This document shows positions 1 through 64,000 of a DNA stretch of 64,000 nt, one piece after another (positions within the stretch are counted from its first letter, which is position 1; each line of letters starts with the position of its first letter). Source of the DNA: DASRDR01 sp963812945 [NCBI: uncultured Candidatus Rokubacteria bacterium] (GTDB lineage: Bacteria > Methylomirabilota > Methylomirabilia > Rokubacteriales); contig CAWEXD010000008.1 in the NCBI GenBank assembly GCA_963812945.1, positions 3,472,001 through 3,536,000 on the forward strand, in the 5' to 3' direction. The translations under genes and the position numbers were made by a program. The notes below the pieces were generated by a model, which saw only the letters and a program-made list of their open reading frames with translations, ran no database searches and was not told the DNA's origin.

Positions 1-2
1 AC

Positions 3-668
3 GTGGTGGGAGTCGACGCCGACGGCGTCATGCTGGAAGCCGCCCGGACATGGGCGCAGGCCAAGCAGCTCACCAATGTGGAGCTGGTCGAGGCCGACGC
101 GTACCGGACCGGGCTCCCGCGCGACGCCTTCGACCTCGTCCACGTTCGCTACCTCGCCGGGACCGCGGGGCGGTGGGACGATCTCCTCCAGGAAGCCATC
201 GGCCTCGTCCGGCCCGGTGGCGTAGTCGCCTTCGAGGAGCCCGACACCGATACCCTGAACTGCCATCCTTCCCACCCGGCCTGGGAGCGCCTGAAAATCG
301 CCGTCCAGGCGGCCTTCGCCAGCGTCGGCGCCGATACCCGCCTCGGGCAGCGGCTGTACCGGCTCTTCCGGGCGGCGGGGCTCAAGGACGTCCGGTACCG
401 GCCGTTCCTGGTGGGGATCACAAGTGGGGAGCCGATGGCCGACTTCCTCCCGGCCACGGTCGAGTCGATCCGCGCGACCCTTATCGACAAGGAGATCATC
501 TCCGAGGCCGATCTGGACGCCACCCTCGCGGCCTGCCGCCGCCACCTGGCCGACCCGGACACCGTGTCCACGAGCTTCCTGACCGCCCAGGTGTGGGGGC
601 GGAAGCGCATCGGGCCGCGCGGAGGCCCCCCCTCGGCCCGCGGACCCGTGGGGGGCGGTGGCGCTTGA
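3..668 (+). CDS. SAM-dependent methyltransferase, class I (5' cut by window edge)
   Basis: The reading frame is open from the first base of the window, so the real start lies upstream and the glycine-rich SAM loop is mostly missing. The visible part begins VVGVDAD, the end of motif I with the acidic ribose-binding residue. It continues through VELVEADAYRTGLP (motif II region), FDLVHVRYL and LVRPGGVVAFEEPD (motif IV and post-motif), the order seen in class I methyltransferases. The C-terminal tail GPRGGPPSARGPVGGGGA is low-complexity. Substrate cannot be told from sequence. It is read in the same direction as the TRAP receptor downstream but is separated from it by 127 bases. Confidence 0.75.
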   Translation: MVGVDADGVMLEAARTWAQAKQLTNVELVEADAYRTGLPRDAFDLVHVRYLAGTAGRWDDLLQEAIGLVRPGGVVAFEEPDTDTLNCHPSHPAWERLKIAVQAAFASVGADTRLGQRLYRLFRAAGLKDVRYRPFLVGITSGEPMADFLPATVESIRATLIDKEIISEADLDATLAACRRHLADPDTVSTSFLTAQVWGRKRIGPRGGPPSARGPVGGGGA

Positions 669-795
669 CGATGGACGCCATTGTGTGGCAAAGAGGCTGC
701 CAGGACCCGTGTCTGAAAGGGGCCTAACCAGCAACCCAGCCCGCGGTCACTACCGGGTTGCCCGACCACCACACCAAGAGGGGAGGAGTCTCCGC

Positions 796-1881
796 ATGAG
801 AATGCCTAGGACCGTGATGATCCTCGCCGTCCTGGCCACCCTGGCCGTCTTCGCCGCCATTGCCTTCCACTTGGGCCCCCCCGCCGAGGCCCAGAAGAAG
901 GTGACCTGGAAGATGGCGAGCGCCTTCCCAAGCAAGCAGCCGCATCTCGGCACCTCGGCCATCCGCTTCGCGGACAACATCAAGACCATCTCGGGCGGGT
1001 CGCTCGAGCTGAAGTTCTTCGAGCCCGGCGCGCTCGTGCCGGCCCTCGAGTGCTTCGACGCCGTCTCCAAGGGCTCGGTCGAGTCGTGCTGGACGACGCC
1101 CGGCTACCACACCGGAAAGTACCCGGCGCTCGCGTTCTTCACGACCGTGCCGTTCGGTCCCCAGATCGGCGAATTCCTCGCCTGGAAGTGGTTCGGGGGC
1201 GGTAACGATCTCCGAAACGAGATCTACGCGAAGCACAACCTCTTCGCGCTCGACTGCTTCTCGATCGGCGCGGAGACCTCCGGGTGGTTCCGGAAGGAAG
1301 TCAAGAACGTGGCCGAGCTGAAGGGGATCAAGATGCGCTTCTTCGGCCTCGGCGCCCAGGTCATGCAGAAGCTGGGCGTGAACACGCAGCTGCTGGCGGC
1401 CGCCGACATCTATCCCGCACTCGAGCGGGGTGTCATCGACGCGACCGAGTTCTCGATGCCGACGATGGACCTCGCGCTCGGCTTCCACCAGATCGCCAAG
1501 AACAACTACTACCCCGGCTGGCACCAGCAGGCCTCGGTGAGCGAGCTGCTCATGAACAAGGCCGAGTGGGACAAGCTCTCCGATCAGCACAAGCGGATCA
1601 TCCAGGTTGCGCTGAACGACGCCGTGATCCACACCTACGTCGAGACCGAAGCGAAGAACCCGCCGGTGATGCAGGAGATGAAGTCGAAGCACGGCGTCAC
1701 CAACCGTCGCTGGTCCGACGACGACCTCAGGACGTTCGAGAAGGCGTGGCTCGAGGTGCTCGAGGAGCAGAGCGCCAAGGACCCCCTCTTCAAGAAGGTC
1801 GCCGACAGCTACCTCGGCTGGCGGAAAGTCTACCAGATCTGGGGTGAGGCCCAGGAGCTAAAGGCCACCTACCAGAAGTAG
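796..1881 (+). CDS. dctP: TRAP transporter substrate-binding protein, DctP family (copy 1)
   Basis: Periplasmic receptor of a tripartite ATP-independent transporter, 361 aa. The ATG at 796 is preceded by a GGGAGG ribosome site at about 781, which decides against the longer upstream frame. An N-terminal hydrophobic segment ending PPAEAQKK looks like a signal peptide. Typical family signals follow: WKMASAFPSKQPHL near the mature start, a DAVSKGSVE block, IKMRFFGLGAQVM with the conserved ligand-binding Arg of the DctP fold, and YPALERGVIDATEFSMP. The last two resemble the TakP branch that binds 2-oxo or monocarboxylic acids, but the ligand is a guess. It stands alone on the plus strand, opposite the nearby QM permease genes. 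Confidence 0.9.
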   Translation: MRMPRTVMILAVLATLAVFAAIAFHLGPPAEAQKKVTWKMASAFPSKQPHLGTSAIRFADNIKTISGGSLELKFFEPGALVPALECFDAVSKGSVESCWTTPGYHTGKYPALAFFTTVPFGPQIGEFLAWKWFGGGNDLRNEIYAKHNLFALDCFSIGAETSGWFRKEVKNVAELKGIKMRFFGLGAQVMQKLGVNTQLLAAADIYPALERGVIDATEFSMPTMDLALGFHQIAKNNYYPGWHQQASVSELLMNKAEWDKLSDQHKRIIQVALNDAVIHTYVETEAKNPPVMQEMKSKHGVTNRRWSDDDLRTFEKAWLEVLEEQSAKDPLFKKVADSYLGWRKVYQIWGEAQELKATYQK

Positions 1882-1901
1882 GCGACACGGTCGACGAAGA
1901 C

Positions 1902-1933
1902 ACGGCCGTCGCCCCCCAGGGGGCGGCGGCCGT
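1902..1933. terminator. Strong hairpin between convergent TRAP genes
   Basis: Arms 1903-1916 and 1919-1932 pair over 14 positions, with one G-U pair and a 2-nt apex; an extra A-T pair at 1902/1933 extends the stem. It lies in the 72-nt gap between the convergent ends of dctP copy 1 and dctM copy 1. That fits a bidirectional terminator, although only a short T run (1939-1941) follows. Confidence 0.6.
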
Positions 1934-1953
1934 CGTCCGTTTCGCGCCCGATT

Positions 1954-3285
1954 CTACGGGCCGAACAGCCAGCGGGGGAACCAGAGCGCGATGTCGGGGA
2001 AGATGATGCAGAGGGCGAGGCCGACGAGCTGGAGCACCATGAACTGCCCCATGCCCCGGTAGATGTCGCCGAGGGACCAGTGGGGGGCCACGCCCCGGAG
2101 GTAGTACGCCGACATCGCGACGGGCGGGGAGAGGTAGGCGGTCTGCAGGTTCACCGCGATCAGGGTGGCGAACCACAGCATGTCGATCTTCATCGCCGCG
2201 ATGATCGGCTGCATCAGCGGCACGAAGACCAGGATGATCGCCGGCCACTCGAACGGCCAGCCGAGGAGGAAGATGACCACCATGAGCACGGCCAGCATCG
2301 CCATCGGCGGGATCTGCCAAGCGAGCATGGCGTCGGTGGCCACCCGGGCCGTCCCCAGCCGCGAGAACACCGCGCCGAAGACGTTGCCGGCGACGGCGAG
2401 AAAGATGACGGTGCTGGCCTGGAGCAGGGTGTTGTAGACCGCGTCCTTGAGCCGTTGCCACGTGAACTGTCGGTAGACCACGGCGAGGAAGGCGGCGCCG
2501 ACGACGCCCATGGCCGCCGCCTCGGTGGGCGTGGCCCACCCCAGGATGATGGTGCCGAGGGTGGCGAGAATGAGGATGGCGTGCGGCACCATTCCCAGGG
2601 TCAGCTCGATGGCGATCTCCTTGAGGGTCCCGGTCCGTTCCTCGGGCGGGAGCGGCGGCCCCAGGCTCGGATTGATCAGGCAGCGGATCAGGCAGTAGAC
2701 GATGAAGATGCCGGCCAGGAGGAACCCGGGACCGAAGGACGACGCGTAGAGCTGGACGACGGACACCCCCAGGACCGGCCCCATCACGACCAGCATGACA
2801 CTCGGGGGGACGAGGATACCCAGCGTGCCGCCCGCGGTGATGGCGCCGGCGGACATCTTGACGTCGTAGCCGGCCTTCGTCATGACGGGAGCGGCCATGA
2901 TGCCCATGAGCACGACCGTCGCGCCCACGGTGCCGGCGGCGATGCCGAAGATGGTCGCGGTGACGAGGACGCCGACGTAGAGCGAGCCGGGCACCGGCCC
3001 CATGAGGAGCTGGAACCCCTTGAACAGGCGCGCCATGAGACCGCCCTGTTCCATCAGGTAGCCCATGAAGATGAACAGCGGGACGGCGGCGAGGACCTCC
3101 TCCTTCATGAGCCCGATGGTCTGGAACACCATGATGTAGAAGGCCCCGTCCCCGAGCCCGAGCCAGCCGAAGATCAGCGCGAGCAGCAGCAGCGTGAACG
3201 AGATCGGGAAGCCGATGAAGATGGCGCCGAGCATGACCACCAGCATCACGGCGCCGAGCAGCTCGGGGCTCACCGGGCCCTCCAT
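1954..3285 (-). CDS. dctM: TRAP transporter large permease, DctM (copy 1)
   Basis: Membrane subunit of 443 aa that carries the Na+-coupled transport path. About a dozen hydrophobic segments are visible, with FIGFPISFTLLLLALIFG near the N-terminus, FIFMGYLMEQGGLMARLF, and the family stretch SAGAITAGGTLGILVPPSVM. Length matches DctM. Its gene lies 33 nt downstream of the dctQ of the same set, so the transcription order dctP(5181)-dctQ(3903)-dctM(3285) is a complete TRAP operon. It ends just short of the bidirectional hairpin at 1902-1933. Confidence 0.93.
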   Translation of the reverse strand: MEGPVSPELLGAVMLVVMLGAIFIGFPISFTLLLLALIFGWLGLGDGAFYIMVFQTIGLMKEEVLAAVPLFIFMGYLMEQGGLMARLFKGFQLLMGPVPGSLYVGVLVTATIFGIAAGTVGATVVLMGIMAAPVMTKAGYDVKMSAGAITAGGTLGILVPPSVMLVVMGPVLGVSVVQLYASSFGPGFLLAGIFIVYCLIRCLINPSLGPPLPPEERTGTLKEIAIELTLGMVPHAILILATLGTIILGWATPTEAAAMGVVGAAFLAVVYRQFTWQRLKDAVYNTLLQASTVIFLAVAGNVFGAVFSRLGTARVATDAMLAWQIPPMAMLAVLMVVIFLLGWPFEWPAIILVFVPLMQPIIAAMKIDMLWFATLIAVNLQTAYLSPPVAMSAYYLRGVAPHWSLGDIYRGMGQFMVLQLVGLALCIIFPDIALWFPRWLFGP

Positions 3286-3318
3286 GATCCGCGGGAGTTC
3301 ATGTGGCGGCCTGCGGGC

Positions 3319-3903
3319 TCACCCGATCTCCAGCTGCTCGCGATGGGTCCACTCGCGGCCGGTGCGCACGGCGTAGAGGCTCTTGAGGAACTCCCCGATC
3401 CCCTGGACGAGCAAGAGCACTGCGGTGAGCGGGATGACGGCCTTGAAGGGATAGACGATCGGCCGCCAGGGGCTCGCGTCCGAGGACTCCCGGATCTCGA
3501 ACGAGTGATAGGCCTCCTGCCAGCCGAAATAGAAGAGCACGACCATCGCCGGGAAGAAGAAAAAGAGGTACCCGACCGCGTCGATTTGGTTCTGGCGACG
3601 AACGGACCAGTTCTGGTAGAGCATGTCGGTCCGCACGTGGCCCACGCGCATGAGGGTGTAGGCGGTCCCCAGCATGAAGTGCGTGCCGTACAGCATGTAG
3701 GTCACGTCGAAGGCCCAGATGGTGGGGGCGCGGAAGAAATGGCGGGCCACCACCTCCCAGGTGACGGCGAGCGTCATGGGGACTATCAGCCAGGCCACCA
3801 CGCGGCCCGACCAGTCGGCGATCCGGTCGATCACCTCGATGGTGGTCCGGAAACCCAGGGGGATGTCGCCGTGGTTCGATGCTCCGGGGGCGGGCGTCGC
3901 CAC
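3319..3903 (-). CDS. dctQ: TRAP transporter small permease, DctQ (copy 1)
   Basis: Small membrane subunit, 194 aa, with four hydrophobic helices (around IADWSGRVVAWLIVPMTLAV, YMLYGTHFMLGTAYTL, YLFFFFPAMVVLFYFG and VIPLTAVLLLVQGIGEFL). WEVVARHFFRAPTIWAFD is the usual DctQ loop. In these transporters DctQ packs against DctM and helps dock the receptor. It sits between dctP copy 2, 150 nt upstream, and dctM copy 1, 33 nt downstream, all on the minus strand. Confidence 0.9.
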   Translation of the reverse strand: MATPAPGASNHGDIPLGFRTTIEVIDRIADWSGRVVAWLIVPMTLAVTWEVVARHFFRAPTIWAFDVTYMLYGTHFMLGTAYTLMRVGHVRTDMLYQNWSVRRQNQIDAVGYLFFFFPAMVVLFYFGWQEAYHSFEIRESSDASPWRPIVYPFKAVIPLTAVLLLVQGIGEFLKSLYAVRTGREWTHREQLEIG

Positions 3904-4053
3904 ACGGATCCTCCGTTCTCCTCGCGTAGCGTGACGGCCGAACTCTGGTGACCGGCCTGCCCGGCGCCGTCAGGCGCCGAGCCGCCGCACGAGCCGGGGA
4001 GCGCGGATGAGCCCCGGGCGCCCGGCCGTGCGGCGTGCTGCGCTGCCCTCGGG

Positions 4054-5181
4054 CTACTTCTTGAAGTAGTGCGCGATCACGACGTCGATCGGAGGTCTGA
4101 TCTTCTGGGCGTGGGGCACGGCGCGCTGGGCAAATTCGCGCTGGGACTTGAGCACCTTGGCGAAGAACGGGTTCTTCTGGGCCTCGGCCTCGTACACCTT
4201 GTCGATGGCCGCCACCTGAGCCTTGAGCACGTCGGGCGGGGTCTGCAGAATCTTCACGCCGTGCTTCTTCTCGAGCTCGTCGACCGCCTTGCTGTCGAGG
4301 TCCACGCTGACCGCGGTCATGCGGATGATCTCCGCCAGCGAGGCCCACTTCACGATCGCCTGCAGGTCCTTCGGCAGCTCGTCCCACTTCTTCCGGTTGA
4401 TCATCACTTCCTGGTAGGAAGCCGGCTGCCGCAGGTCGGGCATGTAGTAGTACTTCGTGACGTTCTGGAACCCCACGACGATGTCGTGGCTGGGGATGGC
4501 CCACTCCGCGCCTTCCACCGCGCCACGCTCGAGCGCCGGGATGACCTCGTTGCCGGCGAGCGTCACCACGGATACCCCCATGGCCTTCATCATCTCCATG
4601 CCGAGCCCCGAGGTGCGGAACCGCATCTTGCGCAGGTCATCGAGGTTGTTGAACGGCTTCTTGAACCAGCCCAGGGGCTCCCAGTACGGCAGGCTGGTGG
4701 TGAAGGCGGGCACCACCACGTTCATCTTGAGCTCTTTCTGGAGCAGCTCGTTGTAGAGCTCGAGGCCACCGGCCGCGAGGAGCCAGGACAGGTACTCCTC
4801 GCGGTCCATCCCGAACGGCCCGCCGGGCCCGGGAGCGAACAGGCCGGCCGCCGAGTTCTTGCCCGCCCAGTAGCCGGGCCAGGCATGGGTGGCGTCGATG
4901 ATGCCGCGGTTGACGGCGTCGAGCACCTCGAACGCGCCGACGACCGTGCCGGCCGGCGACATCTCCCACTTGAGGCGGCCGCCGGACATCTCCTCGATCA
5001 TCTTCGCCAGCTCCACGGCGGAGACGTGGAGGAGGTTGGTGGCCGGCCAGGCGCTCTGCACCTTCCACACGAACCGCTGCTGCGCGACGGCCGGACCGGG
5101 TCCCTTCCAGAGGACCGCGGCCAGGAGCAGGACGGGAAACGCGAACGCGATCCAGAGAAGGACGATCGTTCGTGGTCTCAT
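4054..5181 (-). CDS. dctP: TRAP transporter substrate-binding protein, DctP family (copy 2)
   Basis: Periplasmic receptor, 375 aa. The ATG at 5181 is preceded by GGGAGGACCC, a good ribosome site. The N-terminus MRPRTIVLLWIAFAFPVLLL begins a signal peptide ending near AVAQQRF. Family features are WKVQSAWPATNLLH, LDAVNRGIIDATHAWPGYW, MRFRTSGLGMEMMKAMG with the conserved ligand Arg, and ALERGAVEGAEWAIPSHD. It resembles copy 1 along its length (ALERG/ID or EGAEW blocks), so the two are paralogues of the TakP-like branch. It heads the operon with dctQ and dctM copy 1. Confidence 0.92.
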   Translation of the reverse strand: MRPRTIVLLWIAFAFPVLLLAAVLWKGPGPAVAQQRFVWKVQSAWPATNLLHVSAVELAKMIEEMSGGRLKWEMSPAGTVVGAFEVLDAVNRGIIDATHAWPGYWAGKNSAAGLFAPGPGGPFGMDREEYLSWLLAAGGLELYNELLQKELKMNVVVPAFTTSLPYWEPLGWFKKPFNNLDDLRKMRFRTSGLGMEMMKAMGVSVVTLAGNEVIPALERGAVEGAEWAIPSHDIVVGFQNVTKYYYMPDLRQPASYQEVMINRKKWDELPKDLQAIVKWASLAEIIRMTAVSVDLDSKAVDELEKKHGVKILQTPPDVLKAQVAAIDKVYEAEAQKNPFFAKVLKSQREFAQRAVPHAQKIRPPIDVVIAHYFKK

Positions 5182-5576
5182 GGGTCCTCCCTGTGAGGTG
5201 CGTCGGTCGTTGGTCCCCTCGGCGCGCCAGCCGGCCCACCGTCAGCTGTCGCGCGTCCCGCCGCTCGCCGCGTGTCGACCGGCGAAGCCGCTGGTCGCAC
5301 GGCCACCCTCGGGCGGCGAGGCTCTAGCCACCGCAAGCCACCCTGTCCCGCCCCGTTTCTGGTTCCGCCAGGGTCTGGTCGGTCCACGAATTGCGGGGTG
5401 GCGGGATTCTAGCGCGCCCTGGCCGACCCGGCAACGGCGACACCGCGAGGTGGGCGCAGGCTCGGGCGGAGTCCCGGCGCACCTGGCCCGACGGCCCGCT
5501 CCAGATCTCCGGCACGGACGGGAGCTTGGGACGGTGCGCGACGGCCCGCCGGGCCCCCGTCCGGGGTCCCGCGCGG
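5182..5576. other. 395-nt gap between dctP copy 2 and dctM copy 2
   Basis: No ORF here has coding character or a ribosome site. It probably holds the promoter of the dctP-Q-M operon, read leftwards, and the 3' untranslated end of dctQ-M copy 2. GC-rich inverted stretches near 5540-5573 could fold, but no clear terminator or promoter hexamers are visible. Confidence 0.4.
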
Positions 5577-6959
5577 CTAGTCGAGGAAGCCGGCGAGCCT
5601 CGGCAGCCAGAGCACGATCTCCGGTTGCCAGATGCAGATCAGCAGCCCGACGACCTGCAGGGCCACGAAGGGATACATGCCCTTGTAGACGTCACTCATG
5701 GTCACGCCGGGGGGCGCCGTTCCCTTCATGTAGAAGAGCGTGGCGCCGAACGGCGGCGTCATGAATGCGGTCTGTAAGTTGACCGCCACCAGGGCGCCGA
5801 ACCAGGGCATCAGGTATCTCTGGCTGCCGAGATGGGCGGAGAAGTCGTACTTCTCCAGGATCGGTCCGAAGACCGGCAGGACGATCAGGCAGATCTCGAT
5901 CCACTCGAAGGGGAAGCCGAGCAGGAAGATCAGGACCATGATGAAGGCGAGCATCTCCCATCCGGTGTCGACGCCGAGCCTCAGCAGCATCCCGATCATC
6001 AGGTCGTCGCCGCCCAGCACCCGGAACACGTACGAGAATCCGGTCGCGCCCAGAATGATCAGGAACACGAGCCCGTTCGCCCGGCAGGCCGACCACATGG
6101 CCTCGGTGGTCATCTTCAGGGTCATCTTCCGGTTCAGGGCCGCGATCAGGAACGACCCGAACACTCCGACGGCGCCGCTCTCGGTCGGCGTCGCCCAGCC
6201 GGCGAAGATCGAGCCGATCACGATCACCATCAGGGCCGTCATCGGGAACAGGCCCCGCCACAACGCCATCCAGAACTCGCCCCGGGTCTGCGGGCCGTGA
6301 TCGGCAGGCAGCTTGGGCGCCTTCTCGGGCCGAACGATCGACACCACGATGATGTAGATCAGGAAGAGGCCGGACAGCAGGAAGCCCGGCATGGTGGCCG
6401 CGAGGAACAGCGTGCCCGCCGACGTCACCAGCATCTCCGCCATGACCACCAGCATGATGGCCGGGGGAATCAGGATGCCGAGCGTGCCGGCCGAGCCGAT
6501 CGTCCCGATGGCCAGCCGCTTGTCGTAGCCGGCGGCCAGCATCTGGGGAAGCGCGATCACCGACAGCGTGACCACCGCCGCCCCGACCGTGCCGATCGGC
6601 GCGGAGAGGATGGTGCCCATCACCATGACGGCGACCGCCAGGGCGCCCGGGACACGCCTGAACAGAACCTCGGTCGCCTTCAGCATGTCGGCGGCCGAGC
6701 CGGAGCGCTCCAGGATCGAGCCCATGAAGATGAACATCGGAATAGAGGCGAGCACCGGATCGGCGGCCGCGCCGCCCCACATGCGCAGCACGATGTCGTA
6801 GAGCCCGATCAGGTTGAACACGCCGAGCAGCCAGCCCACGATCGCGAAGAGGAACGCCATCCCGCCCATGATGAAGGCCACGGGGTAGCCGGTGAAGATG
6901 ACGAAGAACATCGACACGAACATGATCAGGGCGAGGTTGTTGGCCAGCAAGTCGAGCAC
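5577..6959 (-). CDS. dctM: TRAP transporter large permease, DctM (copy 2)
   Basis: Membrane subunit, 460 aa, with about twelve hydrophobic segments. Family blocks include FFVIFTGYPVAFIMGGMAFL, IPMFIFMGSILERSGSAADM, LAIGTIGSAGTLGILIPPAI and the C-terminal FVALQVVGLLICIWQPEIVL. It follows dctQ copy 2 by 18 nt on the minus strand. No receptor gene is directly attached to this QM pair; the nearest candidates are dctP copy 2 immediately downstream and the solitary dctP copy 1. Confidence 0.93.
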   Translation of the reverse strand: MLDLLANNLALIMFVSMFFVIFTGYPVAFIMGGMAFLFAIVGWLLGVFNLIGLYDIVLRMWGGAAADPVLASIPMFIFMGSILERSGSAADMLKATEVLFRRVPGALAVAVMVMGTILSAPIGTVGAAVVTLSVIALPQMLAAGYDKRLAIGTIGSAGTLGILIPPAIMLVVMAEMLVTSAGTLFLAATMPGFLLSGLFLIYIIVVSIVRPEKAPKLPADHGPQTRGEFWMALWRGLFPMTALMVIVIGSIFAGWATPTESGAVGVFGSFLIAALNRKMTLKMTTEAMWSACRANGLVFLIILGATGFSYVFRVLGGDDLMIGMLLRLGVDTGWEMLAFIMVLIFLLGFPFEWIEICLIVLPVFGPILEKYDFSAHLGSQRYLMPWFGALVAVNLQTAFMTPPFGATLFYMKGTAPPGVTMSDVYKGMYPFVALQVVGLLICIWQPEIVLWLPRLAGFLD

Positions 6960-6977
6960 GGCGCCCCCTATCGCGAC

Positions 6978-7538
6978 CTAGATATCGGCTTCCACGTGGC
7001 CGATGGGCAGATCGACCTTCGCCTTCGACGGGCCACCGAACAGGAAGACGACGACGCGCAGCAGGACGCTGAGGATCCCCAGCACCACCAGCCAGATCCC
7101 GGCGGCGTAGATGCCCTTGATGAGCCAGCGGTAGCTGAGCCCGACCGTGCTGTCGGACTTCTCGCCCAGCAGGAAGGACTCCGAGACGAAGTCCAGGCTG
7201 TGGTAGGCGACGATCGCCATGTACGGCAGCGCGAAGAGCAGACAGCCGACGAGCTCGAACCAGGCCTTGCGCCGCAGCGTCAAGTTCTCGGTATAGGAAT
7301 CGACCCGCGGGTGCGCGTTGATCGTGTAGTTGTAGCCCATCCACAGGGAGAAGAGCACGGCGTGGAAGTGCCACTCCAGCTCCTGGAGCTTCGTCAGGGG
7401 GGCGGGAATGCCCAGCTTCCGCGCCAGGACGTCGAAGCACGTCACGGCGGCCATGACGACGAGCAGCCACGCGGACGCCTGCGCGACCGACTCGAGCGCC
7501 CGCCGCAGGCTGTCCGAGATCCTCAGCAGGGCGTCCAT
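6978..7538 (-). CDS. dctQ: TRAP transporter small permease, DctQ (copy 2)
   Basis: Small membrane subunit with four hydrophobic helices (QASAWLLVVMAAVTCFDVLA, FHAVLFSLWMGYNYT, LLFALPYMAIVAYH, AAGIWLVVLGILSVLL). I chose the ATG at 7538 (MDALLRISD, 186 aa). An in-frame TTG at 7565 would give 195 aa. Neither has a well-placed ribosome site. The good site, GGGAGGAA, serves an ATG at 7575 in another frame, which stops after eight codons, 10 nt before this ATG. That may mean a mini-leader or a sequence error; see findings. Confidence 0.85.
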   Translation of the reverse strand: MDALLRISDSLRRALESVAQASAWLLVVMAAVTCFDVLARKLGIPAPLTKLQELEWHFHAVLFSLWMGYNYTINAHPRVDSYTENLTLRRKAWFELVGCLLFALPYMAIVAYHSLDFVSESFLLGEKSDSTVGLSYRWLIKGIYAAGIWLVVLGILSVLLRVVVFLFGGPSKAKVDLPIGHVEADI

Positions 7539-7548
7539 GCCGTCGTGG

Positions 7549-7575
7549 TCACACTGCCGGGGCAAGCCGCGACAT
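7549..7575 (-). other. Eight-codon mini-ORF with strong ribosome site ahead of dctQ copy 2
   Basis: Reading leftwards, GGGAGG is followed six bases later by ATG (7575) and the codons MSRLAPAV, then TGA at 7551-7549. The dctQ ATG at 7538 lies 10 nt past that stop. The spacing suits a translated leader that hands ribosomes to dctQ. The alternative is that one or two bases are missing and dctQ really starts here. No other evidence of translation is visible. Confidence 0.35.
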
Positions 7576-7707
7576 TACGTTCCTCCCGTGCTCCGTGACA
7601 GGGCGCGCGCCAGGACCGACAGGATCCGACCCGCAGCTGCCCGACGGGCACGAGGGAGCGCGGGAACCGGCCTTCGTGCGCGCTACCCTAGCCGTCGGCC
7701 GAAGCCC

Positions 7708-7733
7708 GTGTCAAGGAGGAATCTGCCTGACAC
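7708..7733. promoter_or_regulatory. Operator-like inverted repeat GTGTCA-N14-TGACAC
   Basis: Perfect 6-bp arms at 7708-7713 and 7728-7733, separated by 14 nt, in the divergent region upstream of both dctQ copy 2 and the ATPase gene. The centre-to-centre spacing of 20 bp, about two helical turns, suits a dimeric regulator. No regulator gene is adjacent, and a chance match cannot be excluded. Confidence 0.3.
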
Positions 7734-7797
7734 ATGACCCCTGCCGGCACGATCGCAGGGACGTCCCCCAAGGGCGCGATTCCGCATGCGCGGGCCC

Positions 7798-7827
7798 TTG
7801 ACACCGGTGGGCCCTCCAGCCCATGCT
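7798..7827 (+). promoter_or_regulatory. Candidate sigma-70 promoter for the MalK-type ATPase gene
   Basis: A perfect TTGACA is at 7798-7803, followed after 18 nt by CATGCT, which matches three of six positions of the -10 consensus. It would start transcription about 115 nt upstream of the ATG at 7949. The -10 match is weak. Confidence 0.25.
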
Positions 7828-7948
7828 TTGGCCACCGCGGCCATGCTCCGGGACCCTCCCGGAGGCGAGCCGTCGGGGCAACGGTTGACGGCCGGGTCTT
7901 CCCCCCTGGCTGCCCTAACCACGGAACCTGACATCAAGGGAGCGCCGC

Positions 7949-9046
<1,098 letters not shown>

Positions 9047-9116
9047 CGGCGGAGCGCGTACGCGCCGTCGCTCGCCCGGTCCGCAGCGGGGAGCCCAATG
9101 GCTCCCCGCTGCCGTC

Positions 9117-10277
9117 GTGGTCGCGCTCTTCCTCCTGGCGGCGGGCGCGCGGCCGGCCCCCGCTGCCGACCCCATCCTGCTCGGAGAGATCGACTCCCGC
9201 ACCGGTCTCCTCGCGGCCCAGGGGCTGGCCATTGCCCAGGGCGTGCGGATCGCGGTCGACCACGCGAACGCCGCGGGCGGCGTGGGGGGGCGCCCGGTCC
9301 GGCTCCTCGAGCGTGACGACGAAGGGAAGGCCGAGCGGGCCATCGCCGCCGCCGAGGAGCTGGTCAGCCGGCACGGCGTCGTCGCGCTCCTCGGCGGCTA
9401 CGTGGACAGCCTCGTCGGGCCCGTCAGCGAGGTCGCCGAGCGTGCCCGGGTGCCGTACCTCGCCGCGGCGTCGCTCGACGAGCGCCTGACCGCGCGAGGG
9501 TACCGCTACTTCTTCCGCGTCTCGAGCCTCGGCCCGTATGTCACGTCCACCGTCGGCGTCGTCCGCGACGTGATTCGCGCGCGGCGCGTGGCCATCCTCC
9601 ACGCCACCACGCCCGGCGCGACCCAGCTCGCGGCCCGCCAGCGCGCGGAGCTCCACGCCGCCGGGATCGAGGTCGTCGCGTTCGAGCCGTTCACCCCCGG
9701 GCTCTCCGACTTCGTGCCGCTCCTCCGGCGGGTTCGCGACGGCCGTACGGACGTCCTCGTCTCGAACGCCTTCTTCGCCGACCATCTCCTCACCGTTCGC
9801 CAGCTGGCCCAGGGGGGGATCCGGCTCCCCGGGTTCCTCGGGACGTTCGGGCTCGAGTTCCCCGAGGCGATCCGAGAGCTGGGCGGCGCCGCGGAGGGTC
9901 TTCTCGGCACGACCGCCTGGCAGCCAGGCGTCCACGTCCCGGCCGCGCCGGCCGAGTCGAGCGCCTTCGTGGAGGCCTACCGAGGGCGTTTCGGCCGCGA
10001 GCCGGTCCCGCTCAGCATGCACGGGTACGCGGCGGCCCGGGCGCTCATCACGGCCCTCGGGGGGGCGCTCGCCGGTGGGCGCCCGCTCGCCGCGGACGCG
10101 GTGCGTGACGCGCTGGCGCGCGTGGACGTGGAGACGCCGCTCGGACGGGTCCGATTCACGCCGCAGGGAGACCCGCTCGGGTACGAGCGGGTCATCGTTC
10201 AGGTCCAGCGCGGCCGGCACGTCGTCGTGTACCCGCGGGAAGTCGCCACCGCCCCGCTGGTCCATCCGCGCCCGTAA
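9117..10277 (+). CDS. Branched-chain amino acid-type ABC transporter substrate-binding protein
   Basis: Periplasmic type I binding protein (Peripla_BP_6/LivK family), about 386 aa. The mature start DPILLGEIDSRTGLLAAQG, the block GVRIAVDHANAAGGVGGRPV and the phrase VALLGGYVDS are typical. The GTG at 9117 gives a short signal peptide, VALFLLAAGARPAPAADP. The frame stays open upstream with hydrophobic codons (WLPAAVVVALFLLAAG) but offers no ATG, GTG or TTG, so the exact start is uncertain. It is the first gene of a Liv operon with permease genes at 10351 and 11214 and ATPases at 12158 and 12980. Ligand unknown. Confidence 0.85.
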   Translation: MVALFLLAAGARPAPAADPILLGEIDSRTGLLAAQGLAIAQGVRIAVDHANAAGGVGGRPVRLLERDDEGKAERAIAAAEELVSRHGVVALLGGYVDSLVGPVSEVAERARVPYLAAASLDERLTARGYRYFFRVSSLGPYVTSTVGVVRDVIRARRVAILHATTPGATQLAARQRAELHAAGIEVVAFEPFTPGLSDFVPLLRRVRDGRTDVLVSNAFFADHLLTVRQLAQGGIRLPGFLGTFGLEFPEAIRELGGAAEGLLGTTAWQPGVHVPAAPAESSAFVEAYRGRFGREPVPLSMHGYAAARALITALGGALAGGRPLAADAVRDALARVDVETPLGRVRFTPQGDPLGYERVIVQVQRGRHVVVYPREVATAPLVHPRP

Positions 10278-10350
10278 CGAGGCCACCGCACCGCTCATCG
10301 GCAGGCGTCGGGTAGAGTAGGGCCGTGCCGCCGCCCGCGACGCTCCGGTC

Positions 10351-11217
10351 ATGTCCCTGACCACCCTGGCCCAGGCCATCGGGAGCGGGCTGGCGAACGG
10401 CGCGATCCACGCCCTCCTGGCGCTGCCGTTCGCGATCGTGCTCAGCCTCGCGCGTGCGCTCAACCTGGCCCACGGCGAGATCGTGGTGCTCGGCGGGTAT
10501 GTCGCGTACGCCGCGTGGCGTGCATGGGACCTGCCGCTCCCGGCGCTGGCTCTCCTGGCCGGCGTCGCCCTCGTCCCGCTGGGTCTCCTGTGGCGAGCGC
10601 TCCTGGCGCGCGTTCCGGAGCCGGTCGAGCTGAACAGCCTCACCCTGACGTTCGGGCTGTCGCTCCTGCTCCAGAACGGGGCCCTGGCCGTCTGGTCGGC
10701 GGACTACCGCCTGATCACGACCGAGTCCGGCAGCGGCGGGCAGGCCTGGCTCGGTCTGCCGCCCGCGCGGGCCGGGCTGGCCGCCCTGAGCCTCGTGGTC
10801 TTCCTCGCGCTCCACGTAGGCCTCTCCCGCACCCGATGGGGGGCGGCGCTGCGCGCCACGAGCCGCGATCCGGAGACGGCCTCCCTCATGGGCATCGACA
10901 CGGGCCGCGTCGCCCGCGCCGCCTTCGCCGCCGCGGCGGCGCTGGCCGGGTCGGCCGGCGCCCTGTTCGCGGCCCTGCACTACCTCCATCCCTCCGCGGG
11001 CGTGGATCTCACGCTGCTTGCCATCACGCTCGCCGTCCTGGGAGGCGTGGGCCGCGTCGGCGGCCTCCTGGCTGCCGGCCTGGCCCTGGGGCTCGTGGAA
11101 GGCCTCACGCTGGCCACCGTCGGGCCGGGATGGCGTGAGCTGGCAATCGCGCTGACCCTCCTCGGCGCGCTCCTCGTCCGGTCACGGGGTCTCGGCGCGG
11201 GGCACCTCCCGGCATGA
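10351..11217 (+). CDS. livH: Branched-chain amino acid-type ABC permease, LivH
   Basis: Inner-membrane permease, 288 aa, with eight or so hydrophobic segments. The block LALPFAIVLSLARALNLAHG near the N-terminus is the LivH signature region, and the permease loop SLMGIDTGRVARAAF is present at about 185-200. Its TGA stop overlaps the ATG of livM (ATGA at 11214), a 4-nt overlap expected to couple translation. Very alanine- and leucine-rich, as are its neighbours. Confidence 0.9.
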   Translation: MSLTTLAQAIGSGLANGAIHALLALPFAIVLSLARALNLAHGEIVVLGGYVAYAAWRAWDLPLPALALLAGVALVPLGLLWRALLARVPEPVELNSLTLTFGLSLLLQNGALAVWSADYRLITTESGSGGQAWLGLPPARAGLAALSLVVFLALHVGLSRTRWGAALRATSRDPETASLMGIDTGRVARAAFAAAAALAGSAGALFAALHYLHPSAGVDLTLLAITLAVLGGVGRVGGLLAAGLALGLVEGLTLATVGPGWRELAIALTLLGALLVRSRGLGAGHLPA

Positions 11218-12161
11218 GACCGGTGAGCACGCTACTGCTGATCCTCGGCGGAGCGGGTCTGGCCATCGCCTTCCCGGCGCTGGTCGCCCTGGACGCCTAC
11301 CTCCTGTATCTGGGCGCGACGGCCTGCCTGTGGGCCGCGCTGGCGACCGCGTGGGCGCTGCTCGCCTACGCGGGACAGGTATCGTTCGGCCAGGCCGCGT
11401 TCTTCGGGGTCGGAGCGTATGCCAGCGCCTTGCTCACCCAGCGCGCCGGCGTGTCGCCCTGGCTCGGCGTCCTGGCGGCGGGCCTCGCCGGCGCGGTCGT
11501 CGCCGCGCCCATCGGCCTCACTGCCCACCGCCTGCACGGGGCGTATCTGGCGCTCGGCACGCTCGCGTACGCCGAGGCGCTCCGCCTCGTCGCGCTGAAT
11601 TGGACCGGCGTGACCGGCGGGGGGAGCGGCCTCGTCGGGATCCCCGACCTCCCGGTACCGTGGCTCGACGCGAGCGACGCGCTCCACCGGGGGCGCGTGG
11701 GAGGCTACTACGTCGCGCTCGCGCTCCTCCTGGCGGCGCTCGGGATCGCGGCGGGCCTCCGCCGGAGCCGCGCCGGCCTGGCGTGGGCGGCGATCCGCGA
11801 GTGCGAGGGGCGAGCCGCCCAGCTCGGCGTCGCCCCGACGCCCTACAAGGTGCTGGCGTTCGTCTGCTCCGGCGCCGTCACTGCGGCCGGGGGCGCCCTC
11901 TATGCCCACGCCGTGCGCTTCGTCGAGCCGGACCTCGTCTTCGGTCGCAGTCTGTCGCTCCTTCCGCTCGTGATGGCGACATTCGGCGGCACCCTCGCGC
12001 TCCTGGGCCCGGCGTGCGGCGCCCTCGTGCTCTACCTGGGCTCGGAGCTGATCTTCCAGCCCCTGCTCCCGCGCCTCCACCAGCTCCCATACGCCCTCGC
12101 GCTCGTGGCCGCCGTGCTGGCCCTGCCCCGCGGCCTGGCCGGGCTCGGGCGCCGCCTGTGA
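11214..12161 (+). CDS. livM: Branched-chain amino acid-type ABC permease, LivM
   Basis: Second membrane subunit, 315 aa. Visible features are the N-terminal hydrophobic block, the LLAYAGQVSFGQAAFFGVGA motif that marks LivM, and the cytoplasmic loop WAAIRECEGRAAQLGVAPTP that contacts an ATPase. It starts inside the last codon of livH and ends inside the GTG start of livG (GTGA at 12158), so three genes are joined by 4-nt overlaps. Confidence 0.9.
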   Translation: MRPVSTLLLILGGAGLAIAFPALVALDAYLLYLGATACLWAALATAWALLAYAGQVSFGQAAFFGVGAYASALLTQRAGVSPWLGVLAAGLAGAVVAAPIGLTAHRLHGAYLALGTLAYAEALRLVALNWTGVTGGGSGLVGIPDLPVPWLDASDALHRGRVGGYYVALALLLAALGIAAGLRRSRAGLAWAAIRECEGRAAQLGVAPTPYKVLAFVCSGAVTAAGGALYAHAVRFVEPDLVFGRSLSLLPLVMATFGGTLALLGPACGALVLYLGSELIFQPLLPRLHQLPYALALVAAVLALPRGLAGLGRRL

Positions 12162-12892
12162 CGCCGGCTCGTCTCGAGGTCGACGGCGTGACGCTCCGCT
12201 TCGGGGCGCTCGAGGCGCTCCGTGACGTGAGCCTCGTCGCCGAGCCCGGATCCCTCGTCGCCCTCCTGGGGCCGAACGGCGCGGGCAAGACCACGCTGTT
12301 CGACGTGATCTCGGGCCGGCTGCGTCCCGTCCGCGGCAGCGTCCGCTGGGGCGGCGTCGAGCTGACGCGGCTCCCGCCTCATCGGGTGGCCGCGCTCGGG
12401 GTCGGGCGGACGTTCCAGGTCGCCCGACTCTTTCCGGGGCTCGCAGCGATCGATAACGTGCTGGTCGGCGTGACGTTCGGGGCGGATCCGCCTGGCTCGG
12501 CGGCGGAGCGCCGCCGACGCGGGGGCGAGATCCTGGCGTCGGTCGGCCTGGCCGACAAGGGCGGGGTTCCCGCCTCCCGCCTCTCTCTGGGCGAGCAGAA
12601 GCGGCTCGAGCTCGCGGTCGCGCTCGGAGCCGGACCCAGCCTGCTGCTCCTCGACGAGCTCGGGGGAGGCCTCTCACCCCGGGGCCGCGACGAGATCCAC
12701 CGCCTCTGCGGCGACCTCCGCGCGCAAGGGTGTACCGTGATCGCGATCGAGCACGCGCTGGGACGGCTGGCGCGGCTGGCGGACCAGATCGTCGTGCTCG
12801 AGCAGGGCGCCGTCCTCACTGCGGGCCGGCCGGACACGGTCCTCGCGTCTCGCCGCGTCGCCGAGGCGTACTTCGGCGAGGCGGACGCATGA
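12158..12892 (+). CDS. livG: Branched-chain amino acid-type ABC ATPase, LivG
   Basis: ATP-binding subunit, 244 aa, starting at the GTG that overlaps the livM stop. Walker A GPNGAGKTTLFD, Q-loop FQVARLFPGL, signature LSLGEQKRLELAVALG, Walker B LLLLDELGGGLS and the switch His in VIAIEHALGRL are all present. The catalytic Glu is kept, although the usual Pro after it is replaced (DELGGG). Its stop codon overlaps the first ATG of the intergenic repeat that separates it from livF. Confidence 0.9.
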   Translation: MTPARLEVDGVTLRFGALEALRDVSLVAEPGSLVALLGPNGAGKTTLFDVISGRLRPVRGSVRWGGVELTRLPPHRVAALGVGRTFQVARLFPGLAAIDNVLVGVTFGADPPGSAAERRRRGGEILASVGLADKGGVPASRLSLGEQKRLELAVALGAGPSLLLLDELGGGLSPRGRDEIHRLCGDLRAQGCTVIAIEHALGRLARLADQIVVLEQGAVLTAGRPDTVLASRRVAEAYFGEADA

Positions 12893-12983
12893 GCCCACAG
12901 GCCGAAGGCCGTCCGATCGAGGCCGTCCGATCAACTCCCGCGGAGCCCCACAGGCCGAAGGCCGTCTGCGGGTAGCCCAGTGA
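12889..12983 (+). repeat. Intergenic junction repeat with mini-cistron, copy A (livG/livF)
   Basis: This 95-bp element runs from the ATGA that contains the livG stop to the GTGA that starts livF. It contains the core CCACAGGCCGAAGGCCGT twice (about 12894 and 12946), with a small GGCC-GAA-GGCC hairpin, and two 14-bp tandem units of the form CCGTCCGATC plus four bases. A 28-codon frame is open from 12889 (MSPQAEGRPIEAVRSTP...) to TAG at 12973-12975, four bases before the livF GTG. Copies B and C (13732-13829 and 38827-38910) share the same ends and order. I do not recognise the family. Confidence 0.8.
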
Positions 12984-13735
12984 GCGCCGGAGTGGCGGGT
13001 CCGGCCGTGCTGGAGGTGGATCGCGTGGCCGCCGGCTACGGTGAGACCGAGATCCTCCACGACGTGTCCCTCGCCGTGCGGCCAGGTGAGCTGGTCGCCC
13101 TGCTCGGGTCGAGCGGAGCGGGGAAGACCACGCTGCTCCGCGCGATCACGGGCCTCATTCCGATCCGGGCGGGCCAGGTGCGCTTCGGCGCGGCGCGGCT
13201 CGACGGGCTTCCTCCGCACCGGATCGCGGCGCTCGGCGTCACCGCCATGCCCGAGGGCCGGCGCCTGTTCGACGAGCTGTCGGTCGGCGAGAACCTGGCA
13301 ATCGGCGCCTACCTGCCCGCCGCCCGGGGCCGGGCGCCCGAAGCGCGGGCGCTCGTCGAGCGGCTGTTCCCGGTGCTGACACCCCGGCAGGACGCGCGGG
13401 CGGGGCACCTCTCGGCGGGCGAGCAGCAGATGGTCGCACTCGGCCGGGCGCTCATGGCGAGCCCGCGGTGCCTCGTGCTCGACGACCCCTTCCTGGGGCT
13501 GGCCTCAACGCTCCGAGCCCGTCTTGCGCCGATGCTCCGGGCGCTAGCGGAGGACGGCCAGGGCCTCGCGATCCTCGCAGCGGGTCAGCACGTCCGGACG
13601 CTCCTGGGCGTCGCCCACCGGGGGTACGTCCTGGACGCGGGCCGCGTCCTGGCCAGCGGGCCGGGCCCCGCGCTGCTCGACGATCCGGACGTCCGGCGCA
13701 CGCTCCTCGACCTCGGCCGCGAGACGCCGCAATGA
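12980..13735 (+). CDS. livF: Branched-chain amino acid-type ABC ATPase, LivF, with altered Walker B
   Basis: ATP-binding subunit, 251 aa, GTG start. Walker A is GSSGAGKTTLLR, where most LivF have GxNGAGKTT. The signature is LSAGEQQMVALGRALM. Walker B reads CLVLDDPFLGLA, so the position of the catalytic Glu (residue 169) is Asp. The H-loop region ILAAGQHVR also departs from the ILLVEQN form seen in the second LivF of this window (41454). It may hydrolyse ATP slowly, leaving livG as the main motor. It is flanked on both sides by copies of the junction repeat. Confidence 0.88.
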   Translation: MSAGVAGPAVLEVDRVAAGYGETEILHDVSLAVRPGELVALLGSSGAGKTTLLRAITGLIPIRAGQVRFGAARLDGLPPHRIAALGVTAMPEGRRLFDELSVGENLAIGAYLPAARGRAPEARALVERLFPVLTPRQDARAGHLSAGEQQMVALGRALMASPRCLVLDDPFLGLASTLRARLAPMLRALAEDGQGLAILAAGQHVRTLLGVAHRGYVLDAGRVLASGPGPALLDDPDVRRTLLDLGRETPQ

Positions 13736-13829
13736 GCCACAGGCCGCCACAGGCCGAAGGCCGTTCGATCGAAACCGTCCGATCGAAACCGTCCGATCAA
13801 CTCCTGCGAAGCTTGGGTTAGCCCGGTGA
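13732..13829 (+). repeat. Intergenic junction repeat with mini-cistron, copy B (livF/cytochrome)
   Basis: This 98-bp element spans from the ATGA holding the livF stop to the GTGA that starts the cytochrome gene. It has the duplicated CCACAGGCCG unit, the GGCC-GAA-GGCC hairpin core and three 14-bp tandem units (CCGTTCGATCGAAA and two variants), one more than copies A and C. The mini-frame 13732-13821 begins MSHRPPQAEGRSIETVRSKP and ends TAG, four bases before the GTG at 13826. The extra 14-bp unit shifts its C-terminal reading frame relative to A and C. Confidence 0.8.
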
Positions 13830-14284
13830 GCAGGCGGCGCGCACTCGGCTGGGGGCTCGCGGGCATCGCGCTGGCCATCGCGGGTACCGGGGTCGCCCTC
13901 GTGCTGGCCCCGGTACCACCCTCGCCGCGGGGGCCGGAGCCCGGCCGTACGCTCTACCAGGCTCACTGCGCGACCTGCCATGGGGCCGGAGGCCGCGGGA
14001 ACTCCTGGCGGGCGCGCTTGCTTTTCCTGCGGCCGGGGGATCTCGCGAGCCCGGCCATGGCCTCCCTACCCGACCACTACCTTGGCGACGTCATTCGGCA
14101 CGGCGGCTCGACCCTCGGCAAGCCGGGGATGCCGTCCTTCGGCTTCGTCTTGAGCGAGGCCGAGATCGAGGCCGTGATCCAGTACGTGCGGAGCCTGCCC
14201 CGAGCGCCCCGGGATCTCGGGCGCAGCGACGCGCCGGCGGCAGGGCGCGCGCCGGACCGGACGCGGACGAGGCGCGAAGGCTAG
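13826..14284 (+). CDS. Membrane-anchored c-type cytochrome, single haem
   Basis: 152 aa with an N-terminal signal anchor (WGLAGIALAIAGTGVALVL). One haem-binding CATCH motif is at about 48-52 in YQAHCATCHGAGGRGN. A likely distal Met ligand is in GKPGMPSFGFVLSEAEIEAV, and the terminal helix is YVRSLPRAP. This is the layout of small class I cytochromes c. GTG start at 13826, directly after junction repeat B. Its 3' end overlaps the convergent lipoprotein gene by 4 nt. The partner oxidase or dehydrogenase is not in the window, and its attachment to a Liv operon is unusual. Confidence 0.85.
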   Translation: MSRRRALGWGLAGIALAIAGTGVALVLAPVPPSPRGPEPGRTLYQAHCATCHGAGGRGNSWRARLLFLRPGDLASPAMASLPDHYLGDVIRHGGSTLGKPGMPSFGFVLSEAEIEAVIQYVRSLPRAPRDLGRSDAPAAGRAPDRTRTRREG

Positions 14285-14592
14285 CTGGACGGGCGAGGCG
14301 AGGCCCGCGTGTAACCGCGGCCCGCCATGCACTCGTCGAGGGTGGCGGCGTCGAAGCCCTGAGTTCTGGCGCGCTGGGGATCGACAGGGAGGCTCGGGCT
14401 GGTCCCGGTCCCGACGGACTGGCCCGACGGGACGGCGCCTTCCCGGCTCGCTCGAGCCATGCACTCCGTCTCGTCACGCTGGCGCTCGCCCTCGCTCGCA
14501 CCGGACTTCTCCCAGCGCACCGCGGTCGCGCATCCGGCGATCCCGATGACCACCAGCGCCACTACGACCGTTCCTCGCACTTGCTGTCTCAT
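14281..14592 (-). CDS. Small lipoprotein of unknown function, tandem paralogue 1
   Basis: 103 aa. The signal peptide MRQQVRGTVVVALVVIGIAG ends at a lipobox Cys (GIAGC). The body shares with its neighbour the block RWEKSGASEGERQRDETEC and the C-terminal pattern FDAATLDECMAGRGY. A conserved C...C pair could form a disulphide. A start at 14601 (MPL added) is also possible; AGGGAG fits 14592 better. I do not recognise the family. It lies 41 nt downstream of its paralogue and converges with the cytochrome gene. Confidence 0.75.
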   Translation of the reverse strand: MRQQVRGTVVVALVVIGIAGCATAVRWEKSGASEGERQRDETECMARASREGAVPSGQSVGTGTSPSLPVDPQRARTQGFDAATLDECMAGRGYTRASPRPSS

Positions 14593-14633
14593 GAGCGGCA
14601 TTCTCCCTGGCTCCGGTGCGCGGGGCCGGGCGG

Positions 14634-14933
14634 CTAGCCCGGCGGCCGAGCCGGAACCTGCTGGTATCCACGGGCCGCCATGCAGTCGTGGAAGGCGATT
14701 GGGTCGAAGTCCCGGACCGTGGTGAGCTCGATGCTGTCCCGGCCTCGCCGGGTGCTTTCGAGCGTCATGCCCCGCTGGACCGGAACGGAGCGATCCCGAT
14801 TGGCCAGCCCCGTGCACTCGGTCTCGTCCCGCTGGCGCTCGGCCTCGGTCCCACCGGCCCGCTCCCAGCGGACGCCGGCCCCACAGGCTGCGCTCGCCAG
14901 GATCACCAGGGACACGGCCACGGCCCGCCGCAT
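14634..14933 (-). CDS. Small lipoprotein of unknown function, tandem paralogue 2
   Basis: 99 aa. The signal peptide MRRAVAVSLVILASA is followed by a lipobox-like AAC. The block RWERAGGTEAERQRDETEC and the ending FDPIAFHDCMAARGYQQVP align almost residue for residue with paralogue 1, so the two arose by tandem duplication. The ATG at 14933 is chosen because it begins the signal peptide; the longer upstream frame is arginine/glycine-rich and unlike a protein. Function unknown; expected location is a lipid anchor on the periplasmic side. Confidence 0.75.
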   Translation of the reverse strand: MRRAVAVSLVILASAACGAGVRWERAGGTEAERQRDETECTGLANRDRSVPVQRGMTLESTRRGRDSIELTTVRDFDPIAFHDCMAARGYQQVPARPPG

Positions 14934-15082
14934 GGGCCAATCGTACCCCGGACCTGTCCACCGTGGTAGTCTGAGACCTCCGCCGATGCGGACCCGACCG
15001 ATCCTCCCGGCGCCCGTCACCGCCCCGGCGCGATCCGGGGAAGGACCTCGCCACGGCCGCTGATTCCCGCGCCCCAGCCACC

Positions 15083-15670
15083 CGACTCGTCGTCGGCATC
15101 TCGGGGGCGAGCGGATCGATCTACGGGATCCGGCTGCTCGAGGTCTTGCGGGACGTCCCGAGGCTCGAGACCCACCTGATCGTGAGCCGGGCCGCCAAGC
15201 GCACGCTCGTCGAGGAGACCGACTACACGGTCCGCGACGTCGAGGCGCTGGCCACGCGCGCCTATGACGACCGGGACATCGGCGCTGCTCTGGCCAGCGG
15301 CTCGTTCCGGACCTCCGGCATGGTGGTCGCGCCCTGCAGCATCAAGACGCTCTCCGCCCTGGCCACCTGCCACGCCGACACCCTGATCGCCCGGGCCGGC
15401 GATGTCACTCTGAAGGAAGGCCGGCCGCTGATCGTCGTGGTGCGGGAGACCCCGCTGCACGTGGGCCACTTGCGCCAGATGCTCGCCCTCGCCGAGACGG
15501 GAGCCGTCATCCTGCCGCCGGTCCCGGCCTTCTACCACCGCCCCAAGACCATCCGCGACCTGGTCGACCACACGGTGGGCCGCGTCCTCGACCGGCTCGG
15601 CATCGCGCACGGCCTCGCGCCCGAGTGGATCGGCACCATGCCGCCCACCGATTCCGCGCCCCCGGGATGA
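15083..15670 (+). CDS. ubiX: Flavin prenyltransferase, UbiX family (start unresolved)
   Basis: UbiX makes prenylated FMN, the cofactor of UbiD-type decarboxylases. RLVVGISGASGSIYGIRLLE is the FMN-binding N-terminus, followed by THLIVSRAAKRTL, VVAPCSIKTLSALA, VKE-type block TLKEGRPLIVVVRETPLHVG and PPVPAFYHRPKTI. All are close to E. coli UbiX. No ATG, GTG or TTG lies between the in-frame stop at 14972 and a TTG at 15146, which is already inside the fold. I give the first recognisable residue as the start. An ATG at 14986 in another frame stops at 15063, hinting at a frameshift. No UbiD gene is in the window. Confidence 0.88.
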   Translation, partial: RLVVGISGASGSIYGIRLLEVLRDVPRLETHLIVSRAAKRTLVEETDYTVRDVEALATRAYDDRDIGAALASGSFRTSGMVVAPCSIKTLSALATCHADTLIARAGDVTLKEGRPLIVVVRETPLHVGHLRQMLALAETGAVILPPVPAFYHRPKTIRDLVDHTVGRVLDRLGIAHGLAPEWIGTMPPTDSAPPG

Positions 15671-15680
15671 CCGTCCGGTC

Positions 15681-16415
15681 GTGACCGCGCGGCCGGCCGC
15701 GGGTCCCCGATCGTCCGACGAGGCCACACCCGGGAGCGATCCCGGCCCCGAGCGCTTCTCCACGCGCCTTCACCGCCTGGCGGAGAAGGTTTGGCAGGCC
15801 CAGCACGCGCACCCGTTCGTGCGCGGCGTCGGCGACGGCACGCTCGACGTCGCGCGCTTCCGGCACTGGGTGCGGCAGGACTACCGGTTCCTCGTCGAGT
15901 ACTGCCGCGTGTTCGGCCTGGCGGCGGCGCGGGCGCCCGACCTGGACACGCTCGCGCGCTTCGCGGATCTCCTGCAGGCCACGGCTCGCACCGAGATGGA
16001 TCTCCACCGGGCGTACGCCGCCGAGTTCGGGATCACGCCCGCCGAGCTCGAGCGGGAACCCATGGCGCCGACGACGCGCGCGTACACTGACTTCCTGGTG
16101 CGTGTCGCGACCACCGGGGACTTCGCCGAGCTGGCGGCGGCCCTCCTGCCGTGCATGTGGGGCTACGCGGAGATCGGGCAGACCCTGGCGGCGCGAGGAC
16201 TGCCCGCCGAGCCGCGCTACGCGAAATGGGTGCGCATGTACGCCGATCCCGAGTTCGCGACGCTGGCGGGGTGGTGCCGGGAGTTGGTGGACCGCCTGGC
16301 CTCCGGGGCCGACGAGGCCACCCGCCGCCGGATGGAAGATGCGTTCCTGACCTCGAGCCGCTACGAGTATCTGTTCTGGGAGATGGCCTGGCGCATGGAG
16401 ACCTGGCCCGTCTGA
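15681..16415 (+). CDS. TenA/thiaminase II-family protein
   Basis: 244 aa, GTG start, ten bases after ubiX. After a ~30-residue proline-rich lead, the all-helical haem-oxygenase-like fold of TenA is recognisable: FVRGVGDGTLDVARFRHWVR, QDYRFLVEYCRVFGLAAARA, LLPCMWGYAEIGQTLAARG with the Cys at the catalytic position, and the C-terminal SSRYEYLFWEMAWRMETWP. TenA proteins salvage the thiamine pyrimidine, but relatives with other roles exist and no thi gene is nearby. Confidence 0.82.
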   Translation: MTARPAAGPRSSDEATPGSDPGPERFSTRLHRLAEKVWQAQHAHPFVRGVGDGTLDVARFRHWVRQDYRFLVEYCRVFGLAAARAPDLDTLARFADLLQATARTEMDLHRAYAAEFGITPAELEREPMAPTTRAYTDFLVRVATTGDFAELAAALLPCMWGYAEIGQTLAARGLPAEPRYAKWVRMYADPEFATLAGWCRELVDRLASGADEATRRRMEDAFLTSSRYEYLFWEMAWRMETWPV

Positions 16416-16474
16416 GCCCTGGACCACGGGACCGCCCCGGTGAGCGCGGCGATCCCGGCACGGAGGAACCGCCC

Positions 16475-17266
16475 ATGGATTTCGGCATCAAGGGAAAGAT
16501 CGCGCTCGTCACCGCCGCGTCGAAGGGGCTTGGTCGCGGCACGGCGGAAGCCCTCGCGGCGGAGGGCTGCCGGGTCGCCATCTGCGCGCGCACGCGCGCG
16601 GACGTGGAGCAGGCCGCCCGGGAAATCGGGGCCAAGTCCGGCCACGCCGTGACGCCGTTCGTGGCCGACATGACCAAGGTCGAGGACATCGAGGCGCTCC
16701 TGGCCGGCGTGCGCGCCCAGCTGGGCGACCCCGACGTCGTCGTCTGCAACGCCGGCGGCCCGCCGCCCGGGAACTTCGCCAGCACGAAGATCGACCAGTT
16801 CATCCCCGCCGTCGAGCTCTCGATGATGAGCTCGATCCGGCTCACCTACGCGGCGGTCCCGGCCATGGTCAAGAAGAGCTGGGGCCGGATCGTCTACATC
16901 ACGTCGGTCTCGGTGAAGCAGCCGATCCCCAACATCCTCCTGTCCAACACCGCCCGCGCGGGGCTGACCGGGTTCATGAAGACGGTGGCGCGCGAGATCG
17001 CCCACACCGGGGTCACGATCAACGCGGTCCTGCCGGGCTCGCACGAGACCGACCGCCTCCGGACGACGGCGCGGAGCCGGGCGGCGAGCGAGGGGATCAC
17101 GTACGAGGCGGCGCTGGACGCGCAGCGACAGGGAAACCCGATGCGCGCGCTCGGCAACCCTGGGGACTTCGGCGCCGTCGTGGCCTTCGTATGCTCCCAG
17201 CAGGCCCGGTTCATCACCGGGGAGAGCGTGCTGGTCGACGGTGGCGCTTACGCGGGGCTCGTGTAG
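16475..17266 (+). CDS. SDR-family protein lacking the catalytic Tyr and Lys
   Basis: 263 aa. The ATG at 16475 follows CGGAGGAA, which selects it over the longer frame. The Rossmann motif TAASKGLGRG and the NAGG motif are normal. At the active site YxxxK reads S-N-T-A-R (residues 157-161, in LLSNTARAGLTGF), so both catalytic residues are replaced; the Ser region is TSVSVK. Proteins with this SN-x-x-R pattern form a known divergent SDR group annotated only as oxidoreductases. It may bind NAD(P) without classical catalysis. Confidence 0.82.
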   Translation: MDFGIKGKIALVTAASKGLGRGTAEALAAEGCRVAICARTRADVEQAAREIGAKSGHAVTPFVADMTKVEDIEALLAGVRAQLGDPDVVVCNAGGPPPGNFASTKIDQFIPAVELSMMSSIRLTYAAVPAMVKKSWGRIVYITSVSVKQPIPNILLSNTARAGLTGFMKTVAREIAHTGVTINAVLPGSHETDRLRTTARSRAASEGITYEAALDAQRQGNPMRALGNPGDFGAVVAFVCSQQARFITGESVLVDGGAYAGLV

Positions 17267-17296
17267 CCTCCCGACGGAGGGGCCGCGCCCCGCGGG

Positions 17297-17815
17297 TCAC
17301 AGGTCCCGGACCATCTGTAGCTCCGACAGCGCGGGCGTATGGTCGATCGGCTTCTCTTTGCCGGTAGGTCGAAAGCCGCAGCGACGGTACAGCGCGATGG
17401 CGGGGTCGTTCGTCGAGGTCACCCACAGGTAGAGACGCGCCGCCCCGCGCGCCCGCGCCCACGCGGCGACCGCCTCGACGAGCGCCACCCCGATCCTCCG
17501 GCCCCGCGCCGCGGGTTCGACGAACATCCCAACGAGCGCGAGGCGAGATCCCGCCGGGTCGTCCACCAGGCCGGTCGCCATCCCGATCCACCGGCCCTCG
17601 TCCTCGGCGACGTACGTCACCTGGTCCTCGCCGGCCGCCCCGCGGGTCGCGCGCTCGTCCCAGACCCCGTCGGCGAACGCCTCCTCCCGGGCGAGGGTGG
17701 AGCCGAATGCCAGCGGGGCGTCGGCGAGCGCCCGCAGCCTCAGCGCCCGCAAAGGGGTGCCTTCGTCCGAGCGGATCCGTCGAACGCAAGGGGGCAACGT
17801 GATCGCTCCGGGCAT
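17297..17815 (-). CDS. GNAT-family N-acetyltransferase
   Basis: 172 aa, ATG at 17815. The acetyl-CoA-binding core is visible in LALVGMFVEPAARGRRIGVALVEAV (the RRIG form of R/Q-x-x-G-x-G/A) and the C-terminal NDPAIALYRRCGFRPTGKEK. Substrate is not predictable. It converges with the SDR gene upstream, with 30 nt between the stops. It is read in the same direction as the DinB gene, with 83 nt between them. Confidence 0.8.
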   Translation of the reverse strand: MPGAITLPPCVRRIRSDEGTPLRALRLRALADAPLAFGSTLAREEAFADGVWDERATRGAAGEDQVTYVAEDEGRWIGMATGLVDDPAGSRLALVGMFVEPAARGRRIGVALVEAVAAWARARGAARLYLWVTSTNDPAIALYRRCGFRPTGKEKPIDHTPALSELQMVRDL

Positions 17816-17898
17816 CGGCGGCTGCGGGGTCCGCCGCGGCTCCGTCACGTAGCGAACCGACCCACCGCGTAAGCTGGGCCCGGGATCCGCCTGCCTGA

Positions 17899-18390
17899 CT
17901 AGGCCTCGCCGCGTAGCGCGCGCTGGAGCTGGTCCAGGTGGTTGGCGTCGTGCCAGACCATCAGGTTCGCCACGTCCTCCACCGTCATGCGCCCGTACGT
18001 CGGATGGAGCCCGGCGCGCGCCCACTGGGCGTCGGACAGGCCGCGCAGGTGCGCCAGGCACTCCTCCCGCCGCCGGCGAAACGCGCGCGCCGCCTCGATC
18101 GCGTCGCTCCGGATGTACTGCCGGTCCTCGGCCCACCGCTCGGGGTCCGCCGGGACCAGCGGCGGCTCGTGGGCTGCCGCCAGCGTCTGGAAGCGCAGCA
18201 TGAAGAACTCCTCGGTGTCCCGGAGGTGGCAGACGACCTCCTTGGGCGCCCAGTTCTTCTCGTCCGGACGGCGGCTGAGCACGGCCTCGGGCCGGTCCAC
18301 GATGGCCTCGTCCAGCTCGTGCGCGGTGCGCCCGAGTCGCTCGAGGCGCTCCGGACGCGGCATCTTGGCGACCTCTTCCTTGGTCAGCAT
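17899..18390 (-). CDS. DinB-family metal-binding four-helix protein
   Basis: 163 aa, ATG at 18390. The DinB/YfiT fold is suggested by WAPKEVVCHLRDTEEFFMLR around residue 50 and the C-terminal MVWHDANHLDQLQRAL. The latter carries the HxxxH pair that, with the earlier His (VCHLRD), forms the usual metal triad. Family members are thiol-dependent transferases or stress proteins. It sits 47 nt downstream of the CoA-transferase operon on the same strand. Confidence 0.8.
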   Translation of the reverse strand: MLTKEEVAKMPRPERLERLGRTAHELDEAIVDRPEAVLSRRPDEKNWAPKEVVCHLRDTEEFFMLRFQTLAAAHEPPLVPADPERWAEDRQYIRSDAIEAARAFRRRREECLAHLRGLSDAQWARAGLHPTYGRMTVEDVANLMVWHDANHLDQLQRALRGEA

Positions 18391-18437
18391 CAGTCTGGTT
18401 CCCTTCCCTCTCGACGTGGCCGCCAGGCGGCGGCCGG

Positions 18438-19778
18438 CTAGATCACGCCCCGGGCGCGAAGCGCCTCGAGCTCGGACGGCGGGAGTCCGAGGTACCGGGC
18501 GTAGACGACGGCGTTGTCGGCGCCGACCGGCCGGCACGCCCACTTGATCCGGGGCGGCGTCCGCGAGAGCTTCCAGGGCGGCGCCTGGAGCAAGAGCGTG
18601 CCGTAGTGCGGGTCCTCCACGCGCTGGAAGACCCCGCGCTCCCACCAGTGGCTCTCCTCGAGCGTGTCCTTCGGGCGGTTCACCTTGGCAGTGGCCACCG
18701 TGCCCGGCCCGCGCTTGTTCAGCATGTAGTCCATCACGCGGTCCAGCACCTCCTGGGAGGTGAGCTCCGCGGACCACGCCTCGATCTCCTTGTGGATCTC
18801 GGGTTGCTTGTCGGCGGCCGTCCGGTCGCGCATCGTCGGGAATCGCTCCCTGAGCTCCGGCCGCCCCATGATGTTCGTGACGCCGGTCCAGTTGGGATCC
18901 GAGAACCCGGCGATGAACGAGTAGCCGTCCTTGGTCCGCACGAGGGTGTAGGGGTAGAGCGATGGGTTGAAGGCCCCGCCGCGCTCCCACACTTGCCGGT
19001 GCGAGTGATACCAGTGAAGGCCGTAGTCGGCCATCCGCGCCTCGCCCTCGGCAGGCGAGACGTCGCAGAGCTGGCCCCGGCCCGACGCCGCCCGCCACGT
19101 CAGCGCGGCCACCGCCGCGAACGCGGCCCACGCCCCGCCGAAGTACCAGCCGGCCCAGTTGCCCTGTCGCGTGGGCACCGCGTGGGGCTGGGCCCCGTCC
19201 CGCTCGGGCTCGCCCGTCAGGTACGGGACTCCCGACAGGGCCTGGTTGGTGAGGTCATGATCGGGAATCGGCGAGGCGGCCCGCGGGCCGAACTGACCGT
19301 GCGTCGAAATCGCCACGTAGACGAGCCCCGGGTTGAGCTGGCTCAGCTGCCGGTACCCGAGGCCCCAGGCGTCCATCTGACCGGGCCGGGCCGTCTCGAT
19401 CAGCACGTCGGCCTTCGCGGCCAGGCGCCGCAGGAGGAGGCGGCCCTCGGCGTGCTCGAGCGAGAGCGTCACGTGGTGCTTGTTCCGGCCCTCGACGAGG
19501 TAGGCCAGGCCGGTGTCCACGTGCTGGAGACCGTCGGGCGAGAACTGCCGGGCCACGTCCCCGCCTGGCGGCTCGACGCGGATCACCGTCGCGCCGAACT
19601 CGGCCAGGATCGAGGACGCGAACAGGCCGGCCACGTTTCCATGCGAGCAGTCGAGGACGAGGAGGTCGTCGAGCGCCTCGGGCTTGGCCATCGCGTGCGC
19701 GGGGTCGGTCATCCCCCGCGCGAACTCGGCCCAGGGCGCGCGGGCGCCGGCCGGAGCGGCCTCCCGCTCGGGGCTCAC
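18438..19778 (-). CDS. Family III CoA-transferase (CaiB/BaiF), second of a coupled pair
   Basis: 446 aa, GTG at 19778 overlapping the stop of the upstream CoA-transferase by 4 nt. The family N-terminus LLVLDCSHGNVAGLFASSIL, AEFGATVIRVEPPGGD and the block DHDLTNQALSGVPYLTG are present; the Asp in DHD lines up with the catalytic Asp that forms the acyl anhydride. It is distantly similar to its partner, including the shared C-terminus PSELEALRARGVI versus PSEIQELTAKGVI. Coupled expression suggests a heteromeric enzyme, as in benzylsuccinate or 2-methylfumaryl CoA-transferases. Substrate unknown. Confidence 0.88.
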   Translation of the reverse strand: MSPEREAAPAGARAPWAEFARGMTDPAHAMAKPEALDDLLVLDCSHGNVAGLFASSILAEFGATVIRVEPPGGDVARQFSPDGLQHVDTGLAYLVEGRNKHHVTLSLEHAEGRLLLRRLAAKADVLIETARPGQMDAWGLGYRQLSQLNPGLVYVAISTHGQFGPRAASPIPDHDLTNQALSGVPYLTGEPERDGAQPHAVPTRQGNWAGWYFGGAWAAFAAVAALTWRAASGRGQLCDVSPAEGEARMADYGLHWYHSHRQVWERGGAFNPSLYPYTLVRTKDGYSFIAGFSDPNWTGVTNIMGRPELRERFPTMRDRTAADKQPEIHKEIEAWSAELTSQEVLDRVMDYMLNKRGPGTVATAKVNRPKDTLEESHWWERGVFQRVEDPHYGTLLLQAPPWKLSRTPPRIKWACRPVGADNAVVYARYLGLPPSELEALRARGVI

Positions 19779-21112
19779 GCGATCCTCCCGTCGGCGGCCA
19801 CGCCGTCGGGCGGCTTCGCGCCGACGCGCTCGGCCCAGCGGCCGATCACGCCCTTGGCCGTGAGCTCCTGGATCTCGGAGGGGGACAGCCCGAGGACGGT
19901 CCGGAAGACGTGCTCGTTGTGCCAGCCGACCGGCCGGGCGGCCCAGCGGATGCGCCCCGGCGTCGCCGACAGCTTCGGAGCCGGCCCCTGCTCGACCATG
20001 TCGCCGTAGAGTCCGTCCTCGTGGTCCCACACCGCGGCCCGGGCGCGGAGGTGGGCGTCCTCGTAGCGGTCGCGGGACGTCGCGACCCGGGCAGCGGCGA
20101 ACCCGTGCTTCTCCCCGAACGCCTCCACGTCGGCGCGGCCGAGGTCGGCGGCCCACTCCGCCACCTGCCGGCGGATCGCGGCGCCGTGGGCCGGCTCGAG
20201 CCGCGCGGCCAGCGTCGAGTACCGGGGATCGTCGGCCAGCGCGGGCGTCCCCATCGCGTGGCAGAGTCCGCGGAACTCGGCGTCGGTCACGGCGACCACG
20301 GCCGCGAACCCGTCCAGGCAGCGGACGATGTCGGCCGCCCCGAGCGCGCGGTCCTGGTTACCGATCGGCTCGCGCTCCCGCCCGGTCAGCCCCGCGTAGA
20401 GCCACGTCCAGTCGAGCGACCGGATCAGCCCCTCGGACTGCGCGTAATCGATGAACTGGCCCTCGCCGGTCCGCCGGCGGTGGTGGAGCGCGATCAGCGC
20501 CGCGGTCGCCGCCATCAGCGCGCCGAACCAGTCGCCGATGAAGATGCCGCAGGTGATCGGGGGCCGGCCGGGGAAGCCCGTGATGCCGATCATCCCCGAC
20601 ACGGTCTGGGCCACGGCGTCGTACGAGGCGCGCCCGTGGGAGAACGGGCCCCACTGTCCGAAGCCGGAGTTCGCCACGTAGACGAGGCGCGGGTTGACGG
20701 CCGAGAGGTCGCGGTAGCCGATGCCCCAGCTGTCCAGCGTGCCCGCGCGGAAGTTCTCCACCATCACGTCCGCGCGCGCCGCGAGACGCGTGAAGAGCGC
20801 CTTGCCCTCCTCCTTGTGGAGATCGATGGCGACGTGGTGCTTGGAGTGGTTCTCCGGGAAGAAGCCGAGCGAGGCGTTCTTCCAGAACGTCCCGCGCGGG
20901 CTGACGTAGCGCATCGTGTCGCCCCCCGGCGGGAGCTCCACCTTGATCACCTCGGCCCCGAACTCCCCCAGGAAGTCGGCCGTCGAGGGGCCGAGGATCA
21001 GCGTGGTGAGCTCCAGGACGCGCACGCCCTTGAGCGCCTCGGGCTTGTCGAAGATCTGCGACCGCTCGAACAGCTCGGCCGCCCACTCGAAGTAGGACTG
21101 CTCGCTCGGCAT
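19775..21112 (-). CDS. Family III CoA-transferase (CaiB/BaiF), first of a coupled pair
   Basis: 445 aa, ATG at 21112 (MPSEQSYFEWAAELFERSQ). GVRVLELTTLILGPSTADFL and FGAEVIKVELPPGGDTMRY give the CoA-binding N-terminus. RASYDAVAQTVSGMIGITG holds the Asp of the family active site. The start of this gene and the end of the KAS III fusion gene are 142 nt apart, same strand, so the three could be one operon of acyl-CoA chemistry. The long upstream frame to 21307 is not used because it reads through arginine/proline-rich sequence. Confidence 0.88.
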   Translation of the reverse strand: MPSEQSYFEWAAELFERSQIFDKPEALKGVRVLELTTLILGPSTADFLGEFGAEVIKVELPPGGDTMRYVSPRGTFWKNASLGFFPENHSKHHVAIDLHKEEGKALFTRLAARADVMVENFRAGTLDSWGIGYRDLSAVNPRLVYVANSGFGQWGPFSHGRASYDAVAQTVSGMIGITGFPGRPPITCGIFIGDWFGALMAATAALIALHHRRRTGEGQFIDYAQSEGLIRSLDWTWLYAGLTGREREPIGNQDRALGAADIVRCLDGFAAVVAVTDAEFRGLCHAMGTPALADDPRYSTLAARLEPAHGAAIRRQVAEWAADLGRADVEAFGEKHGFAAARVATSRDRYEDAHLRARAAVWDHEDGLYGDMVEQGPAPKLSATPGRIRWAARPVGWHNEHVFRTVLGLSPSEIQELTAKGVIGRWAERVGAKPPDGVAADGRIA

Positions 21113-21254
21113 TGGTGCGCGTCTCCTGGAAGTGGCCGGGACCCCTCGTCCGGCGGCACCGTCATCGCGGGGCTCGGGCGCCGCCGCGAGGCCCATACTA
21201 GCGCATCGCCGGGGCCCCCCGGAACCCCGCGATCGCCGACCCCCGTGGCGCCGG

Positions 21255-23204
21255 TCAGGCGACGATGGCGGGATCGACGCGCAGGACGGCGTAGCCGCCC
21301 ACGGCACCCGCCCCGAAGCCCGGGGCGAACACGCGCATGGGTCGGTCCAGGACGCCCTCGTGAACCGCGTCGGAGAGCGCGATCGGGATGCTCGCCGAGG
21401 ACGTGTTGCCGACGCGCTCGATGTCGAAGTAGAGCCGCTCCGGCGCCACCCCCGCCGCCCGCGCGATCGCCACGACCATGGTCTTGTTCGCCTGGTGGGG
21501 GACGATCAGGTCGATCGCGTCGAGGAGCGATCCCGGGCCGCCGTCGGGGTGCGGGAGCGCCCGGAGCTCCCCGAGCATCTGCTCGAGGTAGCGCTTGACC
21601 AGGGCGCGCACCTCCGGTCCGAACACGGTGATGTTGTTGTCGAACTCGGGGTTCGGCCAGATGATCGAGTCGACCTCGGCCATGGGGCCGCTCGCGTACG
21701 TCTGGAACACCTCGATGTCGGGCGGGGCGCCCGGCGGCGCCGGTCCCACGACGAGCGCCCCCGCACCGTCCCCGAAGATCATCCGCGACGTCCGGACCGT
21801 CCCGATCTTGTCGGAGAACTTCTCCCCGCACACGACCAGGACGGGACGCTCGACCTCCTGGAGGAGCCGCACCGCCTCGCCGAGGCCATAGGGCAGCCCG
21901 GCGCAGGCGGCGACCATGTCGAGCGACGCGTGAGTCTGGAACATGCCGAGCTGCCCGGACAGCCACGTCGCGAGCGACGGCATCATCTTCGTGCTCGTGC
22001 ACGAGCAGAAGAGCACCGCCCCGATCTCCTCGGGACGGCGGCCGGCCTTCGCGAGCGCCCGCTCGGCCGCGAGCAGCGCCATGTGGTCGAGGTCGAGCTC
22101 GGAGTAGAGCCGCTGCTCGATGCCGGTCTTCGCGTGGATCTCGTCCGCCGTCATGGGTGACCAGCACCACGCCGCGTTCCGGATGAGGTCGTCGTTCGTG
22201 CAGGCGCGCTCGCCACGGTACACCGCCAGCGCCTCGAGGCGCGGCTGGACCCGGAACCGCGCGCGGACGTCGACCGGCGGGAGCGGCGCCACGGGCGGGC
22301 GCGTGACGGCCGGCAAGGGTTTGCGCGGGCGGGTCCGCCGCGATCCCTTGGCGCGGCGGATGAACTCTCGCACCTCGTCGCTCCGCGGGTGGAACACGAC
22401 CACGAAGTCGTCGGCCTGGAGCTGGCCGACTTCGATCAGCCGCGTCTTCGCCCGGTCCCACGGGTACTGGTTGTGGAGGACCATGGTCTGCCGGAGGAGC
22501 GCCTCGAGCTCGGGCACGGGATGCGCGCACTCGATGAGGTCGTCGTGCCCGTAGCGCGGGTAGTCGGCGTGGTAGGCGAGGAGGTGATAGGTGAGGCTCT
22601 TCGGATCCGCGAGGATCTCGGCCACCGTCGGCTTGAGCGCCGGCAGCTCGGCGCCCGCGCCCTTCTTGTGGCGGAAGATGTCGAGGAGCGTGGTGAAGAC
22701 CTTCGTCTCCGTCCCCTCGTCCCACGTGGGCGGGAGTGCCCGGTAGCCGGCGTCGATGGCGCTCACGAGTTCGCCGCCGTCCCAGGGCCGGAACACCGGA
22801 AGGAAGACGTCGTCCCGGGACCGCGGCACGTCGCGCCAGCGCGTCGGCTGCTTCCGGTACATGGTCATCGCGTACCGGTTCACCCAGAAGAGGTTCAGGG
22901 CCAGGTCGCGCAGGAGCTCGTATCGGCTCTTGTAGCCTCGCCCCTCCACCCGGGCGACGATGTCCGTCTCGGTCGGGGCCTTCTCCTCGAAATCCCGGCG
23001 GATCACGGCCGCGAACTGCTCGAGGGTCTGGAAGACGGAGAAGTCGAGCTCCGGAAAGAAGTTGAACGGAAAGACGATGCGGCCGTAGCGGTTGACGACG
23101 AAAGGCTTCATGCGACGCTCCTGGGCCCGGCAGGCCAACTCCGCGATGGCGGCCGCGCGGAGGCGTCGGATCGCGCGGGCGTCTCGGTCGAGCACGTCCA
23201 TCAT
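21255..23204 (-). CDS. KAS III (FabH/HMG-CoA synthase-like) protein with a ~300-residue unrecognised N-terminal region
   Basis: 649 aa, ATG at 23204, about twice the length of FabH. Residues ~320-649 are a KAS III thiolase fold with all three catalytic residues: Cys in DMVAACAGLPYG (about 434), His in VPHQANKTMVVAI and Asn in VGNTSSASIPIAL. Residues ~30-285 (VNRYGRIVFPFNFFPELDF, YELLRDLALNLFWVNRYAM, LTYHLLAYHADYPRYGHDD, LLRQTMVLHNQYPWDRAKT) are rich in Trp, Tyr and His and match no family I know. A basic proline-rich linker joins the two. It starts divergently from the E2 gene, 77 nt apart, and is followed by two CoA-transferases. Confidence 0.85.
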   Translation of the reverse strand: MMDVLDRDARAIRRLRAAAIAELACRAQERRMKPFVVNRYGRIVFPFNFFPELDFSVFQTLEQFAAVIRRDFEEKAPTETDIVARVEGRGYKSRYELLRDLALNLFWVNRYAMTMYRKQPTRWRDVPRSRDDVFLPVFRPWDGGELVSAIDAGYRALPPTWDEGTETKVFTTLLDIFRHKKGAGAELPALKPTVAEILADPKSLTYHLLAYHADYPRYGHDDLIECAHPVPELEALLRQTMVLHNQYPWDRAKTRLIEVGQLQADDFVVVFHPRSDEVREFIRRAKGSRRTRPRKPLPAVTRPPVAPLPPVDVRARFRVQPRLEALAVYRGERACTNDDLIRNAAWCWSPMTADEIHAKTGIEQRLYSELDLDHMALLAAERALAKAGRRPEEIGAVLFCSCTSTKMMPSLATWLSGQLGMFQTHASLDMVAACAGLPYGLGEAVRLLQEVERPVLVVCGEKFSDKIGTVRTSRMIFGDGAGALVVGPAPPGAPPDIEVFQTYASGPMAEVDSIIWPNPEFDNNITVFGPEVRALVKRYLEQMLGELRALPHPDGGPGSLLDAIDLIVPHQANKTMVVAIARAAGVAPERLYFDIERVGNTSSASIPIALSDAVHEGVLDRPMRVFAPGFGAGAVGGYAVLRVDPAIVA

Positions 23205-23281
23205 CCCCCGGGCCGCCGCGCCCCGCAAGCGGCCCGCGGCCCGCGAGGCCTCGGACCCGCGTGGTATCATCCAGCGCCGAG

Positions 23282-24469
23282 ATGCCGCACGAGATCGTGA
23301 TGCCCCGCCTGGGATGGTCGACGGAGGAAGGCACCCTCATCGAGTGGCTCAAGAAGGACGGCGACGTCGTCCGGACCGGTGACGTGGTCTGCGTCATCGA
23401 GAGCGACAAGGCGCAGGTGGAGGTGGAATCCTTCGACGCCGGAGTGCTGAGGATCCCGGCTGACTCGCCGATGCCCGGTCTGAAGGTGCCGGTGGGCACG
23501 CTGCTCGGCTACGTCCTCGCGCCCGGCGAAGCGCTGCCGGCCGCGCGCGCTCCCCGCGCCGCTTCGCTCCTCGCCACCCCGGCGGCGCCGGCCCCTGAGG
23601 TGGGGCGACAGGCGGTCCCTGGGCGCACGGAGGGTGCCGCGGCGGCGGGCGGCGGCGGGCCCTCCGGGAGCCCGCGGGCCCGGCGGGTCGCCGCGGAGCT
23701 CCGTGTGGACTGGACGGTTCTCCGGGGAAGCGGCCGGACGGGGCGCATCGTCGAGCGCGATGTCCGGGCGGCGGAGGGCGACCGTCCGGCCGACGTGCGC
23801 CGGCTCGTTGGCGAGCGAATGAGCGCCAGCGCCCGCACGACGGCGCCCGTGACCCTGACCACGGACGCCGACGCCACCGAGCTGGTGCGGGTTCGCGCCG
23901 CCCTCCAGGCGGAGGCCTTCGCCGCGGGGACGACGCCCCCTTCCTACACCGCTTGCCTGGTGAAGCTGACGGCGGTCGCGCTCTCCGAGCACCCCGCCCT
24001 GAACGCCTCGCTGGACGGCGAGCGCCTGGTCCAGCACCGCGCCATCCACGTCGGCGTGGCGGTCGACACGCCGCGCGGGCTGCTCGCCTGCGTGCTGCGC
24101 GACGCGCCGGGCAAGCCGCTCCGCGCCCTCGCGGCCGAGTCGGCCGCGCTCATCGCGGCCGCGCGGGCGGGGACCCTGTCGCCGGACGCCCTCCGTGGCG
24201 GCACCTTCACCGTCTCGAACCTCGGGGCGTACGAGATCGACGTCTTCACGCCGATCATCAACCTGCCGGAGTGTGCGATCCTCGGCGTCGGCCGCATCGC
24301 GGCTCGCGCGGTCGTCGTCGACGAGGCGGCAGGCCTCATCGGGGCCCGGAAGATGATGGCGCTCAGCCTGACCTTCGACCACCGCGTCGTCGACGGCGCG
24401 CCGGCGGCCCGCTTCCTCCAGCGCGTGAAGCACCTCGTCGAGCAACCGGGTCTCTGGGTGGACCGATGA
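23282..24469 (+). CDS. 2-oxoacid dehydrogenase E2 (dihydrolipoyl acyltransferase)
   Basis: 395 aa, ATG at 23282. One N-terminal lipoyl domain carries the lipoylated Lys in IESDKAQVEVES. An E3-binding domain is at about 130-170 (SPRARRVAAELRVDWTVLRG, GRIVERDVRAA). The C-terminal acyltransferase domain ends with the catalytic FDHRVVDGAPAARFLQ (HxxxDG). First gene of an operon E2-SDR-E1alpha-E1beta-PanE-like; its stop overlaps the SDR start by 4 nt. The E1 components are of the acetoin/branched-chain two-subunit type. No E3 gene is present, so lipoamide dehydrogenase must come from elsewhere. Confidence 0.9.
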   Translation: MPHEIVMPRLGWSTEEGTLIEWLKKDGDVVRTGDVVCVIESDKAQVEVESFDAGVLRIPADSPMPGLKVPVGTLLGYVLAPGEALPAARAPRAASLLATPAAPAPEVGRQAVPGRTEGAAAAGGGGPSGSPRARRVAAELRVDWTVLRGSGRTGRIVERDVRAAEGDRPADVRRLVGERMSASARTTAPVTLTTDADATELVRVRAALQAEAFAAGTTPPSYTACLVKLTAVALSEHPALNASLDGERLVQHRAIHVGVAVDTPRGLLACVLRDAPGKPLRALAAESAALIAAARAGTLSPDALRGGTFTVSNLGAYEIDVFTPIINLPECAILGVGRIAARAVVVDEAAGLIGARKMMALSLTFDHRVVDGAPAARFLQRVKHLVEQPGLWVDR

Positions 24470-25323
24470 GCCATCAGGCCCCGATGACTCGGCCGAAGCT
24501 GCTCGAGTGGTTCGGCCTCGACGACCGCGTGGCGGTCGTCACCGGCGGCGGCGCCAACGGCGGCATCGGCCACGCGGTCGCGCTCGCCCTGGCTCACGCC
24601 GGGGCCCACGTGCTCGTCAGCGACGTAGACGCCGGCGGCGCGGCGGAAACCGCACGCGAGATCCAGCGTCTCGGGCGGCGCAGCCTCGGCGTCCGCGCCG
24701 ATCTCGGTCAGCCGGACGACGTCCTGGCCATGATGGAAGCCGCGGACCGTGAGTTCGGTCGGGTGGAGATCCTCGTGAACAACGTCGGTATCGGCCACCG
24801 GGCCCGGCCGGAGGCGCTCTCGCTCGAGGACTGGCGGAAAGTGGTCGCCGTCAACCTCGACGGCACATTTCTGGCCACTCGCGAGGCCGGCCGGCGCATG
24901 ATCGCGCGCGGAGCGGGCGGGAGCATCGTGAGCATCAGCTCGATCGCGGGCAGCTCGGCGCTCGGCCGGGGGAACTTCGTCTACAGCGTCACCAAGGCGG
25001 GGATCATCCAGCTCACGCGCGAGCTGGCGGTCGAGTGGGCGCCTCACCGCATCCGCGTGAACGCCATCCAGCCGGCGCAGGTCATGACGAAGGCGCTGGA
25101 CCGGATGCTCGCGGATCCCCGGCTCGACCCGGCGACGCTGAAGGAGCGCTTCCTGAGGGGCATCCCGCTCGACCGGATCGGGGAGCCCGAGGACATCGCG
25201 AAGGCGGCCCTCTTCCTCGTCTCTGACGCGGCCGGCTTCATCACCGGTCACAGCCTGCCGGTCGACGGGGGCAACCTCGCGCTCAACGCGGGCGGCAGCA
25301 AGCTCTGGCCCACGGACCCCTGA
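24466..25323 (+). CDS. Short-chain dehydrogenase/reductase in the 2-oxoacid dehydrogenase operon
   Basis: 285 aa, starting at the ATG that overlaps the E2 stop. GGGANGGIGHAVALALAHAG is the nucleotide-binding loop, with an extra Gly-Ala-Asn insertion relative to TGxxxGIG. NNVGIG, SISSIAGS and YSVTKAG supply the remaining SDR motifs with intact Ser, Tyr and Lys. The C-terminus GFITGHSLPVDGGN is that of FabG-like enzymes. Placed between E2 and E1 genes, it probably acts on the same metabolite, for example a 2-hydroxy or diketo substrate. 23 nt to E1 alpha. Confidence 0.87.
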   Translation: MSHQAPMTRPKLLEWFGLDDRVAVVTGGGANGGIGHAVALALAHAGAHVLVSDVDAGGAAETAREIQRLGRRSLGVRADLGQPDDVLAMMEAADREFGRVEILVNNVGIGHRARPEALSLEDWRKVVAVNLDGTFLATREAGRRMIARGAGGSIVSISSIAGSSALGRGNFVYSVTKAGIIQLTRELAVEWAPHRIRVNAIQPAQVMTKALDRMLADPRLDPATLKERFLRGIPLDRIGEPEDIAKAALFLVSDAAGFITGHSLPVDGGNLALNAGGSKLWPTDP

Positions 25324-25346
25324 TCCCAGCGCCCGAGAGGACATCG

Positions 25347-26351
25347 ATGGCCACCGCGATCCAGCTGACTCCGGAGCTCACGCGCGAGCGGGCTCTGGCG
25401 CTCTACCGGGACATGGTCGTGATCCGACGGACGGAGGAAGCGCTGGCGCGAGCCCACGCGGCGGGGCTGGTCCACGGCGCGTGCCACACGTACGTCGGCG
25501 AGGAGGCCGTCGCCGTCGGTGTCTCCGCCCACCTCCGGTCGGATGACACCGTGCTCAGCACGCACCGTGGCCACGGCCACGCGCTCGCCAAGGGGGTGTC
25601 ACCCCGCGCGCTCATGGCCGAGCTGTACGGGCGGGCCACCGGATGCTCGCGCGGGCGCGGCGGCAGCATGCATCTCTTCGCGCCCGAGGTCGGCCTCCTC
25701 GGCACGAGCGGCATCGTCGGGCCCAGCATCGTGATGGCAACCGGGGCTGGCTACAGCTACCGGCTGCTCGGAACAGATCGCGTGAGCGTCGCCTTCTTCG
25801 GTGACGGCGCCGTCAACAACGGCGCGTTCCACGAGGGCCTGAACCTGGCGGCCATCTGGCGGCTCCCGGTCCTCTTCGTGTGCGAGAACAACCTCTACGC
25901 GACCGAGGTGCCCTTCCAGACGGTCGCCGCCAACCCGGACGTCGCGGCCCGGGGCGACGCCTACGGTCTGCCGAGCGTGCGGCTCGACGGGAACGACGTG
26001 CTCGCCGTCCACGCGGCCGCCGGGGAGGCGGTGCGGCGGGCGCGGCGGGGCGACGGTCCGACCCTCCTCGCGTGCCTGACCTACCGCACGCGCGCGCACT
26101 CGGAAGGGATGCGCGACGCGGGCTACCGGACACGGGACGAGGTGGAGGAGTGGAAGGCGCGCTGTCCGATCGTCCGCTGGCGCGAGCGGCTGCTGGGCGC
26201 CGGCCTCGTGTCGGCTCCGGACCTGGACGGCATCGACCAGACGGTGGCGGCGCTCGTGCAGGATGCGGCCGAGTTCGCCGAGGCGAGCCCGTGGCCGGAC
26301 GAGGCGGGGGTGACCCGGCACGTGTACGCGGAGCCGGGGGAGGGCCGCTGA
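25347..26351 (+). CDS. Thiamine-diphosphate-dependent dehydrogenase E1 component, alpha subunit
   Basis: 334 aa. THRGHGHALAKG and RGGSMHLFAPEVGLLGTSG are characteristic of acetoin/pyruvate E1 alpha. The ThDP motif GDGAVNNGAFHEGLNLAAIW (GDG...NN pattern) sits at about residue 150, followed by PVLFVCENNLYA. SEGMRDAGYRTRDEVEEWK near the C-terminus also fits this branch. Its stop shares one base with the E1 beta start (TGATG). Substrate could be acetoin, pyruvate or a branched 2-oxoacid. Confidence 0.92.
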   Translation: MATAIQLTPELTRERALALYRDMVVIRRTEEALARAHAAGLVHGACHTYVGEEAVAVGVSAHLRSDDTVLSTHRGHGHALAKGVSPRALMAELYGRATGCSRGRGGSMHLFAPEVGLLGTSGIVGPSIVMATGAGYSYRLLGTDRVSVAFFGDGAVNNGAFHEGLNLAAIWRLPVLFVCENNLYATEVPFQTVAANPDVAARGDAYGLPSVRLDGNDVLAVHAAAGEAVRRARRGDGPTLLACLTYRTRAHSEGMRDAGYRTRDEVEEWKARCPIVRWRERLLGAGLVSAPDLDGIDQTVAALVQDAAEFAEASPWPDEAGVTRHVYAEPGEGR

Positions 26352-27328
26352 TGCGCGAGCTGACGTTCACCGAAGCGGCCCGCGAGGGGCTCAGCGAGGA
26401 GATGGCGCGGGACCCGCGTGTCTTCGTGGTCGGCGAGGGCATCGGAGCGCGCGGCGGGAACTTCAACACGACCATGGGCCTCTTCGAGCGCCACGGGGCC
26501 GAGCGACTTCGCGACATGCCGATCACCGAGCGCGGCTTCACGGGCCTCTGCACCGGTGCGGCCATGACCGGGACGCGGCCAGTCGTCGACTACATGTTCT
26601 TCGACTTCGCTCTGGACGCGCTCGGCGAGCTGCTCAACCAGACGTCGAAGATCCAGTACATGTCCGACGGCCGCCTCCGGATGCCGATCGTCCTGCGGGG
26701 CTGCGTCGGGGTGGGGCATGCCGCGGCCACTCACCACTCCGGCAGCTATTACCCGATCTTCACGAACATCCCGGGCTTCCGCGTGGCCGTCCCCACCACG
26801 CCCGCCGACGCCAAGGGTCTCCTGAAGACGGCGATCCGGTCCGACGACCCGGTCGTGTTCATGGAGCACCGGTCCCTCCTCCAGACGCGGGGGCCGGTGC
26901 CCGACGGAGAGCATCTGGTGCCCTTCGGCCGCGCGGCGATCGCCCGGGCAGGGTCGGACGTGACAGTTGTCGGCGTCGCGGTCATGGTGCCCCGCGCCCT
27001 CGCTGCGGCCGAGGCGCTCGCGCGCGAGGGGGTCTCCGTCGAGGTGATCGACCCGCGGACGGTGGCGCCGCTCGACCTCGACACCATCCTCGAGTCGGTC
27101 CACCGGACGGGCCGCCTCCTGATCGCCGACGAGGGGTATGCGCCGTGCGGGATCGGCGCCGAGATCGCGGCCCAGGTGGTGGACCGCGGCTTCGACGATC
27201 TCGATGCGCCCATCCGGCGGCTCAACGGCCTCCACACGCCCGTCCCCTACAGCCCCCCGCTCGAGAAGGCGGTCGTGCCGGACGTCGACGCCGTCGTGCG
27301 GGCGATCCGTGACCTCCTCGCCGAATAG
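26351..27328 (+). CDS. Thiamine-diphosphate-dependent dehydrogenase E1 component, beta subunit
   Basis: 325 aa, ATG at 26351 overlapping the alpha stop. The family blocks are VFVVGEGIGARGGNF, RLRDMPITERGFTGLCTGAA, YMFFDFALDALGELLNQTSK, and the C-terminal transketolase domain with VSVEVIDPRTVAPLDLDTIL and LLIADEGYAPCGIGAEIAAQ. With the alpha subunit it forms the alpha2beta2 E1 that decarboxylates the 2-oxoacid. The next gene begins 20 nt inside its 3' end. Confidence 0.92.
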   Translation: MRELTFTEAAREGLSEEMARDPRVFVVGEGIGARGGNFNTTMGLFERHGAERLRDMPITERGFTGLCTGAAMTGTRPVVDYMFFDFALDALGELLNQTSKIQYMSDGRLRMPIVLRGCVGVGHAAATHHSGSYYPIFTNIPGFRVAVPTTPADAKGLLKTAIRSDDPVVFMEHRSLLQTRGPVPDGEHLVPFGRAAIARAGSDVTVVGVAVMVPRALAAAEALAREGVSVEVIDPRTVAPLDLDTILESVHRTGRLLIADEGYAPCGIGAEIAAQVVDRGFDDLDAPIRRLNGLHTPVPYSPPLEKAVVPDVDAVVRAIRDLLAE

Positions 27329-28373
27329 CGCCGCGGCCGCCGGACAGCTGACCCTCGTCGGCGCCGGCTCGCTCGGCCAGGCGTTCGCGGCACTGCTCGC
27401 GCGGAGCGGCCAGCCGGTCACGCTGATCGCCACGCCGAGGACCCTCGGCCGGCTTCGGGAGGCCGGGACCATCCGGCTCCGGGGCGTCGTGACGCTCGAC
27501 GTGCCGGTGGCCGACGCGCCGGCGCCGGCGGGAACGGTCGGCCTGGCCAGCGATCCCGCCACCCTGCCGCGCGGGGCGGCGATCCTGTTCGCGACGAAGG
27601 GCCATCAGCTGCGGGAGGCGGCCGCCCACGTGCGCGCCGCGTGGCCCGCGGCGGACGATGGCGACGCCTGGGTCGGCGGTCTCCAGAACGGGATGGCCAA
27701 GGACGACGTCCTGGCGGAGGTCTTTGGCGCCAAGCGGGTCGTCGGGGCCGTGACGATCCTGGGCGGCGAGCGGCGACCCGACGGCGAGATCGCCGTCGCG
27801 AGCCTCGGGTGCACGTACCTGGGAGAGCTCGGGGCGACGTCGGCCGAGCCTAGCGCGCGGGTCAGGGACGCCGTCGCGCGTCTCCAGGCGGCCGGGATCC
27901 CGACCGAAGCGCCGCGGGACATCCGACCCGTCCTCTGGTCGAAGGCCTGCAACGCGGCCGGTGTCTTCGGCGTGACCTCCGTGCTGCGGATCAGCACGCC
28001 CCGGCTCTTCCGGCACCCCCACCTGATCCGCGCGTATCTCGGCCTCGTGCGCGAGACGGCCGCGATCGCCGCTGCCTACGGCGTCCCCGTCGACGACTAC
28101 ACGAACTTCCCGATCCGAACCTACGTCACGCGGCCGGACGACGAAACCGTCGCCGCCCTGAGCCAGACGGCGTTCCTGGCGCCCGCGGCGACGGGGGGCG
28201 TGGAGAGCTTCTCGTCCATGACCCAGGACCTCCGCGCGGGACGCGCGATCGAGGTCGACGACGTCTTCGCCGACCTGGTCGCTCGTGGCGAGCGCGCCGG
28301 CGTCGCCGTGCCGCGACTGCGGCTCGTCCGCGACTTCCTGCGGGGCCTGGATCCGGGGCACCAGGCCGGCTGA
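27309..28373 (+). CDS. Ketopantoate reductase-like 6-phosphogluconate-dehydrogenase-fold protein
   Basis: 354 aa from a GTG at 27309, inside the E1 beta gene. The NADP loop QLTLVGAGSLGQAFAALLAR, the mid-region GLQNGMAKDDVLAEVFGAKR, LWSKACNAAGVFGVTSVLRI (the catalytic Lys in WSK) and SSMTQDLRAGRAIEVDDVF match PanE/ApbA. It is longer than E. coli PanE (303 aa). A role in pantothenate synthesis is possible, but its place at the end of a 2-oxoacid operon suggests reduction of a related 2-oxo compound. Confidence 0.82.
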   Translation: MTSSPNSAAAAGQLTLVGAGSLGQAFAALLARSGQPVTLIATPRTLGRLREAGTIRLRGVVTLDVPVADAPAPAGTVGLASDPATLPRGAAILFATKGHQLREAAAHVRAAWPAADDGDAWVGGLQNGMAKDDVLAEVFGAKRVVGAVTILGGERRPDGEIAVASLGCTYLGELGATSAEPSARVRDAVARLQAAGIPTEAPRDIRPVLWSKACNAAGVFGVTSVLRISTPRLFRHPHLIRAYLGLVRETAAIAAAYGVPVDDYTNFPIRTYVTRPDDETVAALSQTAFLAPAATGGVESFSSMTQDLRAGRAIEVDDVFADLVARGERAGVAVPRLRLVRDFLRGLDPGHQAG

Positions 28374-28380
28374 TCTCGCT

Positions 28381-28396
28381 CGCGGCCGGCGCCGCG
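28381..28396. terminator. Small hairpin between convergent genes
   Basis: CGCGGC (28381-28386) pairs with GCCGCG (28391-28396) around a 4-nt loop in the 56-nt gap between the PanE-like gene and the convergent sugar permease gene. There is no T run, so this is only a candidate. Confidence 0.25.
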
Positions 28397-28429
28397 ACCC
28401 GGAGGGACGCAGCGCCGCCGGGAGGCGGC

Positions 28430-29272
28430 TCAGCCCTTCACGGCGCCGGCGGTGAGCCCGGCGGCATACTGGTCGACGAAGAACGAGTAGATCAGGGCCA
28501 CCGGGACCGAGCCCGCCAGGGCGCCCGCCATCAGCGGCCCCCAGAAGTAAAAGTCGGCCCGGGTGAGCTGGACGAGGACGCCCACCGGGATCGTTCGCTC
28601 GCTCGAGGCGGTCACCAGCGTGAGCGCGTAGATGAACTCGTTCCAGGACAGCGTGAACGCGAAGATCCCCGCCGACACGATCCCGGGCCGGGCGAGCGGG
28701 ATGGCGATCCGCCACAGCGCCCCGAGCCGGCTGGCCCCGTCGATGCGCGCGCACTCCTCCAGCTCCCCCGGGATCGTGCGGAAGTAGCCCGCCATCAGCC
28801 AGGCGACGAACGGCGCCAGGAAGGTCGGGTAGACGACGACGAGGGCCCAGTAGCTGTCGACCAGGCCGATCGTGCTCATCACCTGGACCATCGGGATGAA
28901 CAGGAGGCTGGTCGGCACGAGATAGGTGACCACGACGCCCGTGCCCACCAGGCCGGCCCCCCGGAAGCGGAACCGCGCCAGCGCGTAGCCCGCCGGCACT
29001 CCGAGGAGGAGCGCCACCGCCGTCGCGCCCGTCGCCACGATCATCGTGTTCTTCGTCCACTCGAGGAACGCCGTCTTCGTGAAGAGGAACACGAAGTGCT
29101 CGAGGGTCGGCGTCGCGACGTAGAGCGGGCTGCGCTCCGCGTTGTAGAGCTCGGAGTTCGGCTTGAGCGAGGTGATGACCATCCAGTAGAACGGCCCCAG
29201 CAGGAACAGGAGCGCGAACCCGAGGGGCGCGTAGACGAACAGCGCGCGCTCGATCCCCGGGCGGCGGCTCAC
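28430..29272 (-). CDS. Sugar ABC permease, MalG type (operon 1)
   Basis: 280 aa, GTG at 29272 overlapping the stop of the MalF-type gene by 4 nt. Six hydrophobic segments are visible. The EAA loop EECARIDGASRLGALWRIAI (the EAA---G variant contacted by the ATPase) is at about 180-200, followed by PLARPGIVSAGIFAFTLSWNEF, typical of MalG. C-terminal TAGAVKG is also typical. Part of a three-gene CUT1 importer, receptor-MalF-MalG, with no ATPase gene. Confidence 0.92.
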   Translation of the reverse strand: MSRRPGIERALFVYAPLGFALLFLLGPFYWMVITSLKPNSELYNAERSPLYVATPTLEHFVFLFTKTAFLEWTKNTMIVATGATAVALLLGVPAGYALARFRFRGAGLVGTGVVVTYLVPTSLLFIPMVQVMSTIGLVDSYWALVVVYPTFLAPFVAWLMAGYFRTIPGELEECARIDGASRLGALWRIAIPLARPGIVSAGIFAFTLSWNEFIYALTLVTASSERTIPVGVLVQLTRADFYFWGPLMAGALAGSVPVALIYSFFVDQYAAGLTAGAVKG

Positions 29273-30165
29273 ACGCCGGCTCCGCGCCGCAGGTGGCGGA
29301 TCTGCCAGACGATCAGGATCAGGAGGAGCGGCAGCATGGTGAGCGAGATCGCCGCGCCCTCGCCGATGTTGCCCGAGGCGAGCCCCACCTGGTAGCTCAG
29401 CGTCGCCAGGACGTGCGTCGAGTTCATGGGCCCGCCCTGGGTCAACCCGTACACGACCTGGAAGTCGGAGAAGGTCCAGATGATCGACAGGACGAGCGTG
29501 ATGAGCAGGATCGGCTGGAGGAGCGGCAGGGTGACGTGGCGGAAGCGATGCCAGGTTCCCGCGCCGTCGATGGCCGAGGCCTCGTAGAGCTCGCCGGGAA
29601 TGGTCTGGAGGCCCGCCAGCAGCGTGATCGCGAAGAACGGGATCCCGCGCCACGTGTTGACGAGGATCACCGAGAACATGGCCAGGGACGGGCTGGTCAG
29701 CCACGGCAGCCCGCGCTGGCTGAGCCCGCTGTGCACGAGGATCCAGTTGAGGACGCTGAAGTTCGGGGTGAGGAGCCAGAGCCACGCCATCGCGCTCAGA
29801 ACGGTCGGCACGATCCACGGCAGCAGCACGGCCGACCGGATGAGGCGCTTCATGGGAAGCTGCTCGTTCAGGAGTAGGGCGAGGCCGAGGCCGGCGCCCA
29901 GCTTGAGGACCGTGGCCCCGATCGTGTAGACGATCGTGTTCCAGAGGGTCTGGCGGTAGATCTGGTTGTCCCAGAGGTTCCAGACGTTGGCGAGGCCGAC
30001 GAAGCGGCCGGGCTCGGCCAGCGTCCGATCGGACAGGGCGTACTGCACGGCGACGCCGAACGGATAGGCGACGAGACCGAGGAGGAGGAGCACGAGGGGG
30101 CCGACCAGGAGCCACGCGAGCGTCTGCTCCTGGTCGAGCCAGCGTCGGACCGCGAGACGCGCCAT
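29269..30165 (-). CDS. Sugar ABC permease, MalF type (operon 1)
   Basis: 298 aa with six hydrophobic segments, LLVGPLVLLLLGLVAYPFGV being the first. The EAA loop LYEASAIDGAGTWHRFRHVT and PLLQPILLITLVLSIIWTFS are the CUT1 signatures. Conserved VVYGLTQGGPMNSTHVLATL follows. It lies 59 nt downstream of the receptor gene and is coupled to the MalG-type gene by a GTGA overlap. Confidence 0.92.
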   Translation of the reverse strand: MARLAVRRWLDQEQTLAWLLVGPLVLLLLGLVAYPFGVAVQYALSDRTLAEPGRFVGLANVWNLWDNQIYRQTLWNTIVYTIGATVLKLGAGLGLALLLNEQLPMKRLIRSAVLLPWIVPTVLSAMAWLWLLTPNFSVLNWILVHSGLSQRGLPWLTSPSLAMFSVILVNTWRGIPFFAITLLAGLQTIPGELYEASAIDGAGTWHRFRHVTLPLLQPILLITLVLSIIWTFSDFQVVYGLTQGGPMNSTHVLATLSYQVGLASGNIGEGAAISLTMLPLLLILIVWQIRHLRRGAGV

Positions 30166-30224
30166 GCCGCGAAGCCCACCGTGCCGCGGGGTGCGCGCCC
30201 GCGGCGATGGCCGGCCGGCTCAGC

Positions 30225-31568
30225 CTATCCCAGGCGCTTCTGGGCGATCTGCTGGTACTCCTTCTCCGCCCACTTGACCGCGTCGGCCGGCTTGAGCTGC
30301 CCGGTCGCCGCCTTGGCGAACATGTCGACCAGGACGAACTTGTTGACGGCCTCGGCCGCCGCCGGGGTGGGAGGTCCGGCATACCCGGCGAGGCGGTTCA
30401 CCTTGTTCAGCTCGCGGAAGATCCGGAGCTTCGGGTCGTCGGGCCAGACGTCCTCCTTGTCGAAGCCGACGAACGGCGGGATGAAGTAGGACTGCCCCGC
30501 CTTCGTCCACTTCGGCAGGAAGCTCCGGGCGTGCCAGGCCCGCAGGAAGGCCAGCTGTCCCTCTCGGTTCTTGCTGGACGCGAAGCCAGCCCACAAGTTG
30601 ATGTTGTAGTGCCCGAAGCGCCCCGCCGGCCCCGCCGGCCAGTTGGCGTGGTCCATGTTGTCGATCAGCGTCTTCTTGGCAGGATCGGTCGGCGCGGCGG
30701 CCCGCGCCGCCAGGTAGACCGTGTTGACGTTCACGGTGGCCGACACCTTGCCGGCGAGGAAGGCCTGGTTGTTGTCCGGATCGAGCCAGGCGGTGACGCC
30801 CGGGTCCATGACCTTGTAGATCTCCGTGTACCACTCGACCGCCTTGAGGGTCTGCGGCGAGTTGAGGGCGACGGTCTTGCCGTCGGCCTCGAACTCCTTG
30901 CCGCCGAACGCCCAGAGCACCGGGTAGTTCGTCGAGCGCCCGTCGCCCGAGGCGTGCCCGAGCGTCATGCCGATCGGCGTGCCCTTCGCGTGGAGCTTCC
31001 GGGCGGCAACGAGCAGCTCGTCGAAGGTGTCGGGGAACTTCTCGACGCCGGCGGCGCGGAACATGTCCGTGCGGTAGTTCCAGGCGGCCGGGGCCTGCCC
31101 GATCATGAGCGCCTTCCACCGGCCCTTCACCACGCACGCTTGCTGGGCGACGTCGAACCAGCCGCCGTACGTCTTGCCGATCTCTCCCGCCAGATCCGTC
31201 ACGTCGATCAGCTTGTCGGCGTAGAGGTAGGCGTCGAAGTCCCGGACGACGGCGATGTCGCCCCCCTGGCCGCTCCCCACGATGGCGGCTACCTTGGCCA
31301 CCTGCTGCTCGCCCGCGAAGCGCTCGACCCGCACGTCCATGCCGGTGTCCTTCGAGAGGGACGCGACGAGCTCGTCGAGCATCTTGTTCGTCTCGGGCAC
31401 GTACCAGTCGCCCGCGATGATGGTGAGCTTCGTCCCCTTGAGGGAGCTCTGGGCCCGCGCAGGCCCCACGGCCAGACCCCCTGCCGCCAGGAGACCGCCA
31501 CCACCGAGCGCGGCGGTCGTGCGAAGGAAGCGACGGCGTGAGATCGGAGAGGTGGGTGTCTCGCTCAT
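30225..31568 (-). CDS. Sugar ABC transporter substrate-binding protein with Tat signal (operon 1)
   Basis: 447 aa from the ATG at 31568, preceded by GGGAGACA; a frame extending to 31610 is less likely. The N-terminus SPISRRRFLRTTAALGGGGL is a twin-arginine signal (S/TRRxFL), so it is exported folded. The mature part has the MalE-like fold: LTIIAGDWYVPETNKMLDEL, FPDTFDELLVAARKLHAKGT, AFLAGKVSATVNVNTVYLA and WAGFASSKNREGQLAFLRAW. Ligand unknown. Heads operon 1. Confidence 0.9.
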   Translation of the reverse strand: MSETPTSPISRRRFLRTTAALGGGGLLAAGGLAVGPARAQSSLKGTKLTIIAGDWYVPETNKMLDELVASLSKDTGMDVRVERFAGEQQVAKVAAIVGSGQGGDIAVVRDFDAYLYADKLIDVTDLAGEIGKTYGGWFDVAQQACVVKGRWKALMIGQAPAAWNYRTDMFRAAGVEKFPDTFDELLVAARKLHAKGTPIGMTLGHASGDGRSTNYPVLWAFGGKEFEADGKTVALNSPQTLKAVEWYTEIYKVMDPGVTAWLDPDNNQAFLAGKVSATVNVNTVYLAARAAAPTDPAKKTLIDNMDHANWPAGPAGRFGHYNINLWAGFASSKNREGQLAFLRAWHARSFLPKWTKAGQSYFIPPFVGFDKEDVWPDDPKLRIFRELNKVNRLAGYAGPPTPAAAEAVNKFVLVDMFAKAATGQLKPADAVKWAEKEYQQIAQKRLG

Positions 31569-31972
31569 GGGTGTCTCCCTCGTCGACGCGCGTCCAGGCG
31601 CATCCCTCAATCGGGTCCGTTCAGGTCCGGCTACCGGCGGTCGCTACTGTGTGGCACTCTGACGGACCCCCTCCACGCTGTCAAGGCGGAGCGGGACTCG
31701 GCGGACACGCGATCGTCGGGCAGACGGTACGCGCCTTCGCGCTCCTGGCGGGCCGGGAGCTGGTCGTGGCGTCGAAGGCACTCGATCCCCAACGCGGCAG
31801 GCAGCATGACGAGGCCGCGTCCTTCGCGCCACCGCCTCCCGGCGGGGTTGCGGCGCGCACCGGCGGGGTGCTCCCTTGACCGCCGCTCCGCAGCGGCGCA
31901 CGATCGTTTTCGAGTCAGCATCCTGAGCGTCGCCGAATAGGTGCGCGCCGCGAGGCGTACGGAGGATCCTCA
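31569..31972. other. 404-nt divergent intergenic region
   Basis: Separates the sugar receptor gene, read leftwards, from the amidohydrolase gene, read rightwards. I see no convincing ORF. It should hold both promoters, and a hairpin lies at 31881-31898. The stretch 31900-31972 is less GC-rich than the surroundings, as is the following gene. Confidence 0.4.
31881..31910 (+). terminator. Hairpin with nearby T run upstream of the amidohydrolase gene
   Basis: CGCCGCT (31881-31887) and AGCGGCG (31892-31898) form a perfect 7-bp stem with a 4-nt loop, and TTTT follows at 31907-31910. The shape is terminator-like, but no rightward gene ends here. It could be a leader structure, an attenuator or the remains of a lost gene's end. 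Confidence 0.3.
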
Positions 31973-33334
31973 ATGTTGCCCAGCCTGTTCATCCTGGCCG
32001 CCGCAGTCCTCGGATTGTGTGGCGTGAGCGCCGCGCAGACCACGGCGACCCCGCCCCTCGTGGCGTCGACCGGCCCCGTCACCCTGTTCCAGAACGTCCG
32101 CATCTTCGACGGCAAGGGTGACACGGTCTCCGGTCCAATGAACGTGCTGGTCCGCGGCAACGTCATCGAGCGCATCACCGCCGCGGCGATCGCCCCGCAG
32201 GCGTCCGACACGGTCATCGACGGCGGCGGACGCACGCTGATGCCCGGGCTCATCGACATGCACTGGCACACGATGATGGTGCGGCCGACTCCGGCAGCGC
32301 TTCTCGCGGGGGACATCGGTCACCTCAATCTCGTGGCCGGCGCCGAGGCATCGGCCACGCTGCTGCGCGGGTTCACCACCGTTCGTGACGTCGGCGGCCC
32401 CGCGTTCGGACTCAAGCGCGCCATCGACGAGGGCACGATCGCCGGTCCGCGAATCTTCCCGTCCGGCGCACTCATATCCGTTACCAGTGGTCACGGCGAT
32501 TTCCGCCAGCCGTTCGAGCTTCCGCGCACCGTCGGGAAACCACTGTCGCGCGGAGAGATGCTCGGCGCCGCCATGATCGCGGACAGTCCCGATGAGGTTC
32601 GCGTCCGTGTGCGCGAGCAGCTCATGCAGGGCGCATCGCAGATCAAGCTCACCGCGGGCGGCGGCGTGGCCTCGCCTCACAGTCCGCTCGACGCATCCAC
32701 TTTCACCGAGGCCGAGCTGCGCGCCGCGGTTGAAGCCGCCGAGAACTGGGGCACCTATGTCACCGTCCACGCATACACCTCCGAATCGATCCGGCGCGCG
32801 ATCGCCGCCGGCGTGAAGTGCATCGAGCACGGCCACCTCATGGACGAGCCCACCGCGAAACTGATCGCCGACAGTGGAGTCTGGCTGAGCATGCAGGCGT
32901 TTCCCGACGAGCTGGCCGAGGCCTTTCCGCCCGGATCGTTCGAGCGAGCCAAGGCAGCGCAGGTGTTCGCCGGTACGGACGCAACCTACAGGCTGGCGAA
33001 GAAGTACAAGATCAAGACGGCGTGGGGCACCGACATCCTGTTCTCGCCCCAGCTTACCCGGCGTCATGGGGAACTGCTGGCCAAGCTGGTTCAGTGGTAC
33101 ACCCCAGCGGAAGCGCTCGTGATGGCAACCGGGACCAATGCCCAACTGCTGGCGCTGTCCGGGAAGCGCAATCCGTACCCTGGCCGTCTCGGCGTCGTCG
33201 AGGAAGGCGCGCTGGCGGACCTCTTGCTGGTGGACGGCGACCCGATCGCCAACATCAAGCTGATCGAGGACCCGGCGAGGAACTTCGTCGTGATCATGAA
33301 GGACGGCCGGATCTACAAGAACCTCCTGCGGTGA
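31973..33334 (+). CDS. Secreted metal-dependent amidohydrolase
   Basis: 453 aa, ATG at 31973 after an ACGGAGGATC ribosome site. Signal peptide LFILAAAVLGLCGVSAAQ. The urease-superfamily metal ligands are visible: DMHWH (HxH), IKLTAGGG with the probable carboxylated Lys, VTVHAY and IEHGHLMD with the two His, and AWGTDILFSP with the Asp. The closing block EEGALADLLLVDGDPIANIK is that of Xaa-Pro dipeptidase/imidazolonepropionase-like amidohydrolases. Its codons show more A/T at third positions than the neighbours, so it may have been acquired. Confidence 0.9.
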   Translation: MLPSLFILAAAVLGLCGVSAAQTTATPPLVASTGPVTLFQNVRIFDGKGDTVSGPMNVLVRGNVIERITAAAIAPQASDTVIDGGGRTLMPGLIDMHWHTMMVRPTPAALLAGDIGHLNLVAGAEASATLLRGFTTVRDVGGPAFGLKRAIDEGTIAGPRIFPSGALISVTSGHGDFRQPFELPRTVGKPLSRGEMLGAAMIADSPDEVRVRVREQLMQGASQIKLTAGGGVASPHSPLDASTFTEAELRAAVEAAENWGTYVTVHAYTSESIRRAIAAGVKCIEHGHLMDEPTAKLIADSGVWLSMQAFPDELAEAFPPGSFERAKAAQVFAGTDATYRLAKKYKIKTAWGTDILFSPQLTRRHGELLAKLVQWYTPAEALVMATGTNAQLLALSGKRNPYPGRLGVVEEGALADLLLVDGDPIANIKLIEDPARNFVVIMKDGRIYKNLLR

Positions 33335-33341
33335 GCGCGAG

Positions 33342-34589
33342 TCAGTCGTCGACCGGCGCTCTCTCCTCCCGACTCCCGCCGGCGTCGATCCACGCCCGCA
33401 CGGCGTCCGGGCTCGCGTCGACGAGCTCCCGCGGCGTGAACGCATCGACGAGGGCGTCCGGCCACTTCGCGCCGGCCCCGGTCAGGACGCACACGACGTC
33501 CTCGTCGGCCCCGAGCTCCTCGCGCGCCGCCATCCCGAGCGCGGCCGCCACGGACGCCGCCGAGGACGGCTCGACGGCGATCCCCTGCCCCGCGAGCCGC
33601 CGCATCGCGTCGAGGATCGCCTCCTCCGAGACCGCCTCCGCGGCGCCGCCGGACGCGGCGATCGCCCGGAGCGACGCGGGGCCGCCCGTCTCGTCCGCGA
33701 TCGAGACCGCGATCGTCCGGGGGTCCGGATGCACCGGCACCGTCGTGGCGCCTGCCCGCCAGCCGCGCACGATCGGGTCGCAGCCCGCGGCCTGGGCCGC
33801 CACCATCCGCGGCAAGGCACCTGGCGCGCCCAGCGCCCGGAGCTCCCGGAACCCCTTCCAGGGGCCGTAGATCGCATCCCCGCCCGACGTCGGCACGAGC
33901 ATCCTCGCCGGGAACCGGCCGAGCTGGAAGAAGACCTCGTAGGCGATCGTCTTGTAGCCTTCCACCCCGTAGGGCGTGCCGACCGGCTCGGGCGTCATCC
34001 CCGTGGACGGGTACCAGCCGCGCTCGCGGACGAGCCAGGCCACGTGGGCGCCGCGGTCCGCGAGCACGACGACGCGCGCGCCGAACAGCTGCATCAGCCG
34101 CCGCTGGACCGCCGGAGCCCGGGGATCGCAGAACACGAGCGCATCCATGCCGGCCCGCGCGGCGTACGCCGCCAGCGCCGTGCCGTGGTTTCCCGTCGTG
34201 GACGCCACGGCCTTCCGGAAGCCGAGCGCTCGGCCCATGGTGAGCGACACGGCGTGGAGCCGGTCCTTGAACGATCCGGTCGGGTTCCGCGTCTCGTCCT
34301 TCAGCCAGATGCGCGGGCCGTCGACACCGTCGAGTCGCACGAGCGGCGTCGCGCCCTCCGCCAGGGTCAGGACGGACGCGTCCGCGGGTGGCGGCAGCAG
34401 CTCCCGAAAACGCCAGACCCCGCCGGCCCGCGAGGCCCAGACCTTGAGGGTCCCGGCGGCCGCGAGCGCGGCGTAGTCGTAGACGACCTCGAGCGCCGCC
34501 GGCGGATCCGCGGCGCACGCTCGACAGCCTTCGAAGGCGGGGCCGAGCGGCGCCGCGGCACCGCACTGGACGCAGGCGAGGTGCGGCAC
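33342..34589 (-). CDS. thrC: Threonine synthase-like PLP enzyme (fold type II)
   Basis: 415 aa, GTG at 34589 sharing one base with the upstream SixA stop (TAGTG). An N-terminal zinc-ribbon CVQCG...CRAC is followed by LAEGATPLVRLDG and the PLP-lysine motif NPTGSFKDRLHAVSL. TTGNHGTALAAYAARAGMDA binds the phosphate and VPTSGGDAIYGPWKGF follows. It converts O-phosphohomoserine to threonine if a true ThrC, but related enzymes of this group act on other substrates and no hom or thrB is nearby. Last gene of a long leftward series; ends 7 nt from the convergent amidohydrolase gene. Confidence 0.85.
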   Translation of the reverse strand: MPHLACVQCGAAAPLGPAFEGCRACAADPPAALEVVYDYAALAAAGTLKVWASRAGGVWRFRELLPPPADASVLTLAEGATPLVRLDGVDGPRIWLKDETRNPTGSFKDRLHAVSLTMGRALGFRKAVASTTGNHGTALAAYAARAGMDALVFCDPRAPAVQRRLMQLFGARVVVLADRGAHVAWLVRERGWYPSTGMTPEPVGTPYGVEGYKTIAYEVFFQLGRFPARMLVPTSGGDAIYGPWKGFRELRALGAPGALPRMVAAQAAGCDPIVRGWRAGATTVPVHPDPRTIAVSIADETGGPASLRAIAASGGAAEAVSEEAILDAMRRLAGQGIAVEPSSAASVAAALGMAAREELGADEDVVCVLTGAGAKWPDALVDAFTPRELVDASPDAVRAWIDAGGSREERAPVDD

Positions 34590-35053
34590 TAGCGGGTGCC
34601 GCCCGTCCCCGCCGGGACGACCCACTCCAGCTGCCAGCCGTCCGGGCCGCGCCGGAGGCCCGCGGCCGTCGCGGGGGCGAAGTGGACCCGCTCGAGCACG
34701 GTGTCCCCGACGAGCGCCGCCGCCAGCCGCGCGAGGTGCGGGAGATGCCCCACCAGCATGAGGGGGGCCTCGGCCAGCTCGACCTCCGCCGCCGCGGCGG
34801 CGGGATCGTCCTCTGGGAGAAGACCCGCCGCCGTGTGGACGCCGTGGGGCGGCGCGAGCGTCGCGCCCAGGATCTCTGCGCTCTCGCGCGCTCGGGCGAG
34901 CCCGGAGTGCCGGATCTCGGCGACGTCCACTCCGCGGGCCGCCAGGGCCCGCGCCGTCGCCTCGATCTCGGCGCGGCCCTCGCGCGTGAGAGGACGCACC
35001 CGGTCGTCCGGGCCGGACGCCGCGGCGCCGTGCCGGACGAGATAGCACGTCAC
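34589..35053 (-). CDS. Histidine phosphatase, SixA-like
   Basis: 154 aa, GTG at 35053 overlapping the dctM stop by 4 nt. The phosphohistidine motif VTCYLVRHGAAAS (RHG) opens the protein, HSGLARARESAEILGA follows, and the second catalytic His is in LMLVGHLPHLARLAAALVG. Length matches SixA, which removes phosphate from protein histidines. Its location between a TRAP permease and a threonine-synthase-like gene, with overlaps on both sides, is unusual. Confidence 0.87.
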   Translation of the reverse strand: MTCYLVRHGAAASGPDDRVRPLTREGRAEIEATARALAARGVDVAEIRHSGLARARESAEILGATLAPPHGVHTAAGLLPEDDPAAAAAEVELAEAPLMLVGHLPHLARLAAALVGDTVLERVHFAPATAAGLRRGPDGWQLEWVVPAGTGGTR

Positions 35054-36336
35054 TTCACGAAGCCCAGCAGCCGGGGCACGAAGAGCACCGTCTCCGGCAC
35101 GAACGCGACGATCAGGAGCACCGTCACGATGGCGATCAGGAACGGGACCAGCGGTTTGATCAGCTTCTCCATCGGCAGCCCGCTGATGGCCATGCCGAGG
35201 AACAGGCAGAGGCCGACCGGGGGCGTGACGTGGCCCACCGCCGACGCGATGACGCACACCATCCCGAAGTGGATGGGATGGATGCCGAGGATCTCGGCGC
35301 CCGGCAGGAGCACCGGCACCGTCACCAGGATGATCTCCGACGGTGTGAGGAAGGTGCCGAGGAAGAGGTAGAGCGCGATGATGAGGATCATGAACAGCCA
35401 CCAGGTAGGCGCGACGGACTGGATCGCCGCCGCCACCTGGAAGGGGAACTTCGAGTAGGTCAGCACCCATCCGAACGCGCCGACCAGCCCGATGATCAGG
35501 CCGATGACGCCGCTGAGTCGCGCCGAGTCCGCGAAGATCCCCGGCACGTCCCGCCACTGGAGCTCGCGATAGAACAGGGGCGGCACGACAAGCGCGTAGA
35601 CGACTGCCACGGCGGCGGCTTCCGTCGGCGTGAAGAACCCGCCCACGATGCCGCCCATGATGATGACGGGGATCATGAGACCCGGCAGCGCCTTCCCGAA
35701 GGCGTCCAGGAAGCTCCGCAGGGTTGGGGCCGGCTCCCGCGGGTAGTTCCGCTGCCGCGCGATGATGAACGTCGGCACCGCCATCCCGAGCGCCACCATC
35801 AGTCCGGGCACGTATCCGCCCGCGAAGACGGCCGCCACCGACTCGTCAGCCATCCATGCGTAGATGACGGCAACGATCGACGGCGGGATGATCGGGGCGA
35901 GGATCGCCGTGCAGATCGTCAGCACGGTGGCGAAGTCCTTGTCGTAACCCTTCCGCACCATCTGGGGGATCAGGAAGGTGCCGAGGGCCGACACGTCGGC
36001 GACCGCCGAGCCGGAAATCCCGCCGAAGAACAGGCTGTCCACGATGTTGACGTAGGCGAGGCCCCCGCGGAAGCGGCCGACGAGGACGGTCGCCAGGTCG
36101 ATGATCGCTCGCGCCACGCCGCCCCGGGCGGCGATGTTGCCGGCCAGGATGAAGAGCGGCGCCGAGAGGAGGATGAACGAGTCGGACAGGAGCCCGACGA
36201 GGCGCCCCGGGATAATGATCGGGTTGAGCGCGGGGAAGAAGGTCGCGGCCGCCAGGGTGCCGACGCCGAGTGCGAGCGCGATCGGCATGCCGAGCGCCGT
36301 GCACAGCATGAAGACGATCAGGAGCGTCTCGGCCAC
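35050..36336 (-). CDS. dctM: TRAP transporter large permease, DctM (copy 3)
   Basis: 428 aa, GTG at 36336, overlapping the dctQ gene by 19 nt. Twelve or so hydrophobic segments, with FILLSAPLFILAGNIAARGG, the block FFGGISGSAVADVSALGTFL and the permease core ICTAILAPIIPPSIVAVIYA characteristic of the C4-dicarboxylate/sialate branch. It differs clearly from copies 1 and 2, which have AGTLGILVPP-type cores. Forms a complete P-Q-M set with the two genes before it. Confidence 0.93.
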   Translation of the reverse strand: MAETLLIVFMLCTALGMPIALALGVGTLAAATFFPALNPIIIPGRLVGLLSDSFILLSAPLFILAGNIAARGGVARAIIDLATVLVGRFRGGLAYVNIVDSLFFGGISGSAVADVSALGTFLIPQMVRKGYDKDFATVLTICTAILAPIIPPSIVAVIYAWMADESVAAVFAGGYVPGLMVALGMAVPTFIIARQRNYPREPAPTLRSFLDAFGKALPGLMIPVIIMGGIVGGFFTPTEAAAVAVVYALVVPPLFYRELQWRDVPGIFADSARLSGVIGLIIGLVGAFGWVLTYSKFPFQVAAAIQSVAPTWWLFMILIIALYLFLGTFLTPSEIILVTVPVLLPGAEILGIHPIHFGMVCVIASAVGHVTPPVGLCLFLGMAISGLPMEKLIKPLVPFLIAIVTVLLIVAFVPETVLFVPRLLGFVK

Positions 36337-36785
36337 CGCTCGCGCAGGAGGGCCCGGAGCTCCCGGGCCATCGGCAGGAGGATGAGCACCGCGCCGACCG
36401 GCACCGCGGCGTACACGTAGCCGAGGGGGAGCGCCAGGCCGGGACTCGTCTGGAGGTTCGCGTTGGGCACGAGCACGAGGCTCGACCGGATCATCGACAG
36501 GAAGAGCAGCATGGCGAGCGTCGTCGTCACGATGCTGAGGAGGGCGCGCCCGGCCGGACCCAGCCGGTCGCGGAAGTACACGAGCGCGGTGTGCTCGCCG
36601 CGCTCCATGGCGGCCGCCGCGCCGATCATCACGAGCCAGACGAAGAGGTAGCGGGGCACCTCGTCCAGCCCCTCCACCCCGGTGCGGAAGGCGTAGCGGA
36701 GGACGACCTGGAGAAAGACGGCCCCGGTCATCGCGGCGAGGATGGCCCCGCCGAGGAGACCGAGGCCGTCGTAGAACCGCCTCAC
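36318..36785 (-). CDS. dctQ: TRAP transporter small permease, DctQ (copy 3)
   Basis: 155 aa with four hydrophobic helices (LLGGAILAAMTGAVFLQVVL, YLFVWLVMIGAAAAMERGEH, ALLSIVTTTLAMLLFLSMI, GYVYAAVPVGAVLILL). The phrase ERGEHTALVYFRDRL is the standard DctQ loop. It lies 43 nt downstream of dctP copy 3, and its end overlaps the dctM start. Confidence 0.9.
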   Translation of the reverse strand: MRRFYDGLGLLGGAILAAMTGAVFLQVVLRYAFRTGVEGLDEVPRYLFVWLVMIGAAAAMERGEHTALVYFRDRLGPAGRALLSIVTTTLAMLLFLSMIRSSLVLVPNANLQTSPGLALPLGYVYAAVPVGAVLILLPMARELRALLRERWPRRS

Positions 36786-36828
36786 GCCGAACGGGCGATT
36801 GGACGCGCCGGAACGGCCCGGCCGACGG

Positions 36829-37821
36829 TCACTTCAGGCTCAGGATGTGATCGACGATCTTGCGGGCGTCCTGGCCCGCCGGCGTGGCGTAAAACTCGTC
36901 GTAGACGCCCTTGGTCGCCTCGCGGAACGGCGTGGGATCGGGCTTCGTGATGGTGGCGCCCTTTGCCTTCACGTCGTTCTGGATCGAGCGGTCCTCGTCC
37001 AGGATGAACTGCCGGTTCCACTGCTCGGCCGCCCGACCCGCGTCGACAATCGCCTTCTGCGTCTCGCCGTCCACCTTGCCCCACGAGGCCTTGGACATGA
37101 CCAGCACGACCACCTGGTGGGTGTGGCGGACGTCGGCCACGTTCTTGACGATGTCGTAGAACTTGTTGTGGTAGTAGGTGTTGATCCCGCCCTCGGCGAA
37201 GTCGATCACCTTCGTCTGGAGCGCTGTCGCCACCTCGGGGAACGCGATCGGGGTCGAGATCATCCCGAGGGCCTTGAACGTGGCCACCAGGATCTTGTCC
37301 TCCTGGACGCGGACCTTCTTGCCCTTCACGTCGGCGATCGAATTGATCGGGTAGTGGCCGTAGATCCCCCGGTACCCGGCGGCGATGAACCCGACGAGCT
37401 TGAAGCCCTTCCGGTCCAGCACCCCCTCGTAGTACTTCCGGAGGGTGTCGCTGCCGTCGAGCGCCGCATAAACGTGCTGGTAGTCGCGGAAGAGGTAGGG
37501 CAGCTGCAGCGCCGACATCTCCGGCACGAGCGTGGACATCGGCGCGGCCGTGATGGGGCCGAAGTCGATCGTCCCGAGCTGGATCTGCTGCGCCACCTCT
37601 CGCTCGCCGCCCAGGGCACCCGAGTGGTGGTGGATGATCTTGAGCTTGCCGCCCGTCAGCTCGCCGACCTTGGCGACGAACTGGTCCGCGGCCAGGGTCG
37701 TGCCGTGCTTGGCCGGATTGACGTTGCCCATCGTCATTTCGCGCGTCTGGGCGACTGCCGGGGCCGTCGCGCCCACGGCCATGAGGACGCCCGCCGCCAC
37801 GCTCAACCAGCCTGCTCGCAT
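36829..37821 (-). CDS. dctP: TRAP transporter substrate-binding protein, DctP family (copy 3)
   Basis: 330 aa. A signal peptide (MRAGWLSVAAGVLMAVGATA) ends near AVAQT. The mature protein reads MTMGNVNPAKHGTTLAADQF, LGGEREVAQQIQLGTIDFGP, KGKKVRVQEDKILVATFKAL and FAEGGINTYYHNKFYDIVKN. These are features of the DctP/SiaP branch with the conserved Arg in KVRVQED. It is distinct from the two TakP-like receptors at the left end, so its ligand is likely a different organic acid. First of the P-Q-M set. Confidence 0.92.
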   Translation of the reverse strand: MRAGWLSVAAGVLMAVGATAPAVAQTREMTMGNVNPAKHGTTLAADQFVAKVGELTGGKLKIIHHHSGALGGEREVAQQIQLGTIDFGPITAAPMSTLVPEMSALQLPYLFRDYQHVYAALDGSDTLRKYYEGVLDRKGFKLVGFIAAGYRGIYGHYPINSIADVKGKKVRVQEDKILVATFKALGMISTPIAFPEVATALQTKVIDFAEGGINTYYHNKFYDIVKNVADVRHTHQVVVLVMSKASWGKVDGETQKAIVDAGRAAEQWNRQFILDEDRSIQNDVKAKGATITKPDPTPFREATKGVYDEFYATPAGQDARKIVDHILSLK

Positions 37822-37969
37822 GGTCTTCCCTCCCCGAGGTCAGATGTCCACTCTCCAGAAACCTTGCCCAACTCGCGGTCGTTCGGAGAGCAAAGTCTGA
37901 CCCCGGCTCGTCGAGGCTGTCAATGGCCCGGGGTCGGCCCGGCGTACGTGGCGCCGCGGCCGACGGCCG

Positions 37970-38830
37970 TCAGTACCGCTGCCCGAGGGCGAGCTGCTCC
38001 GGCAGGCCGATCAGGTCGCAGAACTCCTGGAACGACACCAGACGCTCCGCGTCCCGCGGCGCCGCGTCCCGGTCGCGGAGCTCCGCGAGGTGACGCTGCA
38101 TCGCCCGGGTGGCCGCAAACAGGAGGTCGACCGGCACGATGATGACGGCGTAACCGAGCTCGCGCAGCCGGGCGAAGGGCACGAGCGGCGTGCGCCCGCT
38201 GGGCGCGTAGTTGAAGAGCAGCGGTCGGTCCAGTCGCCGCGGCAAGGCTTCGATCTCCGCCTCGGAGGTCGGCGCCTCGACGAAGAGGACGTCCGCGCCC
38301 GCGCGGGCCGCGGCCGACGCCCGCTCCACAGCGTCGTCGAACCCGGTCACGGCGATGGCGTCGGTGCGCGCGATGATCAAAAGGTCCGGGTCCGTGCGCG
38401 CCTCGACCGCCGCCCGAATCCGGCCGACGAACTCCTCCGCCGGCACGACCTGCTTGCCCGCGAGATGGCCGCAGCGCTTGGGCGCCACCTGATCCTCGAG
38501 GTGGAGGCCCGTCACGCCCGCCAGCTCGTACTGCTGAACGGTGCGCCGCACCTGGAGGGCGTTGCCGTAGCCGGTGTCGGCGTCGGCGAGCAGCGGGATG
38601 GACACCGCGCTCGCCAGGCTCCGCGCCTGGTCGACCATCTCCGCCAGGCCGGCGAACCCGAGGTCGGGCAGCCCGAGCCGCGCCGCCGAGACGCCGAAGC
38701 CGGTCATGTACACGGCGGGGAACCCGGCCTGCTCGACCAGCCGGGCGGACAGCGCGTCGTACGCGCCGGGCACCACGAGGCCCTGCCGGCGCTCGACGAG
38801 CTGCCGGAATGCGCGGCGCCGCACGTTCAC
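37970..38830 (-). CDS. Isocitrate lyase / PEP mutase superfamily enzyme
   Basis: 286 aa, GTG at 38830. The Mg-binding motif SIPLLADADTGYGNALQV, the ED site LHLEDQVAPKRCGHLAGK (KRCGH in place of the isocitrate lyase KKCGH) and LLIIARTDAIAV are intact. This pattern fits methylisocitrate lyase, oxaloacetate decarboxylase or 2,3-dimethylmalate lyase. It lies between a Liv operon and a TRAP operon, and junction repeat C separates it from livM with the mini-cistron stop overlapping this start. 148 nt to dctP copy 3. Confidence 0.88.
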   Translation of the reverse strand: MNVRRRAFRQLVERRQGLVVPGAYDALSARLVEQAGFPAVYMTGFGVSAARLGLPDLGFAGLAEMVDQARSLASAVSIPLLADADTGYGNALQVRRTVQQYELAGVTGLHLEDQVAPKRCGHLAGKQVVPAEEFVGRIRAAVEARTDPDLLIIARTDAIAVTGFDDAVERASAAARAGADVLFVEAPTSEAEIEALPRRLDRPLLFNYAPSGRTPLVPFARLRELGYAVIIVPVDLLFAATRAMQRHLAELRDRDAAPRDAERLVSFQEFCDLIGLPEQLALGQRY

Positions 38831-38910
38831 CAGGGTACCCAGGGCTCTGCGGTAGTTGATCGGACAGGGTTGATGGGACGGCCTTCGGCCTGTGGCGGCC
38901 TGTGGCTCAT
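38827..38910 (-). repeat. Intergenic junction repeat with mini-cistron, copy C (livM/ICL-family gene)
   Basis: Read leftwards, this 84-bp element runs from the ATGA containing the livM stop (38910-38907) to the GTGA that starts the isocitrate-lyase-family gene (38830-38827). It has the duplicated CCACAGGCCG, the AAGGCCGT hairpin core and two 14-bp units. The 27-codon frame begins MSHRPPQAEGRPINPVRSTT and its TGA overlaps the next GTG, so upstream stop/mini-start and mini-stop/downstream start are both 4-nt overlaps. It is about 25 kb from copies A and B and on the opposite strand. Confidence 0.8.
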
Positions 38911-39890
38911 GCGGCGGTCTTCACCGTCCGTGCCGGGCGGGCCAGGGCGCGGGCGAGGCCACCCCAGATGCCGGCCGGCAGGAAGATGATGAAGAGGACC
39001 AGCAGGAGGCCGTAGATCGTCTCCGCCATCCCGATGAACCTGATCCCGAAGGCGATGCGAAGTGACTCGCTCAGCGCGATGGTGAGCGCGGTGCCCACGG
39101 TCGGGCCCAGGAGCACGTACATCCCGCCCAGGACCACCGCGAACACGATGCGGAGGGACACGCCGATGCCGGCGAGCGTCTCGGGGTTCACGTACGTGAT
39201 GTACTGCGCGTAGGCGACGCCGCCGAGGGCGGTGAGCGCGGCGGACAGCACGGTGATCCCGATCTTGAACCGCGTCACGTGGATCCCGACCGAGGCGGCG
39301 GCCGTCTCGTCCTCCCCGATCGCTTCCATGGCGGCGCGCGCCATCGAGCGGTCGAGGCGCCACCACACCCAGAGCCCGAACGCCCAGAGCACGAGCGTCC
39401 CGTAGTAGAAGATCCGCCGGTCGGCGAACTGGACGGCGAGGAGGCTGCTCGTGCCGGCCGTCTTGAGCGTGAGCCCGAGCGAGCCGCCGGTCCAGTCGCG
39501 CTCGGCGATGATCAGGAGCCGGATCACCTCGCCGACCGCCAGCGTCACCAGGGCGAAGTAGTGGCCCACCACCCGGAAGCGGGAGCAGGGATAGGCGACC
39601 ACCGCGGCGAAGAGCCCGGTCCCCACGACCGCGACCACCGCCCCGATCCAGGGCGTCAGGTGGAAGAAGTTCCAGAGGAGCGCCACCGCGTAGGCGCCGA
39701 GCCCGAGGAACGCCCCGTGCCCCAGGGAAACCAGGCCGAAGCGGCCCATGAGCGACCACGCCTGGCCGACGAACGACCAGATGAACATCTGGATCAGGAC
39801 GTGGAGGATGTACTGTCCGGTTCCTCCGGTCAGGAGGAAGGGCGTGACCAGGAGCAGGGCCGCGAGAACGCCGCCGACCGCCCGGTTCAC
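38907..39890 (-). CDS. livM: Branched-chain amino acid-type ABC permease, LivM (system 2)
   Basis: 327 aa, GTG at 39890 overlapping the livH stop. The marker QAWSLMGRFGLVSLGHGAFL, the segment RVVGHYFALVTLAVGEVIRL and the ATPase-contact loop AIGEDETAAASVGIHVTRFK are all LivM features. The C-terminal PARTVKTAA precedes junction repeat C. Transcription order in this system is livK-G-F-H-M, different from K-H-M-G-F in system 1. Confidence 0.92.
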   Translation of the reverse strand: MNRAVGGVLAALLLVTPFLLTGGTGQYILHVLIQMFIWSFVGQAWSLMGRFGLVSLGHGAFLGLGAYAVALLWNFFHLTPWIGAVVAVVGTGLFAAVVAYPCSRFRVVGHYFALVTLAVGEVIRLLIIAERDWTGGSLGLTLKTAGTSSLLAVQFADRRIFYYGTLVLWAFGLWVWWRLDRSMARAAMEAIGEDETAAASVGIHVTRFKIGITVLSAALTALGGVAYAQYITYVNPETLAGIGVSLRIVFAVVLGGMYVLLGPTVGTALTIALSESLRIAFGIRFIGMAETIYGLLLVLFIIFLPAGIWGGLARALARPARTVKTAA

Positions 39891-40753
39891 TCGCGCCTCG
39901 CCAGGATGCCGCCGGGACGCAGGAACATCATGACGATGAAGACCACGAAGGCGATGACGTAGCCCATCTCGGTCGACCAGATCACCCCGGCGATCGAGAT
40001 GATCTCGCTCATCACGAACGACGCCACGAAGGCGCCCACCATGTTCCCGAGCCCGCCGAGGACGCAGATCATGAACGTGAGCGGTCCGAACTGTCCGCCG
40101 AAGAACGGGTGCACGGAATACTGAAAGACCAGGAGGGCGCCGGCGATGCCGGCCATCAGCCCGCCGACGGCCGAGGTCACGACGTAGACCCGCCGGGGAT
40201 CGGCGCCCATCAGGGCCATCGCGTCCCGGTCCTGGGCCACGGCGCGGATCGCGGTGCCCATGAACGTCCGGGTGAGGAAGAGGTAGAGCGCGAGCATCGC
40301 GAGAATGGAGATGCCGAACGGGATGAGCCGCGTGGCGGGCAGGAAGATGCCGCCGATCTCGAAGCTCGGCAGGGAGAAGCGGACGCTCCGGTGGTCGGTC
40401 GTCCAGAGAAACGTCGCGAACGACTGGATGAAGAAGAGGAGCCCGCCGGTCGCCAGGAGCTGGTTGATCGGCGGGCTCGAGAGGATGGGCGAGATCACGA
40501 GGACGTGCACGCCAATCCCGAGGAGCGCGCCCAGGCCGAGCGAGACCAACGCGGAAAGCCAGAACGGCCAGCCGTACACCTGGTTCGTGAAGTAGATCGC
40601 GTACATGCACAGCATGACCAGGTCCACGTAGACGATCCACACGATGTCGATGACGCCGAAGATGAGGTTCAGGCCGAGGGCGAGGAGGGCCAGGATGCCG
40701 CCCAGCATGATGCCGTTGATCGCGGCCTCGGCGAGGAAGATCGGGTCGATCAC
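39887..40753 (-). CDS. livH: Branched-chain amino acid-type ABC permease, LivH (system 2)
   Basis: 288 aa, GTG at 40753 overlapping the livF stop by 4 nt. INGIMLGGILALLALGLNLI FGV region and IRAVAQDRDAMALMGADPRR (ATPase-contact loop) identify LivH; hydrophobic segments number about eight. C-terminal MMFLRPGGILARRE. Coupled to both neighbours by NTGA overlaps. Confidence 0.92.
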   Translation of the reverse strand: MIDPIFLAEAAINGIMLGGILALLALGLNLIFGVIDIVWIVYVDLVMLCMYAIYFTNQVYGWPFWLSALVSLGLGALLGIGVHVLVISPILSSPPINQLLATGGLLFFIQSFATFLWTTDHRSVRFSLPSFEIGGIFLPATRLIPFGISILAMLALYLFLTRTFMGTAIRAVAQDRDAMALMGADPRRVYVVTSAVGGLMAGIAGALLVFQYSVHPFFGGQFGPLTFMICVLGGLGNMVGAFVASFVMSEIISIAGVIWSTEMGYVIAFVVFIVMMFLRPGGILARRE

Positions 40754-41454
40754 AGGCCCACGTACGCCTTCCGGACGAACTCGTCCTCGGACAGCTCCGC
40801 GGCGCGTCCCTCCATCTTGATGCGGCCGACGTCGAGGAGATACGCGCGGTCGACGATCTTGAGCGCCTGGCGCACGTTCTGCTCGACTATCAGGATCGTG
40901 TAGCCCTCCGCCTGGACCCGTCGCACCAGGTCGAACAGCCGGAGCACCATGACGGGGGCGAGCCCCATCGACGGCTCGTCGAGCAGGATGAGCTTCGGGC
41001 GCGACATGAGCGCGCGCCCGATGGCGAGCATCTGCTGCTCGCCGCCCGACAGGCTCCCGGCGCGCTGGCTCCGCCGCTCCGCGAGCACGGGGAAGAGCGC
41101 GTAGACGCGCTCGAGACTCTCGGCGAACTGGCGTCGCGCCGCACGCAGGTATGCGCCCATGCGGAGGTTGTCGGCGACGGTCAGCGCCGGGAAGATCCGG
41201 CGCCCCTCGGGCACGTGGGCGATGCCGTGCGCCACCATCTCATGGGCCGGCTTCCCGCCGAGAGACGCGCCCTCGAAGGTGAGCTCGCCGCCGCGGGGCG
41301 GGATCATCCCGGAGATGACCCGCATCAGCGTCGTCTTCCCCGCCCCGTTCGGGCCCACGACGGCCACCGCCTCCCCGGCCTGGACGCGGAGACTCACGTC
41401 CCAGAGCGCGGTGAAGGCGCCGTATCCGGCCGTGACGTGGCGAAGCTCCAGCAT
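40750..41454 (-). CDS. livF: Branched-chain amino acid-type ABC ATPase, LivF (system 2)
   Basis: 234 aa, ATG at 41454. Walker A GPNGAGKTTLMR, signature LSGGEQQMLAIGRALM, Walker B LILLDEPSMGLAP with intact catalytic Glu, and TILIVEQNVRQAL. This is a textbook LivF, in contrast to the system 1 LivF with Asp at the Glu position. About 95 nt separate it from livG. Confidence 0.93.
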   Translation of the reverse strand: MLELRHVTAGYGAFTALWDVSLRVQAGEAVAVVGPNGAGKTTLMRVISGMIPPRGGELTFEGASLGGKPAHEMVAHGIAHVPEGRRIFPALTVADNLRMGAYLRAARRQFAESLERVYALFPVLAERRSQRAGSLSGGEQQMLAIGRALMSRPKLILLDEPSMGLAPVMVLRLFDLVRRVQAEGYTILIVEQNVRQALKIVDRAYLLDVGRIKMEGRAAELSEDEFVRKAYVGL

Positions 41455-41549
41455 GCTCAGGTGTCCCGCCCGGGCGGCGGGGCCTGCCGCCCGCTTGCCC
41501 CCCCGCCCTCGGGCTCGTCACCCGCAGCCGGGCGGATAGCTCGCATCGC

Positions 41550-42290
41550 TCAGGTCACCACGAGCTTCTCGCCGAGGTACGCCTCGACGACCCGGGGGTC
41601 CTCGGCCACCTCGAGCGGGCGCCCCTCGGCGATCTTCTCGCCGTGGTCGAGGACGACGACCCGGTCGACCACTCGCATGAGGGTGGCCATGATGTGCTCG
41701 ACCCACACGATCGTGATCTGGAGCTCGCCCCGGATCCGCCGCAGGAGCTCCACGGCTCCCGCCATCTCGGTCGCATCGAGACCGCCCAGGCTCTCGTCAG
41801 CCAGGAGGAGCTTCGGCCCAGTGGCGAGCGCCCGCGCGAGCTCGAGCTTCTTGAGCCCGCCCGCGCCCAGGAGCGCCGTGGACGCGCCCTCCCCGGCGGG
41901 CAAGCCGACGAGCCGGAGGATCTCCCGAGCGCGGGCGCTCGCCTCGGCTTCCGTGTTGCGGCGCGACGCGCCGAAGTGGGCGGCGACCGCGACGTTCTCC
42001 AGGATCGAGAGCTTCCGGAACGGGCGCGGGATCTGGAACGTGCGCGCGACACCCCGGTGGCAGATCGCGTCCGGCGTGAGTCCGCCGATCTCCTCGCTCC
42101 GGAACCGGATCGACCCCGCTGTCGGCTGGAGAGTCCCGGAGATGCAGTTGAACATCGTCGTCTTGCCCGAGCCGTTCGGGCCGATCAATCCGAGGATCTC
42201 CCCCTCGGCGACCTCGAAGGACACGTCGTTGAGCGCGGTGAACCCCCCGAAGCGCTTGACGGCCCCGGACACCGCCAGGAGCGGCGTCAC
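41550..42290 (-). CDS. livG: Branched-chain amino acid-type ABC ATPase, LivG (system 2)
   Basis: 246 aa, GTG at 42290. Walker A GPNGSGKTTMFN, Q-loop FQIPRPFRKLS, the partial signature LGAGGLKKLELARALATG, Walker B LLLADESLGGLD (Ala-Asp-Glu-Ser rather than LDEP), and VWVEHIMATLMRVVDRVVVL. The signature LGAGG in place of LSxGE and the Walker B change are within the range seen in LivG. It follows livK by 90 nt. Confidence 0.9.
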   Translation of the reverse strand: MTPLLAVSGAVKRFGGFTALNDVSFEVAEGEILGLIGPNGSGKTTMFNCISGTLQPTAGSIRFRSEEIGGLTPDAICHRGVARTFQIPRPFRKLSILENVAVAAHFGASRRNTEAEASARAREILRLVGLPAGEGASTALLGAGGLKKLELARALATGPKLLLADESLGGLDATEMAGAVELLRRIRGELQITIVWVEHIMATLMRVVDRVVVLDHGEKIAEGRPLEVAEDPRVVEAYLGEKLVVT

Positions 42291-42380
42291 CGGCTGTGGA
42301 GGCGAGCCGGGCCGAGGGCGTCCCGCTCTCGGCCCCCGGTGGAACGACGGGCGGGGGCTAGGAAGCCCCCGCCCGAGCGA

Positions 42381-43706
42381 TCAGCGTGCGGCAAACGGAG
42401 AGGACGCCGGCAGGATCACCGGCGGGTTGTTCATCGCGATGACCTTGGGCCACACGTGCTGGAAGCGGCCCTCGATGATCTGGTACACCGCCGCGATGGC
42501 CCGCTCGTTCTGGCCTCGCATCGGGTGCCCTTCGCCGTAGAACTTCACGCCGTAGCCCTGCATGGTACCGCCCTCGGGGATGTCCGTCTCGCGAGCGGCC
42601 TTGGCGAGCGCGTCCGGCGTGAAGCCGCCGTGCTTCTGGATGGCGCGCGGCAGCACGTCGTTCAGCAGGACCCACATGTTGTTGAAGCCCATGGAGACGT
42701 GAGGCGCGATCGCACCGACCGCGATGTTCGGCTCGAACGCCTTGTAGCGCTTCACCATCTCCTGCGTCAGGTCCCCGACCCCCGCCTGGAGCTGCTTCGG
42801 GTCGATCAGCTGCGAGGCCGGCGGGTCCACCGTGCCGAAGCCCTCGACCTCGTTCCCGAACGCCTCCTTGAGCTTGTCGAGCTGGCTGTGCCCGGCGCCG
42901 TGCCCGATGTAGGCGCGCACGCGGAGCCCCTGCTCCTTGCTCTGCCGGAGGAACAGGTTGATATCAGGGTTGTACCCCGTGTGGAGCAGCACGTCGGGCC
43001 GCTGCGCCCGGAGCTTCGTCACGAGCGACGACAGATCCGGCGCGCTGACCGAGTAGCCCTCCTTCAGGACGATGTTCATGCCTTGGCGCTTGGCTTCCGC
43101 CTCGTTGGCGGCCGCCACGCCGGTGCCGTACGGTCCGTCCTCGTAGATGATCGCCACGCGGAGGTCCTTGACCGCCTTCTTGAACTTGTCCTGGGCGTTG
43201 GCGGCGACGAACTGGACCGAGGCGACCCCGAAGAGGCCGCCATTCGTCTGGGGCCGGAAGGTGTACTGGAGGTTCCGGTCCTTGACCACCGCGTCGGCGA
43301 TCGCGGTGGTGATCCAGAGGAACTTCTGCTGCTTGTCGACCTTCTCCGCGAGCGGCACCGCGTGGGCGCTCGAGTAGACGCCGGCGAGGATGTCGACCTT
43401 CTCGACGTTCAGGAGCCGCTCGGCCTCGTTGATCGCCGCCTCGGTCTTCGACTGGGTGTCGCCGTCGACCTGCACGATCTTGTACTTTCCGAGCACGCCG
43501 CCCTTCTCGTTGGTCAGGTCGATGATCATCTTGGCGCCGCGCCACACGTTGAGCGAGCCGGCGGCCGAGAACGGGCCGCTGTGGTCGTAGAGCAGGCCGA
43601 TCTTGATCGTCTGGCCCTGCGCGTCCGTAGACCGGGCCGTCGCGAATCCGAGCGCGACGGCGGCGACCAGCGCGAGCGCGAGGACGAATCGGACGCCTTT
43701 CGCCAT
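42381..43706 (-). CDS. livK: Branched-chain amino acid-type ABC substrate-binding protein (system 2)
   Basis: 441 aa, ATG at 43706 with an AGGAGGTT-like site upstream. Signal peptide VRFVLALALVAAVALGFA. Mature features: IKIGLLYDHSGPFSAAGSLN, IIDLTNEKGGVLGKYKIVQV, VDILAGVYSSAHAVPLAEKV, DLRVAIIYEDGPYGTGVAAA and a long C-terminal lobe. It belongs to the Peripla_BP_6 group whose members bind amino acids, amides, urea or aromatic acids. Heads the livKGFHM order. Confidence 0.92.
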   Translation of the reverse strand: MAKGVRFVLALALVAAVALGFATARSTDAQGQTIKIGLLYDHSGPFSAAGSLNVWRGAKMIIDLTNEKGGVLGKYKIVQVDGDTQSKTEAAINEAERLLNVEKVDILAGVYSSAHAVPLAEKVDKQQKFLWITTAIADAVVKDRNLQYTFRPQTNGGLFGVASVQFVAANAQDKFKKAVKDLRVAIIYEDGPYGTGVAAANEAEAKRQGMNIVLKEGYSVSAPDLSSLVTKLRAQRPDVLLHTGYNPDINLFLRQSKEQGLRVRAYIGHGAGHSQLDKLKEAFGNEVEGFGTVDPPASQLIDPKQLQAGVGDLTQEMVKRYKAFEPNIAVGAIAPHVSMGFNNMWVLLNDVLPRAIQKHGGFTPDALAKAARETDIPEGGTMQGYGVKFYGEGHPMRGQNERAIAAVYQIIEGRFQHVWPKVIAMNNPPVILPASSPFAAR

Positions 43707-43770
43707 CTCGAACCTCCTTGGTGCGATTAGTCCCGCGGGGGCGACGGGTCGTCGATGCGGGTGCCACAGA

Positions 43771-44634
43771 CTACCACGGCCCTGCGACGGCCGGACAGGG
43801 GCGGTCGGTCGCCGGGTGGCGGAATCCGACGGCGAAGTCGTTCCCGGCTCGGTCGACGCCGCGGACCAGCCAGAGAGGGCGCCGGGAGAAGTCGATGACG
43901 GCCGTCCCGTAGCTGGTCATGGGTGGGATGGTGCGGTCGAAGTGCGAGGTGGCCGGCATGTAGCGGATGGCCAGGCCCGCCCGGCGGCGCGGCGAGCGAT
44001 TCGGTCGCGAGCCGTGAATCAAGTGGACGTCGTGGAGCGAGAGCTGGCCGGCCTCCAGGACGACGTCCCGAGCGGTGGCCTCGTCGTAGGCGCCGGCGTC
44101 CACCTCGAGGTCGAGGACCACCCGGTCGCGCGAGGCCTTGGCGTGAGGACGGAGCCCGCGGGCGTGCGAGCCGGGAATGACGCGCATGCAGCCGTTCTCG
44201 GTCGTCGAGTCGTCGATGGCGATCCAGGCGGTCGTCGTGGCCAGGGGACGGATGGGCCAGTAGTGGCCGTCCTGGTGCCATGGCACCTCCATGCCGTCGC
44301 CGCCCGGCTTGCAGAACACCTGGCACCCCCACAGGATCACGTCAGGCCCCACGAGCGCGGCCACGAGGTCCACAATCGCCGGATCCTGCGCCATGTCGAG
44401 GAAGACGTCGTTCCCGCGGACGCCCTCCGGCCCCTCCCGGAGATGGGCGTTCACCAGCTGCTCGGGGCGCCGATCGGGGTTGTCGGCGATCAGCCGGTCC
44501 AGCGCCCCGCGAAGCCGGTCGACCGAGGTCGGCGACAGGCGGGCCCGGGGGATCACGATCCCGTCCCGCGCGTACGCCGCCTGCTCGTCGGCGGAGAGGT
44601 GCGACGGAGCCGGCGCGACCGTGGCGACGTTCAT
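43771..44634 (-). CDS. Phytanoyl-CoA dioxygenase-family Fe(II)/2-oxoglutarate oxygenase
   Basis: 287 aa, ATG at 44634 with GGAAGGAGAA upstream, which rejects the longer frame. The iron triad is visible: HQD in MEVPWHQDGHYWPIRP and the distal His in LHDVHLIHGSRPNRS, followed by RRRAGLAIRYMPATSHFDR with the Arg that binds 2-oxoglutarate. ENGCMRVIPGSHARGL is typical of PhyH. Bacterial members hydroxylate varied small molecules, so substrate is open. It lies between livK (64 nt) and a 423-nt gap. Confidence 0.88.
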   Translation of the reverse strand: MNVATVAPAPSHLSADEQAAYARDGIVIPRARLSPTSVDRLRGALDRLIADNPDRRPEQLVNAHLREGPEGVRGNDVFLDMAQDPAIVDLVAALVGPDVILWGCQVFCKPGGDGMEVPWHQDGHYWPIRPLATTTAWIAIDDSTTENGCMRVIPGSHARGLRPHAKASRDRVVLDLEVDAGAYDEATARDVVLEAGQLSLHDVHLIHGSRPNRSPRRRAGLAIRYMPATSHFDRTIPPMTSYGTAVIDFSRRPLWLVRGVDRAGNDFAVGFRHPATDRPCPAVAGPW

Positions 44635-45057
44635 GAGCGTTCTCCTTCCGGCGTCACACGACTGTCGGTTCGCCAAAGCTAGCTCCACCAGGAGGAGGGG
44701 TCAAGGACCACTCGACCGTGACGCGCCGAGCCGTCGCGCGGTCACCGGTCACCCAGCGATCGCCTCGAACTCGGCGAAGATGACCCTGGGATCGGCCGCG
44801 CCTTGACCGGCCTCCCGGCCCGGCGTAGATTCGGGCCACTCTCCACACCGAACGTCCGGCCCTCGGCGGCGGGGAACATGCACATGGTCTGGGTCCCCGG
44901 ACGACCCCCTCGGTCACGCCCGCACGCCGGCCGCGATCCTCCTCGCGCGTGCCGGCACCGGCCCGATGCGTCGCGGTCCACGAGGTCGCCGCCTGCCCCC
45001 GGCTTCCGCCGGGACGGCTACGCGGAATCTTGCCGGAACTGTCGAAGGGAGGACGCC
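44635..45057. other. 423-nt divergent intergenic region
   Basis: Lies between the PhyH-family gene, read leftwards, and the pilin-like gene, read rightwards. No ORF here looks protein-like. A tandem heptamer GGTCACC-GGTCACC at 44740-44753 is the only ordered element I see. The 3' end contains GAAGGGAGGA, the ribosome site of the pilin-like gene. Confidence 0.4.
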
Positions 45058-45564
45058 ATGCGTCGATTCGTCAAGGGCGCCACACGGGGACGGCCGCGAG
45101 TCAACTCCGGTTCGGCCGGTTTCACGCTGATCGAGCTGCTGGTCGTGATCGCGATCATCGCGGTGCTGATCGGGCTACTCCTGCCCGCTGTCCAGAAGGT
45201 CCGGGAAGCCGCGGCGAGGATGCACGATATCCGCGCGCTGGCTCCGCTCGCCATGAAGGCCCAGGACTTCGCCGACGGGCTGCCCGCGGTCCAAGTCAAG
45301 GCGTGGGCGGTGGTGACCAGCGTGGCGAACGGATCGGAAGACGAGAAGCTGAACGTCGGCCTGCTGCAAGAGCTCCGCAAGGAGCTGAATGATCTCCAGC
45401 AGACCAACATGGCTCTGCTGCAGGAGATCGCCATTCTTCTCGCGGGAGATCCGCCGCGGCGCCACCGAGAAGCGCTGACGGATCTTCAGAGCGCCCTTGC
45501 CCAGTCCCTGGACGCGATGCAGAAGATCAACGCCGCCATGCCGAGGGAGAGCCCGGGCCCCTGA
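45058..45564 (+). CDS. Solitary prepilin-type protein with planctomycete-style N-terminus and short helical tail
   Basis: 168 aa, ATG at 45058 after [28 protein letters not shown] is a perfect type IV prepilin cleavage/methylation helix (cleavage after Gly, Glu at +5). [15 protein letters not shown] continues exactly as in DUF1559 proteins of Planctomycetes. The DUF1559 globular part is absent; instead residues 85-168 form a charged helical tail ([20 protein letters not shown]). It would need PilD and a pilus or secretion machine, none of which is in the window. Confidence 0.85.
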
Positions 45565-45682
45565 CAGGCCTGACGACCGGCGCGAACGCTCCGTCCCGGG
45601 TGGACCCGGTCCCGGCGTCGGCCACCCGCCCGGCTGCGCTTCGGCGGGGCGTGCCACGCCAGGGCGCGGGCGAGGCCTGTGC

Positions 45683-46507
45683 TCAGCCCTTGAGGCCGCT
45701 CATCACCACCGCGCGGACGACCCACTTCTGGCAGACCAGGAACACGACCAGGATCGGCAGAATGCTCAGTACCGCGGCGGCCGTGACCAGATTGTACTCG
45801 ATGAAGTACATGTTCGTGAAGCTCACCAGCCCGAGCGTCACGACCTTCATGGTCGGCGAGTTGATGACCACCAGCGGCCAGAAGAGCTCGTTCCAGGTCC
45901 ACATGAACTTGATGATCACCAGCGTCGCGATCGCCGGCGTGACCGACGGCAGGATCACCCGCCAGAAGATGCCGAACTCGCTCGAGCCGTCGATGCGGGC
46001 CGCGTCGATGTAGTCGCTCGGGACCACCTCGATGCTCTGCCGCATGAGGAAGATGCCGAACACGCTGACCAGGTCGGGGGCCAGGATCCCGGCGTAGGTG
46101 TCGAGGAGCCCGAGGCGGCTCACCCAGAGGTAGAGCGGCACGACGACGGACTGGAACGGCACCATGAGGATGCCGAGGATCGCGAAGAAGAAGAGCCCGT
46201 GCCCGGGGAACCGGAACTTGGCGAACCCGTAGCCGGCGAGCGACGAGACCACGGCGCTCGACAGCGCCGAGACCGACGCCACGAGCGCGCTGTTGGCGAG
46301 AAAGCGGGCGAACGGCTGGCGCTGGAACACTTCCCGATAGTTGTCGAGATTGCCCCAGTGGTCGGGAAGGATCTGGAGCGGCACGCGCTGGATCTCGGGA
46401 ACGGTCTTGAGCGACGTGACCGCCATCCAGAAGAACGGGAAGAAGACGGAGACCGCCCCCGCCGCCACCAGCGCGGTGACCATCCAGTGGAAGCGCCCGG
46501 TCCTCAA
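45683..46507 (-). CDS. Sugar ABC permease, MalG type (operon 2)
   Basis: 274 aa from a TTG at 46507 that overlaps the MalF-type stop (TTGA); an ATG at 46483 is the alternative. Six hydrophobic segments. The EAA loop YIDAARIDGSSEFGIFWRVI and LPSVTPAIATLVIIKFMWTW NE region are CUT1 MalG features; C-terminus VVMSGLKG. Last gene of the receptor-MalF-MalG operon, which has no ATPase. Confidence 0.9.
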   Translation of the reverse strand: MRTGRFHWMVTALVAAGAVSVFFPFFWMAVTSLKTVPEIQRVPLQILPDHWGNLDNYREVFQRQPFARFLANSALVASVSALSSAVVSSLAGYGFAKFRFPGHGLFFFAILGILMVPFQSVVVPLYLWVSRLGLLDTYAGILAPDLVSVFGIFLMRQSIEVVPSDYIDAARIDGSSEFGIFWRVILPSVTPAIATLVIIKFMWTWNELFWPLVVINSPTMKVVTLGLVSFTNMYFIEYNLVTAAAVLSILPILVVFLVCQKWVVRAVVMSGLKG

Positions 46508-47412
46508 TACTCCACCTGACGGCGGAACAACCGCCACTGGACGAGCGTGATCAGCAAGAGGGACACGAAGACGAAGAGGGCCATCACCGAGGCGTCGCCC
46601 AGGCGGAAGTACTTGAAGGCGGTGTCGTACAGCAGCATGATCACCGTCTGGCTCGCGCCCGCCGGTCCCCCCTGGGTCGTGGCGTACACCGTGTCGAATA
46701 CCTTGAAGTTGAAGATCAGCTCCAGGATCGTGACCATCACGATCTGCGGGTTCAGGAGCGGCAGCGTCACGCGACGGAAACCCTGCCACCAGCCCGCTCC
46801 GTCGATCGCGGCCGCCTCGTAGTACTCCCCGGGAATCGCCTGGAGGGCGGCCAGGAAGATCATCGTGTCGAATCCGAGCCGCACCCAGACGTTCACCAGA
46901 GCGAGCGACGGCCGCACCTGGTCGAGGCTCTGGAGCCACTTCTGCGGAGGGAGGCCCATCCCGCCCAGGAGGTGATTCAGGAAGCCGTACACGGGGTCGT
47001 ACATCCACTGCCAGATGAGGGCGGCCGCCACGAGCGAGACCGAGAAGGGCAGGAAGTACATCGCCGCCCACGCGCTCCGCCACCGGAGGCTCACCAGCTG
47101 GTGGAGACCCAGCGCCACGGCGAGCGCGAGCGCCACCGTGGTGGGGACCGACAGGAAGAGCAGGCTGACCGTGTTCCGGACGGCCTGCCAGAACGTGGGA
47201 TCGGTGAAGACACGCTCGTAGAGGCGGAAGCCGACGAAGCGGCTCGCGCCGCCCGGCACGGTCCGGTAGAACGAGCCGATGACGGACTCGACCAGGGGGA
47301 CGAGGAAGACGAGGCTGAAGTACACCAGGGCGGGCAGGACGAACAGCAGTCCCGCCCGCCGCTGGCGGTCCATGTAGGAGCGGGGGGCGAGCAGCCGGAG
47401 GACGCCCTGCAC
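46504..47412 (-). CDS. Sugar ABC permease, MalF type (operon 2)
   Basis: 302 aa. Hydrophobic segments start with AGLLFVLPALVYFSLVFLVP. The EAA loop EYYEAAAIDGAGWWQGFRRV is followed by TLPLLNPQIVMVTILELIFN, then DTVYATTQGGPAGASQTVIM. It lies 22 nt after the receptor gene and is coupled to MalG by a 4-nt overlap. Confidence 0.92.
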   Translation of the reverse strand: MQGVLRLLAPRSYMDRQRRAGLLFVLPALVYFSLVFLVPLVESVIGSFYRTVPGGASRFVGFRLYERVFTDPTFWQAVRNTVSLLFLSVPTTVALALAVALGLHQLVSLRWRSAWAAMYFLPFSVSLVAAALIWQWMYDPVYGFLNHLLGGMGLPPQKWLQSLDQVRPSLALVNVWVRLGFDTMIFLAALQAIPGEYYEAAAIDGAGWWQGFRRVTLPLLNPQIVMVTILELIFNFKVFDTVYATTQGGPAGASQTVIMLLYDTAFKYFRLGDASVMALFVFVSLLLITLVQWRLFRRQVEY

Positions 47413-47434
47413 CGCCCCCGCCCTGCCGGCCGGA

Positions 47435-48706
47435 CTAGTCCTTGAGGATCCGGTCCATCTTGGCGGCCGCCTCGTCGAGCAGGGGCTTCGGCTGCCCCTT
47501 GCCGTAGAGCGCCGCCACGACCGCCTCTCCGAAGGCGGTGGCCAGCTCGTTGGACTTCGGGTGGTAGTACTCCGGCGGCACCGGCTGCTTCAGCATGTCC
47601 TGCGTCGACTGGTAGTCGGGCCGCGCCTTGACGTACGCCGATTCGAGGTTCGCCGTCCACACGGGCAGGATGCCTTGCGCCTGGTGCTGGTCCAGATCGT
47701 CCTTGGCGTTGCTGATGAACTTCATGAACTCCCACGCCGCCTGCTTGTTCGGGCTGTTCTTGTAGACGAGGTTCGTCCACGGGAACAGGTTCCCGGCACC
47801 GGGGCAGGTCTTCCCGCACGGGAGCGCGTAGACCTTGAAGGCCACGTCGGGGGCGTTCTTCTTCACCCAGCCGAAGAACCAGGACTCCCGGAAGATCGTG
47901 GCCGCCCGCTTCTGGCCGAACGCGTCCTCCGGCGTGGGGAAGGCCACGCTCGCGACCTTGTCCTTCAGCACGAGGTCCATGTAGAACTGCAGCGCGCTCA
48001 CCATCTCGGGGCTGTTCGCGAACCCGGTCGCCTTTTCGAGGTCCGGCGACAGCATCCGGGCGCCGAACGCGTGCGCGAACGGCAGGAACTTGTCGGTGAT
48101 GCCCACGGGGTGGCCCTTGTGACGGAGGGCGAAGCCGACCTGCGTCGCCTCGCCCTTCCCGTCCAGCGTGGTCAGCTTCTTCATGGCCGCCAGCCACTCG
48201 TCGAGCGTCTTCGGCGGCTTGTCGGGGTCAAGCCCGGCCTTCTTGAAGAGGTCGACGTTGATGTACATCTGCTGGAAGTTCCCGTGCTCGATGGGGATTC
48301 CGTAGCGCGCGCCCTTCCATTTCCCGACCGAGACCATGTACTTCGGGAGGTTCTCGTCCCAGATCTTGGCGAGGTCGGCCGGCATCTTGTCGCAGAAGTC
48401 GTACTGGCCGCACCAGTGGTGGGTCATCCCCATGAAGAAGTCGGGGGCCCCGCTCTTGCCGATCAGCGCCGCCAGGTACTTGGCCTCGTACCCCTGGTAG
48501 GGCACCGTCACCACCTCGACCTGCCAGCCGGTCTTCTGCGCGAACTCCTTGCCCCGGGTCTCGTAGAACTTGTTGAACTCCGGGTTCTGCTCCCAGTGGG
48601 TCCAGTAGACGAGCTTCTTCGCCTGGGGCTGGGCCGGCGGCGCCACCAGCGCGACCGCCACGGCCACCACCACGACCGTCATTGCGAGGATGACACCGCG
48701 TCGCAT
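47435..48706 (-). CDS. Sugar ABC transporter substrate-binding protein (operon 2)
   Basis: 423 aa, ATG at 48706 with GAAAGGAG upstream. Sec signal peptide (MRRGVILAMTVVVVAVAVAL), unlike the Tat signal of the operon 1 receptor. The mature part shows VYWTHWEQNPEFNKFYETRG, PKTLDEWLAAMKKLTTLDGK and NLVYKNSPNKQAAWEFMKFI, the MalE/UgpB-like solute-binding fold. Two close Cys pairs (HHWCGQYDFC and LPCGKTCPG) could make disulphides and are unusual for the family. Ligand unknown. Confidence 0.9.
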   Translation of the reverse strand: MRRGVILAMTVVVVAVAVALVAPPAQPQAKKLVYWTHWEQNPEFNKFYETRGKEFAQKTGWQVEVVTVPYQGYEAKYLAALIGKSGAPDFFMGMTHHWCGQYDFCDKMPADLAKIWDENLPKYMVSVGKWKGARYGIPIEHGNFQQMYINVDLFKKAGLDPDKPPKTLDEWLAAMKKLTTLDGKGEATQVGFALRHKGHPVGITDKFLPFAHAFGARMLSPDLEKATGFANSPEMVSALQFYMDLVLKDKVASVAFPTPEDAFGQKRAATIFRESWFFGWVKKNAPDVAFKVYALPCGKTCPGAGNLFPWTNLVYKNSPNKQAAWEFMKFISNAKDDLDQHQAQGILPVWTANLESAYVKARPDYQSTQDMLKQPVPPEYYHPKSNELATAFGEAVVAALYGKGQPKPLLDEAAAKMDRILKD

Positions 48707-48837
48707 GCTGTGCTCCTTTCGTGCTTCCGTCGAGGGTCCGATCGTGCGCATCCGTGCGTCAGCATGGGCGATCCGCCCGGGGGGGTCAAGGCCGGCCGCG
48801 CGGGGCCGATGCGCGGCGGTGGCGCGCTCGGATCGGA

Positions 48838-49503
48838 TCAGGACCTGCCGAAGCCCAGCTCCTGCCGCGCCATGTTCACGCCCGCCGCCAGGAAGAGCAG
48901 GAAGATCAGCAGGAAGGGCACGCTGAAGGTGGCCATCACCCACTGCAGCCACCAGAAGGAGAGCGAGGCGGCGGAAGAGCCATCGACGAACTCCTGGATG
49001 GGCCCGGCCATGTCCCACGGCGGGGTGCCGGCGGCGTACCGCACCGGCTGCGAGTACCAGACGCGGCCGTCCCGGAGGACCAGCCTCAGCTGGGGGTCCG
49101 CGGCACCGCCGCGGCCACCGGCCCGGGCGGGCCCCCCCGACTTCCGCTCGACGCCCGCGCGGACGACGTCGGCGAGCCGCTCCGTCCGGATGGGGACCAG
49201 CCCCAGGAGGCGCTGCTGGACGGTCACGTCGACGCGGCCCTCCTGCACGACGCGCTGCACCGGAACCGTGACGCCGTCGCGCGTCTCCAGCGTCTCCGCC
49301 ACCTGGCGCTCGGTGACCCGGTCGCAGCGCACGACGATCAGCGCGCCGAACCAGAGCAGGATGCCGGTGATGAGCCCGAACCCGCAGAACATGACCGCCC
49401 AGATCGGCCACGAGATCCGGGCGGCGTCTCCCCGCCGTCCTCTTTTCTTCCGGACGGGGGGCGGCGGGGCGGCATCCGGCGACGGACCTCCGGGAGCGAC
49501 CAT
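48838..49503 (-). CDS. Two-helix membrane protein of unknown function
   Basis: 221 aa, ATG at 49503. A proline-rich basic N-terminus (APPPPVRKKRGRRG) is followed by one transmembrane helix (ISWPIWAVMFCGFGLITGIL). A ~110-residue extracytoplasmic region has beta-type sequence (RVTERQVAETLETRDGVTVP). A C-terminal helix is WVMATFSVPFLLIFLLFLAA. I do not recognise it. It is 1 nt from the pgl-like fragment and shares its strand, so it may be co-transcribed with the sugar-phosphate genes. Confidence 0.7.
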   Translation of the reverse strand: MVAPGGPSPDAAPPPPVRKKRGRRGDAARISWPIWAVMFCGFGLITGILLWFGALIVVRCDRVTERQVAETLETRDGVTVPVQRVVQEGRVDVTVQQRLLGLVPIRTERLADVVRAGVERKSGGPARAGGRGGAADPQLRLVLRDGRVWYSQPVRYAAGTPPWDMAGPIQEFVDGSSAASLSFWWLQWVMATFSVPFLLIFLLFLAAGVNMARQELGFGRS

Positions 49504-49504
49504 G

Positions 49505-49738
49505 CTAGCGCTTCACGGGCTCGGCGAGGCGCGCCGCCGCCGCGCGATCGACGAGCCAGACCAGCGCCCCGGCCCGGGGGGGCGAGCCTCCTGACAGCGC
49601 GACCAGCGCCGCACCGTGGGCCCGGACCGCGACCTCCCTCCGGATGGCGAACTCTTCGGCGGTGGCGCGCTCGACCGCCGCGCGGTCCGCGAGGACGCCG
49701 ACGGTCGGGGTCACGGTCACGGGCATACGCGTCGCCAC
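49505..49738 (-). pseudogene. pgl: Truncated 6-phosphogluconolactonase-like fragment
   Basis: 77 codons from a GTG at 49738. The part VLADRAAVERATAEEFAIRR followed by AHGAALVALSGGSPPRAGAL matches the order of a lactonase N-terminus, whose hallmark is ALSGGSTP. The remaining ~180 residues of a lactonase are missing; after the motif come only VDRAAAARLAEPVKR and a stop. It follows glk by 4 nt, exactly where pgl would be expected in a zwf-glk operon. It could instead be an unrelated small protein; the motif match is short. Confidence 0.5.
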
Positions 49739-49742
49739 CGGA

Positions 49743-50732
49743 TCATCCGAGAAGCCCCGCCTCGAGCGCCGCGCGGCGCGCCGCCCCCCAGAGCGCCGCC
49801 TGGTCGTTCAGGACGACACGGACCGGCACGTCCTCGAGCAGTGACCGGAGCCGCCCCTTGCCCGTGAAAGCGTCGATGAACGTCCGGCTGCGCAGCGCGG
49901 GGAGGATCCGCGGCGCGATCCCACCGCCCAGGTACACCCCGGCCGTCGCCAGCATGCGGAGCGCCAGGTTGCCGGCCTCGGCGCCGTAGATCGCGACGAA
50001 GAGCGCGAGGGCCCGGGCGCAGATCTCCGCCCGCCCCTCGAGCCCTGCCTCCGAGATCACCGGCGCCGGCTCCTCGCTCCGGAGCGCGTCGGTGAGCCAC
50101 GCGGGCTCGGCGAGGCCCTGCCCGTCGCGGAGGAACCGGTAGATGTTGTGGAGGCCGGGCCCGGAGAGCACCCGTTCCACACTCACGTGGCCCACCTCGG
50201 CGGCCAAGAACCGCCAGAGTCCGAGCTGAAGCTCGTCCTGGGGCGCCCAGTCGGCGTGGCCGGCTTCCGAGGCGACCGGCCGGTGGCGATGTCCGTCCCA
50301 CACGAGGCCGGCCTCGCCGAGACCGGTACCGGCGGAGATGACCGCCGCATTGCCCGTCGGCGCCGGACGGCCCGGCTGCAGCACGGCGAAGTCGGCGGCC
50401 GGCAGCGCGGCGAGGCCCCAGGCGTTCGCCTCCAGGTCGTTGACCAGGATCACCCGGTCCAAGTCCAGGCGCCCGGCGAGCTGCCGCGCGTCGACGATCC
50501 ACGGGAGGTTCGTCGCCTCGACGCGACCCTCCCGCACCGGCCCGGCGATCCCGAAGCACACGTGCTGAAGTCGCCCCGGGGTCTCGCGGAGGAACGTCAG
50601 GACGATCTCGTCGAGGCCCGCGTGCCCGCGGCTCGGATAGGTCCGGGCGGCGCCCGGCACGAGGGCCTCGCGCGCGACCTCGAACCACGCGAGCCGGGTG
50701 TTGGTGGCGCCGATGTCCCCCGCGAGGATCAA
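49743..50732 (-). CDS. glk: Glucokinase (PF02685 type)
   Basis: 329 aa from a TTG at 50732 that overlaps the zwf stop (TTGA). LAGDIGATNTRLAWFEVARE is the N-terminal ATP loop of the Glk family. VILVNDLEANAWGLAALPAA holds the catalytic Asp, and SAGTGLGEAGLVWDGHRHRP and MLATAGVYLGGGIAPRILPA complete the fold. It phosphorylates glucose to glucose-6-phosphate, the substrate of the coupled zwf product upstream. Confidence 0.92.
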   Translation of the reverse strand: MILAGDIGATNTRLAWFEVAREALVPGAARTYPSRGHAGLDEIVLTFLRETPGRLQHVCFGIAGPVREGRVEATNLPWIVDARQLAGRLDLDRVILVNDLEANAWGLAALPAADFAVLQPGRPAPTGNAAVISAGTGLGEAGLVWDGHRHRPVASEAGHADWAPQDELQLGLWRFLAAEVGHVSVERVLSGPGLHNIYRFLRDGQGLAEPAWLTDALRSEEPAPVISEAGLEGRAEICARALALFVAIYGAEAGNLALRMLATAGVYLGGGIAPRILPALRSRTFIDAFTGKGRLRSLLEDVPVRVVLNDQAALWGAARRAALEAGLLG

Positions 50733-52267
50733 GGGGTCGTGTACCAGCGTCGCCCATCCTGCCGGATGAACTCGTCCGCCGTCGCCGGTCCCCAGGATCC
50801 TGCGGGGTAGTTCGGGAAGTCGGGCGGCAAAATGGACCGCCACGCGTCCAGGATCGGCGTCGCGATGCGCCACGCGGCCTCGACCATGTCCGTCCGGTGG
50901 AACAGGGTGCTGTCCCCTACCATGCAGTCGTACAGGAGCCGTTCGTAGCCGGTGGCCGCGCTCGTCTGACCGAAGTCCTTGTAGCTGAAGTCGAGCTTCA
51001 CGGTCTCGACGCGAACGGTGGGCCCGGGGCGCTTCGCCTTGACCTGGAGCTCGATCCCCTCGTCCGGCTGGATGTGGAGGACCAGGCGATTCGGATCGAT
51101 CTCGCTCGTTGTCGCCGTCTCCAGGAGGATCAGCGGCGGCCGCCGGAACTCGACCACGATCTCCGTCCGTCGCCGGGCCAGCCGCTTCCCGGAGCGCAGG
51201 TAAAACGGCACGCCGGCCCAGCGCCAGTTCTCCACGTAGAGCTTGAGGGCGGCGTACGTCTCGGTCGCCGACGTCGGCGAGACCTTGGGCTCCCGCCGGT
51301 ACGCCCGAACCGGCTGGTCCTCGATCACGCCATCGTCGTACTGGCCCCGGATCGTCCGGTCGAGGATCTCTTCCGAGGTCATGGGTCGAATCGCCTGGAG
51401 CACCTTGACCTTCTCGTCCCGGACCGCATCGGCCGCGAACGAGATCGGCGGCTCCATCGCCACGAGCGCGAGGAGCTGGAACAGGTGGTTCTGGATCATG
51501 TCGCGGAGCACGCCCGCGGTCTCGTAGTAGTTGCCGCGGTCCTCGACGCCGACCGTCTCCGCCACCATCAGCTGGACGTGGTCGACGTACGTCCGGTTCC
51601 AGATCGGCTCGAAGAGACCGTTCGCGAACCGGAAGACCAGGATGTTCTGGACGGTCTCCTTCCCGAGGTAGTGGTCGATCCGGTAGATCTGGTCTTCCCG
51701 CAGGACCGCGGCCAGCTCGGCGCTGAGCGCCCGGGCCGAGTCGAGGTCGTGGCCGAACGGCTTCTCGACGATGACGCGCCGCCAGCTGTCCCCGTTCTGC
51801 CGAGCGAGCCCGGCCTCGCCGAGGCGGCGCACGACCTCTCCGAAGAGGTTCGGGGGGATGGCGAGGTAGAACAGCACGTTCCCGCCGGTGCCGTGGCGCT
51901 TCGCGATCTCTGCCAGGAGGTCCGCGAGCTGCGTGTAGACGGCCGGATCGGTGAGCTCGCCGGCCTGGAAGTACATCGCATCCCGGAGGTCCGCCCACAG
52001 CGCCTCGTCCACGCGGGTCGTCGCGAACTCCCGGATGCTCTGCGTCTGCTCCTTGCGGAAGTGCTCGTGGGCCTGTTCCCGCCGCGCGACGCCCACGATG
52101 GCGAACTCGCGAGGCAGGAGCCCCGCCACCTTCAGGTTGTAGAGCGCCGGGAGGAGCTTCCGCTTCGTCAGGTCGCCGGCGGCGCCGAAGATGACCACGG
52201 TGCACGGGGACGCCGGGCGGCCCGCTCCGGCCAGCGCGTGATTGTCGTGTCCAGTGAACGCCGGCAT
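50729..52267 (-). CDS. zwf: Glucose-6-phosphate 1-dehydrogenase
   Basis: 512 aa, full length. VIFGAAGDLTKRKLLPALYN is the NADP loop; VIVEKPFGHDLDSARAL and YRIDHYLGKETVQNILVFRF contain the substrate-binding Lys and the signature with the catalytic His. WAGVPFYLRSGKRLARRRTE and the C-terminal WGPATADEFIRQDGRRWY are standard. First enzyme of the oxidative pentose phosphate path. 4 nt separate it from the gnd-like gene upstream, and glk overlaps its stop. Confidence 0.95.
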   Translation of the reverse strand: MPAFTGHDNHALAGAGRPASPCTVVIFGAAGDLTKRKLLPALYNLKVAGLLPREFAIVGVARREQAHEHFRKEQTQSIREFATTRVDEALWADLRDAMYFQAGELTDPAVYTQLADLLAEIAKRHGTGGNVLFYLAIPPNLFGEVVRRLGEAGLARQNGDSWRRVIVEKPFGHDLDSARALSAELAAVLREDQIYRIDHYLGKETVQNILVFRFANGLFEPIWNRTYVDHVQLMVAETVGVEDRGNYYETAGVLRDMIQNHLFQLLALVAMEPPISFAADAVRDEKVKVLQAIRPMTSEEILDRTIRGQYDDGVIEDQPVRAYRREPKVSPTSATETYAALKLYVENWRWAGVPFYLRSGKRLARRRTEIVVEFRRPPLILLETATTSEIDPNRLVLHIQPDEGIELQVKAKRPGPTVRVETVKLDFSYKDFGQTSAATGYERLLYDCMVGDSTLFHRTDMVEAAWRIATPILDAWRSILPPDFPNYPAGSWGPATADEFIRQDGRRWYTTP

Positions 52268-52271
52268 GGAC

Positions 52272-53255
52272 CTAGCCCCCCGAAGCCCGCTCGATGTGAC
52301 CGCCGAACTTGTGCCGCATGGCAGACAGGACGCGCTCGGCGAAGGTGTGGTCCTGGCGAGAGCGGAAGCGCACGAACAGCGACGCCGAGAGCACGTCCGC
52401 GGGCACGCTCTCCTCGATCGCGGCCATGACGGTCCACCGCCCCTCGCCCGAGTCCTGGACGATCCCCGGGTACCCCTCCAGCGTAGGGCTCTCGACGAGC
52501 GCCTGAGCGGCGAGGTCCAGGAGCCACGAGCTCACGACGCTCCCCCGCCGCCAGACCTCGGCGATGTCCCGCAGCGGAAGCTCGTAGCGGTGCTGGGCCG
52601 CCAGCTCCGGCGACCGCGCATTGAGCAGGATGTCGAACCCCTCGGCGTACGCCTGCATGAGGCCGTACTCGATCCCGTTGTGGACCATCTTCACGAAGTG
52701 CCCGGCCCCGGCGGGTCCGCAGTGGAGGTAGCCGAACTCGGCGGTGCCGTCGAGCGTCTCTCGCCCCGGGGTCCGCGGGATTGCGCCCGGACCGGGCGCC
52801 AGCGTGCGGAACACCGGGTCGAGCCGCGCCACCACGGGAGCCTCGCCGCCAATCATCAGGCAGTACCCTCGCTCGAGCCCCCAGATCCCGCCGCTGGTGC
52901 CGACGTCCACGTAGTGGAGGCCCCGGCGCCGGAGCGTCGCCGCCCGGCGGACGTCATCCTTGTAGAAGGAGTTCCCGCCGTCCACGATGACGTCGCCCTC
53001 CTCCATCCGCTCGGCGAGGTCGGCGACGACCTGCTCCGTCGGGGCGCCGGCCGGGACCATCACCCAGGCGGCACGAGGGGGCTCGAGCCACTCGACGAGC
53101 TCGGCCAGCGACGACGCGCCGTGGGCGCCCTCGCGCGCGAGCTGCCGGACCGCCGCGGGGTCCGTCGCGTGGGCGACGACGGAGTGGCCACCGCGCATGA
53201 GCCGGCGCGCCATGTTCCCGCCCATCCGGCCCAGCCCGATCACGCCGATCTGCAC
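52272..53255 (-). CDS. gnd: 6-phosphogluconate dehydrogenase, short decarboxylating type (copy 1)
   Basis: 327 aa. [20 protein letters not shown] is the NAD(P) loop, [20 protein letters not shown] the GTSGG loop, and [20 protein letters not shown] the catalytic Lys-Asn block. This is the short (~300 aa) form found in many bacteria. An insertion around [20 protein letters not shown] distinguishes it from copy 2 (55906), which reads straight through there. Oxidises 6-phosphogluconate to ribulose-5-phosphate and CO2. First gene of the leftward gnd-zwf-glk operon. Confidence 0.93.
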
Positions 53256-53331
53256 GCCACCGATCCTCTCTCGCCGGCCTTCTGCGCTCCCCCGGCCGGA
53301 AGGACGTCCCTCTCGACGGGGCCCGGTTCGG

Positions 53332-55047
53332 TCAGCCGACGACCTGCTCGATCGCCCGGCCGAGCGTCGCCAGGCCTGCCGGGACGTCGGCCCCGAGGTG
53401 CACCCTGAGCGCGCGTCGGCCCCGCTCGGCCAGTACCTCGAAGTCTCCGCGTGCCTGCGCCGCCTTCACGACCCCGAAGGTGTATCGCCGGCCGGGCACG
53501 GGAAGGTCCCGCGCGTCGTCGCACGTGAGCTGGAGGAACACGCCCGAGTTCGGCCCGCCCTTGTAGGCCTGGCCGGTCGAATGGAGGAACCGGGGGCCGA
53601 AGCCGAGGCACGTGGCGACGCGGGCTCGATCGCGGACGCGCGCGCGGATCGCCGAGAGCGCCGCCTCGTGCGCCGCCGTCATCTCCACGTAGGCCAGGAG
53701 CGCCACGTAGTCCCCGGACCGGATGCGCCCGAGGTGCGCGCGCAGGATGCCCACGAGCGTCCGGCCTCCGGCCGCGAGCTCGCGCGCGTTGCGCGGGTCG
53801 GCGAAGAGCCGGAGACCGTCGGCCTCGAGAATTGGCGTCTCGCCCGGCAGGCGCCCGGTCCCCTCGAACTCGTCCGTGAGCTTCCGCGTCGCGACCTTGC
53901 TCGCCTCGACGTCGGGCTGATCGAACGGGTGGATCCCGAGGATCGCGCCCGCGACCGCCGTCGCGAACTCCCATCGGAAGAATTCCGCGGCGACGTGGTA
54001 CGGCTCCGGAACCGAGATCCGGACCACCGGCTGGCCCGCTGCCGCGAGCCGCGCCACCGCCTGGTCCTGAGCGGCGTCGGGCGCCGAGTCGAGACGGAGG
54101 TGGACGATCAGACGGTCCGGCCCGTAGACCTCCGGCGGTCCCAGCGGCTCCCGGTCGACCGGGATCAGGCCGGTCCCCGCCTTTCCCGTCGACTCGGCCA
54201 GGAGCTGCTCGAGCCAGGCCCCGAGATCGCGAATCCCCGGCGAGGCGACCAGGGTGACCTTGTCGCGGCCTCGAATCGCGAGCACCCCCAGGAGCGCGCC
54301 GAGCGCGGCCCCGGGGTTCTCCTCGGCGGGGCCGCCGGCGGCGCAGGCGCGCACCATCGCCTGGGCCGCGGTCAGCAGGCGCGCGACGTCGAGACCCATG
54401 AACGCCGCCGGCCCCAGGCCAAAGTCCGACAGCGCCGAGTAGCGCCCGCCGATCGACGCCCGCCCGTGGAGCACGTGGCGAAACCGCTCGGCCCGGGCGA
54501 CCTCTGCGAGCTGGGAACCGGGGTCCGTGATGGCCACGAACCGGGCGCCCGCCTTGTCGGGGCCCACCGCCTGCTTCACCCGTTCGAAGAAGTGCTCCTT
54601 GAAGATGTTGGGCTCGAGCGTGGTCCCGGACTTCGACGACACGACGAAGAGCGTCCGCCCGAGGTCCACGCGGCTCTCGAACGCCCGGACCTGCGCCGGA
54701 TCGGTCGAGTCCAGCACGAGGAGCTCCGGGAAGCCGGGGCGCGTCCCGAACGTCGCGCGGAGGAGATCCGGGCAGAGGCTCGAGCCACCCATGCCGAGGA
54801 GCAGCACGTGGCTCACGCCCGCCTGGCGCACGTCCTGGGCGAGGCGCTCGAAGTGATCGACGCGACCCAGCTGCTCGTCGACGATGTCGAGCCAGCCGAG
54901 CCACTTGGCCTCGTCAGCGCCGGTCCAGAGCGCGGCGTCGCGCGCCCAGAGGCGCTCGACCTTGCGCTCCGCCGTCCACGTGCGGAGCGTCGCCCGCACC
55001 GCGGCGTCGAGATCCGCCGGCAAGGTCCACGTCTCTCGGTTCGGCAT
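53332..55047 (-). CDS. pgi: Glucose-6-phosphate isomerase, long form
   Basis: 571 aa. [40 protein letters not shown] (SIS sugar-phosphate loop), [16 protein letters not shown] and [19 protein letters not shown] mark the PGI fold. Sequence style matches the isomerase half of the bifunctional transaldolase/PGI proteins, here without the transaldolase part. It interconverts glucose-6-P and fructose-6-P. Start at 55047, divergent from rpiA; only 15 nt separate the two start codons as annotated. Confidence 0.9.
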
Positions 55048-55062
55048 GGCGTCTCTGCTGCT

Positions 55063-55857
55063 ATGCTAGGCTCCCGGGTGGGGTCTGGGCTAGGGCCTCC
55101 CCGGGTTCCGAGGAGGCCGCCCCTGACTGGTGCACCCGCGAGCTCGCCGCCCGCCCCGCGTCCGGAAGATCTCGCGCGCCTGGCGGCGCACGCCGTGACC
55201 CTGACCCGCGAGATCGGGAGCGAGGTCCGCGTCGGCCTCGGCTCCGGCCGGGCCGCGGAGGCGTTCGTGCGGGCGCTCGCCGGCGAGGTCGGCCAGGCAC
55301 TCCGGGTGCGCAGCGTCGCCACGTCACGAGCGACCGCGGCGCTCGCCGTGTCCCTCGGGCTCCCGCTCGCGGAGCTCGACGAGAGCCTCCTCGACCTCAC
55401 GGTGGACGGCGCCGACGAGGTCGACCCGCACCTCGACCTCATCAAGGGCTACGGTGGCGCGCTGGTGCGCGAGCGGATCGTGGCCGCCGCCTCGCGGCGG
55501 CAGGTCATCCTCGTCACGCGCGAGAAGCTCGTGCCGCGTCTGGGCACCCGGGGCCGGCTTCCGGTGGAGATCGTGCCGTTCGCACGGCCGCTCTGCCAGC
55601 GCCGGCTGACCGCGCTGGGGTGCCAGCCCCGCCTCCGCGAGACGGCAGGTGCACCCTTCGTCACCGACAACGGCAACTGGATCCTCGACTGCGGGATCTC
55701 GGTCCAGGAGGACGCCGCGGCGCTCGACCGGGAGATCCGGCGAATCGCCGGCGTCGTCGACACGGGCTTCTTCCTCGGCACCGCCGAGCGGGTCCTGGTG
55801 GCCGAGGACGGCGCCATCCGGGTCCTCAGACGCGAGGGCGAGCCGGGACGCGCGTAA
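55063..55857 (+). CDS. rpiA: Ribose-5-phosphate isomerase A
   Basis: 264 aa if it starts at the ATG at 55063, about 35 residues longer than usual. The lead (SRVGSGLGPPRVPRRPPLTG) is not conserved in type, and the recognisable fold begins near EDLARLAAHAVTLTREIGSE. VRVGLGSGRAAEAFVRALAG, TVDGADEVDPHLDLIKGYGG, GALVRERIVAAASRR and FVTDNGNWILDC are diagnostic, with the catalytic Asp and Lys residues in place. A later start would leave more room for the divergent promoter. 48 nt to gnd copy 2. Confidence 0.92.
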   Translation: MLGSRVGSGLGPPRVPRRPPLTGAPASSPPAPRPEDLARLAAHAVTLTREIGSEVRVGLGSGRAAEAFVRALAGEVGQALRVRSVATSRATAALAVSLGLPLAELDESLLDLTVDGADEVDPHLDLIKGYGGALVRERIVAAASRRQVILVTREKLVPRLGTRGRLPVEIVPFARPLCQRRLTALGCQPRLRETAGAPFVTDNGNWILDCGISVQEDAAALDREIRRIAGVVDTGFFLGTAERVLVAEDGAIRVLRREGEPGRA

Positions 55858-55905
55858 CGGCTGCCAGCACCGTTCCCAAGCCGCTTTTCCACGGAGGACG
55901 CTTCG

Positions 55906-56805
55906 ATGGAGCTCGGATTCATCGGCCTCGGCCGGATGGGCATGAACATGGCCGTTCGCCTCGTGCGGGGCGGCCATCGCGTCGTCGTCTACAACCGGAG
56001 CCCCGAGAAGGTGCGCGAGGCGGAGGGACACGGCGCCGTGGGGGCGACGTCCGTCGCCGACCTGGTCGCGCGGCTCGCGAAGCCACGGGCCGTCTGGGTC
56101 ATGGTGCCCGCCGGAACCGCCACCCAGGACATGATCGACACCGTCGCGCGGCACCTCGACCGGGACGACATCGTCATCGACGGCGGCAACACGAACTTCC
56201 ACGACGACGTGCGGCGTGCCGAGGCGCTCAAGCCGCTCGGTCTCCGCTACATGGACGTGGGGACCAGCGGGGGGATCTGGGGCCTTCAGGTCGGCTACTG
56301 TCTCATGGTGGGCGGCGACGAGGCGGTCTTCCGCCATCTCGAGCCGCTCTTCCGCACGCTCGCCCCCGAGAACGGTTACGGGCACATGGGCGCTCACGGC
56401 GCCGGCCACTACGTGAAGATGGTCCACAACGGGATCGAGTACGGGATGATGCAGGCCATCGCCGAGGGCTTCGCGCTGATGCACAAGAGCCCATACGGCC
56501 TGGATCTCCCGGAGATCGCCAACCTCTGGATGCAAGGGAGCGTCGTGCGCTCCTGGCTCGTCGAGCTCGCCGGCCGCGCGCTCGCGGAGGACCCGGCGCT
56601 CGCGAAGATCCGGGGCTATGTGGAGGACTCGGGCGAGGGTCGATGGACGGTGCAGGACGCGATCGACCAGTCCGTGCCGGCCTGGACGATCACGGCCGCG
56701 CTCTTCACCCGGTTCCGCTCGCGCGAGGAGGATTCGTTCGCCGACCGCATGCTCGCGGCGCTCCGCAATCAGTTCGGCGGGCACGCCGTCCGCGCCAGGG
56801 AGTGA
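55906..56805 (+). CDS. gnd: 6-phosphogluconate dehydrogenase, short decarboxylating type (copy 2)
   Basis: 299 aa, ATG at 55906 with CGGAGGAC upstream. [40 protein letters not shown] and [20 protein letters not shown] correspond block for block with copy 1 on the other strand 2.6 kb away. The C-termini also match (SFADRMLAALRNQFGGHAV versus [19 protein letters not shown]). The two copies are paralogues with clear divergence, perhaps differing in cofactor. It is coupled to the FBPase gene by a GTGA overlap. Confidence 0.93.
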   Translation: MELGFIGLGRMGMNMAVRLVRGGHRVVVYNRSPEKVREAEGHGAVGATSVADLVARLAKPRAVWVMVPAGTATQDMIDTVARHLDRDDIVIDGGNTNFHDDVRRAEALKPLGLRYMDVGTSGGIWGLQVGYCLMVGGDEAVFRHLEPLFRTLAPENGYGHMGAHGAGHYVKMVHNGIEYGMMQAIAEGFALMHKSPYGLDLPEIANLWMQGSVVRSWLVELAGRALAEDPALAKIRGYVEDSGEGRWTVQDAIDQSVPAWTITAALFTRFRSREEDSFADRMLAALRNQFGGHAVRARE

Positions 56806-57821
56806 ACGGGCGTCCGACGAGGGACCGCGCGGCAACCCTCCCGGAGCACTTGCGGGCCGCGGCGGGCATCGGTCCCCCCTGGGCCCGGGGCGTGGCCTCC
56901 GTCCTCGAGACGCTGGCCGAGGCCGGGTCGCGGCTCGCGCGCGAGATCGCGCGGGCGCCGCTCACGCACACGCTCGGGGAGACTGGCGCCGTCAACCCGT
57001 ACGGTGACCGGGTGCGCCGGCTCGACGTGCTGGCGAACGACCTCCTCCTGGCCGCGCTCCAGGAGAGCGGCGTCGTGTCGGTGGTCGCCTCGGAGGAGCT
57101 GTCGGCGCCGGTCGTGTGGCCCCGCGCCGGAGGGGGGCCGGGCCTCGCCGTGTGCCTCGACCCCCTGGACGGCTCGCTGAACAGCGACGTCGCCGGCATC
57201 ATGGGCACGATCTTTGGCATCTGGCCGGGATCGGGGGCCGGAGAGGCCGATCCGGCGCGAGCGGTGCTGGGCGCCGGAACGCGGCAGGTCGCGGCGGGAT
57301 ACCTCGTCTATGGCGCCGGCACCGTCTTCGTCTATGCCGCGGGAGGGAGCGCTCACGCCTTCGTCCAGGATCCGGCCGAGGGGCAGTTCCGGCTCACGCA
57401 GGCAAGCGTGCGCACCCCGGTCTCCGGGCGGACCTATGGAGTCAACGACGCCAACTGGCCACGGTGGGGCCCGGCCCCGCGCGCCCTTGTCGAAGAGCTC
57501 CGGCGCGCGGCCGCCGGCGGGGGCCGCTACGCCCTCCGGTATTCGGGGGCGCTCGTGGCGGACTTCCACCGCACCCTCCTCGAGGGAGGAATCTACCTCT
57601 ACCCGGAAGAGGCCGTCCGGCCCGACGGCCACATCCGGCTCCTGTACGAGGCCGCGCCGCTCGCCCTCGTGGCCGAGGCGGCCGGCGGCCGCGCAAGCAC
57701 GGGTCGTGGCCGGCTCCTGGACGTGGTCGCCACGGACCACCACCAGCGGACGCCCCTCTACATCGGCAGCCCGGAGGAGGTTCTCTGGGCAGAACGCTGC
57801 TACCGCGAGCACGCCGGGTGA
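56802..57821 (+). CDS. fbp: Fructose-1,6-bisphosphatase, class 1
   Basis: 339 aa, GTG at 56802 overlapping the gnd copy 2 stop. VCLDPLDGSLNSDVAGIMGT is the metal site (DPLDGSxN), VAAGYLVYGAGTVFVYAAG follows, and ALVADFHRTLLEGGIYLYPE is the C-terminal signature. Removes the 1-phosphate from fructose-1,6-bisphosphate for gluconeogenesis or a cyclic pentose phosphate route. Overlaps the following GNAT gene by 4 nt. Confidence 0.92.
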   Translation: MNGRPTRDRAATLPEHLRAAAGIGPPWARGVASVLETLAEAGSRLAREIARAPLTHTLGETGAVNPYGDRVRRLDVLANDLLLAALQESGVVSVVASEELSAPVVWPRAGGGPGLAVCLDPLDGSLNSDVAGIMGTIFGIWPGSGAGEADPARAVLGAGTRQVAAGYLVYGAGTVFVYAAGGSAHAFVQDPAEGQFRLTQASVRTPVSGRTYGVNDANWPRWGPAPRALVEELRRAAAGGGRYALRYSGALVADFHRTLLEGGIYLYPEEAVRPDGHIRLLYEAAPLALVAEAAGGRASTGRGRLLDVVATDHHQRTPLYIGSPEEVLWAERCYREHAG

Positions 57822-58480
57822 CGGCGGAGCACGACCCCCCTGGGCGCGTCCGCAGGGCGACCACGGCCGGCGACTGGCACGCCGTCCGGAGCCTCTGCTG
57901 CCGAACCGGTAATGGGGGCGACCCGATCGACCCCGCCCGCTGGCCCTTGTTCGCGGAGCTCTGGGTCGGGCCCTACCAGCGGCTGGTGCCGGAGTGGACG
58001 TACGTGGCGGAGGCGGATGGCCAGGTCGTCGGTTACCTGACCGGCTGCCCGGACACCGCGGCGTTCCGCCGCGCGCGGCGGCTCCGAGCCACGCTCCCGC
58101 TCCTGATCGGGATCGCCTTTCGCCGCTACCCGTGGAACGCCGACGCTCGACGGGTCGTGTCGCTCGCGCTGCGCCTCACGCGTGGTGTCGAGTCCCGGCT
58201 CGAGGCCACCCGACCCCGCGAAGACGCCCGGACCTACCCCGCCCATCTCCACATGAACGTGGAGGCGGCGTATCGGGGGCGAGGGGTCGGGGCCGCGCTG
58301 ATGGAGCGCTACACGAAAGACCTGGCCGCCGCCGGCGTCCCCGGAGTTCACCTCTTCTGCGGGGGCGCGCCGCGTCCCTTCTACGCCCGCCACGGGTTCA
58401 CGGAGCTGGCGGCGCGCGAGGTCGGCCCCGGCCGGTGGGTGTACCACCTGGGCCGAAGACTCGGGGGCCGGGTCGGCTGA
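57818..58480 (+). CDS. GNAT-family acetyltransferase
   Basis: 220 aa, GTG at 57818 overlapping the FBPase stop. The first 120 residues include WTYVAEADGQVVGYLTGCPD; the acetyl-CoA motif is HMNVEAAYRGRGVGAALMER (RGRGVG), and RPFYARHGFTELAAREVGPG closes the fold. It resembles putative GCN5-type enzymes related to O-GlcNAcase acetyltransferase-like domains. Substrate unknown. Translational coupling to fbp suggests it is expressed with sugar metabolism. Confidence 0.82.
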   Translation: MTAEHDPPGRVRRATTAGDWHAVRSLCCRTGNGGDPIDPARWPLFAELWVGPYQRLVPEWTYVAEADGQVVGYLTGCPDTAAFRRARRLRATLPLLIGIAFRRYPWNADARRVVSLALRLTRGVESRLEATRPREDARTYPAHLHMNVEAAYRGRGVGAALMERYTKDLAAAGVPGVHLFCGGAPRPFYARHGFTELAAREVGPGRWVYHLGRRLGGRVG

Positions 58481-58481
58481 A

Positions 58482-58506
58482 GGCCCGGGGGCGACCCCGT
58501 CGGGCC
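58482..58506. terminator. Two-tier hairpin between convergent genes
   Basis: GGCCCG (58482-58487) pairs with CGGGCC (58501-58506), and GGGG (58488-58491) with CCCC (58495-58498), leaving a 3-nt loop and a 2-nt bulge. It occupies the 37-nt gap between the GNAT gene and the convergent MshEN/coiled-coil gene. No T run follows. Confidence 0.5.
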
Positions 58507-58517
58507 GCCCGGAGAGG

Positions 58518-59876
58518 CTACTGCCGGAGCCGCCCGAGCAGCGACTCCAGCTGCTGGACCGCCAGGTGCTGGCGTCCCTCCGCGGCGAAGCACCGCTCGC
58601 GGAGCTCGTGGGAAACCCGCTCGTACTCGCCGCGCAGGGCTTCGTGCTCCGCCCGGAGACCGGCCAGCGTGTGGGTGGTCTCCGAGTACGCCGCGTCCAG
58701 CGCGGTGAGGGCCGTCAGCCGCTCGTCGAGCTCCCGGCGCCCGACGATGTGCGCGGCCTCGAGATCCCCGAGGCGGCGCGCCAGCTCGGTGCTGCGCTCG
58801 CGCTCCTCGGTGAGCTTCGCGGCCAGGCTGCCGTGCTCGACGAGCAAGCGCCCGTGCTCGCCGCGGATGGCCGAGAGATTCTCGCGGGTCTCCGACTGGG
58901 CGCGCCCGAGCTCCGCGTAGGCCCGCCCGCGGGCCTCATGCTCCTCGCGAAGCGTGGTGTGCGCCGCCTGCAGATCCGCGAGCTGGCGCTCCAGCGTCCC
59001 CTGCTGACCAGCCTGCTCGGACGCGGCCCGCAAGAGCTCCGCCTGGTCCCGGAGGAAGTCCTCGTGCACTTGGCGTAGCTCGCCGAGCGCCCGGACGGCG
59101 TTCCCGTACTCGCGGCCCAGCACCGCGTGCGCCTGCTCGAGGCGCTCGTGCTGGCGAGAGAGCCCGACGCCCGGGGACTCGCCGTAGATCCGCGTGAAGG
59201 CCCGCTGGAACGCGGCGTCGGTCGACATCACGAGCTGCACCCGGCATCCGGTCATCCCCTCGAGGTCGTCGACGACCCAGCCGTCGGTCGGGTCCGCGAG
59301 GGCCATGGTCAGCACGTCGTCGACCCGGGCCACCGGGAAGACCCGGTGCTGCGTCGCGTAGGTCTTCGGGACGAGCGACACCAGGGTCCGGTCGATGAAG
59401 AACCGGTCGAGGTCGACGAACGCCACGTCGAGCTGCGTGCAGAGCGCCTGCTTGAGCGTCTCCTCGTTGACGAAGGCGAGCTGGAGCAGCGCATCGCCCA
59501 GGCGCAGCCCCGTCCGCCGGTGATGGTCGACGGCCAGCTGCAGCTGGGTCTCGCTGATCGCGTTGGTCTCGACGAGGATGTCCCCCAGCCGGTACTTCTT
59601 GTGGTACCGCTTGAGGATCGCCTCCAGTTCCGTCGGGGAGAGCGCGCCCTGCTCCACGAGCAGCTGCCCGACCGGGGTGCCGTCGGGGCTCGTCTCCTGG
59701 GCGTGGAGGGCCGCGGCGAGCTGCGCCTCGGTCACCAGCCCCTCCCGCACCAGCAGCTCCCCCAGGAGCCGGGTCCGGGGAGGCGAAGACGTGCCCAGTC
59801 GCAACGGGGCCGCGGGCGGGGTGGCGACGGCCTCGCCGTTGTGACCGTAGCTGCCGTTGAGGTGCGCCGTCGCCAT
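58518..59876 (-). CDS. MshEN/GspE-N domain protein with C-terminal coiled coil (paralogue 2)
   Basis: 452 aa, ATG at 59876 behind GGAGGACGG. Residues ~36-148 hold four half-motifs of the form RLGxxLVxxGxxxxxxLxxALxxQ (LLGELLVREGLVTEAQL, VGQLLVEQGALSPTEL, RLGDILVETNAISETQL, RLGDALLQLAFVNEETL). In MshE this motif pair binds cyclic di-GMP. FVDLDRFFIDRTLVSLVPKT to about 233 is the GspE N-terminal domain. The secretion ATPase that should follow is replaced by a ~210-residue coiled coil (LERQLADLQAAHTTLREEHE). It is 10 nt downstream of its paralogue. Confidence 0.82.
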   Translation of the reverse strand: MATAHLNGSYGHNGEAVATPPAAPLRLGTSSPPRTRLLGELLVREGLVTEAQLAAALHAQETSPDGTPVGQLLVEQGALSPTELEAILKRYHKKYRLGDILVETNAISETQLQLAVDHHRRTGLRLGDALLQLAFVNEETLKQALCTQLDVAFVDLDRFFIDRTLVSLVPKTYATQHRVFPVARVDDVLTMALADPTDGWVVDDLEGMTGCRVQLVMSTDAAFQRAFTRIYGESPGVGLSRQHERLEQAHAVLGREYGNAVRALGELRQVHEDFLRDQAELLRAASEQAGQQGTLERQLADLQAAHTTLREEHEARGRAYAELGRAQSETRENLSAIRGEHGRLLVEHGSLAAKLTEERERSTELARRLGDLEAAHIVGRRELDERLTALTALDAAYSETTHTLAGLRAEHEALRGEYERVSHELRERCFAAEGRQHLAVQQLESLLGRLRQ

Positions 59877-59886
59877 CTCCGTCCTC

Positions 59887-61320
59887 CTAGGCCCGCAGAC
59901 GGCTCGTGACCGCCTGGATCTCTCGAACGATCGCCGCATAGTCGGCGAGGAGCGCCTCGTGAGCCGGCCGCAGCTCCGAGAGCCGCGCCACGGCGTCCCC
60001 GCCCTGGGCCTGCGCCAGCGCGAGCTCGGTACGGAGCGCCTCGTACCCGGCGCGGAGCGTGTCCTGCGCGGCCCGCAGCTCCTCGAGGGTGCGGAGGTTC
60101 CACTCGTTCCGCGCCTGACGCTCGCTCAGGAGGTCCGCCGACCCCGCGTGCTCCGCCTTCAGGAACTCGTGTGCCTCGCGCAGATCCGTGAGGGCCCGCG
60201 TGCCGTCGGCAAGCTCGGCCCGCACCTTGTCCAGCGTCGCGCGGACCGCGTCGTAGTCCGTCCGGAGCACCGAGTGGGCCTCCCGCAGGGCGCTCAGCGC
60301 CTGGTCGTTCCACTCGTTCCGCGTGCGCTGCTCCGCCAGGACCCGGGTCGTCGCATCGCGGTCCGCGAGGAGGGCCTCGTGCGCGCGCCGGAGATCCGCC
60401 AGCTTCTCCTTGGTCGCCTCGTGCTCGGCCCGCGCCTGCTCGCTCCACTCGCTCCGCGTGCGCTGCTCCGCCAGGGTTCGCGCCGACACCTCGCGGTCCG
60501 CCACGACGGCCTCGTGGGCCCGCCGCAGCTCGGCCAGCTTCTCCTTGGTCGCCTCGTGCTCGGCGCGAAGGGCCTCGTACTCGCGGCCGATCTGCTCGGC
60601 GCGGCGCACGAGCCCGACCTCCGCGCTCTCCCCGTACGTCCGGGCGAAGGCGCGCCGGAAGGCGGCGTGCGTCGACGTCACGACGTTGACGCGAGAGCCG
60701 GTGGCAGCCGCCAGCTCGGCGACGACGCGCAGGTCCGAAGGGTCGTCCATCGCCACGACGAGCACGCGATCCGTCTTCGAGATCGGGATCACCCGGTGAC
60801 GCTCGGCGTACTCGCGGTTGATGACGAGGGCGAGGCTGTTGTCCAGCACCAGCCGGTCCAGGTCGACGAACGTGACCCCGAACTGCTTGCAGAGCGCCTG
60901 GTTGACCTCCTCCTCGGTCACGAAGTTCAGCTGGAGGAGGGAGTCGCCGAGGCGGAGCCCCGTCTTCTTCTGGTGGTCGAGCGCGATCTGGAGCTGGTGC
61001 TCGGTGATCGTCTCCGTCTCGACCAGGATGTCGCCCAGGCGGTACTTCTTGCGATACCGCTCGAGGACGTTGTTGAGCTGGCGCTGGGTGATCGCCCCCT
61101 GGCGCACGAGAATCTGGCCCAAGGGGGTCGTCGGCTCGGTCTCGCGCTGCACCATGAGGGCGGTCGAGAGCTGACCCTCGCTGATGAGCCCTTCCCGGAT
61201 CAGGATCTCGCCGAGAAGCCCCCGGCGGGCCTCGGGCACGGGAGGTGGGGGAGCCTCCTCCACCGCGCTCATCGGGATCGCGTCTCGCACCGCATCGGAT
61301 CGGACGTCGTACTGTTGCAT
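59887..61320 (-). CDS. MshEN/GspE-N domain protein with repeated coiled coil (paralogue 1)
   Basis: 477 aa, ATG at 61320 (MQQYDVRSDAVRDAIPMSAV). Four half-motifs lie at about 34-58, 66-89, 94-117 and 123-146. The GspE N-terminal domain (FVDLDRLVLDNSLALVINRE, HRVIPISKTDRVLVVAMDDP) runs to about 230. From 250 to 477 is a coiled coil containing two near-identical 45-residue repeats (EHEATKEKLAELRRAHEA at 254 and EHEATKEKLADLRRAHEA at 299) plus decayed copies from about 372 and 447. No Walker motifs are present. Likely a cyclic di-GMP-responsive scaffold, by inference only. Confidence 0.82.
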   Translation of the reverse strand: MQQYDVRSDAVRDAIPMSAVEEAPPPPVPEARRGLLGEILIREGLISEGQLSTALMVQRETEPTTPLGQILVRQGAITQRQLNNVLERYRKKYRLGDILVETETITEHQLQIALDHQKKTGLRLGDSLLQLNFVTEEEVNQALCKQFGVTFVDLDRLVLDNSLALVINREYAERHRVIPISKTDRVLVVAMDDPSDLRVVAELAAATGSRVNVVTSTHAAFRRAFARTYGESAEVGLVRRAEQIGREYEALRAEHEATKEKLAELRRAHEAVVADREVSARTLAEQRTRSEWSEQARAEHEATKEKLADLRRAHEALLADRDATTRVLAEQRTRNEWNDQALSALREAHSVLRTDYDAVRATLDKVRAELADGTRALTDLREAHEFLKAEHAGSADLLSERQARNEWNLRTLEELRAAQDTLRAGYEALRTELALAQAQGGDAVARLSELRPAHEALLADYAAIVREIQAVTSRLRA

Positions 61321-61459
61321 GGCTCGTGGACCCGAGAGTAGCAAGGCCAGTGCCACGACGTTTCCGGGAGGCCCGCGTCGCGCAAAGTGGCGTCATTTCG
61401 ACCTTGGAGCGTCCTGGCCCGGCATGCGAGCGTGTGAAAGGGGGCAAAACGACGGGAGC

Positions 61460-61478
61460 GGTGACAGAAATTGTCACC
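61460..61478. promoter_or_regulatory. Perfect inverted repeat GGTGACA-N5-TGTCACC upstream of the MshEN operon
   Basis: Seven-base arms at 61460-61466 and 61472-61478 flank an A/T-rich spacer (GAAAT), in a region otherwise near 70% GC. It is 140 nt upstream of the MshEN paralogue 1 start and 48 nt past the end of the SDR gene. The shape suits a dimeric repressor or activator site for the two-gene operon. Confidence 0.45.
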
Positions 61479-61525
61479 CCCGCCAGGACGGCGCTCGGTC
61501 ACCCCACACCCTTCCTGTCCGGCCC

Positions 61526-62347
61526 TCAGTGCGGCGAGGCCGGTTCCCCGCGCGCCCGGAACGCTCCGCGCTCGAGCGCGCCGGCCACGACGCCCGGGAG
61601 GAGCCGCATCAACCACACGGCGACCTTTCCATGCCCTGTCACGACCACCTCGCGTTGCCGGCGGGCGACGCCGCGCACGATGGCGCGCGCCGCCCGGTCA
61701 GCCGGCACGACGATCCACCGTGGGACAGGGTCCCGGGCGTCGGGATGGTGGACGCCCTGGTTGTCCACCCGGCGGATCTCGCTCTCGACGAAGCCGGGGC
61801 TCACCAACACGACGCCGACGCCATCGGCCCCCACTTCACCGCGGAGCGAGCCGGCCAGGGCGTGGACCGCGGCCTTGCTCATGGCGTAGGCGGACGTCGA
61901 CGGCATCGGGATGTGGCCGCTCACGCTCCCGACGATCACCAGCGTCCCGCGGCTTTTCCGCAGGGCGGGAAGCGCCGCGTACGCCGTCCGGAGCACGCCG
62001 AAGACGTTCGTCTCGAACTGCCGGCGGTAGTCGGCGAGCGTCAGCCGCTCGAGGGGGCCGACGACCCCGAATCCCGCGTTGGCCACCGCGACGTCGAGTC
62101 GACCGAAGGCCTCGAGGCCCCGGGTCACCGCCTGCTCGACGGCTCCATCCTGCGTCACGTCGCACGTCACGGCGAGCGCCTGCCGGCCCATGGCCCGGAG
62201 GTCGGCGGCGAGGTCCTCGAGCCGACCCGGCCGCCGCGCCGCCAGCACCAGGTCCGCGCCCTGGCGGGCGAACTCCCGCGCGATGGCCGCCCCGATGCCG
62301 GAGGAGGCGCCCGTCACCAGCACGACGCGGCCGGCGAAGCGGCCCAT
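61526..62347 (-). CDS. Short-chain dehydrogenase/reductase
   Basis: 273 aa. VVLVTGASSGIGAAIAREFA and VANAGFG are the cofactor and NAG motifs; VGSVSGHIPMPSTSAYAMSK supplies Ser, Tyr and Lys of the active site. The C-terminal third (VVVTGHGKVAVWLMRLLPGV) resembles the DltE/SadH type with a membrane-associating end. Substrate unknown. It follows the acyl-CoA ligase gene by 9 nt, so the two are probably co-transcribed. Confidence 0.85.
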   Translation of the reverse strand: MGRFAGRVVLVTGASSGIGAAIAREFARQGADLVLAARRPGRLEDLAADLRAMGRQALAVTCDVTQDGAVEQAVTRGLEAFGRLDVAVANAGFGVVGPLERLTLADYRRQFETNVFGVLRTAYAALPALRKSRGTLVIVGSVSGHIPMPSTSAYAMSKAAVHALAGSLRGEVGADGVGVVLVSPGFVESEIRRVDNQGVHHPDARDPVPRWIVVPADRAARAIVRGVARRQREVVVTGHGKVAVWLMRLLPGVVAGALERGAFRARGEPASPH

Positions 62348-62356
62348 GGGCGGGGC

Positions 62357-64000
62357 CTAGCCCCGGCCAGCTTGCTCGCGGAGCACCCGGCGGAGGAGCT
62401 TTCCGGTGCCCGGCCCGGCGGGACCGGGGGCCCGCGGCAGCTGCGGGACGAATTCGACCTCGCGGGGCAGCTTGTAGACGGCAATCGCATCCCGGCAGAA
62501 CTCGATCAGCTCCCGGCGGAGGGCGTCCGTCGGGGCCTGCCCCGCCTGGAGGGCCACGTAGGCGCGCGTGCTCTGGCCCCGCAGCGGGTCGGCCACGCCG
62601 ATGACGCCCACGTCGGCGACGGCGGGGTGTCGCGCCAGCGCCTCTTCCACCTCCTCGGGACCGATGCGGTATCCGGAGGATTTGATCAGGTCGTCCTCGC
62701 GGGACATGAACGAGACGTAGCCGTCCGCATCGAGCGTGACGAAGTCGCCCGCGCGGCACCAGCCGCCCTGCACCGCCGCGCGCTGCTTGTCGGGATCGCG
62801 CCAGTAGACGGTGCCGGTCGGGCCACGGGCGACGAGGAGCCCGATCTCCCCTGCCCGGACCGGCGCGCCGTCCTCCCCCAGCACCCCGAGCTCGTAGCCC
62901 GGCACCGCCGGGCCGATCGCGCCCGGCTTGACCCGGCGCGTGACGGCCGAGGACACGAAGACGTACATCATCTCGGTGGTGCCGAGCCCCTCGTAGATCT
63001 CGAGGCCGAACGTCTCCCGCCAGCGGTGGTAGGTCTCCGCCCCGAGCGACTCGCCCCCGCCCGTACAGATGCGGACGGACCCGAGGTCATAGCGGCCCCG
63101 CGCATCCGGGACCTGCAGCATCTTCCGGTAGGCGGTGGGCAGGATGGACACGACGGTGACGCGGTGCCGCTGGATCTGCTCGAACATCGCCTCCGGCGTG
63201 AAGCGCGGGAGGAGCGAGGCGGCCGCGCCGAACCGGAACGGGATGACGGCCTGGGTCGAGTAGCCGGCCGCCAGCGAGAGCGGGGCCGGGCCGCCGATCA
63301 CGTCCCCGGGCTCGACCCGCCACCCGTGCTTGCCGAAGCCGTCCGGCACCGTGAGCGCCTCCTCCATGAAATGAACGGTGCCCTTGGGGAGCCCGGTGGT
63401 CCCGGAGGTGTACAGCAGCACGGACACGGCCAGGCGGTCCCGGCGGACCGGGTCGCAGCGTTCGGCGCCGGTCGCGAGCAGCTCCGCGTACGGGATGTAG
63501 CCCTTGGCCCGCACCTCGCCCGGGTCCCCTCCGATGACGATCACGTGGCGGATCCGGCCCAGGTCGCCTCGCGCCTTCTCGACCTCCTCGAGGAGCGGCG
63601 CCGCGACGACCAGCGCGGCCGCTTCCGTGTTCTCGGCCACGTGGACGAGCTCCGCACGGGAGTACAGCGGCGACGTCGGGACGATCACTCCACCGATCCG
63701 GATGACCGCGAAGTTGGCCACGAGGGCCGGCGGGATCGAGGGCGCCCGGAGCAGCACCCGGTCCTCCTCCTCGAGGCCGAGGCCCCGGAGCGCCGAGCCG
63801 AGCCGGCTCACGGACCCCAGGAGCTGGCGGTAGGTGATCCGCTGGTCCTCGTAGAGGATCGCCGCCCGATCCCCGTGTCCGGCTTCGACGTGACGGTCGA
63901 CCAGCTCCTCGGTCGAGTTCAGCCGCGCCGGGTAGGTCGCGTGCTCCGGCAGGGTGTAGATCCGCTCGGGCCAGGCCGCACGCGGCGGGAGAAAGCTCGG
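62357..64000 (-). CDS. AMP-dependent acyl-CoA ligase (5' end beyond window)
   Basis: The frame is open to the window edge with sensible sequence (YTLPEHATYPARLNSTEELV, ILYEDQRITYRQLLGSVSRL), so the true start lies to the right and the GTG at 63811 is internal. VSVLLYTSGTTGLPKGTVHF is the AMP/phosphate loop, GLGTTEMMYVFVSS the acyl pocket, WCRAGDFVTLDADGYVSFMS and REDDLIKSSGYRIGPEEVEE the hinge and core 8. GTGKLLRR carries the catalytic Lys. It resembles benzoate/aromatic acyl-CoA ligases. Activates a carboxylate with ATP and CoA. Confidence 0.9.
   Translation of the reverse strand, partial: PSFLPPRAAWPERIYTLPEHATYPARLNSTEELVDRHVEAGHGDRAAILYEDQRITYRQLLGSVSRLGSALRGLGLEEEDRVLLRAPSIPPALVANFAVIRIGGVIVPTSPLYSRAELVHVAENTEAAALVVAAPLLEEVEKARGDLGRIRHVIVIGGDPGEVRAKGYIPYAELLATGAERCDPVRRDRLAVSVLLYTSGTTGLPKGTVHFMEEALTVPDGFGKHGWRVEPGDVIGGPAPLSLAAGYSTQAVIPFRFGAAASLLPRFTPEAMFEQIQRHRVTVVSILPTAYRKMLQVPDARGRYDLGSVRICTGGGESLGAETYHRWRETFGLEIYEGLGTTEMMYVFVSSAVTRRVKPGAIGPAVPGYELGVLGEDGAPVRAGEIGLLVARGPTGTVYWRDPDKQRAAVQGGWCRAGDFVTLDADGYVSFMSREDDLIKSSGYRIGPEEVEEALARHPAVADVGVIGVADPLRGQSTRAYVALQAGQAPTDALRRELIEFCRDAIAVYKLPREVEFVPQLPRAPGPAGPGTGKLLRRVLREQAGRG

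What the first reader, a model, noticed from the sequence alone, without database searches (positions are those of the whole stretch)
12889..13829. A dispersed repeat placed exactly between one gene's stop and the next gene's start
Copies A (12889-12983) and B (13732-13829) flank livF, and copy C lies 25 kb away on the other strand at 38827-38910. All three begin at the ATGA containing the upstream stop and end at the GTGA of the downstream start. All have the same internal order: CCACAGGCCG units, AAGGCCGT hairpin core, 14-bp CCGTCCGATC-type units, AACTxCxGC tail. Elsewhere in the window adjacent genes meet at a single 4-nt NTGA overlap at least twelve times. The element therefore looks as if it inserted into RTGA junctions and duplicated the RTGA(GC/AC) bases, splitting stop from start without disrupting either gene. 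I know of no named family with this behaviour.
Basis: partly seen in the sequence, partly recalled or inferred. Interest (0 to 1): 0.88.

Follow-up and report, generated by a model that had tools for sequence, protein, structure and literature searches.

The report
Mobile repeats wedged between coupled genes
Short repeated DNA pieces in an uncultured bacterium of the Rokubacteria group sit exactly in the 4-letter overlap between neighbouring genes, bringing a new stop and a new start so that neither gene is broken; the same trick is known from the MIRU repeats of tuberculosis bacteria, and is seen here in an unrelated phylum.

Summary
The repeat is real. Copies A (12889-12983 +), B (13732-13829 +) and C (38827-38910 -) run from the ATGA holding the upstream stop to the GTGA holding the downstream start; I add a probable shortened fourth copy D (3270-3322 -, dctQ/dctM). 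The window is Rokubacteria; its genome is not held, and this repeat was not found in 95 Methylomirabilota genomes. But one relative (G002) has 22 sites of a different, 102-nt repeat doing the same thing: of 19 complete copies, 16 have both flanking genes in the predicted frames, and 16 hold a 33-codon ORF whose start overlaps the upstream stop and whose stop overlaps the next start. In relatives without it, two of three junctions tested are mostly plain NTGA overlaps (prfA/prmC 23 of 29; murA/hisG 21 of 29) and the third is not (gatC/gatA 3 of 29). The insertion idea is thus largely right, but 'no named family' is not: mycobacterial MIRUs are described as doing this. Best reading: MIRU-like mobile elements in an unrelated host, keeping translational coupling through a relay ORF. 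Coupling and the moving enzyme are inferred; the peptide shows no selection.

The parts
12889..12983 (+). Copy A, 95 nt, between livG (stop in 12889-12892) and livF (start 12980); two cores; mini-ORF of 28 codons, TAG stop 4 nt before the livF start
   Evidence: Pfam ABC_tran on both sides
13732..13829 (+). Copy B, 98 nt, between livF and a cytochrome c gene (start 13826); mini-ORF of 29 codons, TAG stop 4 nt before the next start
38827..38910 (-). Copy C, 84 nt, between livM (38907-39890) and a PEP-mutase-family gene (37970-38830); mini-ORF of 27 codons whose TGA overlaps the next GTG by 4 nt
3270..3322 (-). Copy D, probable shortened copy of 53 nt between dctQ (3319-3903) and dctM (start taken as the in-frame GTG at 3273 instead of the ATG at 3285); left end and tail kept, core lost; by eye a GTGA - ATGA - GTGA chain of two tiny ORFs
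   Evidence: DctQ, DctM; gap-tolerant score 42.5 against at most 33 after the other non-element gene stops; 0.4% of 3000 random 60-mers score as high, those overlapping true copies included
11214..11217 (+). livH/livM junction of the same operon: simple ATGA overlap here, but the start of livM carries a 102-nt element in relative G002

Best explanation
The repeats are small non-autonomous mobile elements that insert into the NTGA overlap (or a very short gap) between two translationally coupled genes. The inserted piece begins with ATGA, giving the upstream gene its stop and opening a relay mini-ORF, and ends with GTGA, giving the downstream gene its start. Ribosomes that finish the upstream gene restart on the mini-ORF, end at or next to the downstream start and restart there, so coupling survives the insertion. 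This is the MIRU way of life, in a different phylum. Shown: dispersal, exact junction placement, orientation with the genes, open relay ORF, empty overlap sites. Inferred: that the ORF is translated, that coupling is kept, and that an enzyme acting in trans (perhaps a Y1/REP-associated type) moves it.
For: Three window copies and a probable fourth, all between same-strand genes and in gene orientation. In relative G002, 20 left ends and 19 right ends were found by pattern, together 22 sites; 21 have a recognisable left end and 19 are complete. Of the 19, 16 are exactly 102 nt, 16 have the best coding frame on both sides at the predicted junction, and 16 carry a 33-codon ORF (34 in the 105-nt copy L313) ending in the TGA that overlaps the next start. 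Sites are in housekeeping gene neighbourhoods (downstream Pfam hits at 8 sites: Amidase, LptE, HEM4/HemD, PrmC_N, HisG, AA_kinase, DNA_pol3_delta2, tRNA-synt_1b). Empty junctions are NTGA in 23 of 29 (prfA/prmC) and 21 of 29 (murA/hisG; 3 of the 29 had no upstream hit) non-G002 loci read, including G094, the best-scoring other genome in those searches. The same liv operon carries elements at different junctions in the window and in G002.
Against: gatC/gatA shows NTGA in only 3 of 29 non-G002 loci; 19 are put down as short gaps, nearly all 1-7 nt. G002 sites L305, L328 and L316 do not fit on one side, and L308 and L310 lack the right end. The mini-ORF peptide shows no purifying selection: 22 synonymous, 53 nonsynonymous and 2 stop changes in 16 copies against 19, 56.5 and 1.5 expected. 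In GC-rich DNA a 28-33 codon open frame is likely by chance, so the ORF itself is weak evidence. In A and B the mini-ORF stops 4 nt before the start; D's first mini-ORF stops 25 nt before. The G002 search patterns contained the ATGA and GTGA ends (up to 3 mismatches allowed), which favours copies with such ends; of 66 first-look candidates in G002 the BLAST search scored only 9. No counterpart junction was found for copy C. No transposase was searched for. The window's own repeat rests on 3-4 copies.
Confidence: 0.8

Rival explanations
1. Ordinary REP-like extragenic palindromes that happen to survive best between operon genes; the exact fit to stop and start comes from selection removing other insertions, with no relay ORF function.
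For: The G002 element matches 43 of 95 genomes (G002 among them) at E<=0.001, outside G002 nearly always only through its middle hairpin (listed rows); in the 7 such loci I looked at the setting is not the ATGA...GTGA wedge (by eye). G094 has a paired-hairpin family in 13 of 77 spacers, in all gene orientations. Only 9 of 66 G002 candidates were scored, so hairpin-only relatives in ordinary G002 spacers are not excluded.
Against: Both ends, not only the hairpin, are shared among G002 copies and fall on the codons. Of 21 G002 sites with a left end, 16 are complete and fit the flanking frames on both sides; the other 5 are 2 copies without the right end and 3 with one misfitting side; selection alone should also leave complete copies in long spacers. 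The window copies show no special fold (z 0.11, -1.15, 0.46).
Confidence: 0.15
2. The elements are regulatory: attenuators or processing sites tuning downstream genes of operons, kept because they are useful.
For: The G002 copy folded (L303) is strongly structured (-58.4 kcal/mol, z -1.98); the senX3-regX3 region with its MIRUs is reported to drive regX3 expression (PMC4213456, passages).
Against: Unrelated target genes; plain junctions in most relatives read at two of three sites; no structure signal in the window copies; the eight other G002 copies scored are 94-96% identical to the query, which suggests recent spread.
Confidence: 0.12
3. Independent small genes (real short proteins) duplicated into operons.
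For: The relay ORF is intact in 16 of 19 complete G002 copies.
Against: Substitutions fall as expected without selection on amino acids; the peptides of A, B and C diverge through frame shifts.
Confidence: 0.04

Closest known systems
MIRU, mycobacterial interspersed repetitive units (Supply et al. 1997, not read; described in PMC12548453, passages)
   Same: Short dispersed repeats (77-bp and 53-bp forms are named in PMC4213456); inserted at start codons; internal ORF coupled at -4 nt; insertion with little effect on the gene.
   Different: Host phylum (Rokubacteria, not mycobacteria); sequences not compared; strong hairpin in the G002 family; ends ATGAGCCAC...GTGA; in A and B the relay ORF ends 4 nt before the start. 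On the range of MIRUs the two papers differ: 'many mycobacteria' (PMC12548453) against 'only in M. [quoted passage not shown]
REP / BIME elements (recalled)
   Same: Dispersed extragenic repeats with hairpins, probably moved in trans.
   Different: REP sit in many kinds of spacers and orientations; these sit stop-to-start, in one orientation.
Rickettsia palindromic elements (recalled, no call)
   Same: Mobile repeats tolerated at coding sequence because they keep frames open.
   Different: Those insert inside genes; these insert exactly between genes.

Membership tests
MIRU (as a kind of element) | Dispersed in several copies per genome | tested here: met
   3 copies and a probable fourth in 64 kb of the window; 22 sites in G002
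MIRU (as a kind of element) | Lies between genes, overlapping the upstream stop and the downstream start | tested here: met
   16 of 19 complete G002 copies have the predicted frames on both sides, and A, B, C too
MIRU (as a kind of element) | Carries an ORF in gene orientation coupled at -4 nt to the next gene | tested here: met
   16 of 19 in G002 and copy C; not in A and B (ORF ends 4 nt short) nor D (25 nt short). Translation itself not tested
MIRU (as a kind of element) | Empty sites are NTGA coupling overlaps | tested here: met
   23 of 29 and 21 of 29 at two sites, but 3 of 29 at the third; window sites 5 of 13 and 4 of 6 by eye. Met for most sites, not all
MIRU (sequence family) | Sequence relationship to mycobacterial MIRU | not tested
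   No MIRU sequence was fetched or compared
MIRU (sequence family) | Mycobacterial host | tested here: not met
   The 19 best protein relatives are Candidatus Rokubacteria
REP/BIME | Imperfect palindrome as the core of every copy | tested here: inconclusive
   Strong in the one G002 copy folded (z -1.98), no signal in window copies A-C
REP/BIME | Associated Y1 (RAYT) transposase in the genome | not tested
   Not searched; the window genome is not held

The most novel reading that the evidence does not exclude
Rokubacteria host a class of mobile elements whose target is the stop/start overlap itself: at least two families with unlike bodies but alike ends (ATGAGCCAC ... GTGA) are steered to NTGA junctions by a trans-acting enzyme that recognises TGAG-like sites, and each carries its own relay ORF, so that translational coupling is a landing site exploited in more than one phylum, as by mycobacterial MIRUs.
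Probability: 0.35. Interest if true: 0.8.

Novelty: new variant of a known kind. Interest (0 to 1): 0.62.

Why it matters
It would take MIRU-like behaviour out of mycobacteria, show that operon-internal overlaps are a safe harbour that mobile DNA has found more than once, and give material (about 20 closely similar copies in one genome, with empty sites in relatives) to test how such elements move and whether a relay ORF keeps coupling alive.

Tried and rejected
Exact 24-nt pattern in GTDB r220 contigs: 0 hits. 18-nt core in viral contigs: 0. 18-nt core with up to 2 mismatches in 20 Rokubacteria genomes: 36 places in 16 of 20 genomes against 26 for the pattern read backwards, so mostly chance; with up to 1 mismatch in 95 genomes: 11 of 95, one or two places each, one exact. 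Copy B by BLAST in 95 genomes: 76 of 95 had a match at E<=1, best E 0.002 over 20 nt; six contexts were printed and none reads as a full element, though L125 shares the first 16 nt. So the window's own repeat family could not be followed outside the window. The pattern ATGAGCCAC-N60-90-C(A/C)(A/G)GTGAGC matched 3 of 95 genomes: five places in G002, one each in G078 and G092, one control match.

Considered and rejected: Rickettsia-type in-gene elements (flanking genes keep their natural ends); a functional peptide; a clean target-site duplication. Copy C's junction has no counterpart found: in the 16 livM loci fetched (43 of 95 genomes had a match) no PEP-mutase gene was found within the stretch held, and one of them, L174, ends just after livM. 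A repeat search among spacers in samples of G094, G092 and G085 (183, 339 and about 306 kb) found other intergenic repeats but no second stop-to-start family.

Full report
What is there. The window has 71% G+C, and its PEP-mutase-like protein finds Candidatus Rokubacteria as closest relatives (the top 19 of the 80 loci kept, 64-69% identity). No whole genome is held for it. Copy A has two cores because a 23-nt piece sits before its tail. A gap-tolerant comparison finds a further, probable shortened copy D at 3322-3270 on the minus strand, between dctQ and dctM. All four lie between same-strand genes and point with them.

Gene fit. A six-frame codon score of the 180 nt on each side gives the frame that ends in the ATGA and the frame that begins at the GTGA as best at A, B and C; B's downstream score is weak. 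Relatives support the livG end and the livF start: there livG ends and livF begins at corresponding residues (by eye). In the window 12 of 47 same-strand pairs can meet in an NTGA overlap.

Empty sites for the window copies. In 13 relatives with livG-livF, 5 show a single NTGA at livG/livF (L142, L144, L145, L146, L149), 7 show another short overlap or gap, and one (L140) has a gene between; where cytochrome c follows livF directly (L140, L141, L143, L147, L148, L152), 4 of 6 show NTGA (L140, L141, L148, L152) (read by eye). These relatives are only 51-63% identical in LivF. For copy C no counterpart was found: in 16 livM loci no PEP-mutase gene turned up in the stretch held, one of which ends just after livM.

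The same thing in a relative. In G002 (the genome of L002, a Rokubacteria groundwater MAG) a search for repeated spacers turned up a 102-nt repeat that starts ATGAGCCACCCG and ends CCAGTGA. Left-end and right-end scans of G002 gave 20 and 19 places, 22 sites together. These patterns include the ATGA and GTGA ends, with up to 3 mismatches, so sites with other ends would be somewhat disfavoured. One site (C58) had no recognisable left end and was dropped; two more (L308, L310) lack the right end; 19 are complete. Of the 19: 16 are exactly 102 nt, two 103, one 105; 17 have the upstream frame and 18 the downstream frame as predicted, 16 both. The mini-ORF runs from the ATG (GTG in L319) of the left NTGA to the TGA that overlaps the next start in 16; in L312 it stops one codon earlier, in L309 it runs in frame into the downstream gene, in L316 it runs past the GTG. 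The base before the left NTGA is G in 21 of 21, the left N is A in 20 of 21, the right N is G in 18 of 19. Exceptions: at L305 the upstream stop codon begins 16 nt before the element; L328 (upstream) and L316 (downstream) do not fit on one side; L308 keeps only about the first 35 nt; L310 lacks about the last 8 nt; at L303 the upstream gene stops in the overlapping TGATGA.

Where they sit. Downstream Pfam hits for 8 G002 sites: Amidase (gatA), LptE, HEM4 (HemD), PrmC_N, HisG, AA_kinase, DNA polymerase III delta subunit, tRNA synthetase class I W/Y. Upstream names such as gatC, leuS, hemC, prfA, murA, obgE, tmk, kdsB are my reading of the protein sequences, not tested. One copy lies at the start of livM of the very operon whose window counterpart carries A and B (from the coordinates); there the window has a plain ATGA.

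Empty sites for G002 copies. For each of three sites the 30 best loci were fetched and read, one being G002 itself (gatA, hisG and prmC had a match in 85, 91 and 77 of 95 genomes). prfA/prmC: 23 of the other 29 have an in-frame start at -4 in an NTGA, 1 a -1 overlap, 3 a gap under 25 nt, 2 longer. murA/hisG: 21 of 29 NTGA, 3 short gap, 2 longer, 3 without an upstream hit. gatC/gatA: 3 of 29 NTGA, 19 short gap (nearly all 1-7 nt), 6 longer, 1 without an upstream hit; some 'longer' rows and L344 come from a trimmed protein match. Where several starts are possible the -4 start was counted; which start is used is not proven. G094, the best-scoring other genome in all three searches, has single NTGA overlaps at prfA/prmC and murA/hisG; at gatC/gatA it is either a GTGA overlap or a gap of a few nt, by eye. 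So most, not all, targets look like coupling overlaps.

How it works. The simplest account: the element carries a stop-and-start at its left end and a start at its right end, so an insertion into an overlap leaves both proteins whole and puts a translated bridge between them. A length divisible by 3 makes the mini-ORF end in the TGA that overlaps the next start (most G002 copies, copy C); one base more puts the mini-ORF in frame with the GTG, as in L309; two more would need an inner stop, which A and B have as TAG 4 nt before the start. The peptide is free to drift: in 16 copies 22 synonymous, 53 nonsynonymous and 2 stop changes, against 19, 56.5 and 1.5 expected (cells counted, not events). 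That no complete copy found by the end patterns lies in an ordinary spacer, apart from the 3 misfits, argues for targeted insertion over selection alone; but hairpin-only relatives in G002 were not surveyed (9 of 66 candidates scored), and no enzyme was searched for. The fold of the one G002 copy tested is strong (z -1.98), that of window copies is not.

What is known. [quoted passage not shown] 1997 (PMC12548453, passages seen). PMC4213456 (passages) says that MIRUs exist only in M. leprae and the tuberculosis complex, whereas the review says many mycobacteria; it gives 77-bp and 53-bp forms. Supply et al. was not held; its proposal of insertion into DTGA sites is recalled. My searches listed no paper on such elements outside mycobacteria or on repeats of Rokubacteria; apart from the two papers named, only titles and abstract openings were seen, several lists were capped (15 of 208, 10 of 2,290, 10 of 15, 6 of 1,780), and most subscription journals are not held. 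So novelty outside mycobacteria is likely, not proven.

Verdict. It works like a MIRU; I do not file it as a MIRU, because the host differs and sequence kinship was not tested. The bodies of the G002 family and of the window family look unlike each other apart from the ends (by eye; copy B finds no match in G002 at E<=1), so they may be two inventions or one fast-changing family.

Noticed in passing
L186, L188, L190, L191, L193, L198 (G094): A paired-hairpin intergenic repeat (GGAGGGGGGCTGCGCCCCCCTCCG-type hairpin followed by GTTGCGCGGGCAAAGCCCGCGCTCGGAG-type) in 13 of 77 spacers, in all gene orientations.
   Followed up: partly
L227, L229, L233, L243 (G092): An intergenic repeat that in these spacers begins at or directly after the stop codon (TGCCGGGCCAAC...), another repeat tied to gene ends.
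   Followed up: no
L140, between livG and livF: G094 has an extra gene (YceI-like by eye, not tested) exactly between livG and livF, with a GTGA overlap to livF: the junction that holds copy A in the window.
   Followed up: no
L145, after livF: G076 has a hairpin repeat just after the livF stop, in the junction that corresponds to copy B on the livF side.
   Followed up: no
L267, L268, L269, L270, L271, L272, L276: The hairpin inside the G002 element resembles hairpins across the phylum (E<=0.001 in 43 of 95 genomes, G002 included); in these 7 loci it lies outside any stop-to-start wedge (by eye). The element may have captured a common hairpin.
   Followed up: partly
L147, after livF: By eye, the livF/cytochrome c gap of G090 holds a tiny ORF of six codons linked by ATGA overlaps on both sides: a relay without any repeat.
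   Followed up: no
L305 and L308: G002 sites with shifted or decayed surroundings: at L305 the upstream stop codon begins 16 nt before the element, L308 keeps only about the first 35 nt of it.
   Followed up: partly
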